From Fimbriimonas sp. (lineage in GTDB: Bacteria > Armatimonadota > Fimbriimonadia > Fimbriimonadales > Fimbriimonadaceae): DNA of 48,449 bases. Below, piece by piece: positions 1 to 48,449 of the stretch. Within the stretch, counting starts at the first letter, position 1. Each line of letters begins with the position of its first letter. Made by a program: the position numbers and the translations under genes. The stretch covers positions 1 to 48,449 of the forward strand of contig JARXAE010000007.1 of the NCBI GenBank assembly GCA_029866005.1, given 5' to 3'. The notes under the pieces were generated by a model. That model was not told the DNA's origin. It saw only the letters and a program-made list of their open reading frames with translations, and did not search any database.

Positions 1-162
1 ACGCACGAGAGTCGTCTTCGATTCGCTGAAACTAGAGCCCTTGCAAGTGCTAGTTCCCTGCTCATTGTTCTTAACCACGACATACTGTTTGTCGTGAATG
101 AGATCATCCTGCATGGCAGTCGTCATGCTCGCTGCAAATAAGAGTCCGGATAGGATCGGCAT
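1..162 (-). CDS. N-terminal fragment of a secreted protein of unknown function (cut by the left edge)
   Basis: An ATG at 160-162 opens a frame that runs off the left edge, giving the first 54 residues. It begins MPILSGLLFAASMTTAMQ, a short hydrophobic stretch that reads as a signal peptide with cleavage near residue 16, although no lysine or arginine precedes the core. The start is supported by a good SD (AGGAG, about 8 nt upstream on the minus strand). The mature part seen so far is polar, with a CKGSS stretch, and matches no family I recognise. A cytochrome gene lies upstream in the same direction but ends in a strong terminator, so this gene probably has its own promoter. Confidence 0.6.
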   Translation of the reverse strand, partial: MPILSGLLFAASMTTAMQDDLIHDKQYVVVKNNEQGTSTCKGSSFSESKTTLVR

Positions 163-240
163 CGTGTTCTCCTGGCTCCAACGAGTTGTTGGTTGATCCG
201 AGTACGAAACTTAACTTCGTAGAAGTTCCCAACAGCAGGT

Positions 241-283
241 GAAAAACAAAAACACTGTTGCTGAAACCGTCAGCAACAGTGTT
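241..283 (-). terminator. Rho-independent terminator of the cytochrome c gene
   Basis: A perfect 14-bp stem (251-264 with 270-283, 5-nt loop) is followed on the minus strand by a T-rich tail (TTTGTTTTTC). It lies about 20 bp after the stop codon of the cytochrome gene, so it should end that transcript. Confidence 0.9.
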
Positions 284-300
284 CGCTTATCTCGAAAACT

Positions 301-705
301 TTAGTGACCACCGCCAGTTGTCTTGGGCGGCTCACCACCTGGGCGGCGAGCCGGACGAGGAACTTTGGCTTCCACCCACTCTACAAACTTTGCTCGATCC
401 TTATCGCCCATCGTTCCGTTGTTCTTCGGGGGCATCGCACCCTTCTTGACTTCACGGGCCGAATTTCGCCACATTCGAGCATTTTTCACGGCGTCTTCCT
501 CTGTCATGTTGTCAGGGAACATGACGTTGTGCTCCGCCTTATCCTTGTTGTGACAACTGATGCAGTTGGCCTTTACGATCGGAATAATGTCCTTCTTGAA
601 GTCCAGCTTGGTCGTCTTTGCTGGCTCCTTTGGAGGATCTTGAGCGAAGATGACGGCTGCGAGGCAGAACACTGCGAAGACAGGTACCAGGGCGATGGAT
701 TTCAT
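301..705 (-). CDS. secreted mono-haem cytochrome c (planctomycete-type, PSCyt-like)
   Basis: This 134-residue protein starts with a signal peptide (MKSIALVPVFAVFCLAAV, cleavage before QDPP) and is probably exported across the cytoplasmic membrane. The haem-binding CISCH motif (CxxCH) lies near residue 50. An MPP segment near residue 92 is a good candidate for the axial methionine, as in the small cytochromes found alone or fused in Planctomycetes and Armatimonadota. It probably carries electrons outside the membrane; the partner is unknown. The ATG at 705 is preferred to in-frame GTG/TTG codons just upstream, because a TACAAT box ends 7 nt before it and no SD is present, suggesting a leaderless mRNA. 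The C-terminus is rich in proline, glycine and arginine. The gene ends in a strong hairpin terminator. Confidence 0.88.
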   Translation of the reverse strand: MKSIALVPVFAVFCLAAVIFAQDPPKEPAKTTKLDFKKDIIPIVKANCISCHNKDKAEHNVMFPDNMTEEDAVKNARMWRNSAREVKKGAMPPKNNGTMGDKDRAKFVEWVEAKVPRPARRPGGEPPKTTGGGH

Positions 706-712
706 CACCAAG

Positions 713-718
713 ATTGTA
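713..718 (-). promoter_or_regulatory. -10 box of the cytochrome gene (leaderless arrangement)
   Basis: TACAAT on the minus strand ends 7 nt before the ATG at 705, so transcription would start at or next to the start codon. No SD is visible. Confidence 0.5.
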
Positions 719-770
719 CGCCGAAAACGAACCCTGGTTCACCGAAAGCGATGTCTAGGTTCAAATCGGA

Positions 771-776
771 TATAAT
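771..776 (+). promoter_or_regulatory. -10 box upstream of the DAHP synthase gene
   Basis: A perfect TATAAT lies 41 bp before the ATG at 818, which would give a leader of about 35 nt. No convincing -35 and no attenuator hairpin or leader peptide are visible. Confidence 0.55.
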
Positions 777-817
777 CGAACCTCCGAGCGAACAAAGATG
801 TTTGGGCGGCTCCCACC

Positions 818-1864
818 ATGCGCCTCACCGACGACCTCCGTATCATTGACGCCCGACCGATGATCCCACCGGCAATCCTGCATGAGGAGATGCCGCTTAC
901 CAACGGCATCGCCAGGCGAGTCGCTGATGCAAGAAACGTTGTCTCCGACAGCATCCATGGTAGAGACGATCGGTTAGTGGTTGTCGTGGGACCCTGCAGC
1001 GTTCACGATCCTAAAGCCGTCCTCGAGTACGCTGAAAAGCTTCTTCCTCACGCATGCCGTCTCGAAGACAAACTTATCGTGCTCATGCGAGCCTACTTCG
1101 AGAAGCCCCGCACCAGCGTCGGCTGGAAGGGACTCATCAACGACCCTGATTTGGACGAGAGTTATCACATCAATAAGGGTTTGAGACTTGCCCGAAAACT
1201 TCTGCTGGACATCAACGAACTGGGACTCCCGACCGCAAGCGAGTACCTCGATCTTCAACTTCCCCAGCACATCGCCGACGTCACAAGTTGGGTCGCCATA
1301 GGTGCCCGAACGACAGAGAGCCAAGTACACCGAGAACTGAGCAGCGGGCTCTCCATGCCTGTGGGATTCAAAAACACCACAGAGGGCAACGTGCTCCGCG
1401 CAGTCGAGGCTGTCATAGCTGCAAAACAGTCCCACTGGTTCCCGTCGATCACGAAACAAGGAGTCTCCTCACTTTTCAAGACCAGCGGAAATGACGATTG
1501 CCACATCATCCTGCGGGGTGGAACCCAAACAGGAACCAACTTTGACCGAGAATCAGTCCAAGCTTCCAGAGACCTTCTTTTAAAGCACGACCTGCCTGCC
1601 CGACTCATGGTCGACTGCAGTCACGGAAATTCGAGCAAAAACCATCGCAATCAGGCGCTCGTGATCGACTCGATTCTCGAGCAGTTGCAACATGCAGATC
1701 ATGGGATTATGGGTGTGATGATCGAAAGTTTCTTGGTGGAGGGAGCGCAAAAGGTTGGACCAAACATGGTTTACGGCCAAAGTGTTACCGACGCTTGTAT
1801 CGGGCTCGATGAGACCGTCGCGCTTCTTGAAAAGCTCGCGTCGGCAAAACGAAACAAATCCTAA
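818..1864 (+). CDS. aroF: 3-deoxy-7-phosphoheptulonate (DAHP) synthase, class I
   Basis: The enzyme condenses phosphoenolpyruvate with erythrose 4-phosphate, the first step of the shikimate pathway to aromatic amino acids, in the cytoplasm. The 348-residue length fits the AroF/G/H family. Visible family blocks are GPCSVHDP (Cys60, metal ligand), MRAYFEKPRTSVGWKG, GARTTESQVHRELSSG, and DCSHGNSSK (His ligand). MIESFLVEG and TDACIG supply the remaining Glu and Asp ligands. All metal ligands appear intact. The AroF/G/H isozymes differ in which amino acid inhibits them, and that cannot be read here, so the symbol is generic. The gene has its own TATAAT box and is followed after 64 bp by a GAF-domain gene on the same strand. 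Near-N-terminal alternative starts are not excluded. Confidence 0.93.
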   Translation: MRLTDDLRIIDARPMIPPAILHEEMPLTNGIARRVADARNVVSDSIHGRDDRLVVVVGPCSVHDPKAVLEYAEKLLPHACRLEDKLIVLMRAYFEKPRTSVGWKGLINDPDLDESYHINKGLRLARKLLLDINELGLPTASEYLDLQLPQHIADVTSWVAIGARTTESQVHRELSSGLSMPVGFKNTTEGNVLRAVEAVIAAKQSHWFPSITKQGVSSLFKTSGNDDCHIILRGGTQTGTNFDRESVQASRDLLLKHDLPARLMVDCSHGNSSKNHRNQALVIDSILEQLQHADHGIMGVMIESFLVEGAQKVGPNMVYGQSVTDACIGLDETVALLEKLASAKRNKS

Positions 1865-1928
1865 CAGCAATTTGCTAAAAACCGATAAATATTTTGCCGA
1901 CATAAAGATTCGGAGAACGACTCTTTCA

Positions 1929-2819
1929 ATGTCTGAGAATAGCACGCAACAATCCGCTTTCCAAAAAGCTAGTCAAGAAGTTCTGACCTACTTGGCTCAT
2001 CGACACCCGATGTCGCTATGGATGGTCACGCGAGCAAACGGCGAAGACTGGGTCGTTTTGGCTTCCCAAGATAACTTTTACGGGGTGAAAGATGGTCAAA
2101 TCTTCCCGTGGTCTGATAGCTTCTGCAGCCGAATGGTCCGCGGAGAAGGACCTCGATTTGCGCCAAATGCAAAGGCAATTGAAGCCTACCGCCTCGCGCC
2201 GATCGGAGAACAGTTCGACATCGCCGCCTACATAGGAGTCCCACTTTACGATCATCAGCATGAGTTTTTCGGAACTCTTTGCGCAATCGACCCCTGTGTG
2301 CAAGGCGACGACCTCGGCGAGAGTCTCCCCGAATTGGAGTTACTGACCTCCTTGCTGATGCATGTCTACGAGGGTGAAGTCGAAAAAAGTCGAATGGAGC
2401 GCAGAACCCTTGCTCTCGCAAACGACTCCTGGACCGACATTCAAACCGGTGCTCACACACAACGAGCCTGGGAGCACGATATCCGAACTGCTGACCTTCA
2501 GATTCTCACCACTGCCCAACCGGGTGGCATCATTGTGATCTATCACGACTTCGCCGCCGCAGATGCCGCCGCGTTTGTTGCAAATCTCCAATCGAAACTC
2601 GGAGGATCGAATCGTATTTACAAAATGGGGACCCACGAATTCGCAATCCTCATGTCCAACATTGGAGAGGTCAAGCAGCACGCCACTCTTAGCTTGCTTC
2701 AAGCGTATACCCAGCGACTGAGCATTGGCTATCACTCGCGAAAAGCAACTCAGAGTTTCCAGGATTGCTACCAGCTCGCAAAGTCTCTCGCACAATATTC
2801 GAGAAAAGTAGCAGCTTAA
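1929..2819 (+). CDS. GAF-domain protein with degenerate GGDEF-like C-terminal half
   Basis: The first half (roughly residues 15-160) looks like a GAF sensor domain: a hydrophobic strand pattern, a W-V-V-L-A segment, and the AAYIGVPLYD and FFGTLCAID blocks typical of GAF cores. The second half resembles a diguanylate cyclase fold (GGIIVIYHDF; RIYKMGTHEFAIL where active enzymes have R-x-GGDEF). GTHEF in place of GG(D/E)EF argues against cyclase activity, so it may sense or bind a nucleotide, or only relay a signal. I chose ATG 1929 (296 aa) over an open frame that extends back into the DAHP synthase gene, because GGAGA lies upstream of it and the GAF homology begins after it. It heads a same-strand run of genes. 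Confidence 0.7.
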   Translation: MSENSTQQSAFQKASQEVLTYLAHRHPMSLWMVTRANGEDWVVLASQDNFYGVKDGQIFPWSDSFCSRMVRGEGPRFAPNAKAIEAYRLAPIGEQFDIAAYIGVPLYDHQHEFFGTLCAIDPCVQGDDLGESLPELELLTSLLMHVYEGEVEKSRMERRTLALANDSWTDIQTGAHTQRAWEHDIRTADLQILTTAQPGGIIVIYHDFAAADAAAFVANLQSKLGGSNRIYKMGTHEFAILMSNIGEVKQHATLSLLQAYTQRLSIGYHSRKATQSFQDCYQLAKSLAQYSRKVAA

Positions 2820-2872
2820 TTGACTCTCCAGACGTCCTTCTACCCGGGGGTCTTTCGCCCTTAGGTGGAGAT

Positions 2873-3628
2873 TTGGAAAAGTTTGATGTAATTTTGCCGG
2901 CGGGGGGTCGAATAGACGACCATTTCGCACGAGTTGCTCTGACGCCTTACAAGGCGCTGATCAACGTTCAGGAATCGATGATCGGCTACAAGGTCATCGA
3001 TGCCGTTTTGGGAAGCGAGCGAGTCGGCAGAACTGTCTTGATCGCGTCCGAGGAAGTCAAAGAAAAACTCGGCGGTCGATGCACATCGGTTCTGAAGGAC
3101 ACTGGAGACCTGACTAAGAACGTCATGATGGGCCTCCAAGAATTGAAGTCTCTCGGCAACGTTTCGAACCGGGTTCTGATCATCACGATGGACTTGCCCT
3201 ACCTAGAAACAAAGCTGATTGATCAATTCCTCGATCTCTGCCCTGACGTCGACCTCGCCGTGCCCCTGATTAGCAAAGAAGAGTATCTTGATCGTTTCCC
3301 TTCGGCAACAGGAACGTTCGCAAAACTCATCGATGGAGAATGGACAGTTGGATGTGCCTATCTCTTCAAACCCGATGTTTTCATCAAGGCGCTGCCTAAG
3401 ATCGAGCAAGTCGTAGCAAACCGAAAGAGTGTGCCAAAACTCGCCGGGATTCTTGGTCTTGGCTTCCTGTGGAAGGTCATGACTCGGTCAATCTCTGTTC
3501 CGGAAGTGGTCGCGAAGATCGAGGGGGTCATCGGATGTAAAATTGCCGCAGTTCAGATGGGTCCGGCAGAATTCGCTTTTGATGTCGACGATATTCCAGA
3601 TTATGAGTACGCTCTGCGTAACAAATAA
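2873..3628 (+). CDS. MobA-like NTP transferase domain protein
   Basis: The protein begins E-K-FDVILPAGGRID, matching the N-terminal nucleotide-binding loop (L-x-A-G-G) of MobA-like and sugar-phosphate nucleotidyltransferases. Later blocks (VLIITMDLPYL, with the family Asp; FDVDDIPDYEYAL at the C-terminus) fit the same superfamily. The transferred nucleotide and acceptor cannot be told. There is no in-frame ATG near the N-terminus. TTG 2873 gives 251 residues, sits just behind AGGTGG, and matches the family N-terminus; an upstream TTG at 2765 would overlap the previous gene and lacks a spaced SD. The stop codon directly abuts the ATG of the MFS gene, so the two are probably translationally coupled. 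Confidence 0.72.
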   Translation: MEKFDVILPAGGRIDDHFARVALTPYKALINVQESMIGYKVIDAVLGSERVGRTVLIASEEVKEKLGGRCTSVLKDTGDLTKNVMMGLQELKSLGNVSNRVLIITMDLPYLETKLIDQFLDLCPDVDLAVPLISKEEYLDRFPSATGTFAKLIDGEWTVGCAYLFKPDVFIKALPKIEQVVANRKSVPKLAGILGLGFLWKVMTRSISVPEVVAKIEGVIGCKIAAVQMGPAEFAFDVDDIPDYEYALRNK

Positions 3629-4975
3629 ATGGAAACCCACTTTCAGGTTCCGATCAAAGATGATTTGGGTCATGCGTCACCCTATGGCGACCGGCCGCTC
3701 ACGGTTGCCGAGCACCTGACGATAGCCGCCTACTGGTTTGCAACAAACTTCCACTGGGGAGCATTGCTGCTGATTCTTCTTCCCAACGACATCCGAATCC
3801 TTGCCCCAGACAACAAGGCGACGGTTCTGGGTTTGGTCACTGGTCTTGGCGCAATTCCCGCCCTAATAGTTCCCCTCATCGCTGGTGCTTTGAGTGATCG
3901 TTGCACGCACCCATCTGGTCGCCGCAAACCTTTCCTTGCCAAAGGGATCGCTGTTAACGTCATCGGTCTCATGATGATGGCGGCAACCGTGCAAATGCAC
4001 GATTCGCTACCCGCACCCCTCGCCTTCTATCTCCTCGGTTACACCGTAGTTCAAATTGGCAACAACATCGCCTCTGGCGCGTTTATGGGTGTTATCCCAG
4101 ATGTCGTACCCGACAAAGAGCGCGGCAAAGCATCAGGCTATATGGCGCTCATGACCCAGTTCGGGACGCTTCTTGGAGCTGTCGGTGCGGGAATGATCCT
4201 CAAAGGCACCATCGAGAGATACCTAGCTGTTGCGATCGTCCTCGTACTCGTGGGCTTCTCGACGAAAAAAATCAAAGAATTCCACCAGAAAGAGTCAGAA
4301 CCAATCAACTGGAAGACGTACTGGAAGAGCATCTGGATCGACCCCAAGCAGTTTCCCGATTTTGCGTGGGTGTGGATTACTCGCTTCCTAGTGATGATGG
4401 GCTTCTACGCCATCATGCCTTTCATCAACTACTACCTAGTTGACGTGGTAGGGGTTCCCCAAAACAAAGTGGACTCTACCGCTCCTATGCTTCTCGGCGT
4501 GGTCCTCATCGTGTCCTCTATCTCGGGCTACTACGGCGGCACGATAAGCGACCGCATCGGTCGCAAAAAGGTTGTCTATATCGCCAACACCCTCATCGCG
4601 ATCGTTGCGCCTCTCTTCATACTGGCTCACTCGATGCCAATTGCCCTCGTCGTTGGTGCACTGTTCGGATTTGGGTACGGCGCCTATATTTCGGTTGACT
4701 ATGCCCTCGGTACCGACGTCCTCCCAAGCAACACCGACTCTGGTAAAGACATGGCCGTTTGGCACATCGCCATGACTCTGCCCCAATCTCTGACAGCTCC
4801 GATTGCTGGAGTCCTCATAAGCCTTCCCGGAAAGACAACGTCGCCCGCCATTGAGGTAGGCGGTGATGCCATCACGCATTACAACATAGCTGGCTACGCG
4901 ATGGTCTTTTTCCTGTGTAGCATCTGCTTCGCTTTGGGCGCCTATCTGCTCCGAAACGTCAAATGCGTCAAATGA
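3629..4975 (+). CDS. MFS transporter, sugar-transporter-like
   Basis: This 448-residue integral membrane protein has about twelve hydrophobic segments in two halves. Each half carries the MFS loop 2-3 type motif: AGALSDRCTHPSGRRKPF near residue 90 and GGTISDRIGRKK near residue 310. The D-R-x-x-x-P-x-GRRKP form resembles sucrose/maltose symporters of the GPH/SLC45 type, so a sugar or glycoside substrate is a reasonable guess, not shown by sequence. A central cytoplasmic loop (residues 210-240) is rich in Lys and Glu. The ATG directly follows the stop of the nucleotidyltransferase gene, and its own stop overlaps the next start as ATGA. It is placed with a glycosidase-like lipoprotein gene, which supports a role in carbohydrate uptake. 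Confidence 0.85.
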   Translation: METHFQVPIKDDLGHASPYGDRPLTVAEHLTIAAYWFATNFHWGALLLILLPNDIRILAPDNKATVLGLVTGLGAIPALIVPLIAGALSDRCTHPSGRRKPFLAKGIAVNVIGLMMMAATVQMHDSLPAPLAFYLLGYTVVQIGNNIASGAFMGVIPDVVPDKERGKASGYMALMTQFGTLLGAVGAGMILKGTIERYLAVAIVLVLVGFSTKKIKEFHQKESEPINWKTYWKSIWIDPKQFPDFAWVWITRFLVMMGFYAIMPFINYYLVDVVGVPQNKVDSTAPMLLGVVLIVSSISGYYGGTISDRIGRKKVVYIANTLIAIVAPLFILAHSMPIALVVGALFGFGYGAYISVDYALGTDVLPSNTDSGKDMAVWHIAMTLPQSLTAPIAGVLISLPGKTTSPAIEVGGDAITHYNIAGYAMVFFLCSICFALGAYLLRNVKCVK

Positions 4976-6453
4976 AGCCCTTTGTCACCTTCCTCTTTGC
5001 CACTCTCGCCATCGTCGGTTTCCTCTGCTGGTACAGCCAGTTCAACTACGATCTCGATAACTTCTACCACCTCGGGCATGCCAGGCTCTACTGGGAAAAG
5101 GGGCCGTCTTTTCGCCCTTTCCCGTGGGCGACCTATAGCGTCATCAGCCAGCACAACAGCGATATGTGGTGGGGCTTCCATCTCCTTCTCACCCCGCTTT
5201 GGATTGTTAAAGATCCCATTTGGGTGATCGGGCTTGCACCGGTGTTCCTGCTTACCCTCCATGCATTAATAGCAAGATGGGCTCTCGTAAGGCTCAAAAT
5301 TCCTCAGTGGTACGCACTCGCGATTCTGTTTGGAAGCGTCGCATTCCTCACCCGAATGGAAACCGTTCGGCCGCAAGCTCTCTCTTCTGTTCTCCTTTTG
5401 CTGATCTTCTCGGGTCTCGTTACAAACGGCCCTTGGATCGCGGTCCTAGGATCGGCGGTACTTGGCTTCATTCATCCCACTCTTTCCTACATGGTGATCC
5501 TGATCGGGTTGTGTACCGCCCTCACGAGGCGGATGCTAGATAAAGAGTGGAACGCCTGGATTGAGGTCTCTTGCGTCATCGTCGCCCTGACTGTGGCGGT
5601 CCTTCGCCCAGGAATACCCGACGGCCTTGCCCTTCTCAAGGTCCAGCTTATCGATCTCATGGTCGCCAAAAAGGCCGGCGAGATCCATAACTTTGGCGCC
5701 GAACTCGCCCCAATGGGTTCCTCGTACTTCGTCAGATCCATGCTCGGACCAACCCTCGTATTCACCGCTGCCCTATTCTTTGCTCTTAGAGAAACGTTGG
5801 ACAAGAAGTACCACGCTCTCGCCGCGAGCACTCTCATCTCGCTTGGAGCAATCGGCATCTCGATGCTCATCACCCGCCGAGGTGTTGACCAGTACGTACC
5901 TTTCGTAATCACCTCTGCCCTTCTTCTAATCCGGCAAACGGGCGGTCTTAACTTCTTGGCGGGGTTAGTCTTCACCGGAAATTCGATTTGCTCCGTCGGA
6001 GGCTTCATCTGGCAACACCACTTGCGACCCCACAAACTTAATGCTACGGACTTTCGCGGCGCCGATGAGTGGCTCATCAACAACACAAAGAAAGGAGAAA
6101 TCGTTGGACAAGGTGTTTGGTCCGATTTTGGTCCCCTGTTCTTCTGGAACCGACACAACCGCTTCTTTGGCGGAATGGATCCCATCTTCCAATACACTTT
6201 TTCAAGGGAAAAGTATTGGGCGATGAGCCTAGGCGCACCTCTCCGCATTCCCGGTCAAACTGGCACCCGGAACCCTAAAGAGATGCAAGAAGAGTCTCCA
6301 GTGTCCGAAGTCTATCCAAAGCTGTTTAACACTCGGTGGTTGGTCTTGCACCGCTACACCAACCGCGCCCTTCAAGATGCTCTCAAGGAAGACCCCAAAG
6401 CAAAGGTCCGATACGAAGATGAATACGCGATTGTCTTTGAATTCCTTCCCTAA
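4972..6453 (+). CDS. multi-pass membrane protein, putative GT-C-type glycosyltransferase
   Basis: The protein (493 aa) has about ten hydrophobic segments followed by a soluble C-terminal domain (from roughly residue 365). The first extracellular loop holds YDLDNFYHLGHARLYWEKG followed by FPWATYS and DMWWGFHLLL. This resembles the acidic loop of GT-C lipid-linked glycosyltransferases (D-x-D/N-x-Y-H pattern), but I cannot assign substrate or product. The C-terminal part (GADEWLINNTKKGE ... FFWNRHNRFFGGMDP) resembles the periplasmic domain of uncharacterised homologues. ATG 4972 overlaps the MFS stop as ATGA and is preferred to ATG 4963. Its 3' end overlaps the start of the next gene by 35 bp. 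Confidence 0.65.
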   Translation: MKPFVTFLFATLAIVGFLCWYSQFNYDLDNFYHLGHARLYWEKGPSFRPFPWATYSVISQHNSDMWWGFHLLLTPLWIVKDPIWVIGLAPVFLLTLHALIARWALVRLKIPQWYALAILFGSVAFLTRMETVRPQALSSVLLLLIFSGLVTNGPWIAVLGSAVLGFIHPTLSYMVILIGLCTALTRRMLDKEWNAWIEVSCVIVALTVAVLRPGIPDGLALLKVQLIDLMVAKKAGEIHNFGAELAPMGSSYFVRSMLGPTLVFTAALFFALRETLDKKYHALAASTLISLGAIGISMLITRRGVDQYVPFVITSALLLIRQTGGLNFLAGLVFTGNSICSVGGFIWQHHLRPHKLNATDFRGADEWLINNTKKGEIVGQGVWSDFGPLFFWNRHNRFFGGMDPIFQYTFSREKYWAMSLGAPLRIPGQTGTRNPKEMQEESPVSEVYPKLFNTRWLVLHRYTNRALQDALKEDPKAKVRYEDEYAIVFEFLP

Positions 6454-7993
6454 TGGCGTAATATACGGTCTGATGATCGCCGCCGCTTGCCTTCTTGCGT
6501 CCTGTGCCCTGCAGCAAACTGGTCCGCTGCCTCCTCGCAAAGCACCCCTCGGCGCAAACATCGAAGGGATTGCCGACTGGATGCGATCCATGCCGTTCGC
6601 CGACGTCATGAAGTCTGCACGATCCTTCGGCAAACCCGACCAACCGTGGGTCGCCATCTCCAACCTCGACGCTCAGGGCTGGCCCAAAGAAGACTTCGGC
6701 GTAGTACTCTTCGCCGCCCTTAACGGCGTCAAAGGCCTCGGCGGAACCTACAAAGTTTCGTTCAAAAGCAGTGGAACGCCGCAAATCAAGGCGGTCGCAA
6801 GCTCCGCAAACATCACCAATCTCAAAAGGACCGGCGACACCTGGACCGCCGACATGATCCCGCCCAACGAGTTTGAGCAGATCATGCTCAGCTTCACCGG
6901 TACCAACGGCGGCGTCCGAGATCTAAAGATCATGCGCCCCGGTACCCAGCCGACAGACACCTTCTACAAGCCCTTCCTCGACCACGTTCGCCGATTCACG
7001 ACAATCCGTTACATGGACTGGGGAAGCACCAACGGCAACCGCCTCGAGAAGTGGGAAGACCGACCAACTCTTAGCACTCCGAGTTTCTCAGGTCCCAAAG
7101 GCGTAGCCTACGAGATAATGATCGATCTCTCGAACACGATCAAAGCCGATGCCTGGATCTGCATTCCTGCCCACGCCAACGACCAATACGTCAAAAACCT
7201 CGCCGAGCTCTGTAAAAAACGCCTTGACCCTTCCCTCAAGCTCTACGTCGAGTACAGCAACGAGGTTTGGAACTGGAGCTTCGAACAAGCCACGTACAAC
7301 ATGAACATGGCCAACGCAGATGCCGCCAAAGATCCCAAAATGAGCTGGGACGGTCAAGGCTCAAAGTGGACCTGGCCCGCCCGCCGCATCGGAAAGCGCA
7401 CCGCCGAAATTTCCGACACCTTCAAAGCCGTCTACGGCGCCGACTTCAAATCCAAGGTTCGCCCCGTCCTCTGCACCCAAGTCGTCTGGCCCGAAAACTG
7501 GCTTTACGAGGGGATGAACTACATCGCTCACAACTACTCGAAGCCAAACGAGGTCATCTACGCCATCGCCGGCGCCCCCTACTTCAACGTCGAGGAAGCC
7601 AAGAAGAAGCCAAACGCGACCAAAGATGACATGCTCAACGCGCTCGATAAGGTCGTCGACGAAATGCCAAAGTGGGCAAAGTTCAAAGAGCACCAAGATG
7701 TCATGAAGAAGTACGGCGTCAAGTGGCTCTGCTATGAAGCCGGACCCGACACATTCGGCCCCGAACACATTCAAGCCAAAAAGGCCTCCCAGCTCGACCC
7801 CCGCATGGAACAGATCATGCTCAAGTACTGGCGCACTTGGCGATCAAGTGGCGGCGAACTCATGAACTACTTCATCGCCGGAGCCACCAACTATGACGGC
7901 CAGTACGGCACCTGGGGCCTCACCGACGACCTCACCAAGACCGACACCCCAAAGATTCGCGCGATCGACGCTATCCTTAACGGAAAGCAGTGA
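6419..7993 (+). CDS. lipoprotein with glycoside-hydrolase-like barrel (cellulose-binding-type protein)
   Basis: The N-terminus is a lipoprotein signal with lipobox LLASC (Cys about 29 from ATG 6419), so the protein should be anchored in a membrane facing outward. The body resembles proteins annotated in Planctomycetes as cellulose-binding proteins and a clan GH-A barrel. LKLYVEYSNEVWNW places Asn-Glu at residue 282 like an acid/base pair, and CYEAGPD places Glu440 like a nucleophile. Trp and Tyr are abundant. Glycosidase activity is therefore likely but unproven, and the substrate is unknown. ATG 6419 overlaps the preceding gene by 35 bp; a later ATG at 6473 would leave no positive n-region before the lipobox. 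Length is 524 aa. Confidence 0.7.
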   Translation: MNTRLSLNSFPNGVIYGLMIAAACLLASCALQQTGPLPPRKAPLGANIEGIADWMRSMPFADVMKSARSFGKPDQPWVAISNLDAQGWPKEDFGVVLFAALNGVKGLGGTYKVSFKSSGTPQIKAVASSANITNLKRTGDTWTADMIPPNEFEQIMLSFTGTNGGVRDLKIMRPGTQPTDTFYKPFLDHVRRFTTIRYMDWGSTNGNRLEKWEDRPTLSTPSFSGPKGVAYEIMIDLSNTIKADAWICIPAHANDQYVKNLAELCKKRLDPSLKLYVEYSNEVWNWSFEQATYNMNMANADAAKDPKMSWDGQGSKWTWPARRIGKRTAEISDTFKAVYGADFKSKVRPVLCTQVVWPENWLYEGMNYIAHNYSKPNEVIYAIAGAPYFNVEEAKKKPNATKDDMLNALDKVVDEMPKWAKFKEHQDVMKKYGVKWLCYEAGPDTFGPEHIQAKKASQLDPRMEQIMLKYWRTWRSSGGELMNYFIAGATNYDGQYGTWGLTDDLTKTDTPKIRAIDAILNGKQ

Positions 7994-8013
7994 TTTAACG
8001 TCAAACCCAGGCG

Positions 8014-8019
8014 TAGAAT
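8014..8019 (+). promoter_or_regulatory. -10 box of the aldo/keto reductase gene
   Basis: TAGAAT ends 4 nt before ATG 8024 and 7 nt before ATG 8027. No SD is present, so the mRNA may start at the initiation codon. Confidence 0.42.
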
Positions 8020-8023
8020 AGCG

Positions 8024-9010
8024 ATGATGAAATACACGTCGCTGGGTCGCTCGGGCCTGCAGGTTTCGCGTCTGTGCCTCGGCACAATGAACTTCGGCCC
8101 CCACGCAACTCCCGAAGAGAGCTACGCGATTATGGACCGCGCCCACGAGCACGGCATCAACTTCTTCGACACCGCCGACGTCTATGGCTGGCAAAAGGGT
8201 GAAGGCATCACCGAGAAGATCATCGGTGATTGGTTCGCCAAAGGCGAAAACCGCCGCGAAAAGACCATCATCGCCACCAAGCTCTACGGCGACATGGGTA
8301 ACGGAAACATGGACGGCTGGCCAAACACCAACCGCGTCACCGCGCTCCACATCCGCCGCGCATGCGAAGGCTCCCTGCAGCGCCTGAAGACCGACTACAT
8401 CGATCTCTATCAGATGCACCACATCTACCGCGACACCCCGTGGGAAGAGGTATGGGAAGCGTTCAGTATCCTGAAACAGCAAGGAAAGGTTCTCTACATC
8501 GGCTCCTCCAACTTCGCCGGATGGCACATCGCCCAGGCGAACGAGAAAGCCAAGCGACGCGGCATCATGGGCCTCGTCTCGGAGCAATCGAAGTACTCCC
8601 TTCTCCAACGCGAAATCGAAATGGAAGTCGGTCCAGCTGCCGAAGCCTATGGCGTTGGCGTCATCCCATGGTCCCCGCTGGCGAGCGGAGTCCTCGCTGG
8701 AGTCATGAAAGGCCAAGAAGGCGCCCGTAGACACGGCGATTGGGTGAAGAAGCTGATCGAAGAAAAGGGCGACCAACTCACCGCCTGGGAGAACCTTTGC
8801 GAATCCATCGGTGAACAGCCCGCCGACGTCGCCCTCGCCTGGACCCTCTCCAAGTCCTTCGTCACTGCCCCAATCATCGGCCCGCGAACCCTAGAACAAC
8901 TAGACGGCTCCCTCCGAGCCCTCGAAATCGAGATCACTACCGAACTGAACGAGAAGATCGACGCCATCTTCCCCGCCTTCAAAACCTCCCCCGAGCACTA
9001 CGCCTGGTAA
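8024..9010 (+). CDS. aldo/keto reductase
   Basis: This is a cytoplasmic NADPH-dependent oxidoreductase of the AKR superfamily (328 aa, the usual length). The catalytic tetrad is visible: Asp and Tyr in FFDTADVYGW, Lys in IIATKLYGD, and His in LYQMHHIYRD. The NADP-binding C-terminal region includes WSPLASGVLAG and PIIGPRTLEQL. It resembles the YghZ/Kv-beta-like branch (IGSSNFAGWHIAQA; EQSKYSLLQR), which often reduces aldehydes or sugar-like compounds; the natural substrate is not deducible. Two adjacent ATG codons occur (8024 and 8027). A TAGAAT box just before them suggests a leaderless mRNA, which would favour the second. Codon use here is more C-rich than in the rest of the window. Confidence 0.92.
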   Translation: MMKYTSLGRSGLQVSRLCLGTMNFGPHATPEESYAIMDRAHEHGINFFDTADVYGWQKGEGITEKIIGDWFAKGENRREKTIIATKLYGDMGNGNMDGWPNTNRVTALHIRRACEGSLQRLKTDYIDLYQMHHIYRDTPWEEVWEAFSILKQQGKVLYIGSSNFAGWHIAQANEKAKRRGIMGLVSEQSKYSLLQREIEMEVGPAAEAYGVGVIPWSPLASGVLAGVMKGQEGARRHGDWVKKLIEEKGDQLTAWENLCESIGEQPADVALAWTLSKSFVTAPIIGPRTLEQLDGSLRALEIEITTELNEKIDAIFPAFKTSPEHYAW

Positions 9011-9077
9011 TTTGCGGGTTCGCCCCCAACGTCCTGTGTTGGAGGCAAATCACTCTTGCGGGGCTTGTGTTTAACCG

Positions 9078-10850
9078 TCAATCCGGAACTTTTCCGGGAT
9101 CACCAACTTTTTCCTTTGGTTTTGCGCCAGCCTTGGGCCCAACTGCGTTGGTCAGCTGATTGATGTCACCGCCATTCAATCCGATCTCCGCCATGAGGGA
9201 GTCTAACAAAGGTGCTTGCCCCCGATAACGAAGAGCAGAGTTGACCAGCTGGTCTGCTAAGCTGCCGGCTGTTTGATCTCCTGTTGCCGAGCTTGAGTTT
9301 CCGCCCCCGATCCCATCAACTTGGATGATCTTGATTCCTTCAATCTGCTCCATGGGCTTGACGCTCTCCCTGATAATGCTGGGAAGGTTCTCGATGAGGA
9401 GTTGCTTGATTCGCGTCTCCATAACCTCAACGTTCAAAAGGTTCTCGGCCTCGTTAAGGGCGCGTCGCCCCTTCGCGTCAACCTCATAAGCTGCGGCCCG
9501 AGCTTCGGCGGCCAAACGCTCACTGTCTGCAGCGGCCTGTGCGGCAATTCGGTTCCGATTCGCCTCGGCTTCGGCAACAGTTTGGATTGCTTGAGCTTGG
9601 TCCAGGGCTGCTCGCTTTTCAGCCTCTGCCGCAACGGTCTTTTTGAGTGCCTCGCGCTCCGCTTCTTCGGAAGCTTGAACGAGCTCGATAGCTTTTCGAC
9701 GCTCTGCAGCTTCGATTTCCTTTGCGCTCAGAACTTGTTCTTGAGTTCTCACCGATTCGGCCAAGGCAACGTTTGCCGCAGCTTCTGCTTCACTCTTAGC
9801 CTTGCTCTTCTCGGCAATGGCAACGGCTCGGTCTTGTTCAGCAAGTTCGAGAAGCTTAGACTTTTCTATTTCAGCCGCTTCGATTGACTGCTTTTTCAGA
9901 ATTTCCTGCTCGGAGACGAGCTTTTCAAGTTCAATACGCTGCTTTTCAATTTCCTGCTTACTCAACTGGTCTGCGATGGCAACCTTTTGCTGTGACTGAA
10001 TTTCAGCTTCTCGAGCTTCCTGGGTTCGAAGGGCCTGCTCACGAGAAATCTCCGCAGCTTGAGCGGCCTTCCTATTTGTGATCTCTCGCTCCTGTTCAAG
10101 TCGAGCATATTCAGAGTCGCGCGACAGTGAGAGGGACTGCTTTTCAGCCTCAAGGTTCTTCAACTGGATCGCGATCCTCGTTTCTTGCTCAATGTCATTA
10201 CGCTCTTTCCGCTTGGCCTCAATGATCTCAGTGATCTTGGCCAGACCCTGAGCATCGAAAGCATTTTGAGGATTGAGATAATCCTGCGATGTTTGATCTA
10301 GTGCCGTTAGGGAGACCGATTCAAGCTCAAGCCCATTCTTCAGGATGTCTTCCGAGACCGTTGTCTGAACTCTTTGAACAAATTCGACTCGCTTCTCATG
10401 AAGCTCTTCCATCGTCATTTCAGCCGCAACAGAGCGCAAAGCGTCAACAAACTTTCCTTCGACAAGTTCCTTCAGTTGCTCAGGTTGCATTGTTCTTCGG
10501 CCCAAAGTTTGAGCCGCATCAGCGATGGCCTCTTCAGTGGGTTTGACCCGCACAAAGAACTCGGCCTGAACATCGACACGCATGCGGTCTTTGGTAATCA
10601 GCCCCGCCTCATTATTGCGGCTGATGTTGAGCCGCATGGTGTTCATGTTCACCTCAATAGTTTCCTGAACTACCGGCAATATCACTGCTCCACCATTCAG
10701 GATGATCCGCTGACCTCCGAAGCCGGTGCGGACAAATGCTCGCTCCTTACTCGCACGTTTGTAGAGCCGAGAAACGATCAACAAAATCATGACGATCGTA
10801 AATGCGACGACCGCGACCGGCACTAGCCATTGAGTCATTTGAGTTTCCAT
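9078..10850 (-). CDS. yqiK: flotillin-family SPFH/band-7 membrane protein (YqiK-like)
   Basis: One N-terminal membrane anchor (residues 8-28) is followed by an SPFH/band-7 domain (about residues 35-210), then a very long Ala/Glu/Lys/Gln-rich coiled coil (about residues 210-480, with AEAEA-type repeats). The C-terminal flotillin region is glycine-rich and ends in Pro/Lys. Length (590 aa) and domain order match flotillins and E. coli YqiK. Such proteins form large membrane-associated oligomers linked to ordered lipid domains. The gene directly follows a YqiJ-like gene (11-bp gap), reproducing the yqiJK pair. It starts with ATG at 10850; the SD is weak. Confidence 0.92.
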   Translation of the reverse strand: METQMTQWLVPVAVVAFTIVMILLIVSRLYKRASKERAFVRTGFGGQRIILNGGAVILPVVQETIEVNMNTMRLNISRNNEAGLITKDRMRVDVQAEFFVRVKPTEEAIADAAQTLGRRTMQPEQLKELVEGKFVDALRSVAAEMTMEELHEKRVEFVQRVQTTVSEDILKNGLELESVSLTALDQTSQDYLNPQNAFDAQGLAKITEIIEAKRKERNDIEQETRIAIQLKNLEAEKQSLSLSRDSEYARLEQEREITNRKAAQAAEISREQALRTQEAREAEIQSQQKVAIADQLSKQEIEKQRIELEKLVSEQEILKKQSIEAAEIEKSKLLELAEQDRAVAIAEKSKAKSEAEAAANVALAESVRTQEQVLSAKEIEAAERRKAIELVQASEEAEREALKKTVAAEAEKRAALDQAQAIQTVAEAEANRNRIAAQAAADSERLAAEARAAAYEVDAKGRRALNEAENLLNVEVMETRIKQLLIENLPSIIRESVKPMEQIEGIKIIQVDGIGGGNSSSATGDQTAGSLADQLVNSALRYRGQAPLLDSLMAEIGLNGGDINQLTNAVGPKAGAKPKEKVGDPGKVPD

Positions 10851-10861
10851 CTTGTTCTTTT

Positions 10862-11509
10862 TTAGTTATCGTTGTTGAGGATATCCTCAACGTTTCCACT
10901 GACTGCGAGAAATCTAGAGCCAACTTGTTCAACCAAGATGACTTCGCTTCCCTGAGGAAAACTTTCTCCGGGATTCTTTGGCTCAACCAGGACGTAGTGG
11001 GTTTGTCCGTGGTCATCCACTAACTTCGCCTCCGCAGAAAGTCCGACCTTAGCGACACCGCTTTGAATTGTCACCAGGCGGTACAAAAAACTCGAACTGG
11101 CGACTGCAGTCGTATGAAGCTTAAATTTGGTTTTCGCAAAGCCTTTGCCGACTAACCTGCAGCATCCAAGGCTCACCGCTATCGCGGGAGCAATCGCAAC
11201 CCAGCCTGGCAAAAAAGCTCCGCCGGTTCCAAGCGCGAGCATCTGGATGACGTAACCGGTTACAAAAAACGAACAGGTCGCGACGAGGACGAATATCGAA
11301 AGTGGCATCGCGGACACGCCAAAGAACTCGAGCAATCCGTTCAGCAGACCGTCGGAATCCCAATCGACTTCTAAATCAGCATCCGCTTCTGGGAGATGAA
11401 TTGCGCCGAGAAGCGTCGCGGTGACGATCAACAGAGACAGCACCGTCAGTACGACAAGTGCAACGACAAAAGCCGTATTCTCTTTGGCGGTGAAGAAGTC
11501 AGCGATCAT
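10862..11509 (-). CDS. yqiJ: YqiJ/NfeD-like membrane protein with OB-fold domain
   Basis: The 215-residue protein has a hydrophobic segment at residues 14-36, an acidic stretch (EADADLEVDWDSD), two further membrane segments (about 66-125) and a C-terminal beta-rich domain (about 135-212: SGVAKVGLSAEAKLVDDHG ... SEVILVEQVGSRFLAV). This layout fits the YqiJ/DUF1449 family, whose OB-fold resembles that of NfeD. NfeD-like proteins work with flotillins, and the next gene is a flotillin 11 bp downstream, so the pair probably forms one membrane complex. A TATTAT box with TTGCAA 19 bp upstream (11526-11556) is a possible promoter. Confidence 0.85.
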   Translation of the reverse strand: MIADFFTAKENTAFVVALVVLTVLSLLIVTATLLGAIHLPEADADLEVDWDSDGLLNGLLEFFGVSAMPLSIFVLVATCSFFVTGYVIQMLALGTGGAFLPGWVAIAPAIAVSLGCCRLVGKGFAKTKFKLHTTAVASSSFLYRLVTIQSGVAKVGLSAEAKLVDDHGQTHYVLVEPKNPGESFPQGSEVILVEQVGSRFLAVSGNVEDILNNDN

Positions 11510-11930
11510 TGCTGTATGACGCTACATAATACGAGATTCTTGCGGTGCCGTTGCAACTTATTGTTCGGTATCCCTGATGCAAAAGTCAAGTTGCACTCGA
11601 TTGAGTCAAACCGACGAAATTATTTTAACTCAAGGTTGACAAACACCCCAAAACATCGCCTAGATGGTGATGATCAAGAATGAACGACAGCTTCTGCCTC
11701 CGAGCCTAAAGAAACCCAACTGCATCCCCCAAAAAAAGTCTGCGCCCCTTTGATGACCCAAATCGTAACCCTTTGATCCTGACGCGCACCACCAACACTA
11801 CGCACGCCACTCTCTGCAAACACTGCCCTTTACAGCCCATCTCCGTGCCAAAATTGACATATATTCGAACCTAAACTGCCCCACAAATTCTACTCACGCT
11901 GAAACTAATCAGCCAAGTTTCGCAACTCAG
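11510..11930 (+). other. 421-bp region without a gene
   Basis: This stretch lies between the start of yqiJ and the end of purB. No frame with coding character, tRNA or strong terminator hairpin was found. It holds a possible yqiJ promoter (minus-strand TATTAT at 11526-11531 and TTGCAA at 11551-11556), two TTGACT copies about 20 bp apart on the minus strand, and a 9-bp direct repeat CCCTTTGAT at 11746-11754 and 11769-11777. An isolated plus-strand TTGACA at 11636 has no good -10 partner and no gene after it. The remainder shows nothing I can interpret. Confidence 0.5.
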
Positions 11931-13226
11931 TTAGCGCGCCGCACGAACCGCTTCCAGTGTGTGCTTCGCGTGGCGCAAGTGATGCTCCAGCGAGAAGATG
12001 TGCTCAACCTCTTCCTTGGTCAAGTTCGCAACAACATCCTCGTCCCGCTCAACCGAGGCCTTGAAGTCGTGACCTTCCCACGCCTTAGCCGCATTGCGCT
12101 GTGCAACCTTGTAAGCGGCCGCCCGTGGCAAGCCCTTGCCGACCAGAGCGACCATCAAATGCTCACTAAACACCAAGTCGCCCATCTTGCGAAGATTCGC
12201 CGCCATTGTCTCCGGATAAACGTTGAGACCCATGAGAATCCGCGCCATTCGGTTCAACATGAAATCAGCCAGGTGACAAGCATCAGGGAACACGATTCGC
12301 TCCAGGGAAGAGTTCGTCAGATCTCGCTCGTGCCAAGTTGAAACGCTCTCTAGCATCGACAACGCATGACCCCGCAGAAGACGAGCAAGACCAACCACCG
12401 TCTCCGAATTCCAAGGGTTTCGCTTGTGCGGCATCGCGCTCGAGCCAGTTTGTCCCGCAGCAAAGGCCTCCTGAACCTCAAGAATCTCGGTGCGCTGAAG
12501 GTTGCGAAGCTCAGTCGCGATTCGCTCCAGCCCCCCGCCCATCACGGCGAGAACGTTGATAAACTGCGAGTGCTTGTCGCGGTTGATGATCTGCGTCGAA
12601 GAAGGTTCTGCCTTCAGTCCAAGTCGAGCCAAAACCGACTTCTCCATCTCAGGCGAAACAACTGCGTGGATTCCCACGGCGCCACTGATCTTGCCGTAAG
12701 AAAGCTCCTCCTGGCAGGTCTTAATCCGAACAATGTTCCGATCTAATTCAGCGAGCCAGTTCGCGCACTTAAAGCCAAATGTGATCGGCTCAGCATGAAT
12801 TCCGTGAGTTCGACCAATCTGAGGAGTATCGATGTGCTCCTCTGCCAATCGCTCAATTTGAACGCGCAACCGTCCCGCCGACTCAAGAAGAACCGAACAG
12901 GAATCTCGAAGCATCATTCCCAGCGCGGTGTCAATAACGTCATAAGAAGTAACGCCATAGTGAATCCACCGCCCCGCCGGTCCAACGTTCTCCTCAAGGC
13001 ACCGAACAAAAGCGACCAAGTCATGCCGAGTTTCAAGCTCCAGCTCATCGCAACGCGCGATGGTAAATGCCGATTTGTCACGAATAGCCTGCATGTCAGA
13101 AGTCGGAATGACGCCTGCATCATGCCAGCCTTCGCAGATCGCAACCTCAACTTCCTGCCACCTCTCGAACTTGGCCTGCTGAGACCAAATGTCGTTCATT
13201 GCGGCGGTAGAGTAGCGATCAATCAC
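11931..13226 (-). CDS. purB: adenylosuccinate lyase
   Basis: PurB cleaves adenylosuccinate to AMP and SAICAR to AICAR, releasing fumarate, in purine synthesis. The 431-aa length is typical. Clear marks are the fumarase/aspartase superfamily signature GSSAMPHKRNP (flexible catalytic loop), the RTHGIHAEPITFG block with the catalytic His, IHYGVTSYDVIDTA near residue 90, and the N-terminal IDRYSTAAMNDIWS typical of bacterial PurB. The start is GTG at 13226; the next ATG, nine codons on, would remove conserved N-terminal residues. Only 4 bp separate it from the upstream phytase stop codon, so it is probably translated as the second gene of a phytase-purB unit. Confidence 0.95.
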   Translation of the reverse strand: MIDRYSTAAMNDIWSQQAKFERWQEVEVAICEGWHDAGVIPTSDMQAIRDKSAFTIARCDELELETRHDLVAFVRCLEENVGPAGRWIHYGVTSYDVIDTALGMMLRDSCSVLLESAGRLRVQIERLAEEHIDTPQIGRTHGIHAEPITFGFKCANWLAELDRNIVRIKTCQEELSYGKISGAVGIHAVVSPEMEKSVLARLGLKAEPSSTQIINRDKHSQFINVLAVMGGGLERIATELRNLQRTEILEVQEAFAAGQTGSSAMPHKRNPWNSETVVGLARLLRGHALSMLESVSTWHERDLTNSSLERIVFPDACHLADFMLNRMARILMGLNVYPETMAANLRKMGDLVFSEHLMVALVGKGLPRAAAYKVAQRNAAKAWEGHDFKASVERDEDVVANLTKEEVEHIFSLEHHLRHAKHTLEAVRAAR

Positions 13227-13230
13227 ACCC

Positions 13231-14181
13231 TTAAGGGTACCTTCCCACCTGCTTTTGAACCCAGTCCAACGGGATCAAGGCGAAGTTTTTCCCCTTGCTA
13301 TTCATCGCCGCCATCAGACGAACCCCAGGTCGATCAATGATGTCGATCCCGTCGGTCTCATCAATCTCCGCCGAGAAACCTCCCCGAGGGATGCCACTAC
13401 GCTTGTCATAAAACCAATAGTACGACTTATCTTTCCGCTGATCGGTAGAAACAAGCAAGTCACCCATAATCGCCAACCCCTCATGATCTCCGGTGTGAAG
13501 TGGATTCCGAATCAGCATCAACGGCCGATCAACTGCCTCCGGATTGGCGTCATAAACCCAAACACCATTCCCCTCATCAGAGTAGAAAACCCTACCAGTT
13601 TGAGGGTCGACCACAATTGACTCCGTCTCCTTCTTTCCACTAAACGCTCCGAACCGACGCACACTCTTGGCATCAACTTTGCTCGTCAATGGGTTCCATT
13701 TCAATTCCAACTGCTCTAGGTGCTTTGTTGTCCCGCCCGCCTTGGGTGTGACAAACACAAACGACCTGCCACCCGACTGCCAAGCCGCAACCCCCATCGG
13801 AGCCCGATCCTCTCCTGACTCGTTAAGAAACACTCCGGTCTCTCCGCTGATGTCAACAAAAGAGCTTCCAGACCAGTTGACATGAAAAACGCGCAGCCGA
13901 TTCTGAATTCTCTCGGTAACGACTGCAATCGGGGATGTCCCAGCTAGGAGGTTCCCACCCTGAATCACGTCAACATTATTCGGCCGATCCAAAGGCTCTG
14001 ACTTCGCTACTACTTTTCCCGAAAGGTCAAATCCGTAGAGTGCACCCACTTTCTCCTGCTTATCTGTTCCCAGAATCAAGGAGCGTGCTGGGTCCGCCTC
14101 GTTGTACGCAAAAGCTGGGTCGTCGGCATCAAAATCGACGGGTTGAGTGAAAACAATAGCTGAAGCAAGCAGAGTGATCAT
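13231..14181 (-). CDS. secreted beta-propeller phytase (3-phytase)
   Basis: Phytases of this class release phosphate from inositol hexakisphosphate outside the cytoplasm in a calcium-dependent way. The sequence shows the family N-terminal block DADDPAFAYNEADPARSLILGTD with its acidic Ca-binding residues. It also has the blade motifs GALYGFDLSGKVV, RPNNVDV, ESIVVDPQTGRVFYSDEGNGVWVYD, DHEGLAI and the C-terminal IDETDGIDI. The N-terminus (MITLLASAIVFTQPVDF) is a very short signal peptide without a charged n-region. ATG 14181 gives 316 aa; a TTG two codons earlier is possible. There is no SD, and the start lies inside the T-rich tail of the preceding gene's terminator hairpin. purB follows after 4 bp. 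Confidence 0.86.
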   Translation of the reverse strand: MITLLASAIVFTQPVDFDADDPAFAYNEADPARSLILGTDKQEKVGALYGFDLSGKVVAKSEPLDRPNNVDVIQGGNLLAGTSPIAVVTERIQNRLRVFHVNWSGSSFVDISGETGVFLNESGEDRAPMGVAAWQSGGRSFVFVTPKAGGTTKHLEQLELKWNPLTSKVDAKSVRRFGAFSGKKETESIVVDPQTGRVFYSDEGNGVWVYDANPEAVDRPLMLIRNPLHTGDHEGLAIMGDLLVSTDQRKDKSYYWFYDKRSGIPRGGFSAEIDETDGIDIIDRPGVRLMAAMNSKGKNFALIPLDWVQKQVGRYP

Positions 14182-14220
14182 AAACAATAAGACTGCTTGG
14201 CGCTAAGCACCAAGCAGTCT
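14181..14220 (-). terminator. Rho-independent terminator after a prepilin-like gene, abutting the phytase start
   Basis: An 11-bp perfect stem (14190-14200 with 14210-14220, 9-nt loop) is followed on the minus strand by TATTGTTTA. It lies 16 bp after the prepilin-like gene stop. The T-rich tail contains or touches the phytase start codon. Confidence 0.75.
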
Positions 14221-14236
14221 GGATTCCCGATGTTCC

Positions 14237-15235
14237 TTACTGAACCTGGTTGCCAGTAGCTGGATCGACGACTGGAAGTCCGCCGAGCGAGTAGGCAGCC
14301 TTGCCCCACATGTATCGGTTGACGTTAAACGTCGCAGCGATCGGTTGGAACTTGGCACTGGAGTCGGAGAACACGTAGTTGTTACCAGTGTCGAATCGAC
14401 CACCGTTGGTGTAACGCAGGGTGTGCGTCAAACCGCCGTTTGCGGCCAAAAGCTCACAGCTGAAAACCGCGCCGACCGTTCCCTTACCAACCCACTTGCC
14501 AAGTTGACCAGTGGCGTCACCGCTAACAGTCATTGCTTCAAGAGGAAGGTCAGCTGCAGAGGTTGGCACGCTTGAACCGCTGAGGTCTCGTTGTCCTCGG
14601 CGAGCAATTCCAAATGCTGGTCGGTAGGACCGGTACTCGCCACCAGCGCTGACCTGCATGCAGAACTGCTTTTCGGTCGCTGGAGCAACGAGGATTGTTT
14701 GGCTGACGCTGTCAATCGCGGTGGAGCTGACCACGTTAGCGGTGTCTGCATCTGATCGCTTGCGTCCGATGATTGATTGGTTGGCAACGTAGGAGATGCG
14801 ACCAACTTGCAAAGTGTATACGCCAGCAGCATAGCCCTGGAGAGCGCAACCATCAACCGCTCGTTGCATGGCTGGCTCACCGAAACCTCGGTTGTTATTA
14901 GTTCGATCGGCACAACCTGGTGCCCATCCGCCAACCGCGTCAACCGGGCTAACAAAGATCTGCTCGTTCTTCATGTAGGGCAAGCACATCCAGCTCCAGT
15001 GCACTTCGTTACCGGCCGAACTGTTCTCGCGGTGGTTGCTCGGCATGAACATGTCATCGCTGTCCGCGATGTAAAGCTGAAGCCCAATTCCAATTTGCTT
15101 GGAGTTGCTTAGGTCGGCAGATTTCTTAGCCGCGAGCTTCGCCTGAGCAAAAACGGGGAAGAGGATGGCAGCAAGAATCGCTATAATTGCGATAACAACA
15201 AGAAGTTCAATGAGGGTGAATGCCTTTCTGGACAT
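14237..15235 (-). CDS. prepilin-type DUF1559-like protein (first copy)
   Basis: The N-terminus [18 protein letters not shown] is a type IV pilin-like class III signal. Cleavage would fall between Ala5 and Phe6, with Glu at mature position 5, followed by the hydrophobic helix and [14 protein letters not shown]. Ala rather than Gly precedes the cleavage site. After the helix come DLSNSKQIGIGLQLYIADSDD and a globular domain ending in the R-F-D-T-G-N-N-Y-V-F-S-D-S-S-A-K-F block where homologues have the H-x-G-x-x-N-x-x-F-x-D-G-H-x-K motif. Such proteins are greatly expanded in Planctomycetes and Armatimonadota; the function is unknown, probably extracellular or pseudopilus-like. There is no SD. 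It lies downstream of a MalK-type ATPase gene and ends in a hairpin terminator. Length 332 aa. Confidence 0.88.
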   Translation of the reverse strand: MSRKAFTLIELLVVIAIIAILAAILFPVFAQAKLAAKKSADLSNSKQIGIGLQLYIADSDDMFMPSNHRENSSAGNEVHWSWMCLPYMKNEQIFVSPVDAVGGWAPGCADRTNNNRGFGEPAMQRAVDGCALQGYAAGVYTLQVGRISYVANQSIIGRKRSDADTANVVSSTAIDSVSQTILVAPATEKQFCMQVSAGGEYRSYRPAFGIARRGQRDLSGSSVPTSAADLPLEAMTVSGDATGQLGKWVGKGTVGAVFSCELLAANGGLTHTLRYTNGGRFDTGNNYVFSDSSAKFQPIAATFNVNRYMWGKAAYSLGGLPVVDPATGNQVQ

Positions 15236-15282
15236 AGCGACAAGAGGAAACCCCCATTTTGTTAAAGAGGGGTTATTAAAAC

Positions 15283-15299
15283 GTTAACATTGTGTTAAC
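15283..15299. promoter_or_regulatory. 17-bp palindrome between the ABC ATPase gene and the prepilin-like gene
   Basis: GTTAACA, a 3-nt gap, then TGTTAAC form a perfect inverted repeat 14 bp after the ATPase stop and 48 bp before the prepilin-like start. On the minus strand it is followed by GTTTTAATAA, so it could be a weak terminator; its symmetry also suits a protein-binding site. Which is correct cannot be told. Confidence 0.35.
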
Positions 15300-15312
15300 T
15301 CAGTGAACGACC

Positions 15313-16449
<1,137 letters not shown>

Positions 16450-16545
16450 TTTGTTGCTCCGATGTTCCCCAACACTGGGGTTCAAGCCGATTATAACCTG
16501 TTTCTGATGAGATTTCGACCCCCAAACGATTGCTTAGGTATCTTT

Positions 16546-17307
16546 ATGGTTCCCCCGATGCAGATTCGCCGAGCTTTTACGCTGATTGAACTCCTTGTCG
16601 TCATTGCGATCATTGCGATCCTTGCCGCCATTCTCTTCCCAGTGTTCTCGCGAGCGAAGGAAGCAGCGAAGCAAACAACCTGCCTTTCTAACCTGAAAAA
16701 CATCGGAATGGCGTTCAATATCTATGGATCAGATTCGGACGACATGCTACCCAACACCAACGTGACAGGGCTTTGGACAGGTAGACGATTCCGCTGGCCA
16801 ATCATGCCGTATTTGGGCGTTGCTCAGAAGAGCCGAGCGGGTAGTCAATACGATACCGATGCTTCTTCCGCAATGCTCTACTGTCCGTCGGACGCATCGC
16901 GCTCGTCATTCAACGACACCTCCTACTCGTACGTCTCTTCGCTCTACCGACCACCATCTTTCATCGCGTCGGTAACCTCACTTTTGCAACTTGCAGGTGA
17001 TGGACAATGCCCTAGTGGAACTTGTGAATCGGTCTCGTTCACACAAGTCGCTCAACCCGCCGCGAAGGTGATGGTTTTTGAATGGGTGAACGCACATAAC
17101 TTTGGACCAATAGGGCCCGTCGGACCTTGGGGAAAGAACACAGGATTTTCGTTGGGTCCAGGGTTCCTTGAAGGTCGTCGTAACCTGACATTTGTCGACG
17201 GGCACTCGAAGAGCTTTGCCGCGTCACAGATGTCGGTAAACGCCAACTTTGGCTCCACCGATCCGAATCTCACTCCGGGGGGTTACGACGGATCGGATTT
17301 GAAGTAG
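16546..17307 (+). CDS. prepilin-type DUF1559-like protein (second copy)
   Basis: The protein starts [17 protein letters not shown], a pilin-like class III signal with Ala-Phe at the expected cleavage site and Glu at mature position 5. [25 protein letters not shown] follows the helix. A four-cysteine globular part and the near-C-terminal [14 protein letters not shown] block fit the DUF1559-like family. ATG 16546 (253 aa) is chosen because AGGT lies 6-7 nt upstream; the open frame extends much further 5', but that part is antisense to the ABC ATPase gene and lacks pilin-like features. It is divergent from the ATPase (97 bp between starts), so the two may share a control region. Function unknown. 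Confidence 0.88.
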
Positions 17308-17452
17308 ACCATAGACTGTCCTGCCCTGCACGTTTTCAAGCAAAACCAAGTTCCTCTGATACTGCCTGCTTCAGGACGAGAACTGCTGTCGTAATCATGC
17401 TGAGTTGTTCTGCGGTCCAGGACAGGCTAAACCTTGGCGACCGGTAACGATC

Positions 17453-18883
17453 CTAGTTACCGCGCGCATCTCGATAGACCGAAAGCCGGCAAGAGCACTC
17501 ACCAACTGATGTCTTCGGCAGTCCCGTGACTCCATCTGGCTTGAGATTAGGGTTCGGAGACGCAAACTTTGCATTCACTTTCTTCAGCCATGAGTTCAAA
17601 TTTGCTTTTAGATCAGCTTGAGCCTTGGGGTGAGTGTCTGCCAAGTTGTTCGATTCACCTGGGTCAAGGGCCAGATTGTAAAGCTCGTTCTTACCGGTCT
17701 CGTACCAGTGAATGAGTTTGAAATCTCCTCTTCGAATCGCACTCGCCGGTGGCCTACTCACCGTATGATAGTGAGGATAGTGCCAGTAAAGGGTTCTGCC
17801 TTTCTTAGACGGTTTGCCGAAGAGTTGAGAGGCGAAACTGAGACCGTCCTGAACCTGAGAACGGGGTAGCTTTCCACCGATCATCTCAATCAAAGTGGGA
17901 TAGTAGTCGATCGTAGTAACCGGCGAATCAGACACTGCCCGGGCTGCCACTCGACCTGGCCAGCGGACCAAAAGCGGAGTTCGGATTCCCCCTTCGTACA
18001 GAAACCCTTTTCCTTCTCTTAAGGGTTTGTTATCAGTCACGCCGTGGAGACCACCATTATCGCTGGTGATCATCACCAGCGTGTTATCGTCCAAACCGCT
18101 CTCTTTGAGCTTTGCCATCAATCGACCGACATTTTGATCCAGGTTGTCGACCATGGCGGCGTATGTAGCCCGTCGTTTTGAGAAGTCTTTGCCAATAAGG
18201 CTCTCGTATTTTGCAAAGTCACTCGGCTTCGCTTGAAGTGGCATATGCACTGTGTAATGCGACAGCTGCAGAAAGAATGGGCGCGAATCATGACGAGAAA
18301 TCAGCCCAATTGCTTCATCGGTGAGCCGATCGGTGAGGTACTCCCCTGGATTGCCACCTGACAGCGGTCTTACTCGGTTGTAGTCGTTACCATCATTGCC
18401 ATAAGGATAGAAATAACTCGTCGGTTGCCCAGTTTCGTTGCCTGCAATATTGACATCAAAGCCATTTGCCGTCGGTCCATATGGATCTGCACCCAAGTGC
18501 CATTTGCCAACATTCCAAGTGGCATAGCCCTCGGATCGAAGCGACTCAGGAAGAGTGATCAGTTGAGGATTTAGATGGTCAGGCATCGCAGGCGAGACGA
18601 GCATTTGAGTGCGAATATTGGCCCCTGGTAGCCAATCGGTGATTCCGATTCGAGCTGGGTTTTGACCAGTTGCAATGGATGCTCGAGTCGGTGAACACAC
18701 ACTGGCGGCGGCGTAGCTCTGGGAGAAGCGAGTCCCCTCCGCAGCAAACCGGTCAATTTGGGGTGTTTTGTAGACGGTTGTGCCTTGCACCCCGAAGTCC
18801 TTCCACCCAAGATCATCGATGAGAATCAAGATGATGTTCGGCCTTGCGGGGGTGATGGCAAAAGCCAGTAGCAGCGAGGTCAT
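17453..18883 (-). CDS. secreted sulfatase (arylsulfatase family S1)
   Basis: Sulfatases hydrolyse sulfate esters, here probably of sulfated polysaccharides outside the cytoplasm. The active-site signature CSPTRAS (Cys63, converted to formylglycine) is intact. Metal-binding blocks are NIILILIDDLGWKDFG at the N-terminus and MITSDNGG. YATWNVGKWHLG supplies the usual Lys and His, and HYTVHMPLQ another His. The N-terminus MTSLLLAFAITPARPN is a short, uncharged signal-like stretch. Length is 476 aa. The C-terminus beyond about residue 440 (PNPNLKPDGVTGLPK ... CSCRLSVYRDARGN) is non-conserved and Cys-containing. No SD precedes ATG 18883; AAGAAT ends 6 nt upstream. No formylglycine-generating enzyme gene is nearby. 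Confidence 0.92.
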   Translation of the reverse strand: MTSLLLAFAITPARPNIILILIDDLGWKDFGVQGTTVYKTPQIDRFAAEGTRFSQSYAAASVCSPTRASIATGQNPARIGITDWLPGANIRTQMLVSPAMPDHLNPQLITLPESLRSEGYATWNVGKWHLGADPYGPTANGFDVNIAGNETGQPTSYFYPYGNDGNDYNRVRPLSGGNPGEYLTDRLTDEAIGLISRHDSRPFFLQLSHYTVHMPLQAKPSDFAKYESLIGKDFSKRRATYAAMVDNLDQNVGRLMAKLKESGLDDNTLVMITSDNGGLHGVTDNKPLREGKGFLYEGGIRTPLLVRWPGRVAARAVSDSPVTTIDYYPTLIEMIGGKLPRSQVQDGLSFASQLFGKPSKKGRTLYWHYPHYHTVSRPPASAIRRGDFKLIHWYETGKNELYNLALDPGESNNLADTHPKAQADLKANLNSWLKKVNAKFASPNPNLKPDGVTGLPKTSVGECSCRLSVYRDARGN

Positions 18884-19050
18884 GGGACTATTCTTGCATG
18901 ATGGATGAGGAGAAGAAGCCTATTCCCTCGATCCAACTGTTTTCACCATAACGTCGAGTGAGAATCGAGCACCACCTGACCCGGGTGTCCTCCTTAGGAG
19001 CTACCGATGATGATCAGAACTCTAACAACATTAACCGAAATCAGAGCCGC
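18884..19050 (-). other. intergenic region upstream of the sulfatase gene
   Basis: These 167 bp separate the end of the SARP-like regulator gene from the sulfatase start. They hold a candidate -10 (minus-strand AAGAAT at 18890-18895) and short imperfect inverted repeats around 18975-19005. No clear terminator with a T-run was seen. Confidence 0.35.
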
Positions 19051-21924
19051 CTAGCCACCAAATGCGACCCTATTTGACCTGTTTGAGATGATACGTTCTT
19101 GCTGAGATCCTAAGTCAAGCCACTTAGCGACGTCCAATCCCCATTCATCGATAAGTCGGTAGGATTCAGAGTTCGAGGATGCAATCCTCACGCAAGAGCG
19201 AACGAAATTTGTTAACTCCAGGAAGCTAACTGGAGAATCACTTACCGAGTAAGGCAGACTAAACGTGGTGCCTGCCTGCTGTCCAATGACTCCAAGTTCA
19301 ATGGGAGCAAGAGGAACTGGTGTTAATCTCTCAGACAGCATCCTTGCTTCAAGTGCAAGCGAGCTTAACTGAAGAGCTGTCAGCTTCTCGTAGATCAACT
19401 CACAAGTCCCCTTTACATGCCTTCTCACTTCGGCGGTCAGACCATCGGCGACTTGGAGCCCAATTCCGATCGCTCCCAAAAGAATTGACTCAGATGGATC
19501 GAACATGTTGGTCAAGAACTTGGCAGCATTTTGGAGAATCCAACCTTCTTGTTGTGAAAGTTTGTACATCCTCGCATACCCCAGAGCTACATGAAACGAG
19601 GATTTGACTTCAGATTGCGGAAGTCCAGCCTCAAACATGGTCAAGGCTTCCATGTGGAGCAATTCCACTCGGTAGTGGTCATTGGGAGCAAATTGAGCAA
19701 GTCTAATGGCCGCCCGCCTCACTTCGAGAGCCTCAATAAACTTGCCGCTAACAGAAAGAGTGATTGACATGTTATGAAGCAACTTCAACTCCAATAGAGG
19801 CGGACAGTTGAAGTCAAGCATTCCCAGCGCAAGTTCAAAGATGCGCTGGGACTCCTCTAACTTTTCACTCAATCGAAGTCCCAAGCCCATCTGGGAATAG
19901 ATTTCAATCTGATGTGTGATCGGTGCTTGACCTAACCGCCCATCTTGAAGAAGCACGGTCATGAATCGCTCTAGACCTTCAGAATCTTGACGCAGTATGT
20001 AGAGCGTTCCCAGAGCTAGCGCGTACCGGATGAATATGGTTGGATCCAAGTCCATCGTCCAAAGCGACTTCTCCAGCAGATCTGGGTTGATTGATCCATC
20101 TTGAAACGCGGCCGCGTGGGGTCTCAGACTAGATAGAAGTTCGAGTGCCAGGCAAACTTCTCCCCGTGCTGCGAGACTTGAGGCAACTTTGAAAAGAACT
20201 CGCAGGTGCGAGATGAGCAGCTCTTCTTTCGGAACAACAATGCCATTTTGGGAGCATCGTTCGACGATCGCATTAAGAAACTCAACCAGATAGTGTTCCA
20301 GTTCGGCTTCGAAACCACCGGAATGGATTTGCTCCACAACAGTTTCAGAGGCCCGCAACTCCATCTGATCCCGGTTGACCAACACAAGACCACAGTCCGT
20401 GAGCGCCTTGAGCACCCAAAGATCAATGTTTAGCATCTCCCTTGCAATTGAGAATGGAACCCGCTCACCGATGCCCGCAAGTGCAATGATTCCATTTCGG
20501 ATTTGCGGTTCAAATTGCGCGAGAGTTTCGGCTAAAGCAGCCCTTAAAAATTGCCCGGCAGTGAGCTTTGAGTCTGGACTCGACTCGAACTGAGCCGCGA
20601 CGGCTCGTATGCCAACCGTTTTAGAAAGGTTTGCCACGAGTTTCAAGCTAAGGGGCAATCCGCTCGCCGATTTCGCCAAAGAAACGGAATATTCACGTGC
20701 TGCTGGTGTCACCGGATCAGAGATAGCGCTCTCAAGCAAGAGAGTAGCGGGTCCAGGACGTGACGGAGTTCCAACATCTAATGGCCTCACGGTAAGTGAC
20801 TCTGCGTACGAAAAACCTACTGACGTCTTGCCGACCACCACAATGGAATGGCACTTGCACACTCGTTCAATATAGTTGAGCGATTCCGAGTATCTCGAAC
20901 TGTATCCATCAACGATGATCACGTCTGCGGGAGCTTCGGGCAGGATTTGGGAGAGATCGTCGGGAGATTCATCCGGGAGGTTGATCCAGCAGAATCGGAA
21001 CAGACTAAGACTACGCTCCGCGACGACACATCTCAGGAGGTGGGATTTACCCACGCCAGCAACCCCGCCCACATAAAGTTTCCCACCTCGCAAGATCAGC
21101 TTGGCCGCCAATTCTATTAAATCTTCTCGACCGAACGTGATCTCCGGCTTGCTGGGAATGATAAGGCGTCGATCCTCTGGTGGTTGCTCGAGCTGACGTA
21201 AGAGCGATTCACACAGCACTCGAATCCGAGTTGCTGGACGCTCACCTAAGTCATCCACTAGAAGAGTTTCGTAGTCAAGGTACGTTTGCAAAACTTCTTG
21301 CCGGCACTGAGTGGCAGCATAGAGTTTCAGCAAAGATTCAACGTTCAGCGAACTGAGGGGCAGAAACGGGCGGAGAATGGAGACAACTTGAACGATCCTG
21401 AGCCGCATGCTTCCCACAGAGGGCAAAAGCGAAAGCTGTTCCAGGCATCCAAGCATCGATTCTGCGATATCTGAAGCACACAGTGCATCAGGTTCTGCTC
21501 GGAGCGACTCCGCGAGGCGTTCGGGGACTACTGCTGAGAACGCTTCCAGAGCTAGCTCCCGTTCCTCAAACGAGGAACGGGAGCTCAGTTGAGCACAAAC
21601 ATCTTGAAGATCCCACATGTCGCAGGTCAGAGACTTTGGTGCGAATCGCACCTTTTCTCCCACGCGTTCGAGCAGTTTTGGAATCCCGATCTGGGCCGCC
21701 CGTGAATTCGTTCGCGTTAACTGGGTCCTCAGCCCATTCTGTGGATCGTCCCAAGTTTGAGCATAAAGAGCGTCAATGAGTCGGCTGCTAGTCACGCCTT
21801 CTCGCCCTTGGCAGGCCACAAACTTGATCAGCCTTAAGCTCTCGTGATGCCTTGTCGGAAACTCCACACTCGTGGGCCCCGTGAGAACATCTCCTCCGAG
21901 CAGTCTCAATCGCAAAGCGTGCAC
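19051..21924 (-). CDS. large SARP/AfsR-like transcriptional regulator with STAND-type ATPase
   Basis: This 957-residue protein combines four regions. Residues about 5-100 resemble an OmpR-type winged helix. Residues about 115-245 resemble a bacterial transcriptional activation domain, ending in LLKLYAATQCRQEVLQTYLDYETLLVDDLGERP. A NACHT/NB-ARC-like ATPase follows, with Walker A GGVAGVGKS at 286-294 and Walker B DVIIVDG at about 334-340. The C-terminal half is a long alpha-helical, TPR-like region. This order matches AfsR-type signal-transduction ATPases, which bind DNA after a nucleotide-dependent switch. The target genes are unknown; the sulfatase downstream and the small genes upstream are candidates. 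The start is GTG 21924, with TAGAAT 6 nt upstream and no SD. Confidence 0.85.
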   Translation of the reverse strand: MHALRLRLLGGDVLTGPTSVEFPTRHHESLRLIKFVACQGREGVTSSRLIDALYAQTWDDPQNGLRTQLTRTNSRAAQIGIPKLLERVGEKVRFAPKSLTCDMWDLQDVCAQLSSRSSFEERELALEAFSAVVPERLAESLRAEPDALCASDIAESMLGCLEQLSLLPSVGSMRLRIVQVVSILRPFLPLSSLNVESLLKLYAATQCRQEVLQTYLDYETLLVDDLGERPATRIRVLCESLLRQLEQPPEDRRLIIPSKPEITFGREDLIELAAKLILRGGKLYVGGVAGVGKSHLLRCVVAERSLSLFRFCWINLPDESPDDLSQILPEAPADVIIVDGYSSRYSESLNYIERVCKCHSIVVVGKTSVGFSYAESLTVRPLDVGTPSRPGPATLLLESAISDPVTPAAREYSVSLAKSASGLPLSLKLVANLSKTVGIRAVAAQFESSPDSKLTAGQFLRAALAETLAQFEPQIRNGIIALAGIGERVPFSIAREMLNIDLWVLKALTDCGLVLVNRDQMELRASETVVEQIHSGGFEAELEHYLVEFLNAIVERCSQNGIVVPKEELLISHLRVLFKVASSLAARGEVCLALELLSSLRPHAAAFQDGSINPDLLEKSLWTMDLDPTIFIRYALALGTLYILRQDSEGLERFMTVLLQDGRLGQAPITHQIEIYSQMGLGLRLSEKLEESQRIFELALGMLDFNCPPLLELKLLHNMSITLSVSGKFIEALEVRRAAIRLAQFAPNDHYRVELLHMEALTMFEAGLPQSEVKSSFHVALGYARMYKLSQQEGWILQNAAKFLTNMFDPSESILLGAIGIGLQVADGLTAEVRRHVKGTCELIYEKLTALQLSSLALEARMLSERLTPVPLAPIELGVIGQQAGTTFSLPYSVSDSPVSFLELTNFVRSCVRIASSNSESYRLIDEWGLDVAKWLDLGSQQERIISNRSNRVAFGG

Positions 21925-21930
21925 GACTTG

Positions 21931-21936
21931 ATTCTA
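21931..21936 (-). promoter_or_regulatory. -10 box of the SARP-like regulator gene
   Basis: TAGAAT ends 6 nt before GTG 21924. A TTTCAC sequence lies 17 bp further upstream (21954-21959, minus strand) as a possible -35. The spacing implies a leaderless mRNA. Confidence 0.5.
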
Positions 21937-21982
21937 CGCTATCCCTGTTCTTCGTGAAATGGTCATGCAATGGCAACTCCGA

Positions 21983-21988
21983 TAGCAT
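21983..21988 (+). promoter_or_regulatory. -10 box of a small secreted-protein gene
   Basis: TAGCAT ends 6 nt before GTG 21995, with TGGTCA 17 bp upstream as a weak -35. No SD is present. Confidence 0.42.
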
Positions 21989-21994
21989 TAGATC

Positions 21995-22333
21995 GTGATT
22001 CGCCGACTCCTTACCCTAACCCTAATCGTTTTTGTGGCATCGCTTACCACAGCAATGCCCCCTGCTAATAGAGCCAGCGGCAATTGGGAACCCGTTCACC
22101 AATACATTGTTGACCACGCGATCCACGTTGATCCAGGTGCAGAAGAATCCCTCTTCGTGGAGGCCAGTCTTGGTATAGAGACTTGGGAGACATTCGGAAC
22201 GGCGAGTCGCATCGCTTCAAAGCAGGGATTTGGAACAGGCTGGCCTTCCGGAAATACTGCTGTGCACTTTCCGACCGTCGAAGAAGCAGAATCTTTAGCA
22301 GCTCTTGTTCGCCAAGCTACCAACCTGAGGTGA
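21995..22333 (+). CDS. small secreted protein of unknown function
   Basis: The 112-residue protein begins with a standard signal peptide (MIRRLLTLTLIVFVASLTTA, cleavage before MPP). The mature part is polar, with WEPVHQYIVDHAIHVDPG, a Gly/Thr-rich middle (GFGTGWPSGNTAVHF) and a helical C-terminus. I recognise no family. The only plausible start is GTG 21995, which lies 6 nt after a TAGCAT box, again suggesting a leaderless mRNA. It is divergent from the SARP-like regulator gene (70 bp between starts). A second small gene follows after 9 bp and uses an SD located at this gene's stop codon, so the two are probably co-expressed. Confidence 0.62.
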   Translation: MIRRLLTLTLIVFVASLTTAMPPANRASGNWEPVHQYIVDHAIHVDPGAEESLFVEASLGIETWETFGTASRIASKQGFGTGWPSGNTAVHFPTVEEAESLAALVRQATNLR

Positions 22334-22342
22334 GATCGTCAA

Positions 22343-22666
22343 TTGACCAACTATTTAAACATCGGTCTTCCCCACAATGAGTGGGTCATCGTGAAACACC
22401 CCACCGGACGCTTGGAGGACCTGGGCTATGTCAGGCTTCAGGAGCAAATGGCCACAACCGAAGGTAAGCAAGTTGCACCGATTGGGATGAACCGAGTCCT
22501 CGTCCAACGAAACGGGGAAGTGTTGTTGGCCTACCTTTGGGGCGAACGTGAACAGGGACTCGAGGGGGGCTTCTCCGGGCGAGTAAAGACCGGTGATCGT
22601 GTCCTTTACATCGGCAAAGCCGCCTATGAGCTTGCGAAGTCGGCGCGAAAACTTATCGACTTCTAA
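22343..22666 (+). CDS. small protein of unknown function, coupled to the preceding gene
   Basis: The 107-residue protein has no obvious signal peptide. It contains hydrophobic strands separated by charged turns (VLVQRNGEVLLAYLWGERE; SGRVKTGDRVLYIGKAAYELA), suggesting a small beta-rich fold. The start is TTG 22343: GAGGTGA, which overlaps the upstream stop codon, is a strong SD about 8 nt before it. No other start codon precedes the conserved-looking region. I do not recognise the family. Co-expression with the secreted-protein gene upstream is the only functional hint. Confidence 0.55.
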   Translation: MTNYLNIGLPHNEWVIVKHPTGRLEDLGYVRLQEQMATTEGKQVAPIGMNRVLVQRNGEVLLAYLWGEREQGLEGGFSGRVKTGDRVLYIGKAAYELAKSARKLIDF

Positions 22667-22692
22667 TGTCACAAGTGTGCCTAGAATTTCCC

Positions 22693-22740
22693 GTGGAGCA
22701 TAAGACTAAGCAACAACCTAAGTTGTAAGAAGCGCTCCAC
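22693..22740. repeat. nested inverted repeats between convergent genes
   Basis: GTGGAGC (22693-22699) and GCTCCAC (22734-22740) are perfect inverted arms. Between them CAAC (22711-22714) and GTTG (22722-22725) can form an inner stem. No T-run follows on either strand, so it is not a standard terminator. Confidence 0.3.
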
Positions 22741-22794
22741 AAGATCAGATCAATGAACAGCTAGGCTCTTTTGCATTTTGTAGACTCGTGGCCA

Positions 22795-24060
22795 CTATTT
22801 AAAGAAGTCGAACTTCGCCAGCTTATCGCGAACCGACGCCAGAAACGCCCCTGCGAGCATGCCGTCGATCAACCGGTGATCGTACGTCAAAACTAAGTGC
22901 ATGATCGAGCGGATAGCAATCATGTCATCCACAATCACCGGGGTCTTCTTGATCGCATAGACCCCTAGGATTCCGGCCTGAGGAGCATTGATCATCGGCG
23001 TACCGAAGAGGGCGCCATAGGTTCCCGGGTTGGTCAGCGTAAACGTGCCGCCCTGGACATCAGCTACAGAAAGCGAGTTCGATCGAGCCTTCTTGGCAAT
23101 TCCATCAAGGTCTCGAGCGATATCCACAAGAGATTTGGTGTGGCAGTCGCGGATGACGGGGACAATGAGTCCGCCCTCGCCTTTGGCTCCGAGTGCTACA
23201 GCAACGCCCATATGGACGCCCTTAGTCTTTACGATGTTGTTGTCCGGCATCAGCGCGGCGTTCATCAGCGGAAACTCAACGAGCGCCTCGGTGAGGGCCT
23301 TGATGAAGAACGGGGTGTACGTGAGCTTGACGCCGTAAGTCTCAAGGAAGGTCTCCTTGTTCTTGTCACGGAAGTTGACCATGTGAGTGACATCGACTTC
23401 GGTGATTGTGGTGACGGTCGGCACCTGTGATGATTTGATCATGTGATCAGCGATCATCTTGCGCATTCCGGCCAACGGAGTGACCTCTTGGTCCGGTCCA
23501 GCCACGGTTGCGACCGGGGCTTTGAATTCAGGAGCCTTTGCGGTAGGTGCCGCGACGGTCTTCGAGGCTCCGCCAGCAAGGAAGGCCTCTAGGTCCTTCT
23601 TCGTGACGCGTCCGCCTTCGCCGGAACCACTGATGGTGGCAAGCTGGGCATCGGAAACATTGTTGTCCTTCGCCATCGCCCGAACCAGCGGTGTGTACCA
23701 GCGCTTTTCTCCCGGTGCAGGTTGAAGGCTGGACGTTGAAACTTCAGTCGGAGTTGGGGTTGCTGCGACTTCTGCCTTAGGCTCTTCTTTCTTTGCAACT
23801 GGGGCACTTGCGGCCGCTGAAGCATCCGTTTCGATGTAGCCCACAGCTTCAAAAACTCTGACCAATGCTCCTTCGGCAATGGTGATTTCGGTGAGGACAC
23901 CTGCGGAGGGTGCACCGAGTTCGGTGTTGACCTTATCGGTCATGATCTCGACTACCGGCTCGTCTTCTTTGACGGTGTCGCCTACCTGTTTTAACCAGCG
24001 GCTAACTGTCCCTTCGTGGACGGACTCACCGAGCTCGGGCATCAAGATCTCTACACGCAT
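22795..24060 (-). CDS. 2-oxoacid dehydrogenase complex E2, dihydrolipoyl acyltransferase
   Basis: E2 transfers acyl groups from E1-bound intermediates to CoA and forms the core of the complex. Three parts are visible. A lipoyl domain (residues 1-77) carries the lipoylated Lys43 in MTDKVNTE. After an Ala/Pro/Glu-rich linker, a peripheral-subunit-binding domain (about 120-160) includes YTPLVRAMAKDNNVSD and GEGGRVTKKDLEAFL. The catalytic domain ends in YDHRLIDG with the His and Asp of the active site. Length is 421 aa. The ATG has a strong SD (AGGAGA). It follows the phenylalanine hydroxylase gene by 9 bp. This, and the MPELGESVHEGTVSRWLK lipoyl type, suggest a branched-chain or succinyl type; E1 and E3 genes are not in the window, so the substrate is uncertain. 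Confidence 0.92.
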   Translation of the reverse strand: MRVEILMPELGESVHEGTVSRWLKQVGDTVKEDEPVVEIMTDKVNTELGAPSAGVLTEITIAEGALVRVFEAVGYIETDASAAASAPVAKKEEPKAEVAATPTPTEVSTSSLQPAPGEKRWYTPLVRAMAKDNNVSDAQLATISGSGEGGRVTKKDLEAFLAGGASKTVAAPTAKAPEFKAPVATVAGPDQEVTPLAGMRKMIADHMIKSSQVPTVTTITEVDVTHMVNFRDKNKETFLETYGVKLTYTPFFIKALTEALVEFPLMNAALMPDNNIVKTKGVHMGVAVALGAKGEGGLIVPVIRDCHTKSLVDIARDLDGIAKKARSNSLSVADVQGGTFTLTNPGTYGALFGTPMINAPQAGILGVYAIKKTPVIVDDMIAIRSIMHLVLTYDHRLIDGMLAGAFLASVRDKLAKFDFFK

Positions 24061-24069
24061 TTCTTTCTC

Positions 24070-25014
24070 CTAGTCTACCGATTGAGAGTCGAATTCGGCG
24101 GCAATAAAGCTCCTCAAATCCGCTTCGTTGACAAGTGGCTCGCCAGGCGAGACGTTGTCCAGTTTGCCGTCTTTCATCCAATCCTCCAACTCTCCCACAA
24201 GGGAAAACAGGTGATCGAAACTATCCACCCAGAACAGTAGAGGCTGGTAATGGTCAATTTCGAAGTATTGGTTGATGACCCATTCAAGTTGAATGGGAAA
24301 GCGTTGAACATCGGGAGATTCGATGCAATGGGCAAGTTCACCGTAGGAGCTAAGGAGACCGCTTCCATAGACCTTCATCCCTGAGGATTCCTTCATGAGG
24401 CCAAATTCGATGGTAAACCAGAAGAACCGAGCCATCGCTTTGATGATGCTCTCGACTCTCTTGACCTGCTTTTCAGAATCTTTGATGGATTGAGCGATCT
24501 CGGCGGCGAGATGGGCAAGGTCACCAAGGCGAACGAGGGTGTCAGCAAACGCCTTGTCGGTGTGCATCGGCACGTGGCCAGCAATGTCATGAAAAATATC
24601 GGGCTCAGGAAGGTAATCAAGCTTGTCACCCCGGCGAATTGTGATCGTGGTTGGAAACTCGCGATTACGAAGGCAATCAAAGAACATAAACGCCGGGACA
24701 TAGCCGGCAACAGCCTTGGCCTTAAACCCAGTGAGGGGATTAAGGAACTGATTGACATCATCAAGTTTTGGAACTCGTTGAGGGTTTAGGCAAAGGTTAT
24801 CGATCCCTCGCATGAAATGCTGATTCGCATACTTATCCCAGCGGGGGCTCATTCGCGAGTAAAGCGCGGCCCAAGCTTCGTGATTTGCCTCGGAGTAAAG
24901 ATGATAAGGTTGCTCAATGTAGAGCTCCCCGGCAGCCTTTCGAGCTTCGATGAACGGAGCCTCCGTTGTGGTTAGACCGATTGGAACCGGAACCTCATTG
25001 TTCGCAGTTGACAT
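24070..25014 (-). CDS. phhA: phenylalanine 4-monooxygenase (aromatic amino acid hydroxylase)
   Basis: The enzyme hydroxylates phenylalanine to tyrosine with molecular oxygen and a pterin cofactor, using a non-haem iron. The iron ligands are in place: His142 and His147 in PDIFHDIAGHVP and Glu203 in FTIEFGL. Further family blocks include YVPAFMFFDCLRNREFP and YGSGLLSSYGEL. Length (314 aa) fits bacterial single-domain enzymes. A tryptophan or tyrosine hydroxylase specificity cannot be excluded from motifs. The E2 gene follows 9 bp downstream, a small membrane protein gene lies 27 bp upstream, and an FAH-family gene is further upstream on the same strand. This hints at aromatic amino acid breakdown. 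Confidence 0.93.
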   Translation of the reverse strand: MSTANNEVPVPIGLTTTEAPFIEARKAAGELYIEQPYHLYSEANHEAWAALYSRMSPRWDKYANQHFMRGIDNLCLNPQRVPKLDDVNQFLNPLTGFKAKAVAGYVPAFMFFDCLRNREFPTTITIRRGDKLDYLPEPDIFHDIAGHVPMHTDKAFADTLVRLGDLAHLAAEIAQSIKDSEKQVKRVESIIKAMARFFWFTIEFGLMKESSGMKVYGSGLLSSYGELAHCIESPDVQRFPIQLEWVINQYFEIDHYQPLLFWVDSFDHLFSLVGELEDWMKDGKLDNVSPGEPLVNEADLRSFIAAEFDSQSVD

Positions 25015-25041
25015 GATGCTTGCTATTTTACTAGGATTAGC

Positions 25042-25398
25042 CTAGTAGAGCCGCTCCGCGTCGGTTCGCTTTCGCATGAATTCTCGGATGCCGATCCCGA
25101 TTGTCGTTAACAGTGGCAATCCAAGCGCGATATAGTGGGAATATCGGATTTTTCCCGTTACCAACGTATTGGCGTAAAGAATATCCCGAGTGAACATGAA
25201 CCGCTGCATACCAAAAAGGAGTGCAAATCCAAATGCGACGTAGACGATAGGCATCCACTTCGGACGCTTCCCTTCACTCTCGAGATAGCGATTCGATGCG
25301 GAATAAGCGATTACTCCAAAAGCAAGGAAGAGAAGCGGGATCATCATGATTTCCAGCGCACTCTCGGGGGACCCAGACTCGGGGCTAAAAAAATCCAT
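25042..25398 (-). CDS. small membrane protein of unknown function
   Basis: This 118-residue protein has about three predicted membrane segments (residues 17-34, 48-65 and 88-105), separated by short charged loops (SNRYLESEGKRPKW) and ending in a basic tail (REFMRKRTDAERLY). I recognise no family. The start is ATG 25398; a CATAAT box lies 13 nt upstream. It sits between a histidine kinase gene and phhA on the same strand, with gaps of 44 and 27 bp, so it may be co-transcribed. Confidence 0.65.
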   Translation of the reverse strand: MDFFSPESGSPESALEIMMIPLLFLAFGVIAYSASNRYLESEGKRPKWMPIVYVAFGFALLFGMQRFMFTRDILYANTLVTGKIRYSHYIALGLPLLTTIGIGIREFMRKRTDAERLY

Positions 25399-25442
25399 AC
25401 TTGTAACCCAAATTATGGCAGACCCTAGTAAATTTCACAGGG

Positions 25443-27041
25443 TCATTCGCCTGAATGTCTCGGGAAGCTAACTTCGCTGACCGTCCAACCCAACACATCG
25501 CGAAGCGAAAAAGTTCCGTTCATGGAACGAGAGAGGTTTTCAACTATCTGAAGACCTAGACTCTTGGAATCCTGAGGGCTGAATTCTGGGGGAAGCTTGT
25601 CTCCATCATTGCTCACCCAAAGACTGACATTCTCTTCCTTTTCCTCAACCGTGACATGAATCTCTCCTTCGCTACTCACTTCAAATCCGTGCTCGATCGC
25701 ATTGCTGATGAGTTCATTGAGAAGCAACGCAACCGATGTTGCCTGATTCATATTGAGCTTCAAATCATCACCTCGAACAACAAAGGCGATCTTCTTGTTC
25801 GGCATCAGCAGCGAACTTTGGTGGTGGTGAACAAGCGCCTCGGCAATGCTTTTTATTCCGACATGATCCAGATCTTCTCGACTCAGCAGGTCGTGAACAG
25901 ACGAAATAGTGAGGATCCTCGTCAGGACGTCGTTGAGTGCCTGTTCGAGCGTTTTGTAGCTCGCAGCTCGCAACTGAAGTCTCAAGAGCGAGGCAACCTG
26001 CTGGAGATTGTTTTTCACCCGATGGTGCATCTCTTGCATCAAAGTTCCTCTCACCTGGAGCTTTGCGTTCTCGATCGCCAGAGCGGCCTGCTGGGCAAGA
26101 GTTTCAAGAGCTTTGATTTCGTCGGCCGAAAAATCGTGCACTTCTTCTGTGTAACAACTCAACACACCGACTGGCTTTTCAGCGATGCTCAGCGGCACGC
26201 ATATCATGCTTCTAAGCCCTTGCTCGACAGCCAAATCGTGACCGATGTATTCACTGTCGGTTTGAACGTCTCGAACGATAATCGGCCGGTGTTCCTCTAG
26301 AGCACGACCAGCTATCGACTCTCCAATTTTGATAGCTCGCTTCCGCTGATAGGCTTTTACGGTTGCTTGAGTGGCTCTAAGTACAAGCTCTTTTCCCGCC
26401 TCGTCGACAAGCCGAACCGTGCAAACTTTATAATTGAACTGCTGGGCAGTCAAGTTGACCAGCAGTTGGAGAATCTCATCCAGATATGGTGAGTTGGTCA
26501 TCCGCTGGGTAACTTCGTTCAATGCTCCGAGTCTGTTTGACTGAGCTCCTACCTGAAACCCTGCCCGATAGGACTTGTAAACCATCGCAAGCGTATTGGC
26601 ACTCTCTTCCAACCTCTTTTTGACGGGTGCAGAAAATCTCCAAGGCTTATGCCTCCGGAGCAAAAGGACGCCAAAGAGATGCCCCGTGACATGCCTCAGG
26701 GGAACCGCGGCAACTGCTCCTGATTCGTGTTCGCTCAGACCGGGATACTTCGCATAGTTAGGGTGCTTAAACGCGTGGTTGGAAACATACTCTCCGTGTC
26801 CCTGAAGGATGACTTGTCCAGTAATCCCAATTCCCTTTCCGAGTTTAAGACGACCCACCATCTCCGGAACGACCGTGCTGGCTCTTAGAATCAGACCGTC
26901 CTGAGAATCCCGAAAAAGAATGTCGCAGGAATCGGCACGAGTTTCGCGCTGAACGATATGTACCATTTCATTCAAGAGGTCGTCCTCAGACCAAGTGTTA
27001 GCGGCGGCACGAATCAGCTCACGAGTGGCTTCAAGTTCCAT
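25443..27041 (-). CDS. sensor histidine kinase, GAF-GAF-HisKA_2-HATPase
   Basis: Residues about 20-155 and 185-325 are two GAF sensor domains. A HisKA_2-type dimerisation/phosphoacceptor region follows, with HRVKNNLQQVASLLRLQ (His340 the likely phosphorylation site). The HATPase domain shows LLLNELISNAIEHGF (N box), VSNDG and SLGLQIVENL (G boxes). There is no transmembrane segment, so it is a soluble cytoplasmic sensor. The ATG has AAAGAG close upstream, and the M16 peptidase gene ends 6 bp before it. No response regulator gene is adjacent in the same direction. A CheY-like gene begins about 2.1 kb away on the opposite strand and is a possible partner. Confidence 0.92.
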   Translation of the reverse strand: MELEATRELIRAAANTWSEDDLLNEMVHIVQRETRADSCDILFRDSQDGLILRASTVVPEMVGRLKLGKGIGITGQVILQGHGEYVSNHAFKHPNYAKYPGLSEHESGAVAAVPLRHVTGHLFGVLLLRRHKPWRFSAPVKKRLEESANTLAMVYKSYRAGFQVGAQSNRLGALNEVTQRMTNSPYLDEILQLLVNLTAQQFNYKVCTVRLVDEAGKELVLRATQATVKAYQRKRAIKIGESIAGRALEEHRPIIVRDVQTDSEYIGHDLAVEQGLRSMICVPLSIAEKPVGVLSCYTEEVHDFSADEIKALETLAQQAALAIENAKLQVRGTLMQEMHHRVKNNLQQVASLLRLQLRAASYKTLEQALNDVLTRILTISSVHDLLSREDLDHVGIKSIAEALVHHHQSSLLMPNKKIAFVVRGDDLKLNMNQATSVALLLNELISNAIEHGFEVSSEGEIHVTVEEKEENVSLWVSNDGDKLPPEFSPQDSKSLGLQIVENLSRSMNGTFSLRDVLGWTVSEVSFPRHSGE

Positions 27042-27047
27042 GACTCT

Positions 27048-28277
27048 TTAGAATGGTCCAATTGCAGTAACACTGACCTTATCGGCTCCAAGAACTCGGT
27101 TTGCCAACGTCCGTATCTGATCGTTCGTCACCTTGTTCAGTCGCTCAAGCGCTTCATCGACCGTAACTTGACGCTCGTAATTTAACTCATTTCGGCTTTG
27201 GCGCATCATCCTTGAGTTCATTCCTTCCAGAGCCAGAACAAGGTTCCCTGCGAGAGACTTCTTGGTTCGATCAAGCTCATCTGCCGAGAGCCCGTTTGCC
27301 ATTACATCGTCAAACTCCTTCCTGACGAGTTCCTTAACGAGTTCCCAGTTCTTTTGGCTCGTACCGCCATAAACCGTATACGCCCCACCCGCACCGTAGC
27401 TGAGCACATACGAACCTACCGAATAAACCAGACCGCGCTTCTCGCGGATTTCTTGGAAGAGCCGACTCGACATCGACCCACCTAGCGCCGAATCCAAAAT
27501 GCTCATCACTGCGATTTCTTCTTCATCGTAAACCGAGATCCCCTCGGTACCGATGCAGAAGTGCACTTGCTCGGTGTCCTTGGCAACTTCGTTTACCGCC
27601 GCCACACCTTGAGGTCGTTCAGGCTGCGAAGCTTCGATTCCAGAAGGAATCTTTCCGAGATACTTCTCAGCTACCGCCTTCACTTCCTCAACGTCGACAT
27701 TCCCAGCGACGCTGAGTAGAACGTTTTCCGCCCGGTATCTGCGATCCATGTAATCACGGATATGGGTTGGACGGAATGATCGGACAGAATCTTCGGTTCC
27801 AATAATGGGCTTACCCAGTGGATGGTTGCCCCATCGATAGCTAAGATGAAGCTCGTGCACGTGATCGCTGGGCTCGTCAAGCGAACGTTTGATCTCTTCA
27901 CAAACGACTTCCTCCTCTCGTTCAAGTTCTTCAGGATCGAAGTTTGAGTGAAGCATCATGTCCGAGAGAACGTCGACGCCATTTGCAACATCATTAGACA
28001 AAACTCGACAGTAGTAGCAAGTAGATTCTTTATCGGTGAATGCGTTGAGTACTCCGCCGCGCCCCTCTATCGATTCCGCGATTTCCTTGGCAGTACGCCG
28101 CTCAGTGCCCTTGAAGAGCATATGCTCAATAAGGTGAGTGATTCCAGCCTCGTGCTCAAGTTCATGACGAGACCCCGTCTTGCACCACAGCCCAATGGCG
28201 GCTGAGCGGACATAAGGAACATTCTCGACGAGGATTCTGACGCCGTTTTTCAGCGTAATTTTGTTGATTTCACTCAT
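27048..28277 (-). CDS. M16 family zinc metallopeptidase
   Basis: The inverted zinc motif HLIEH (residues 48-52: His48 and His52 bind zinc, Glu51 is catalytic) is intact, and a downstream Glu in EREEEVVCEEIKRSLD supplies the third ligand. The C-terminal half has the family RGLVYSVGSYV block. At 409 aa it is the short, processing-peptidase-like form (YmxG/PqqL-like), with no signal peptide, so it probably acts in the cytoplasm. Its start is 3 bp after the stop of the FAH-family gene and its stop is 6 bp before the histidine kinase start. This shows tight operon packing, but no obvious functional link. Confidence 0.92.
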   Translation of the reverse strand: MSEINKITLKNGVRILVENVPYVRSAAIGLWCKTGSRHELEHEAGITHLIEHMLFKGTERRTAKEIAESIEGRGGVLNAFTDKESTCYYCRVLSNDVANGVDVLSDMMLHSNFDPEELEREEEVVCEEIKRSLDEPSDHVHELHLSYRWGNHPLGKPIIGTEDSVRSFRPTHIRDYMDRRYRAENVLLSVAGNVDVEEVKAVAEKYLGKIPSGIEASQPERPQGVAAVNEVAKDTEQVHFCIGTEGISVYDEEEIAVMSILDSALGGSMSSRLFQEIREKRGLVYSVGSYVLSYGAGGAYTVYGGTSQKNWELVKELVRKEFDDVMANGLSADELDRTKKSLAGNLVLALEGMNSRMMRQSRNELNYERQVTVDEALERLNKVTNDQIRTLANRVLGADKVSVTAIGPF

Positions 28278-28280
28278 GGG

Positions 28281-29051
28281 TTAGCCAAGTTTGGTTGAGA
28301 GCATTCCGAGACGCTCCATTGAAAATTGAAATTCGTCGCCTTTGGAAACAGCGCACGCGGAGTCTTCGAATATTGGACCGACACAGAGTAGGTCACCACT
28401 TCTGACCGTGCAGGTTTCACTTGCGAGTTTCACAGCGTCGACCATCGATAATGAGAACTCCTCAAAATTCGCAAAGCCCTTCTCATCTCCGTTAACTTTG
28501 ATTGACGCAGAAAGCTTATACATGATTCCGTTTTCGGTTGGAGTCATCGCATCGTCAAGATCATCAGGGGTGGTGATGACCGGGCCGACCATGATGCCGA
28601 AGTCCTGGGAGCGACCAACGCACTTCCCATCATCTTCCTCAATGCTGTTAGACGAGAGGATGTTAACGAGCGTGAACCCAAGCAGGACCGCCTCAGCTTC
28701 TTCTTCACCGAGTTGATAACCTGCACCTCCGATAACGGCGCCTAGAAAAGAACGGACAACGTAATCGGTTGCGGTATCAGGAAGTTCGATCACCATGCTG
28801 GGGCCAATGACAGCAGCTGGGTTTGCATAGACAAAACCTGACTCCGACAGATCTGTACGGAAGACTCGGATCGAAGGCGGAGTGGGCACAGGGGCCAGTG
28901 GCCTAATGTCTGCGGCTTCATGAACACCGATCGCTTCTGTGCCATCGGTCTCATAAATTTTTCCGTCGTAAACCATTCCTGAGCGGATTGTCCCTGGCTC
29001 GGATTTCAGTTCAAAACGGCAAAGTTTCACCGAAATAGGATACCTTTTCAC
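28281..29051 (-). CDS. fumarylacetoacetate hydrolase (FAH) family protein, possibly inactive
   Basis: The layout follows the FAH/COG0179 family: an N-terminal segment VKLCRFELKSEPGTIRSGMVYDGKIYE, then the C-terminal fold ending in TVRSGDLLCVGPI. In active members two Glu (E-x-E before A-V-V-I-G) and one Asp (in N-D-V-S) bind the metal. Here the matching stretches read YVVRSFLGAVIG and LVNILSSNS, so these ligands appear to be missing. It may be a non-catalytic relative or have altered chemistry. GTG 29051 is chosen because AAAGGAG lies 7 nt upstream; another GTG at 29030 and upstream in-frame codons are less well supported. Length is 256 aa. It heads a same-strand cluster that includes phhA. 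Confidence 0.72.
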   Translation of the reverse strand: MKRYPISVKLCRFELKSEPGTIRSGMVYDGKIYETDGTEAIGVHEAADIRPLAPVPTPPSIRVFRTDLSESGFVYANPAAVIGPSMVIELPDTATDYVVRSFLGAVIGGAGYQLGEEEAEAVLLGFTLVNILSSNSIEEDDGKCVGRSQDFGIMVGPVITTPDDLDDAMTPTENGIMYKLSASIKVNGDEKGFANFEEFSLSMVDAVKLASETCTVRSGDLLCVGPIFEDSACAVSKGDEFQFSMERLGMLSTKLG

Positions 29052-29146
29052 GCCGAATCTCCTTTTAACACCAAAACCGCTAGATGCACCTGGCAAATGC
29101 GTGGTATGATTCACCCGCAGAACAGGCACGACCTGGGAGAATCTGG

Positions 29147-29554
29147 ATGCCGAAAAAAATTCTTGTTTGTGACGATGAGCGACATATTGTTCGCCTGATT
29201 CAGGTCAACCTTGAGAAGCAGGGTTACACAGTTGTAACCGCGTTTGACGGAAAGGAAGGACTTGAGAAGATCAAAGCTGAGAAGCCAGATATGGCGGTTC
29301 TTGACGTGATGATGCCCTACATGGACGGATTTGAAGTACTCAAGTCCATCCGCCGCGAGCCTGAGACGGAAGCTCTACCGGTCATCATGCTGACAGCAAA
29401 GGCTCAGGATAAGGACGTGTTTGAGGGTTATCACTATGGTGCCGACATGTACCTCACCAAGCCGTTCAACCCGATCGAGCTTGTGACTTTCGTCAAGCGA
29501 ATTCTTGACGGAAACGACGGTGGAAGCGGTAGCAGCAAGAGAATCGACCTCTAA
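29147..29554 (+). CDS. single-domain response regulator (CheY-like receiver)
   Basis: The 135-aa protein is a lone receiver domain. Acidic pocket residues are in ILVCDDERH (Asp9, Asp10), the phosphorylated Asp53 is in MAVLDVMMPYMDGFEV, the conserved Thr is in VIMLTAKA and the Lys in YLTKPFNP. There is no output domain, so it must act through protein contact. ATG 29147 has GGGAGA 6 nt upstream; an open frame further 5' is not needed. It is divergent from the FAH-family gene (95 bp between starts). A strong terminator follows. Confidence 0.93.
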   Translation: MPKKILVCDDERHIVRLIQVNLEKQGYTVVTAFDGKEGLEKIKAEKPDMAVLDVMMPYMDGFEVLKSIRREPETEALPVIMLTAKAQDKDVFEGYHYGADMYLTKPFNPIELVTFVKRILDGNDGGSGSSKRIDL

Positions 29555-29571
29555 ACCGGATCACCAGATTC

Positions 29572-29607
29572 AAAAAACCTGAGAAGAGTGCCTTCTCAGG
29601 TTTTTTT
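29572..29607 (+). terminator. Rho-independent terminator of the response regulator gene
   Basis: A 15-bp perfect stem (29572-29586 with 29592-29606, 5-nt loop) runs into TTTTTTT at 29601-29607. It lies 18 bp after the stop codon. Confidence 0.93.
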
Positions 29608-29631
29608 ACTTCCCTGGAACAAAAAATGTAG

Positions 29632-29659
29632 TTGAGAATTCGTATTCTTGTGTTATAGT
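29632..29659 (+). promoter_or_regulatory. promoter of the lacI-family regulator / amylase / prepilin unit
   Basis: TTGAGA (29632-29637) and TATAGT (29654-29659) are separated by 16 bp, matching a sigma-70 promoter. Transcription would start near 29666, about 45 nt before ATG 29711. Confidence 0.65.
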
Positions 29660-29677
29660 TCTGGTGAATACGAATTC
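29636..29677. promoter_or_regulatory. paired LacI-type operator-like sites flanking the lacI promoter
   Basis: GAATTCGTATTC (29636-29647) and its exact inverse GAATACGAATTC (29666-29677) have centres 30 bp apart. Each is itself near-palindromic around a central CG, the pattern of LacI-family operators. The first overlaps the -35 and spacer; the second covers the predicted transcription start. Autoregulation by the encoded LacI-family protein is the natural inference. Confidence 0.68.
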
Positions 29678-29710
29678 ACGGGCCGAACCGAGAATTCCGA
29701 GGACGCACCA

Positions 29711-30733
29711 ATGAGGGTGACACAGCGCGACATAGCAAGATTGGCAAAAGTCTCACAGGCTACGGTTTCGCGTGTTCTTTCGGGTGATGCACGTGTCGAG
29801 CCAGAGATCCGTGACCGCGTACTGCGGATTATGGGAGAGAAGAATTACAAGCCTGACGTCCGCGCCCAAGCGTTGCGTAGCAAGAAGGTTGGAATGATCG
29901 GCTTGGTGATCAAGCGGCCACAAGGTGGAATTTCCAATGACCCATTTTTCGCTAATCTAATCTCCTCGATCGTTGATGAACTATCTGGATCAGACTTTCA
30001 TTTATGTGTCGATTCGGCCATGAGCGATTTCTCTCATGAATCGATTTACGACGAAATGCTCCGCACTCGTCGCGTCGATGGATTGATCCTCGTCGAATCA
30101 GAAGCTTCTGACGATCGAATCATACGTCTTCAACGAGACCGCTTTCCGTTCGTACTCATCGGAAACCCTTTGCATGCTGGAGAAGTACATAGCGTCGATA
30201 ACGACAACGTCTTGGCTTCTGAAACTGTAACTCGTCACCTTGTCGACCAGGGTTACACTCGCATCGCCTTTCTTGGTGCCAAAGCGGGGATTACAGTTTC
30301 CGATGATCGAATCGCTGGATACCAGCGCGCGCTTCGCGGAACGCAGATTGACCACCTCGTTTACCATGCAAACTTTGGAAGCGAAAATGCTCGTTGTGCA
30401 GGTCACGAGTTTTTGAGCCAAGAAGATCGTCCCGATGCCGTCGTTGTGCTCGACGATTTCATGGCCCTGGGTGTTTCAATCGCGGCACGAGAGAAAGGTC
30501 TCTCGATTCCAAACGACTTGGGACTGGCGTCATTCAACGATACAAGCCTTTGTGAGGCAGTTGGAGGTGGACTTACCAGTGTTAACCTGAACATCCCTGC
30601 ACTAGTCAAACAAACAGTCGAGCGCCTGATAAACATCATCGATGAAGAGGAGATTCCCGTGAATCGAAGGCTTATCATTCCGGCAAAGCTGAGCATCCGT
30701 AGAAGCACTATGCGAGAAGGGGTGATGAGATGA
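29711..30733 (+). CDS. LacI-family transcriptional regulator
   Basis: The N-terminal helix-turn-helix TQRDIARLAKVSQATVSRVLSG (residues 4-25) and hinge region are characteristic of LacI/GalR repressors. The remainder (to residue 340) is a periplasmic-binding-protein-like sensor domain (VGMIGLVIKRP; VDGLILVESEA; HSVDNDNVLASETVTRHLV; RPDAVVVLDDFMALGVSIAA). It most likely binds a sugar related to the adjacent amylase's substrate, by inference from context. ATG 29711 has GAGGA about 8 nt upstream; the open frame extends earlier but across the promoter. Two operator-like inverted sites flank its promoter. The stop overlaps the amylase start as ATGA. Confidence 0.93.
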   Translation: MRVTQRDIARLAKVSQATVSRVLSGDARVEPEIRDRVLRIMGEKNYKPDVRAQALRSKKVGMIGLVIKRPQGGISNDPFFANLISSIVDELSGSDFHLCVDSAMSDFSHESIYDEMLRTRRVDGLILVESEASDDRIIRLQRDRFPFVLIGNPLHAGEVHSVDNDNVLASETVTRHLVDQGYTRIAFLGAKAGITVSDDRIAGYQRALRGTQIDHLVYHANFGSENARCAGHEFLSQEDRPDAVVVLDDFMALGVSIAAREKGLSIPNDLGLASFNDTSLCEAVGGGLTSVNLNIPALVKQTVERLINIIDEEEIPVNRRLIIPAKLSIRRSTMREGVMR

Positions 30734-32865
30734 TTCTCGTAGGAATGATTTTCGCCCAAGAAACCCTCCACAGGTTCACGTTCGTTGCCGAGCAGAAGTT
30801 GAACTCAGTAAGCGTTGCTGGCACGTTCAACAACTGGAACAAGGACGCAAATCCAATGCAACTTAGTTCCGATGGACGAACTTGGACCACGAGCATCAAT
30901 CTTGGGCTAGGCAAGCACCAATACAAGTTCATCAAGAACGGTGACCAGTGGATCACCGATCCTAAAGCTACCAAAAACGAAGACGATGGCGGCGGAAACA
31001 TCAACTCGATCCTCTTCATCACACCGCCGGACTACAAGATAAAAGCAAGCCGGACCGACGGTCAAACCGCCAAGAGCGCGATCTACCACGAGCCCCTTGC
31101 GCCGTACTTCAACTTCTACAATGGTAGTGTTCAGCTCAAGTTAAGGTCTCGTCCAGGAGACATCAACTCCGTTAAAGTAGTCTCCGGAAGTGTGGTCACC
31201 ACCGCAAAAGAAACCACCATTGATGAGTTTTATTCCAACTGGAAAGCCGAGCTTCCATGGGACGGAAAGTCCAAACTGTTCTATCGCTTCGAGCTAACTG
31301 ACGGCAGCACCAAGAGTTCCTACTCCTACGCCGTTGATCCCGCCAAAACCGCAGTCTTTATCACCCCTAATTGGGTGCCCCAAACCGTCGTCTACCAGAT
31401 CTTCCCTGATCGATTTGCAAACGGAAACCGATCCAATGACCCGGCGGAAGTCATGCCCTGGGACGCCAAGCCAACGTACAGTAACCGTTATGGCGGAGAT
31501 GTTGCCGGTGTCAGCAAGCACCTCAAGCACCTGAAAGATTTAGGAGTTGGAACCGTCTACTTCAATCCGATCTTCGCTAGCCCAAGCAACCACCGTTACG
31601 AGGCCGATGACTTCTATCAGCCTGATAAAGAGTTCGGAACTCAGTCGGAATTCATCGCACTCACTAAAGAGATGAAAGCGAGCGGAATCCGAACGGTGAT
31701 GGACTTCGTTTTTAACCACACCTCGCCAAACTTCTTTGCTTTTAAGGACCTGGCGGAAAAGGGACAGCAGAGCAAGTACAAGGATTGGTACTTCCCTAAG
31801 TCGTTCCCCGTGGTGAGCGGAGACAGCAAGACCTACGAGGCTTGGTACGGGTTCCCTTCCATGCCAAAAGTCAATATCGTCAATCTAGAAGCAAGAGACT
31901 GGTTCCTTAAGATGGCTCAGTTCTGGCTCAAGAATTCAGCACTTGACGGAATGCGCCTTGATGTCGCGAACGAAGTCAATCCTGAATTTTGGCGAACAAT
32001 GCGCCCGATTGTCAAAAAGGCGAACCCCAACGTTTGGATCATCGGCGAAATCTGGGGCGATGGAAGCCCATGGCTCAAGGGTGATCAATTCGACTCAGTC
32101 ATGAACTACCAGTTCCGCGACGCCTGCCTCAAGTTCATCGCCAAGGGAACAACAAATTCAAAACAGTTCGCCAACCAGCTGATGAAGGTTCACGAGAGCT
32201 ACGTCCCACAGGTGAGCAACAACATGATGAACTTGTTGAGTAGTCACGATACTGCCCGGTTCCTTACGGAAGCGGGTGGTGATAAGGATCTTCAGAAGCT
32301 TGCCGCCGCGGTTCAGTTCACCTGGGTCGGAGCACCGAGCGTCTACTACGGTGAGGAACTTGGCATGGAAGGTGGCGCGGACCCGGATAATCGCCGTGGC
32401 ATGGAGTGGGATAAAGCGACCGCAACCAACAACATGCTAAGCCACTACAAAAAGCTCGCAGCACTTAAGAAGACCAACACTGCACTTTGGACCCCAAACG
32501 TTGAGTTTCTGCAAGTCGACGGCTCTGAAAGCGACCGAGTCGGCGCGTATGTTCGAACCAGTAACAAAGATGCCGTACTCGTTGCGTATAACCGTTCCGA
32601 TGCGGAACAAACAATTTCTATCCGCCCTCCAACAGGCGTGCGAAAGCTCGCAAGCGGGGGACTTTCTGACATCATCTCCGGTGACCGTGTCGCGGTTTCC
32701 GACCGACCAGTAATCATTAAACTGCGACCGAGGTCAGCCCGAGTGCTGGTTCCGTCCGCAAAGAAATCCTCGCTTGCCCCCAAGGTTCAGCTCTTTGCTG
32801 CGTCAAAAGGGGATTCGGTTCAACGCCGAGCGAATTCCATTCAGGAGCAAACACAACAACCATGA
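30730..32865 (+). CDS. GH13 alpha-amylase-family glycosidase with N-terminal CBM48-like domain
   Basis: The 711-aa enzyme should hydrolyse alpha-glucans such as starch, glycogen or maltodextrins. Residues about 12-95 form a CBM48/AMPK-type carbohydrate-binding domain ([32 protein letters not shown]). An immunoglobulin-like alpha-amylase N-domain precedes the GH13 barrel, whose conserved regions are [15 protein letters not shown] (nucleophile Asp411), GEIW (acid/base Glu440) and LLSSHDT (Asp507). This order resembles neopullulanase/cyclomaltodextrinase-type enzymes. The N-terminus [13 protein letters not shown] looks like only the end of a signal peptide, and a stop codon just upstream rules out a longer one, so export is uncertain. 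It overlaps lacI upstream and a prepilin-like gene downstream by 4 bp each. Confidence 0.93.
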
Positions 32866-33752
32866 AAAACAATCGAGCGTTTACGCTCATCGAACTCCTC
32901 GTCGTGATTGCGATCATCGCAATCCTCGCCGCGATCCTCTTCCCAGTCTTCGCTCAGGCGAAAGCTGCAGCTAAGAAGACTTCCTGTCTTTCAAACCTAA
33001 AGCAAACTGGAACCGCAGTTCACATCTATGCATCCGATGCAGACGATAAAATCCCTGGCACCAAGATCTACGAACCATACGTGTTCCACGCGTATCTCAG
33101 ACCTTACGTCAAGAACATGGAGATGTTCAAGAGCCCGGCTTCGCCTTACAAGATTGGAACCTATCAGCGAAAGCAGGGTCAAAATGGATCGGGCAACTAT
33201 GTCATCAATCCGAACGACCCTTGTATCGGTCTTGGCAACTCGGTTCGGGGCGCAGCAAACTTCTACGACGACATCTACCCGCCAACAGACTATGACGTCA
33301 ACATTATCCTGTTCGGATACAAGCAGAACGCGTGCGCAGCAGGCGGAGCAACCGGCACTTACGCTCAACTCGGAACCGATTTGACCGCCGGCGGCACCAA
33401 TGGAGACGGAAACGAGCGAATCGGTGGTAGCCCCACGATGACCTTCACCTCGCAGGCAAAGGTTCCATTGCTCTTCACCTTCCCGGACAACACAGACTGG
33501 CCAGGACAAACGTTCTGGAGCAACAACTACAAGGGCATGCACGGAGACAAGAACAACATCGTTTTTGCTGACAGCCACGCAAAGACCTTCGCAACCAAGG
33601 CAATGCTAGGAGCGTACGGTCGAGCTTATAACAGCACCGACTTCGGCTTCTGGAATACCTGCCCTCCAGCCAACGCTTGGAGCGGAGATCCTAACGCCGG
33701 TCAATGCTTCTACTACTGGGGCACCAACTACGCGGCACCTAACTTCCAGTAA
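32862..33752 (+). CDS. prepilin-type DUF1559-like protein (third copy), coupled to the amylase gene
   Basis: The protein starts [17 protein letters not shown], a class III pilin signal with Ala-Phe at the cleavage site, and continues [37 protein letters not shown]. The C-terminal part has [20 protein letters not shown], close to the family's H-x-x-x-x-N-x-x-F-x-D-x-H-x-K motif. Its start overlaps the amylase stop as ATGA (32862-32865), so it is translated from the same mRNA. Length is 296 aa. The role is unknown; linkage to a glycosidase suggests a surface structure that binds or presents the enzyme or substrate, but that is speculation. A GC-rich hairpin follows. Confidence 0.9.
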
Positions 33753-33765
33753 GTTCCGAAACAGA

Positions 33766-33800
33766 AGTTCCCCCGCTTAGGCGGGGGACTTAATCTATTT
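33766..33800 (+). terminator. probable terminator after the third prepilin-like gene
   Basis: TCCCCCGC and GCGGGGGA (33769-33776 with 33781-33788, 4-nt loop) form a strong stem that can extend by AGT/ACT. The tail TTAATCTATTT is only moderately T-rich. Confidence 0.6.
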
Positions 33801-33806
33801 AGACTC

Positions 33807-34091
33807 ATGAAAGCCATAAAACTCACACTCATTTCGATTGTCATCACTGCCTCAATTGCCGGTTGCAACGTTGGTAATGCACCCGAAGGGCCATCGCCAG
33901 AGCAGTTTCAGAAGGACTTGGCGGCATCACCAGCCGTGGACCAGATTCGTTTCATTCAAGGTAGTCCTGCTCCTGCAGCTGAAAAGGCAGCAAAGATCGA
34001 GGAGTTGAAGAAGAAGTACAACCTGTCTGATGCGGACGTTGCTGCGGCAACCGCGCCGGCAGCAGGAGCTCCGGTTATTCCTGGACGCTAG
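33807..34091 (+). CDS. small lipoprotein of unknown function
   Basis: The 94-aa protein has a lipoprotein signal peptide (MKAIKLTLISIVITASIAGC, lipobox SIAGC with Cys20), so it is likely lipid-anchored. The mature part is Ala/Pro-rich with a charged helix (AEKAAKIEELKKKYNLSDADV) and an alanine-proline tail. It belongs to no family I recognise. No SD is visible; TATTTA ends 5 nt before the ATG. It follows the hairpin after the prepilin-like gene and has its own strong terminator, which lies inside the 3' end of the convergent VOC gene. Confidence 0.72.
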   Translation: MKAIKLTLISIVITASIAGCNVGNAPEGPSPEQFQKDLAASPAVDQIRFIQGSPAPAAEKAAKIEELKKKYNLSDADVAAATAPAAGAPVIPGR

Positions 34092-34100
34092 TTCTCAATT

Positions 34101-34550
34101 TCAGAGCGGTCTTGTGTACATCGCAAGACCGTTTTTTTCGTCTCTGGGCCACTCTGATTCGGGCTTGTCCCAATAGAGTTCCAGTCCGTTACCATCCGGA
34201 TCACTCAGGTAGAAAGCTTCGCTGACCCCGTGATCAGCTGAACCCTCGATAAGGTGCCGAACCTGCTTGACAGCTTCGTGAAGTTGCTCACGAGTCTCAT
34301 ACAGAATTGCCGCATGAAACAATCCGGGCGAACGCCCCGATGCGGGCGGCGAACCCTTACTCTGCCACTGGTTAAGCCCAAGATGGTGGTGATACCCGCC
34401 CGCAGAGATGAACGCAGCATCCTCTCCATACCGCTGAGTGAGCTGGAATCCTAGGACCCCGCAGTAGAATTCCAGCGACCGTTCTAAGTCACTGACTTTC
34501 AGATGAACATGCCCAATTCGGGTCCCGGCAGGAACGATGTACTCGCTCAT
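34101..34550 (-). CDS. VOC (glyoxalase/extradiol dioxygenase-like) family protein
   Basis: The 149-aa sequence covers one VOC fold: IGHVHLKVSDLERSLEFYCGVLGFQLT at the N-terminus, HHHLGLNQW in the middle and SEAFYLSDPDGNGLELYWDKP near the C-terminus. His in HVHLKV and Glu in LELYWD are the usual metal ligands. It resembles catechol 2,3-dioxygenase-like proteins, but function within VOC cannot be fixed. ATG 34550 is chosen over an upstream in-frame GTG because a TATACA box ends 7 nt before it. The start is 23 bp from that of the divergent gene. Its last 10 codons contain the terminator of the convergent lipoprotein gene. Confidence 0.85.
   Translation of the reverse strand: MSEYIVPAGTRIGHVHLKVSDLERSLEFYCGVLGFQLTQRYGEDAAFISAGGYHHHLGLNQWQSKGSPPASGRSPGLFHAAILYETREQLHEAVKQVRHLIEGSADHGVSEAFYLSDPDGNGLELYWDKPESEWPRDEKNGLAMYTRPL
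34107..34138 (+). terminator. Rho-independent terminator of the small lipoprotein gene, inside the VOC gene
   Basis: CGGTCTTG and CAAGACCG (34107-34114 with 34124-34131, 9-nt loop) are followed by TTTTTTT (34132-34138). It lies wholly within the last codons of the convergent VOC gene. Confidence 0.88.
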
Positions 34551-34557
34551 ATGGGAT

Positions 34558-34565
34558 TGTATACT
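34558..34565. promoter_or_regulatory. interlocked -10 boxes of two divergent genes
   Basis: The 8-bp TGTATACT reads TATACT on the plus strand (34560-34565, 8 nt before ATG 34574) and TATACA on the minus strand (34563-34558, 7 nt before ATG 34550). The two boxes share four base pairs, so both promoters cannot be occupied at once. Confidence 0.5.
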
Positions 34566-34573
34566 CCTTGTTG

Positions 34574-34981
34574 ATGCCCCTTGCACCCACAGATGCCGAA
34601 CTCGCCCAGCGCAACGCGGTGATGGCGAAGATTTTGGAGTGTACGCGCACCGAAACCCGGATCAAGCTTCCCGAATTCGATCCTGCCCGAGAACGCCCCT
34701 CTGATCAGTTCGCACTCATCAACGTCGGACTAGAACCGAACGACTTCGGAGGCGTCCTCGGCACTTACCGATATCAGTTTGAAGGCGAAGAAGATCTGCT
34801 TCATCTCATGATCACGTCCGTTTCTGAGGAGCCTGTAAGCACCGCCGAAGCGCATCAGGTTGCCTCCATCGTCCTCCACGGAGTGCCCTCCGCGCTCGTC
34901 TGGCTCAAACCTGGAGAATTCTCCCAGCACTTCTATGTTGGTCACGATGAGCTTCTGGTCCATCTGACGGAGAAGCTCTAG
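34574..34981 (+). CDS. conserved-looking cytoplasmic protein of unknown function
   Basis: The 135-aa protein has no signal peptide or membrane segment. It starts with a helix (DAELAQRNAVMAKILECTRTE) followed by a beta-rich part (GVLGTYRYQFEGEEDLLHLMITSV; ALVWLKPGEFSQHFYVGHDELLVHL). I recognise no family. ATG 34574 is preferred to in-frame TTG codons at 34568 and 34571; a TATACT box ends 8 nt before it and there is no SD. It is divergent from the VOC gene with 23 bp between the starts, and is followed after 68 bp by the 642-aa unknown gene. Confidence 0.6.
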   Translation: MPLAPTDAELAQRNAVMAKILECTRTETRIKLPEFDPARERPSDQFALINVGLEPNDFGGVLGTYRYQFEGEEDLLHLMITSVSEEPVSTAEAHQVASIVLHGVPSALVWLKPGEFSQHFYVGHDELLVHLTEKL

Positions 34982-35049
34982 CCTCGAACCTTAAAAACAT
35001 AGGTAAATTGGAACCTCGCCGCGTTAATCGGCATAGAGAATAAGGTCGG

Positions 35050-36978
35050 ATGAGCGAACCGGATTGCATGACTTTGCGCGAAGCTGTTGCACAGCTCGGC
35101 ACCGTCGCGCCTGGCGCTCCCCTTTTAGCCCTCGGACAAACCGTATTCTGGGATGAACCCATGAAAGCCGGTCTCGCGCTTGAAGCTGCAAACGCTGGCG
35201 TCGAGTTCGTCGCGGGAGTCCACGACACCGACTACTTCGCTAAAGCTCCTGGCACCAAACACGCCAAAAATCAGTTCCTCACCCTCCCACACAACGACGG
35301 CTCGACAAAGGCCCTCTGGTCTGCCGCCGCCGAATTCTCCTGCCTCTTTGGCTCGGAAACCGTCATCACCAAAGATGCCCTCATCAAAGCAGGACTTCGC
35401 TTCGATCGACTGAACCAAATCCGTAAAGGGTTCCTTGATGAAGCCACTCAAGCTTGGGGATGGCGAGGAATCGTTTCACTGGACGAACAGCCACCGATCA
35501 CATTGGAAGTCAAAGCCGACGCACTGAGTCGAGAACTTTGCAAAACTCTCAAGTGGTCTATCGACGAATCTACCTCGTCGTTCGGCGGCGAAGGCTTCGA
35601 CCGAGCCGTTAAGAAGGGCGATGAATTGAACGCCCACTTCTGCGATTCCGCAGATCGCGACGGACAGACCCTCTCCCAGGTATACCGCGACCTGCTGCCA
35701 AAGATTTATTCATTTGTTGCGAACCGGCCGGTCCAAATGGAGACCACCCAAACCAGCCAACTCCTGAGGTTCAATAGGTCAACCTGCACCCTTCCTCGAT
35801 TCGACCTCCTTCGAAAATTCATCGAGGATTCATCAGCGAGAGAAGCGTACGACCAAGCAATCAAGGGCTTCCCTGGACTCTACAGCCTTGCTAAGTTCGG
35901 AACAGGGGCAATCCCTTTCGACCTCGTCATTCCCGGCGTTGGACGCGGAACGATTCGTGTGGGTAATCGAGGCATCGTCATCAACACCCCTCGACCACAG
36001 TTTCTCTCGTTCAAAAACCCGATACAGTCCCTCGAAGAGTTTGCGAAGCTGATTGAATCCAAGTTTGGAACCGAGTGCGTACTTGTCGGAAAAGCCGTCA
36101 CCCTTATTGGCATGCTTGGACGTGAGTTTGTCTTCTCATTCCACGAAGGAGCCTCATCTTATGTCAAAGCCTCACGGGAGCTACACCGAGCGTTGGACTT
36201 CCGAGTCAATCCAATCCTGCGCATCCGCTACCAACTCTGGGACTCGCTCGAGAACCTGCAGGGCTGGTTCAAGCTTCCCGAGCCATTACACCGCGCATTC
36301 GGCTCTGATGACGTTTGCTTCCCGTCCTTTGCTGCCCGTTGGCGAGCGGTAGGCTTGGAGCAAAAAGAGCGGCTTGCCCGGCTGGGCACCCTCCGAAAGC
36401 CAATCGATCTCGTGCAGTATCTTGAGCAACTCGTCGGTGGCGCTTGGAGCACGCAGGCTAAGGAATACATCGTTCTCCAGCGACAACTCTCTGTCCTATC
36501 GCGTGAAGTAGAGGATCTTAGCGAGAAGCGAACACGCATCTATGGACGACTTAGGGAGATCCGAGGACTATGGCAAGAGCTTGAAAGGCAGAAGGGTGAT
36601 CACTTCCGCGAGCGGATCTTTGATCGGCTCGCCTCCGAAACTGATATGGAAACCCGCGCCCGCTACTCTCAAAGGATATTCCTACTTCAGTCCGAACGCG
36701 ATTCACTGAAGGGTGCCCTTCACAAGCTTGGACGTAAGCAGCGAGAAGCAGCACAAGACCCCGCCGTCATGCGAGCTCATGAACGCCGACGAGAGATCGA
36801 GATCGAAGCCGAGCTCAAACGCCTCAAACTCATTCGAGAGGCAATCGTTTCCAGCACTGGTCTCGAGAATGCCAACCGCCGACCTGCCGCCTGGTGGCTC
36901 CCCATGATCTCACCAGACGGTAAGTTGTTTGATGCCGTGATGAAATCTGCTGAATGCTGGTGGGAGCCAATGAATTGA
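35050..36978 (+). CDS. 642-aa protein of unknown function with C-terminal coiled coil
   Basis: I do not recognise this family. The N-terminal third contains LLALGQTVFWDEPMKAGLAL and VEFVAGVHDTDYFAKAPG, and a hydrophobic/Gly-rich middle follows (FGTGAIPFDLVIPGVGRGTIRVGNRGIV). Residues about 480-600 are rich in Arg, Glu, Lys and Leu with heptad-like spacing, predicting a long coiled coil (LSREVEDLSEKRTRIYGRL; RRREIEIEAELKRLKLI). There is no signal peptide or membrane segment. ATG 35050 has AAGG about 5-6 nt upstream. Its stop overlaps the dapF TTG as TTGA, so the two are translationally coupled. A link to cell-wall precursor or lysine metabolism is possible only through this neighbour. Confidence 0.7.
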   Translation: MSEPDCMTLREAVAQLGTVAPGAPLLALGQTVFWDEPMKAGLALEAANAGVEFVAGVHDTDYFAKAPGTKHAKNQFLTLPHNDGSTKALWSAAAEFSCLFGSETVITKDALIKAGLRFDRLNQIRKGFLDEATQAWGWRGIVSLDEQPPITLEVKADALSRELCKTLKWSIDESTSSFGGEGFDRAVKKGDELNAHFCDSADRDGQTLSQVYRDLLPKIYSFVANRPVQMETTQTSQLLRFNRSTCTLPRFDLLRKFIEDSSAREAYDQAIKGFPGLYSLAKFGTGAIPFDLVIPGVGRGTIRVGNRGIVINTPRPQFLSFKNPIQSLEEFAKLIESKFGTECVLVGKAVTLIGMLGREFVFSFHEGASSYVKASRELHRALDFRVNPILRIRYQLWDSLENLQGWFKLPEPLHRAFGSDDVCFPSFAARWRAVGLEQKERLARLGTLRKPIDLVQYLEQLVGGAWSTQAKEYIVLQRQLSVLSREVEDLSEKRTRIYGRLREIRGLWQELERQKGDHFRERIFDRLASETDMETRARYSQRIFLLQSERDSLKGALHKLGRKQREAAQDPAVMRAHERRREIEIEAELKRLKLIREAIVSSTGLENANRRPAAWWLPMISPDGKLFDAVMKSAECWWEPMN

Positions 36979-37793
36979 AATTCTGGAAAGTTCAATCCAT
37001 CGGGAACCACTTCCCTCTTATCCTGACTTCTGAGTTCTTTGGAGATTTGTCATCTTTGGCGGTCCAAATGTGCCGCGACCACTTTGGCGTCGGCGGTGAC
37101 GGACTGTTGGCAGTCGGAATGGAAGGCGCTGATTTAGTCTTGCGGATGTTTAATCCGGACGGAACCGAGGATTTTTGTGGAAACGGACTGCGATGTGCGG
37201 CACGCTTTGCGTTCGATCAAGGTTTGGTCGGTGCGGGTTTCAACATCCAGCATTTGGGGCGAAAAGTTCCGGTGTCGGTTGAAGGTTCACTGATCAAAAC
37301 AGGGATCGGGACTGCCTCATACGATCCCAAAGACGTCCCAACGATCATCGCCGGGGAACTCTTTGACGAAACAATCTTTGCGGGAAGAGACTCCGATTGG
37401 TCCGTTGTTCTTTCTGGTTCTGCGCTCTCAACCGGCTCAACCCACATCGTTCTCCCCGTCGGATCTCTCCCCGACGACGACGGATTCCGCGCCATCTCCT
37501 CCCGTCTCGAAGTAGATCCGAGATTCCCTCAGCGCACTAGTGTCATCTGGGCTGCCCGGGATGGCGAGGCTCTAAAGATTCGAATCTGGGAACGCGGCGT
37601 AGGCGAAACCCTCGGCTGCGGCACCGGATCTTCCGCCGCCGCCGTCGACTGGATGCGCCGCCGCAAACGAGGCGGACGCATCGAAGTCAAGAACCCTGGC
37701 GGCACCGTGTGGGTAACCGCTGACAGCTGGTCCTCCCCGATCACCCTCGAGGGCGAGGCGACCACGGTGTTCCAAGGCGATTTTCCGATATAA
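36975..37793 (+). CDS. dapF: diaminopimelate epimerase
   Basis: DapF interconverts LL- and meso-diaminopimelate for lysine and peptidoglycan synthesis. Both catalytic cysteines are present: Cys68 in NPDGTEDFCGNGLRC and Cys215 in GETLGCGTGSSA. IWERGVGET supplies the family Glu/Arg, and DHFGVGGDGLL matches the conserved N-terminal domain. The usual GND-F near residue 12 reads GNHF here. TTG 36975 (272 aa, M-K-F-W-K-V) is favoured: GGGAG lies 8 nt upstream, and it gives the family N-terminus and a 4-bp overlap with the preceding stop. An in-frame ATG at 36954 would add 7 residues. The tRNA-Leu gene follows 13 bp after the stop. Confidence 0.93.
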   Translation: MKFWKVQSIGNHFPLILTSEFFGDLSSLAVQMCRDHFGVGGDGLLAVGMEGADLVLRMFNPDGTEDFCGNGLRCAARFAFDQGLVGAGFNIQHLGRKVPVSVEGSLIKTGIGTASYDPKDVPTIIAGELFDETIFAGRDSDWSVVLSGSALSTGSTHIVLPVGSLPDDDGFRAISSRLEVDPRFPQRTSVIWAARDGEALKIRIWERGVGETLGCGTGSSAAAVDWMRRRKRGGRIEVKNPGGTVWVTADSWSSPITLEGEATTVFQGDFPI

Positions 37794-37794
37794 T
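37789..37794 (+). promoter_or_regulatory. -10 box of the tRNA-Leu gene
   Basis: TATAAT spans the dapF stop codon and lies 12 bp before the mature tRNA 5' end, a normal spacing for a tRNA promoter. A clear -35 is not visible. Confidence 0.55.
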
Positions 37795-37806
37795 CTTGGT
37801 TCCGTT

Positions 37807-37892
37807 GCCCGGGTGGCGAAATGGTAGACGCAGAGGACTTAAAATCCTTTGGTAGTAATACCGTGAGGGTTCGAGTCCCTCCCTGGGCACCA
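37807..37892 (+). tRNA. tRNA-Leu (anticodon UAA)
   Basis: The 86-nt gene has a 7-bp acceptor stem (GCCCGGG with CCTGGGC, one G-U), a D arm (TGGCGAAATGGTAGACGCA), an anticodon loop CTTAAAA giving UAA, a long class II variable arm (TGGTAGTAATACCGT), a T arm with GGTTCGAGTCC, and an encoded CCA end. The long variable arm and anticodon fit leucine. Confidence 0.97.
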
Positions 37893-37896
37893 AATC

Positions 37897-38580
37897 TTAC
37901 TGCTCTTCGAAACCAGCCAACTGCTTTAGCTCGCCAGTGACCATATAGTGCACCCGCTCGGCAATGTTCACCGAGTGATCTGCAATCCTCTCGAGATGAT
38001 GAATGGCCTGGAACAGCCACCCGTGCGCGACAACCGAGTCCGGATCGCGGCGCATCAACAAAAACACTTGAGCCCGAAGCTCTCGGTAGATCTTATCTGC
38101 CTCATTCTCCTGGGTGCCCACCAGCTCAACCCGCTCCAAATCGCGACGCACAAACGCCTCCATAGCGTCGTGCAACATCTTCCGGCAGAGAATCGCGAAC
38201 TTGCCGAGATCGATGATATCGGTCCGCCCCTCTTCTCTTTCAATCTTCAAAGTTGCCTTTGCAAGATCAACCGCCAAGTCCGCGCAGCGCTCGAGGTCTG
38301 TAATGATTTTCAGGGTGGCTCCAACATGGCGCAGGTCAGCACCCATCGGGTTCTGCAGCCCGATGATCTTCATGCAGAGTGATTCAATTACCAGCTCTTT
38401 CTCGTCAATCGCATCATCCTGCTGAATCGCCTGCTTAGCTAGAGAGGAATCGAGCTTGACCAAAGAATTCGACGCATCCGCCACCATCTTCTCGACCCAA
38501 CTGGCCATCTCCAAGAGCTCGTGCTCCATGATCTCTAGCTCTCGATCAAAATTCTGACGGGCGTAGCTGACGGATTCCAT
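37897..38580 (-). CDS. phoU: PhoU-family phosphate signalling regulator
   Basis: PhoU is a cytoplasmic helical protein that links the phosphate transporter to the PhoR/PhoB system and limits phosphate uptake. The 227-aa sequence shows the two PhoU helical repeats with acidic metal-binding motifs: IDEKELVIES and ADLRHVGATLKIITDLERCADLAVDLA in the first half, EADKIYRELR and VAHGWLFQAIHHLERIADHSVNIAERV in the second. ATG 38580 is preferred to a TTG three codons earlier. It starts 5 bp after the stop of the OppF-type gene. No pst transporter genes are in the window. Confidence 0.92.
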   Translation of the reverse strand: MESVSYARQNFDRELEIMEHELLEMASWVEKMVADASNSLVKLDSSLAKQAIQQDDAIDEKELVIESLCMKIIGLQNPMGADLRHVGATLKIITDLERCADLAVDLAKATLKIEREEGRTDIIDLGKFAILCRKMLHDAMEAFVRRDLERVELVGTQENEADKIYRELRAQVFLLMRRDPDSVVAHGWLFQAIHHLERIADHSVNIAERVHYMVTGELKQLAGFEEQ

Positions 38581-38585
38581 GTCTT

Positions 38586-39497
38586 TCAAAACGGATTGTG
38601 GCAGAAGAAGGTTCTCTCGCCTTCAATCGTTGCCTCAGGCTTAACTTGCGAACAGATATCCTGTCGGTGGATACAACGATCAGCAAATCGACAACCCGGC
38701 TTAACATCTTTGGGATCGGGTAGCTCTCCTTCCAGGGGCTCGGGAAGATATCCCAGCCGATCAAGAGTAGGCGCAGACTCTAGGAGCGCCCTCGTGTACG
38801 GATGCTTTGGATTCGCAAAAATCTCTTCTGTCGGTCCGGTCTCGACGATCCTGCCAAGGTACATCACAGCAATTCGGTCCGCCAGAAAACGAACCGTCAT
38901 CAAATCGTGAGAAATATAAAGGAATGCGCAACCGAGTTCCGTACGGATATCTTTCAGCAGATTCAAGATCTGAGCGCGAATCGAGAGATCAAGAGCACTC
39001 GTTGGCTCATCGCAGATCACCAGCGGTGGGCGCAAGGCTAAAGCTCGTCCAATTGCAACTCGCTGTCGCTGTCCGCCCGAGAGCTGATGAGGATATCGAT
39101 CAGTGAACCGATCATCAAGGCCTACCTGCTTCATTATCGCCGGAATATCCACCGGAACTTTCATCAAAGAACCCGGTTCGGCAATCGACCGCGAAATTGT
39201 CCAACGAGGATTCAAAGAGGCATATGGGTCTTGCCAGACCATTCCAACCCGCGACGCCATATCACTCGTCGTCTTGGTGACTTCGCTTCCACCAAGAAAC
39301 ATGGTGCCCCCCGATGTCGGTTGAAGTCCCAAAATAGCCTTCGCCAAAGTGGTCTTACCGCAACCGGACTCACCGACAACCGCAACAATCTCACCTTCGT
39401 TAACCTCAAGCGAAACACCGTCCAAAGCATGAACCGGACCACCATTAACCGGATAGGTGACCCGGAGGTCATTAACGCGAAGGACAGAGCTACTCAT
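38586..39497 (-). CDS. oligopeptide/dipeptide ABC transporter ATP-binding protein (OppF/DppF-type)
   Basis: This ATPase would drive peptide uptake with a permease. Walker A GESGCGKT, Q-loop VWQDPYASLNPRW, signature LSGGQRQRVAIGRA and Walker B LVICDEPTSALD are complete. The C-terminal oligopeptide-transporter extension with GCRFADRCIHRQDIC is diagnostic of the Opp/Dpp type. ATG 39497 (303 aa) has GGGAGA upstream and overlaps the NAD kinase stop by 8 bp; a longer frame would reach into the NAD kinase gene. No permease, binding protein or partner OppD is adjacent, so it is either an orphan or works with components encoded elsewhere. Confidence 0.9.
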   Translation of the reverse strand: MSSSVLRVNDLRVTYPVNGGPVHALDGVSLEVNEGEIVAVVGESGCGKTTLAKAILGLQPTSGGTMFLGGSEVTKTTSDMASRVGMVWQDPYASLNPRWTISRSIAEPGSLMKVPVDIPAIMKQVGLDDRFTDRYPHQLSGGQRQRVAIGRALALRPPLVICDEPTSALDLSIRAQILNLLKDIRTELGCAFLYISHDLMTVRFLADRIAVMYLGRIVETGPTEEIFANPKHPYTRALLESAPTLDRLGYLPEPLEGELPDPKDVKPGCRFADRCIHRQDICSQVKPEATIEGERTFFCHNPF

Positions 39498-40350
39498 TTT
39501 CTCCCAAGATGCTTTGGCTCCAGAACAAGCGATTACGCAACTTGTAAAGGAAGTCTTCATTTTGGATGGTCACAAGGTTGGTTGTGCGCTCCGAGCGGCG
39601 AATTTCAACATAATCACCGGGAAGAAGGTGCAATCGCGTCTGCCCATCCCCGCTCAGAACGGCATCCCCCCCGCTGTCGAGCCTTAGTTTGATTCTCGAG
39701 TCAGCCCCAAGCACCAACGGCCGGGCAGAGAGGGTGTGAGGAGCAAGAGCGGTAAGAATAAGTGCATCCACACTGGGATCAACAACCGGTCCACCAGCGG
39801 AAAGGTTGTAACCCGTCGAACCAGTCGGAGTTGAAACCATCACACCGTCCGCCGGATAACTGGTCAAAGCTTGACCATTCACCTGTACATCAAACGTCAG
39901 CATCCTATCCGTGACCGTTCTCTGCAGAACAGACTCGTTCAATGTATGGATCGTCGCCACCGACTTTTCTCCGCGGACAAGCGAGGTTTCGAGCATCATT
40001 CGTCTCTCTGTCTTGTGCTCACCATCTTGAAAGGCGCTCAGGACTGTGCCAATATCTTCTGGCAAGCACTGCGTCACAAAACCGAAACGACCAAAGTGCA
40101 CTCCCAGAATCGGAGTTCCCTTTGCCGAGCAGAGATGCGCGGCTCGAATAATCGTGCCATCCCCACCAAAAGCGATCACGAGATCGCAATCGGCGATTTC
40201 CACTGACCCAACTGAGGTCAGCCCGAGTCGTCCAGCCGCGCGATCCTCCGCGGCGACCTCACAACCCCGGTCTAAAAGCCAACGAGCCGCCCGTTGGGCG
40301 GCTTCGGCGGCATCTTCACGATGCAGATTAAGGACAATGGAGGCTCGCAA
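39490..40350 (-). CDS. nadK: NAD kinase
   Basis: NAD kinase phosphorylates NAD to NADP in the cytoplasm. The 286-aa sequence has the family GGDGT motif (VIAFGGDGTIIRAAH), LNESVLQR (the conserved NE pair), and the glycine-rich VSTPTGSTGYNLSAGGPVV block. The start is TTG 40350, which directly follows the stop of the TPR gene (TAATTG); R-A-S-I-V-L-N fits the family N-terminus, so no further 5' extension is needed. The end overlaps the OppF-type gene by 8 bp, so the two are coupled. Confidence 0.93.
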   Translation of the reverse strand: MRASIVLNLHREDAAEAAQRAARWLLDRGCEVAAEDRAAGRLGLTSVGSVEIADCDLVIAFGGDGTIIRAAHLCSAKGTPILGVHFGRFGFVTQCLPEDIGTVLSAFQDGEHKTERRMMLETSLVRGEKSVATIHTLNESVLQRTVTDRMLTFDVQVNGQALTSYPADGVMVSTPTGSTGYNLSAGGPVVDPSVDALILTALAPHTLSARPLVLGADSRIKLRLDSGGDAVLSGDGQTRLHLLPGDYVEIRRSERTTNLVTIQNEDFLYKLRNRLFWSQSILGENE

Positions 40351-41826
40351 TTAACCCGCTGCTTTCATTCTCTTGAGATTCTTCGCAACATCCGAGTTGC
40401 TCGGGTCAATCACGGCTGCCTTTTCAAGCAACGCGATCGCCTGAGCTCGCTTGTTCATTTTCTCAAGAACGACTGCTAGGTTATTGTACGCCGGAACATA
40501 CTTTGCGTCAGCAGAAATCGCACTTCGAAAAGCGGCTTCTGCGGCGGCGTAGTTTGCATCACGAAGGTGACATCGACCGACACCGTCTAAAGCCATAGCA
40601 CTCGATGCCTTTGTAGCTAGGACTGCCTTGTATTGCGCCATCGCCTCTTTCGTGTTACCAAGCTCGTACTGAGCATCGGCAATAAGCAAGCGTGTCTCGA
40701 CATCGCCAGGAGCGAGGCGAATCATTTCCATCCAAATTGGCATAGCCGATTTCACGTCGCCTGACCGAGCCGCCGCAGCGGCAAAGTTCTTCTTGTTCTT
40801 TGCGGAGGGATCCAGACCAGCGAGCTTCTCGAATAGCTCGCGTGCTTCTGCGTACTCACCTTTGTTGAAAAGAATGACACCAAGATTTCCTAAGGCACCC
40901 TTATCAGAATCCTGCAGCGAGAGAGCCTGACGAAAGGCGACTTCAGCTCCTGCGTAATCCTTCTTGTTCTTCTTCATGACTCCCATGTTGAAATTGTAAG
41001 TGAAGTCATTTGCGAACATTGCCTCATAGTTGCCATACAGGGCTTCCATATCCCTAGTTCGGTTTCCTCGAGCATAACAGTCTCCAAGTGCAAGCACTAC
41101 CTGCTTGTCCTGCGCTCCAGCTTTGAGCGCCCGCTCCAAGAAGGTGGCAGCACTAGAATGCTTTCCGAGTCGGTATAGAAGCGCACCTGCGTTTCGGGCG
41201 TAGGTCTGATTCTTCGGATCCATATCCGACGCTCGACTGAATGTCGTTGCGGCAGCTTCAAACTTCTTTGCGCCTTCTTGTGCGACACCGAGATTGTTCA
41301 CAACGAACGCCTTATCTTTGACCTTATCCCCGGCCTTGGTGAACATCAGGATCGCCTTGTCCCAGTCTTTGTTCTGAATATGGATGTTGCCGAGGTTATA
41401 GTAGGGCTCGTAGGATGCTTGATCCACCACGATCAGTTCGTTGTATCGCAAAAGCGCTTTGTCCATCTGACCTGCCAAGAAGTATGCATTGCCAAGGTTA
41501 TTTAGCACCTCGGTGTCCTTTCTGTTAGCAGCGTATGCAGTTTCGAGCGGAGCCAACGCCTTCTTTGGCTCTCCGTTTTTCAGATGAAGGAACCCGAGCC
41601 AGCCATTGGCTGAACCACTCATTGGAAACTCTTTGACAATGGCCTCGAATGCGGCAATCGAATCACCGAGGGCAAGCTTGCTCTTGTCACTCTTGTTGTA
41701 CTGCTCAATCGCGGCAACCACTTTGATATTGGCGGCATTCTCCAAGTCCGTCGGTCCCTGAGCGAACGCACTGCCCAGAGTGAGGGCACATAGTGCCGTA
41801 ACCAAAAATCGCATTGACTTCATCAT
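40351..41826 (-). CDS. secreted TPR-repeat protein
   Basis: A signal peptide (MKSMRFLVTALCALTLGSAFAQ) precedes about eleven TPR repeats, with repeated motifs such as PLETAYAANRKDTEVLNNLGNAYFLAGQMDKAL and A-x-x-x-Y-N-L-G. TPR proteins are scaffolds for protein contacts; the partners here are unknown. Exported placement suggests a role in the periplasm or at the cell surface. Starts at 41844, 41826, 41823 and 41814 are all possible; 41826 or 41823 gives the best signal peptide. The purL stop lies 3 bp before the 41844 start, and nadK follows with no gap, so it sits mid-operon. About 491 aa. Confidence 0.85.
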   Translation of the reverse strand: MMKSMRFLVTALCALTLGSAFAQGPTDLENAANIKVVAAIEQYNKSDKSKLALGDSIAAFEAIVKEFPMSGSANGWLGFLHLKNGEPKKALAPLETAYAANRKDTEVLNNLGNAYFLAGQMDKALLRYNELIVVDQASYEPYYNLGNIHIQNKDWDKAILMFTKAGDKVKDKAFVVNNLGVAQEGAKKFEAAATTFSRASDMDPKNQTYARNAGALLYRLGKHSSAATFLERALKAGAQDKQVVLALGDCYARGNRTRDMEALYGNYEAMFANDFTYNFNMGVMKKNKKDYAGAEVAFRQALSLQDSDKGALGNLGVILFNKGEYAEARELFEKLAGLDPSAKNKKNFAAAAARSGDVKSAMPIWMEMIRLAPGDVETRLLIADAQYELGNTKEAMAQYKAVLATKASSAMALDGVGRCHLRDANYAAAEAAFRSAISADAKYVPAYNNLAVVLEKMNKRAQAIALLEKAAVIDPSNSDVAKNLKRMKAAG

Positions 41827-41847
41827 AATTTTAGCCCAGCTCATATT

Positions 41848-44100
41848 CTATGCCAATTCATAGGCACCCATGATTCTAGGAATCGCATTCTCATAAGCGT
41901 CCTCAAGTTCAAGAAGCGTCCAATTGAGGTCACCGAAGCCGCCTGACAGGTTCAAATGCGGTTCACTGGTAACTTCACCAAGTTCAATTACCAGAAGATT
42001 CTGACTTTCAGCAATTTCCCTCACCTTTGCTAAGTTGTCGGTGGAAACTACGACATTGCCCTGGAACTCACCAAAGAGCTGCGACACTTCTAGACCAATC
42101 GTCGGTAGCGCGGCATTGATCCCCAATCCAGCGGCGATCGCCATTTCGGCAAGCGCTACCGCGATCCCACCATCGCTAACGTCGTGTGCGGAGGCAATCG
42201 CTTCCTGGCTCGCAAGCTTGGCAAGAACGGCACAAAGTCGCTTTTCGCCAACAAGATCAGGAGCCTCTGGGTAACCATCTTCTGTGCCGACTACATCCAC
42301 CAAGAATGCACTCGCCCCCAGACCCTGGTGTGATGAAACTGTCTGGCCCGTGCTGATGAGCGCAAGCGTATCTCCGAGGCGGGGAACCAGTCCAAGCGAC
42401 TTCGTCGGATCGTCAAGCACTCCGACCATGCCAATCATCGGAGTCGGAGGAATCTCACCCAGCTCACTCTCGTTGTAAAAACTGACGTTTCCGCTAATGA
42501 CCGGAGTATCCAGAGCTTCGCTGGCACTCGCAATCCCTTCGACGGCTTCCGCGAATTGCCAATAAACCTCCGGATAGGTCGGATTTCCAAAATTGAGACC
42601 GTCCGTCACGGCGACCGGACGCGCACCTGTACACGCGACATTTCTTGCCGATTCCACCACCGCAAGCTGCCCTCCTCGAAGAGGGTGTGCCTTGGTCCAT
42701 CGAGCGTTGCCGTCGAGCTTAACCGCAAAGCCCTTTTTGGCTCCAGCCGGAGCAATCACCGCCGCATCAGCCGAGCCGCTGGAACGGACAGTTTGCGTCT
42801 GCACCTGCTGGTCGTACTGTTGGAAAACGAAACGCTTGCTCGTGATGTCTGGGCTGCTGAGGAGCTTGAGAAGCGCATCTGTTAGGTCTACCCTTGGAAG
42901 GAGAGTTGGATCAAACGACGCAGCTTTTCGGAACGACTCAGGCTCATTTTGGGCGCTATGGTAGACCGGACAGTGATCGGTCAGAAGCTTCGGATCAAGT
43001 TCCGCAATCACTTCACCGTGGCGTGATACTCGCAAAATCTGGCCATCAGTCACATATCCAACTACGACTGCGTGAACTCCCCACTTGTGGAAGACGTCGA
43101 TGACCTCTTGCTCACGGCCTTTTGTAGCGACCGCCATCATGCGCTCCTGACTTTCGCTCAGCATCAGCTCGTAGCCACTCATGTCGTTCTCGCGCATCGG
43201 AACCAGATCAAGGTTGATCTCCATCCCCACTCCGCCCTTGCTCGCCATTTCGACAGTGGAACAGGTGAGCCCCGCCGCTCCCATATCCTGAATCGCGACG
43301 ATTGCCCCAGTAGCGAGAGCCTCTAGAGTTGCCTCAATGACCTGCTTCTCCGCAAACGGGTCTCCGATCTGAACATTCGGTCGCTTTGCCTCACTATCCT
43401 CGCCGAAAGCCTCGGATGCGAATGTTGCACCGTGGATGCCATCACGCCCAGTGGATGAGCCGAGATAGATGACTGGATTCCCAACGCCACTTGCCGCTGC
43501 TGTCGTGACCTCATCAAGCCTGAGCACTCCGACGCACATCGCGTTCACCAAGGGATTTCCTGAGTAGTTCGGGTGGAAGTTGACTTCACCGCCAACGGTC
43601 GGTACTCCGACGCAATTTCCATAACCGGCGATTCCCTCAACAACGTGGTCGAACAAGTAGCGGTTCTTACGCACAATCGCCTCGGGAGCTTTTCCATCCT
43701 CAATTGGTCCAAATCGAAGAGAGTTCAGCATCGCAACAGGACGCGCGCCCATTGTAAGAATATCGCGGATGATTCCGCCAACTCCAGTAGCCGCCCCCTG
43801 ATAGGGCTCTACGTAAGAGGGGTGGTTATGTGACTCCACCTTCATAGTGATCCCAAGTCCGTCACCCAGCGGAACGACCCCCGCGTTTTCGAGGCCCTCG
43901 CCCTCCATCGCTTCTTTGTACTTGCTAAAGCGGTTCAGGACAGGGCGGGAATACTTGTAACCGCAGTGCTCGCTCCACATCACTGCAAACATGCCGAGCT
44001 CGGTGTAGGAGGGATCACGCCCCAAAAGTTCGGTCAGCAGGGTGTACTCCGAATCGTTCAATCCCATCGACGAGTAGACTTCTGACGTGAAGGCGGCCAT
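41848..44100 (-). CDS. purL: phosphoribosylformylglycinamidine synthase subunit PurL
   Basis: PurL catalyses the ATP-dependent conversion of FGAR to FGAM in purine synthesis, working with the glutaminase PurQ and PurS in this short form. The 750-aa length matches small PurL. Family blocks include MWSEHCGYKYSRP (His of the active site), MKVESHNHPSYVEPYQGAATGVGGIIRD, and LMLSESQERMM, DMGAAGLTCS and HDVSDGGIAVALAE further on. ATG 44100 has TATACT 7 nt upstream and no separate SD; an alternative ATG at 44106 would lie just 1 nt after that box. The long upstream open frame is antisense to the lipoprotein gene. The start region overlaps that gene head to head by 14 bp. Confidence 0.95.
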   Translation of the reverse strand: MAAFTSEVYSSMGLNDSEYTLLTELLGRDPSYTELGMFAVMWSEHCGYKYSRPVLNRFSKYKEAMEGEGLENAGVVPLGDGLGITMKVESHNHPSYVEPYQGAATGVGGIIRDILTMGARPVAMLNSLRFGPIEDGKAPEAIVRKNRYLFDHVVEGIAGYGNCVGVPTVGGEVNFHPNYSGNPLVNAMCVGVLRLDEVTTAAASGVGNPVIYLGSSTGRDGIHGATFASEAFGEDSEAKRPNVQIGDPFAEKQVIEATLEALATGAIVAIQDMGAAGLTCSTVEMASKGGVGMEINLDLVPMRENDMSGYELMLSESQERMMAVATKGREQEVIDVFHKWGVHAVVVGYVTDGQILRVSRHGEVIAELDPKLLTDHCPVYHSAQNEPESFRKAASFDPTLLPRVDLTDALLKLLSSPDITSKRFVFQQYDQQVQTQTVRSSGSADAAVIAPAGAKKGFAVKLDGNARWTKAHPLRGGQLAVVESARNVACTGARPVAVTDGLNFGNPTYPEVYWQFAEAVEGIASASEALDTPVISGNVSFYNESELGEIPPTPMIGMVGVLDDPTKSLGLVPRLGDTLALISTGQTVSSHQGLGASAFLVDVVGTEDGYPEAPDLVGEKRLCAVLAKLASQEAIASAHDVSDGGIAVALAEMAIAAGLGINAALPTIGLEVSQLFGEFQGNVVVSTDNLAKVREIAESQNLLVIELGEVTSEPHLNLSGGFGDLNWTLLELEDAYENAIPRIMGAYELA

Positions 44101-44113
44101 CCTCATCAGTATA
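44075..44113. promoter_or_regulatory. crossed promoters of purL and a lipoprotein gene
   Basis: TAGACT (44075-44080, plus) ends 6 nt before GTG 44087 of the lipoprotein gene and lies within purL codons. TATACT (44113-44108, minus) ends 7 nt before ATG 44100 of purL and lies within lipoprotein codons. Both fit leaderless mRNAs whose 5' ends would be complementary over about 14 nt. Confidence 0.5.
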
Positions 44114-44500
44114 TCTTTCGCCCTACTCGCCGGATGTGGTTCTGGCACCAAGGTCGCCGGGAAATGGGAAGGATCGCGCGATTGGAAGGCGATTAGCACC
44201 CAAAACGAAGAAGTCTCCCGCGCCCTTGCGGGAGTGATTCTGGAACTAAAAGCAGACAAGACATTCCTGCTCCAAGACGGAGGAATCCCTTTTGAAGGAA
44301 CCTATGTTCTCTCTGGCGTGGAGATCCGGTTCGACGTCCTCAGAATCATGAATCGACCAGTGGGCGTGCAACCGGAAAGCACCCAAAAAGCCGCATCCTT
44401 CACAGCGTTGGTGAAGGATGGCAAAATTCTCTTTCGCGCCTCCGGCGAGAAAGAACCAGTTGTCCTTGAACCTAAGGCACAGGAACAAGCTCGACCGTAG
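44087..44500 (+). CDS. small lipoprotein of unknown function
   Basis: The 137-aa protein starts MKAAILISISFALLAGCGSG, a lipoprotein signal with lipobox LLAGC (Cys17). The mature part (VAGKWEGSRDWK ... LELKADKTFLLQDGGIPFEGTYVLSGVEIRFDV ... DGKILFRASG) has the G-K-W pattern and beta-strand rhythm of small lipocalin-like lipoproteins common in these bacteria. GTG 44087 is the only start that keeps the signal peptide. The gene overlaps purL at its 5' end by 14 bp and the convergent cyclophilin gene at its 3' end by 29 bp, leaving almost no non-coding DNA. Confidence 0.72.
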   Translation: MKAAILISISFALLAGCGSGTKVAGKWEGSRDWKAISTQNEEVSRALAGVILELKADKTFLLQDGGIPFEGTYVLSGVEIRFDVLRIMNRPVGVQPESTQKAASFTALVKDGKILFRASGEKEPVVLEPKAQEQARP

Positions 44501-45776
44501 CGGAGGTGATCGTGTCGCCAACCGCAATGGCATCAACCGCGGATTGGCCCTGAATCACGTCTCCAAAGACAATATAGTTGCCATCCAAAGAATTCAGAAC
44601 ATCGAGACAAACATATATCTGGCTACCAGCCGAATCCAAGCTCGACGATCTCGCCATACCGAGCGAATACTTGAGATGCTTGAGGTCGTTCGGCTCGAAA
44701 TTGATGGTGTAGCCTGGTCCACCCGTCCCAATGTTTGGATCGGTCAGAGGTAGCGTTTTGGTGAGCGGACATCCCCACTGAACTACAAAATTCTCTTCTC
44801 GACGATGCAGCTTGATTCCTTCATAGAACCTTTCGTTGACGAGCGAAACCAGGTTCGCACAATGCCGGGGAGCTTTATCCGGTCTGAGAGCAAAGACGAT
44901 GTCTCCGGCTGTCGAAAATCTGAAGCGAACATTCAAATTCGCTTGAACATTAATCTGCGTTGAAGCTGACTTGGTCGAGTCACTTGCAAGAGTTCCAGTA
45001 ATGTTTACAGTGCCAAGTGTTGATGCATCCCCTGTCCAAACTCCCGCGGCGCTAATTGTGCCCGATGAAGCCGTCCAATTGACTCCAGATGTCACAACAA
45101 CCCCGGCGATCTTCGCCTGGAAGGTCTGCCTTGACTGCGGCAGAGCATAACGAGCTGATGTCGAATCGACAATCTCAATCGGAGGGGCAACTGTGACGAT
45201 GAACGTCTGTGTCTTGCTGGGGTCAGCAGTACTAGTTGCGGTGATTGTATCGGAAAACGTCGCGGTCCCTACCGCCCCACTTGGAGCCGTATACACACCA
45301 AGGGCAGTAATCGTTCCGAGTGTGGCCGACCACGTAACCTCGTTCGAACTGGATCCGGTGACCGTCGCGCTAAACGTCTTTGTTCCGCTGTAAGGGAGAT
45401 TTGAGCTCCCCGATGAGGTGATATTCACAACGTATCCGGAATCTACTTGAGCCGTAGCCTGAGCAAATTTTGAGGGTTCGCCGGCTACCTCTGCACGAAT
45501 CGTGTAGTTCCCCGAAGCTGCTGGAGCCTTGTACTTTCCAGGTTCTGTAAAGCTGCCTTGCGAGGTCGGTCCAACTCCTGGAAGACTCCAAACTACGGCT
45601 TGCTTACCGCCATCGACAATGGCTGTGAGCTGAATCGACTCATTTGGCTTGAGTTTTATCGGAGAAGGAGTGATCGAGATACCCCGATAGGGCGCCGGCG
45701 AACCTGATCCGCCACTTCCACCACACCCAAACAAGAGTCCAGCGACTAATCCAACCAACAAAACGCGAATGCGCAT
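44472..45776 (-). CDS. lipoprotein with Ig-like repeats and C-terminal cyclophilin-type peptidyl-prolyl isomerase
   Basis: The N-terminus MRIRVLLVGLVAGLLFGCGG is a lipoprotein signal (Cys18). Residues about 32-275 form roughly three bacterial Ig-like (BIG) repeats, each opening with an ITPSP-like strand and containing a V-x-W-S/T-x-x-x-G-T-I motif. Residues about 280-434 are a cyclophilin domain: KLHRREENFVVQWGCP, GTGGPGY, LGMARSSSLDSAGSQIYVCLD and LDGNYIVFGDVIQGQSAVDAI. It would catalyse proline isomerisation at the cell surface. The catalytic Arg in LHRREE is present, but the usual Phe before His is Leu and the usual Q-G-G-D is QWGC, so activity may be altered. TACAAT lies 7 nt before ATG 45776. 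Confidence 0.85.
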   Translation of the reverse strand: MRIRVLLVGLVAGLLFGCGGSGGSGSPAPYRGISITPSPIKLKPNESIQLTAIVDGGKQAVVWSLPGVGPTSQGSFTEPGKYKAPAASGNYTIRAEVAGEPSKFAQATAQVDSGYVVNITSSGSSNLPYSGTKTFSATVTGSSSNEVTWSATLGTITALGVYTAPSGAVGTATFSDTITATSTADPSKTQTFIVTVAPPIEIVDSTSARYALPQSRQTFQAKIAGVVVTSGVNWTASSGTISAAGVWTGDASTLGTVNITGTLASDSTKSASTQINVQANLNVRFRFSTAGDIVFALRPDKAPRHCANLVSLVNERFYEGIKLHRREENFVVQWGCPLTKTLPLTDPNIGTGGPGYTINFEPNDLKHLKYSLGMARSSSLDSAGSQIYVCLDVLNSLDGNYIVFGDVIQGQSAVDAIAVGDTITSATVELVPVP

Positions 45777-45783
45777 GGCTCCT

Positions 45784-45789
45784 ATTGTA
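45784..45789 (-). promoter_or_regulatory. -10 box of the cyclophilin lipoprotein gene
   Basis: TACAAT ends 7 nt before ATG 45776. AGGAG lies between them, only 2 nt from the ATG, too close to act as a normal SD. Confidence 0.5.
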
Positions 45790-45803
45790 TCCGCGTCACT
45801 CGG

Positions 45804-47360
45804 TTACAAAGGTCGAGTCTTGAGCTTAACTGGTCTGATTACCCGGGCAACTGGGTGCCATGTGTCTTCGATGAAATCATCCTGAATCGCTCCCCAAGCG
45901 GTCGCCCCATCCGTTGCACTTGGCTCCAATAGCTCGAACGCCACCCGCCCGAGCGGTTGCTCGCATCGCACCAAGATCCCCTGAATCGAGCGGTTCCATG
46001 TTCGCCATTCGCCTTCCAAGGAAATCAGCTTATGGCCCTGAAACGCCGATCTCGCCTCCATCCGCTTTGTGATTCGAAAGGCTTCTAGCGGATTTGTCTT
46101 TGGTGGATCTTGGTCGAGTCCCTCAATCACTTCAAGCTTTAAACCGTGAAGCTTGAGCAGTTCGATAAGCTTAGTCTCTGAGTCTGGAATGACATACGCA
46201 AAGGGAACTTCGGCGAAACTGGTACCTACAAAGCGATCAAAAACAGGCATCATCACTTTCTCAATATCTCGAACCGGACCTTTGTTCTTGACGCCAGCAC
46301 TCAGACCCTTTTCAAGGAGAACTTCTTCCTCGCCACGTGATACCATCTGAAACTTGGTGGCTAGTTTCGCCCCGACAATCGAACTCTCCGATGCAGCGTG
46401 GATCGCCTTGATCTTAATGGCATCTTTCAAGATCTTAGCGAGACACAGCTTCACGAAGCGCTCCGTATCCCGCACTCGAATATCAAACGGCTCATACACC
46501 ATCGCCTCACTCAGGATCGGCAACGCTCCGCGCAAGCCAGCATAATTCGTCACAAAACGAGCGTCTGCCGCAAACGTCTCAAAGCGCCACTTGCCGTCTT
46601 GGAAGAAACCATTCCCGTAGTCAAGCATCTCCAACTTGAACTTCTTCCGCCCTTCTTGGCGAACTGACGGAAAGAAATCGCGGAAGGCATAATCGAGAAG
46701 TTCCGGATGGGCATTTGGATTTCCGGGCCCTCCGTAAGTCATCGGGTAGCCATGGCGAGTCCCATCGGTGGTGTGAAGGTCAAACACGACATCGGGATTC
46801 CAAGAGTAGATATTCCTAAGCGCTCCCTGCATCTCAGGCGATTCAGCCTTCGTGCAGTCCCTATTCAGATCAAGTCCTTGCCCATTGGGTCTTAGACCAA
46901 CCATCTCCGGACCATTCTGTCCAGGTCGATTCTTCGCCTGTGGCGCAAACTCTTCGTTACCGTCACAGTTGTAGATCGGTTGAACCAAAAGAATTGCCTT
47001 TTTGAGAAGTCCCCGATCCTTCACCCATTCGCGCATCAGATGCATCGCTGCTTCCTTTCCTTCCACTTCTCCGGCATGAATGTTTGCCTGAACATAGATG
47101 ATGAGCTTGCCGCTTTTTGCCGCTTCTTGGGCATCCTGCACCATCGGCTCGGCAATGGTGACAAGAGGAATACGCCGGCCTTTGGCAGAAGTCCCGCTGA
47201 AACCGAGTTTCGATACCTTGGAGAACTTGGTTGTGATCGCTTGACAGAATCCGACAACATCCTCGTAAGTCGAAGTCTCGGCATACTTCGTTCGTTCTGG
47301 TCTGGTCTTGAGCGGATCATCGAACAAACCGGACATCAACAGGAGCGGAACCAAAGCCAT
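45804..47360 (-). CDS. M14-family zinc carboxypeptidase
   Basis: The 518-aa protein has an N-terminal carboxypeptidase A-like domain with zinc ligands His-x-x-Glu in ANIHAGEVEGKE and a downstream His in VVFDLHTTDG. RPNGQGLDLNRDC matches the substrate-binding N-R block. M14 enzymes remove C-terminal residues from peptides or act on peptidoglycan peptides. The N-terminus MALVPLLLMSGLFDDP is a short, uncharged signal-like stretch, so it is probably exported. The C-terminal third (from about residue 350) is not catalytic and includes ALLEPSATDGATAWG-like beta segments of unknown role. AAAGG lies 5 nt before ATG 47360. It is divergent from the cupin gene with 30 bp between starts. Confidence 0.88.
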   Translation of the reverse strand: MALVPLLLMSGLFDDPLKTRPERTKYAETSTYEDVVGFCQAITTKFSKVSKLGFSGTSAKGRRIPLVTIAEPMVQDAQEAAKSGKLIIYVQANIHAGEVEGKEAAMHLMREWVKDRGLLKKAILLVQPIYNCDGNEEFAPQAKNRPGQNGPEMVGLRPNGQGLDLNRDCTKAESPEMQGALRNIYSWNPDVVFDLHTTDGTRHGYPMTYGGPGNPNAHPELLDYAFRDFFPSVRQEGRKKFKLEMLDYGNGFFQDGKWRFETFAADARFVTNYAGLRGALPILSEAMVYEPFDIRVRDTERFVKLCLAKILKDAIKIKAIHAASESSIVGAKLATKFQMVSRGEEEVLLEKGLSAGVKNKGPVRDIEKVMMPVFDRFVGTSFAEVPFAYVIPDSETKLIELLKLHGLKLEVIEGLDQDPPKTNPLEAFRITKRMEARSAFQGHKLISLEGEWRTWNRSIQGILVRCEQPLGRVAFELLEPSATDGATAWGAIQDDFIEDTWHPVARVIRPVKLKTRPL

Positions 47361-47377
47361 TCCAACCTTTTACCCGC

Positions 47378-47385
47378 TAAACTAC
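47378..47385. promoter_or_regulatory. overlapping -10 boxes of the cupin and carboxypeptidase genes
   Basis: TAAACT (47378-47383, plus) ends 7 nt before ATG 47391. The same bases read TAGTTT on the minus strand (47385-47380), a possible -10 for the divergent carboxypeptidase gene, with a short SD-containing leader. Confidence 0.4.
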
Positions 47386-47390
47386 CTCCC

Positions 47391-47741
47391 ATGTCCGCCG
47401 AATGGCCACCAGAACTCGACGCCCTGATCGCCGCACCCGATCATCACAAGCTTTTGATGGAGAACGAACATGTCCGCGTACTGGAAACTAGGATCAACCC
47501 CGGCGAAACCGTTCCAGTGCACACTCACCAAAACTCTTCCACGAACTACTTCTTCTCTTGGTCGGACTGTATTCGTCGAGACGACAAGGGTGCAGTCCTT
47601 TTCGACTCCTGTGCCGCAGGGATCTCCCTTTCGGTGGGCGAGACAACCTGGCAGGGTCCTCTTCAGCCACACACACTAGAGAACGTCGGGAATCAGCCAA
47701 TCCATCTGATCTCGATCGAGCTTAAAAAGTGCACAACTTAG
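47391..47741 (+). CDS. small cupin-like protein
   Basis: The 116-aa protein is one short cupin domain. ENEHVRVLETRINPGETVPVHTHQNSS gives the first motif (G...H-x-H), and WQGPLQPHTLENVGNQPIHLISIEL gives the second motif with its His and N-x-G. A metal-bound pocket is likely, but the substrate is unknown. ATG 47391 is preferred: TAAACT lies 7 nt upstream and the cupin fold begins after it. A longer open frame continues upstream, but it is antisense to the carboxypeptidase gene. Its stop codon overlaps the stop of the convergent Gfo/Idh/MocA gene (TTAG). Confidence 0.8.
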   Translation: MSAEWPPELDALIAAPDHHKLLMENEHVRVLETRINPGETVPVHTHQNSSTNYFFSWSDCIRRDDKGAVLFDSCAAGISLSVGETTWQGPLQPHTLENVGNQPIHLISIELKKCTT

Positions 47742-48449
47742 GCGATTCGTTTGGAAATCGCCCGGTCTGTGCAATCGATGGCAATTTTTGTCGCCACCAA
47801 AGCATCATCAGGTGAGGCTAAGGAACCCACTTCTCCGCTCGCCATGTAACGACCAAACTGATGATACATTCCATCAAAGTTTTTCTCGCTGGCGCCTTCG
47901 GAGCGAAGCACCTGCTCTCCCGTTCGCGCCTCTAAGACGTAGCCGTTACGATCAAAACGGGCAACACCCCCGGTGCCGATCAATTCATAGGTGAAATATG
48001 ACACGGGTTCTCGAACAGTGTGTCCATACGTAAACGAAACCTCAACCGAAGCCGTGATGCCCCCTTCCAGGGCCAAGTGACAGGTCACATGGTCTGGCGA
48101 GTCGTACTTCGCCAACCAAGCTCCAAAACCGTCGCAGGAGACAACTTCCCTTCCGGTCATCCATCTGATCAGATCAATCTGATGCACTCCGCAGTCAATC
48201 AGAGGTCCACCTTCCAGCATCCTTCCCCGCCAAAGAGGGCTCTCCACCCAATTTCCAGCCGAATCTTGCACCCACTGGCCATGAAGATTCCAAAGATATT
48301 GCATGCGGATGTGCCGAACATCCCCGATCGTGCCGTCCCGTAGCCACTTTTTGAGCTGAGCCGCAACGTGAGAAAACCGATAGACAAGTCCAACGAAGAA
48401 ACCTTTGCCCGAATCCTCCATCACGGCAATCATGTCCGCGGCCTCTTCT
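47738..48449 (-). CDS. C-terminal fragment of a Gfo/Idh/MocA-family oxidoreductase (cut by the right edge)
   Basis: The frame is open to the right edge, leaving about 237 C-terminal residues. They match the C-terminal alpha/beta domain of this NAD(P)-dependent sugar/inositol dehydrogenase family: YRFSHVAAQLKKWLRDGTIGDVRHIRMQY, then the conserved MLEGGPLIDCGVHQIDLIRWMTG block with Gly, Asp and His of the active site, and a beta-sheet tail ending DALVATKIAIDCTDRAISKRI. The N-terminal Rossmann domain with the cofactor site lies beyond the window. The specific substrate is unknown. Confidence 0.9.
   Translation of the reverse strand, partial: EEAADMIAVMEDSGKGFFVGLVYRFSHVAAQLKKWLRDGTIGDVRHIRMQYLWNLHGQWVQDSAGNWVESPLWRGRMLEGGPLIDCGVHQIDLIRWMTGREVVSCDGFGAWLAKYDSPDHVTCHLALEGGITASVEVSFTYGHTVREPVSYFTYELIGTGGVARFDRNGYVLEARTGEQVLRSEGASEKNFDGMYHQFGRYMASGEVGSLASPDDALVATKIAIDCTDRAISKRIA

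Follow-up and report, generated by a model that had tools for sequence, protein, structure and literature searches.

A BshC-fold protein family of Armatimonadota and its association with a diverged DapF paralogue

The locus and its protein family

On the forward strand of the window (the whole stretch of 48,449 nucleotides that was analysed), positions 35050-36978 hold an intact ORF of 642 codons that runs from ATG to TGA. Its TGA (36976-36978) lies over the TTG start (36975) of a dapF-like ORF with four bases shared, an overlap that the preliminary description had reported and that we also found; if the alternative in-frame ATG of the dapF-like ORF at 36954 were used, the overlap with the upstream gene would lengthen. 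The features to which we refer below are as follows.

35050..36978, + strand: BshC-fold protein of an Armatimonadota family, 642 aa (ORF list, 45-member alignment, AlphaFold model and fold match)
35122..35250, + strand: start of the predicted Rossmann/HUP core, residues 25-67, beta1-GQTVFWDEPMK-helix-beta2-HDTDYFAK (G29-K39, H58 and T60-F63 invariant; DSSP strand 25-30, helix 36-49, strand 53-58)
36088..36255, + strand: second half of the predicted Rossmann core, residues 347-402, with GKA, beta4, SxY and beta5 with R391 (G347, K348, A349, S369, Y371 and R391 invariant; DSSP)
36319..36879, + strand: helical/coiled-coil region, residues 424-610, ahead of the RPxxWW segment (DSSP; the whole-length BshC match covers residues 1..638)
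36880..36975, + strand: C-terminal segment with invariant R611, P612, W615 and W616 and a final strand (alignment; AlphaFold model)
36975..37793, + strand: DapF2, TTG start over the upstream stop, alternative ATG 36954 (TIGR00652 146.8 bits, cut-off 114.65; paralogue clade)
37176..37178, + strand: first catalytic Cys of DapF2 (CGNG; C in 27/27 DapF2)
37431..37445, + strand: TGSTH, against canonical MGNPH, at the Asn157 position (S/T in 27/27 DapF2, N in 20/22 canonical)
37533..37550, + strand: RTSVIW, against canonical RTNVxF, at the Asn190 position (S/T in 26/27 DapF2, N in 22/22 canonical)
37617..37619, + strand: second catalytic Cys of DapF2 (GCGTG; C in 27/27 DapF2)

Elsewhere in the window, the protein given by the ORF list at 32862-33752 begins with a type IV pilin-like sequence.

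For the 642-aa protein, no model in Pfam or NCBIfam scored above its cut-off and PHROGs gave no match, so that the earlier reading of an unrecognised family stands at the level of these profile searches. A WW_2 match on the conserved RPxxWW (E 0.009, below the model's own cut-off) was taken as chance, and Pfam searches across the 45 family members together with profile-versus-PDB searches returned coiled-coil noise only.

The contig search yielded 49 relatives with 33-84% identity, mostly labelled as Armatimonadota or its subgroups and some as 'bacterium'; a single one was labelled Methanoregulaceae, which may be a binning error. No relatives were found among viral contigs or plasmids. Of the 291 Armatimonadota genomes searched, 195 carried the family; within the subset of best quality the figure was 148 of 194. 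Because other phyla were reached by one close-relative scan alone, we call the restriction of the family to Armatimonadota likely. In the gene tree (FastTree) the members of each family of genomes, nearly without exception, grouped together on one side of a branch, which points to inheritance by descent, and since the tree follows families in this way the genome counts given in this work are not independent of one another.

The alignment used throughout comprised 45 sequences, namely that of the window and those of 44 of the 49 loci, leaving out L026, L029, L046 and L049 (cut off) and L043 (two frames). It contained ∼50 invariant residues, clustered in LALGQTVFWDEPMK, GVHDTDYFAK, HND...LWSAA.E, AWGWRG, PFD...GRG, GKA, SxY and RPxxWW, and residues 25-67 formed the most conserved block. 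The distinctive N-terminal block noticed earlier proved to be real: VEFVAGVHDTDYFAKAPG spans residues 51-68, a large part of which does not vary (H58, T60, D61, Y62 and F63) or is conserved in at least 90% of the 45 sequences (D59, A64 and K65).

Predicted fold and relation to BshC and class I LysRS

AlphaFold2 run on the 45-sequence alignment gave a model with a mean pLDDT of 92.0 and a pTM of 0.84, and residues 1-449 (the core) modelled alone gave a pLDDT of 89.2. When this core was compared with the PDB by VIA-align, BshC ranked first (4wbd; Z 14.2, 3.8 Å, 290 aligned) and class I LysRS second (1irx; Z 12.7, 3.6 Å, 246 aligned), followed by GlnRS, GluRS and TyrRS at Z ∼8 (8.2) and by USP and NAD synthetase at Z ∼5. 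The whole model returned the same two proteins, BshC (Z 14.1, rmsd 12.1, 435 aligned across residues 1..638) ahead of class I LysRS (Z 13.7). VIA-align itself notes that helical models can reach Z 13-14 by chance, a caveat that is partly answered by the fact that the core kept its score, well above the other rows, after the coiled coil had been dropped. The BshC match is a VIA-align re-ranking of Foldseek's list for a predicted model; Foldseek alone gave no match at E ≤ 0.001, either against the PDB (whole model and core) or against viral models.

The predicted model has an alternating beta-alpha Rossmann core (VIA-align; DSSP), and matches to aminoacyl-tRNA synthetases, USP and NAD synthetase are what a protein of the HUP/class I aminoacyl-tRNA-synthetase-like superfamily should give. 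It also has the architecture described for BshC in the available part of PMC4360819, namely a Rossmann core with inserted motifs and a coiled coil. The likeness to 4wbd covers the core fold and the domain order of core, coiled coil and C-terminal segment and, as judged by eye and not confirmed by hhalign, a GQ...P after strand 1 and a DxD ending strand 2. In contrast, the 642-aa protein is ∼100 residues longer and has other invariant residues. PF10079 (BshC) did not match it at E ≤ 1 and gave nothing at E ≤ 10 when run on the window's genome, and hhalign found no similarity between the family and 4 or 7 BshC sequences (the 7 from three phyla), whether whole or in windows. As the profile-profile comparison finds no link, we describe the relation to BshC as one of fold kinship and not of demonstrated membership. 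A shared fold does not establish function, and the ligation mechanism of BshC itself was still unknown as of 2015, according to the available part of the same source.

With class I LysRS (1irx) the family shares the core fold and, by eye, a D-x-D-x3-K-x-P that the L093 LysRS1 also has, a likeness that hhalign did not confirm. It differs in having no evident tRNA-binding domain, with a coiled coil instead; PF01921 did not match the window's protein, and HIGH or KMSKS motifs were not seen by eye in the 45-sequence alignment. A LysRS function was considered and rejected: only two genomes gave strong class I LysRS matches, above 340 bits, and in the window's genome PF01921 found nothing at E ≤ 0.01. 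As a separate observation, proteins of ∼490-500 aa in L094, L095 and L097-L099 (G001, G003, G022, G021 and G010) matched the class I LysRS model over no more than roughly its positions 20-284, the L094 match being confirmed at 1.4e-46, and a match was also seen in L096 (G074). The proteins of L094, L095 and L097-L099, which by eye seem to have no KMSKS end, may form another LysRS1-like family that does not charge tRNA.

We then considered whether the family is a highly diverged BshC proper, acting in Armatimonadota as the cysteine ligase that yields bacillithiol or a closely related low-molecular-weight thiol. Besides the top fold match, the distribution of the pathway genes speaks for this. 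True BshC (PF10079) occurred in 6 of 291 genomes, all six of them lacking the family, and each of the nine genomes with BshA over cut-off had exactly one of the two: BshC in G188, G189, G214 and G216, and the BshC-fold family in G003, G092, G094, G095 and G274. This pattern fits replacement. However, BshC was confined to two families of genomes (f20 and f30), so that the exclusivity amounts to about two events. Moreover, 190 of the 195 carriers had no BshA over cut-off, and the window's genome had neither BshA nor BshB1 over cut-off, so that bacillithiol cannot be the usual product; a role as general bacillithiol ligase was rejected on the count of only five carriers with BshA. The lack of profile similarity to BshC and the usual companion of the family, a DapF paralogue that bacillithiol synthesis does not need, also weigh against a diverged BshC, and we consider this explanation improbable. 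In G092 (C60:26324-28148) and G095 (C7:64087-65907) a BshB1-like gene lies beside BshA, which would be in keeping with it; neither has a BshC by PF10079, and a ∼900-aa ORF with an LmbE-type stretch lies ∼5 kb away.

The preliminary description had emphasised a long C-terminal coiled coil and had guessed at a role in envelope growth. The helices are real, in that AlphaFold places them at residues 465-523, 530-568 and 571-610, but the protein also has an enzyme-like HUP/BshC-type core, and this leaves the envelope guess without support. A structural or regulatory coiled-coil protein of envelope growth whose synthetase-like core is a dead relic could account for the length of the coil and for the unrecognised HIGH and KMSKS motifs. 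Nevertheless, most of the ∼50 invariant residues fall within the core rather than the coil, inspection by eye revealed neither a signal nor a membrane segment, and a dimerising coiled coil is also part of BshC itself (PMC4360819, available part). A scaffold-only function was rejected, and of all the alternatives weighed in this work we find this one the hardest to believe.

The linked DapF paralogue and its association with the family

The gene downstream scores over the TIGR00652 cut-off and has both catalytic cysteines, as expected of a DapF. The window's genome, however, encodes a canonical DapF elsewhere, which scores 256 bits against 147 for the linked copy and is 32% identical to it. When 27 DapF sequences of the linked type and 22 canonical ones were placed in one tree, the two types formed separate clades (SH-aLRT 99.6), and two DapF copies were present in all but one (G056) of 28 chosen carrier genomes. 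The earlier claim of coupling to an essential peptidoglycan/lysine gene is therefore not supported, as what is linked here is a DapF paralogue that has diverged, which we term DapF2. Since it passes the NCBIfam cut-off, automated annotation would label it diaminopimelate epimerase and its partner hypothetical.

In the Haemophilus enzyme, Asn64, Asn157, Asn190 and Arg209 bind the distal carboxylate of DAP and Glu208 its distal amine, as described in the available part of PMC8225329; cyanobacterial counterparts of DAP-binding residues are given in the available part of PMC12039745. We located the corresponding columns by DapF motifs in the alignment, not by superposition of structures. Both cysteines, N11, E208 and R209 were retained in 27 of 27 DapF2 sequences and N64 in 26 of 27, whereas Asn157 and Asn190 were replaced by Ser or Thr, the window's DapF2 having Ser at both positions. 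In addition, the Phe three residues past position 190 was Trp in 26 of 27, and one residue was missing just ahead of the first catalytic Cys. Given what is retained and what is replaced, the racemisation chemistry should survive with the far end of the pocket changed; as Arg209 is retained, the substrate may still be one whose side chain bears a carboxylate, DAP among them.

These residues bear on a second alternative, in which the pair would belong to cell-wall or DAP/lysine metabolism, with DapF2 as a second DAP epimerase and its partner coupling an acceptor to DAP, lysine or a related compound. The retained E208, R209, N64 and cysteines, the score over the DapF equivalog cut-off and class I LysRS as second fold match are all consistent with it. 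On the other hand, the replacement of both asparagines, the residue lost before the first Cys and the Phe-to-Trp change near position 190 speak against it, and most carriers have a canonical DapF as well. We rate this alternative as unlikely, about on a par with a diverged BshC.

We examined the surroundings of the gene in 87 genomes, hand-picked to cover families rather than drawn at random, and in 55 of the 84 that were assessable a DapF homologue lay directly downstream; among the loci of the contig search, which overlap with this set, 35 of 49 were linked. The intergenic gap in 53 linked genomes had a median of 14 nt and was at most 45 nt in 47 of them. The preliminary description had suggested checking whether the linkage is conserved, and it does hold in the window's family (f1, 40/47) and order (f2, 4/5) and also in f10 (5/5), f24 (2/2), f26 (1/1) and f32 (3/3). 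It was absent from 8 of 52 loci of f1 and f2 and from all 21 assessable loci of f3, f4, f5, f6, f11, f12, f13, f14 and f19, the unlinked families having the DapF paralogue elsewhere in the genome. With the presence of the family across the phylum and of a downstream dapF-like gene in these 55 genomes, the ORF and its overlap cannot be put down to chance. On the FastTree tree the linked state requires six changes and occurs either side of the midpoint root, which is most simply read as an old pair broken up in some lineages, with repeated gain also compatible.

Other neighbours varied. A small acyl-CoA-thioesterase-like (4HBT) gene lay directly upstream in 8 of 49 loci (L003, L004, L005, L006, L010, L018, L026 and L050), that of L003 matching PF13279. 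The Chthonomonadaceae-type loci L033-L036 and L046 had different neighbours, with a ∼337-aa gene upstream in 5/5 and a ∼640-aa gene downstream in four.

The association extends beyond adjacency. By the DapF model, at least two DapF homologues were found in 171 of 195 carriers as opposed to 12 of 96 non-carriers, with 24 carriers and 84 non-carriers having one or none (Fisher p 2e-37, a value that ignores shared descent). Six of the 12 non-carriers with two DapF genes (G022, G057, G102, G162, G164 and G169) are 64-84% complete and belong to families that otherwise carry the gene. Since scores of a DapF2 profile do not separate the paralogues (canonical DapF also reached ∼295-300 bits), they were typed by copy number and residues, and single DapF copies by comparing searches with the DapF model and the DapF2 profile. 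Typed in this way, 18 of 195 carriers had no DapF2-type copy found; among these, a single DapF of canonical type was seen in all 7 carriers of f43 and in G121, G134, G135 and G136 of f1. As a side observation, G209 and G211 (88% and 80% complete) had probable DapF2-type copies with no BshC-fold gene.

Such a pattern might also arise from phylogenetic inertia, if two unrelated genes had been kept adjacent and co-occurring by descent, and a gene tree that follows families, with the resulting non-independence of genome counts, is what this would produce. Yet the association persisted when families were scored by majority (gene and two DapF together in 24 families, the gene alone in 2, two DapF alone in 4, none of these in 15; Fisher p 1e-6), and it persisted in f3, f6, f11-f13 and f19, where the genes are unlinked. 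Furthermore, the reduced 1.5-Mb genomes G132 and G133, from the window's own family, lacked both together, with no gene and no second DapF. We therefore think inertia a poor explanation, slightly less probable than the two enzymatic alternatives above. Presence and absence also went together within f8, where G005 has the gene and a second DapF and G006 neither, and within f40, where G251 has both and G250 and G252 neither.

A proposed racemase-ligase pair

Because the two proteins travel together across the phylum, they have the look of adjacent steps in a biosynthetic pathway that is yet to be described. By analogy with known systems we infer, giving it an even chance, that an amino-acid racemase or epimerase feeds a BshC-like and possibly ATP-dependent ligase. 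DapF2 would act as a cofactor-independent racemase/epimerase that inverts an amino-acid centre, on a substrate that may be other than DAP or bound differently from DAP. The 642-aa protein, with a predicted BshC fold in which insertions and a coiled coil are added to a Rossmann core of the HUP/class I aminoacyl-tRNA-synthetase-like type, would then, probably with ATP, join the DapF2 product or another amino acid (e.g. cysteine) to an acceptor. The order might also be the reverse, with ligation coming first and epimerisation by DapF2 afterwards.

There is a precedent for such a pair in PddB, a Dab racemase derived from DapF that supplies D-Dab and whose gene is in translational coupling with that of the poly-D-Dab synthetase PddA, an adenylating enzyme, as described in the available part of PMC8225329. 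There too, the partner of the DapF-derived racemase activates amino acids and the genome has a presumed housekeeping dapF besides; in PddB the residues matching Asn64, Asn157 and Asn190 are replaced. The two systems differ in that PddB is actinobacterial and has the matches of both N64 and R209 replaced (same source, available part), residues that DapF2 keeps, and in that PddA is an adenylating synthetase whereas the 642-aa protein has no Pfam match to an adenylation domain. Histidine racemase is a further DapF-derived or DapF-like racemase with a new substrate, according to the available part of PMC11602996. Our literature search, with subscription papers mostly outside it, returned no paper joining Fimbriimonas or Armatimonad with dapF, or BshC with lysyl-tRNA synthetase, which is weak evidence of novelty.

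Rather than a coiled-coil protein bound to an essential gene of the wall, the window thus contains a member of a new family with the BshC fold, whose partner is a DapF paralogue that has become specialised. More tentatively than the racemase-ligase reading itself, we suggest that the pair may be a phylum-wide ancestral module, in which most Armatimonadota would use a new HUP-fold ligase and a new DapF-derived racemase to make a metabolite, a cofactor or a component of the wall that contains a D-amino acid, and in which the ligase may also replace BshC in a few lineages. The two enzymes can be purified and their substrates found by screening, and the BshC/LysRS1 group gains a relative. For a poorly known phylum, automated annotation as described above would hide a likely pathway in two thirds of the sampled genomes.
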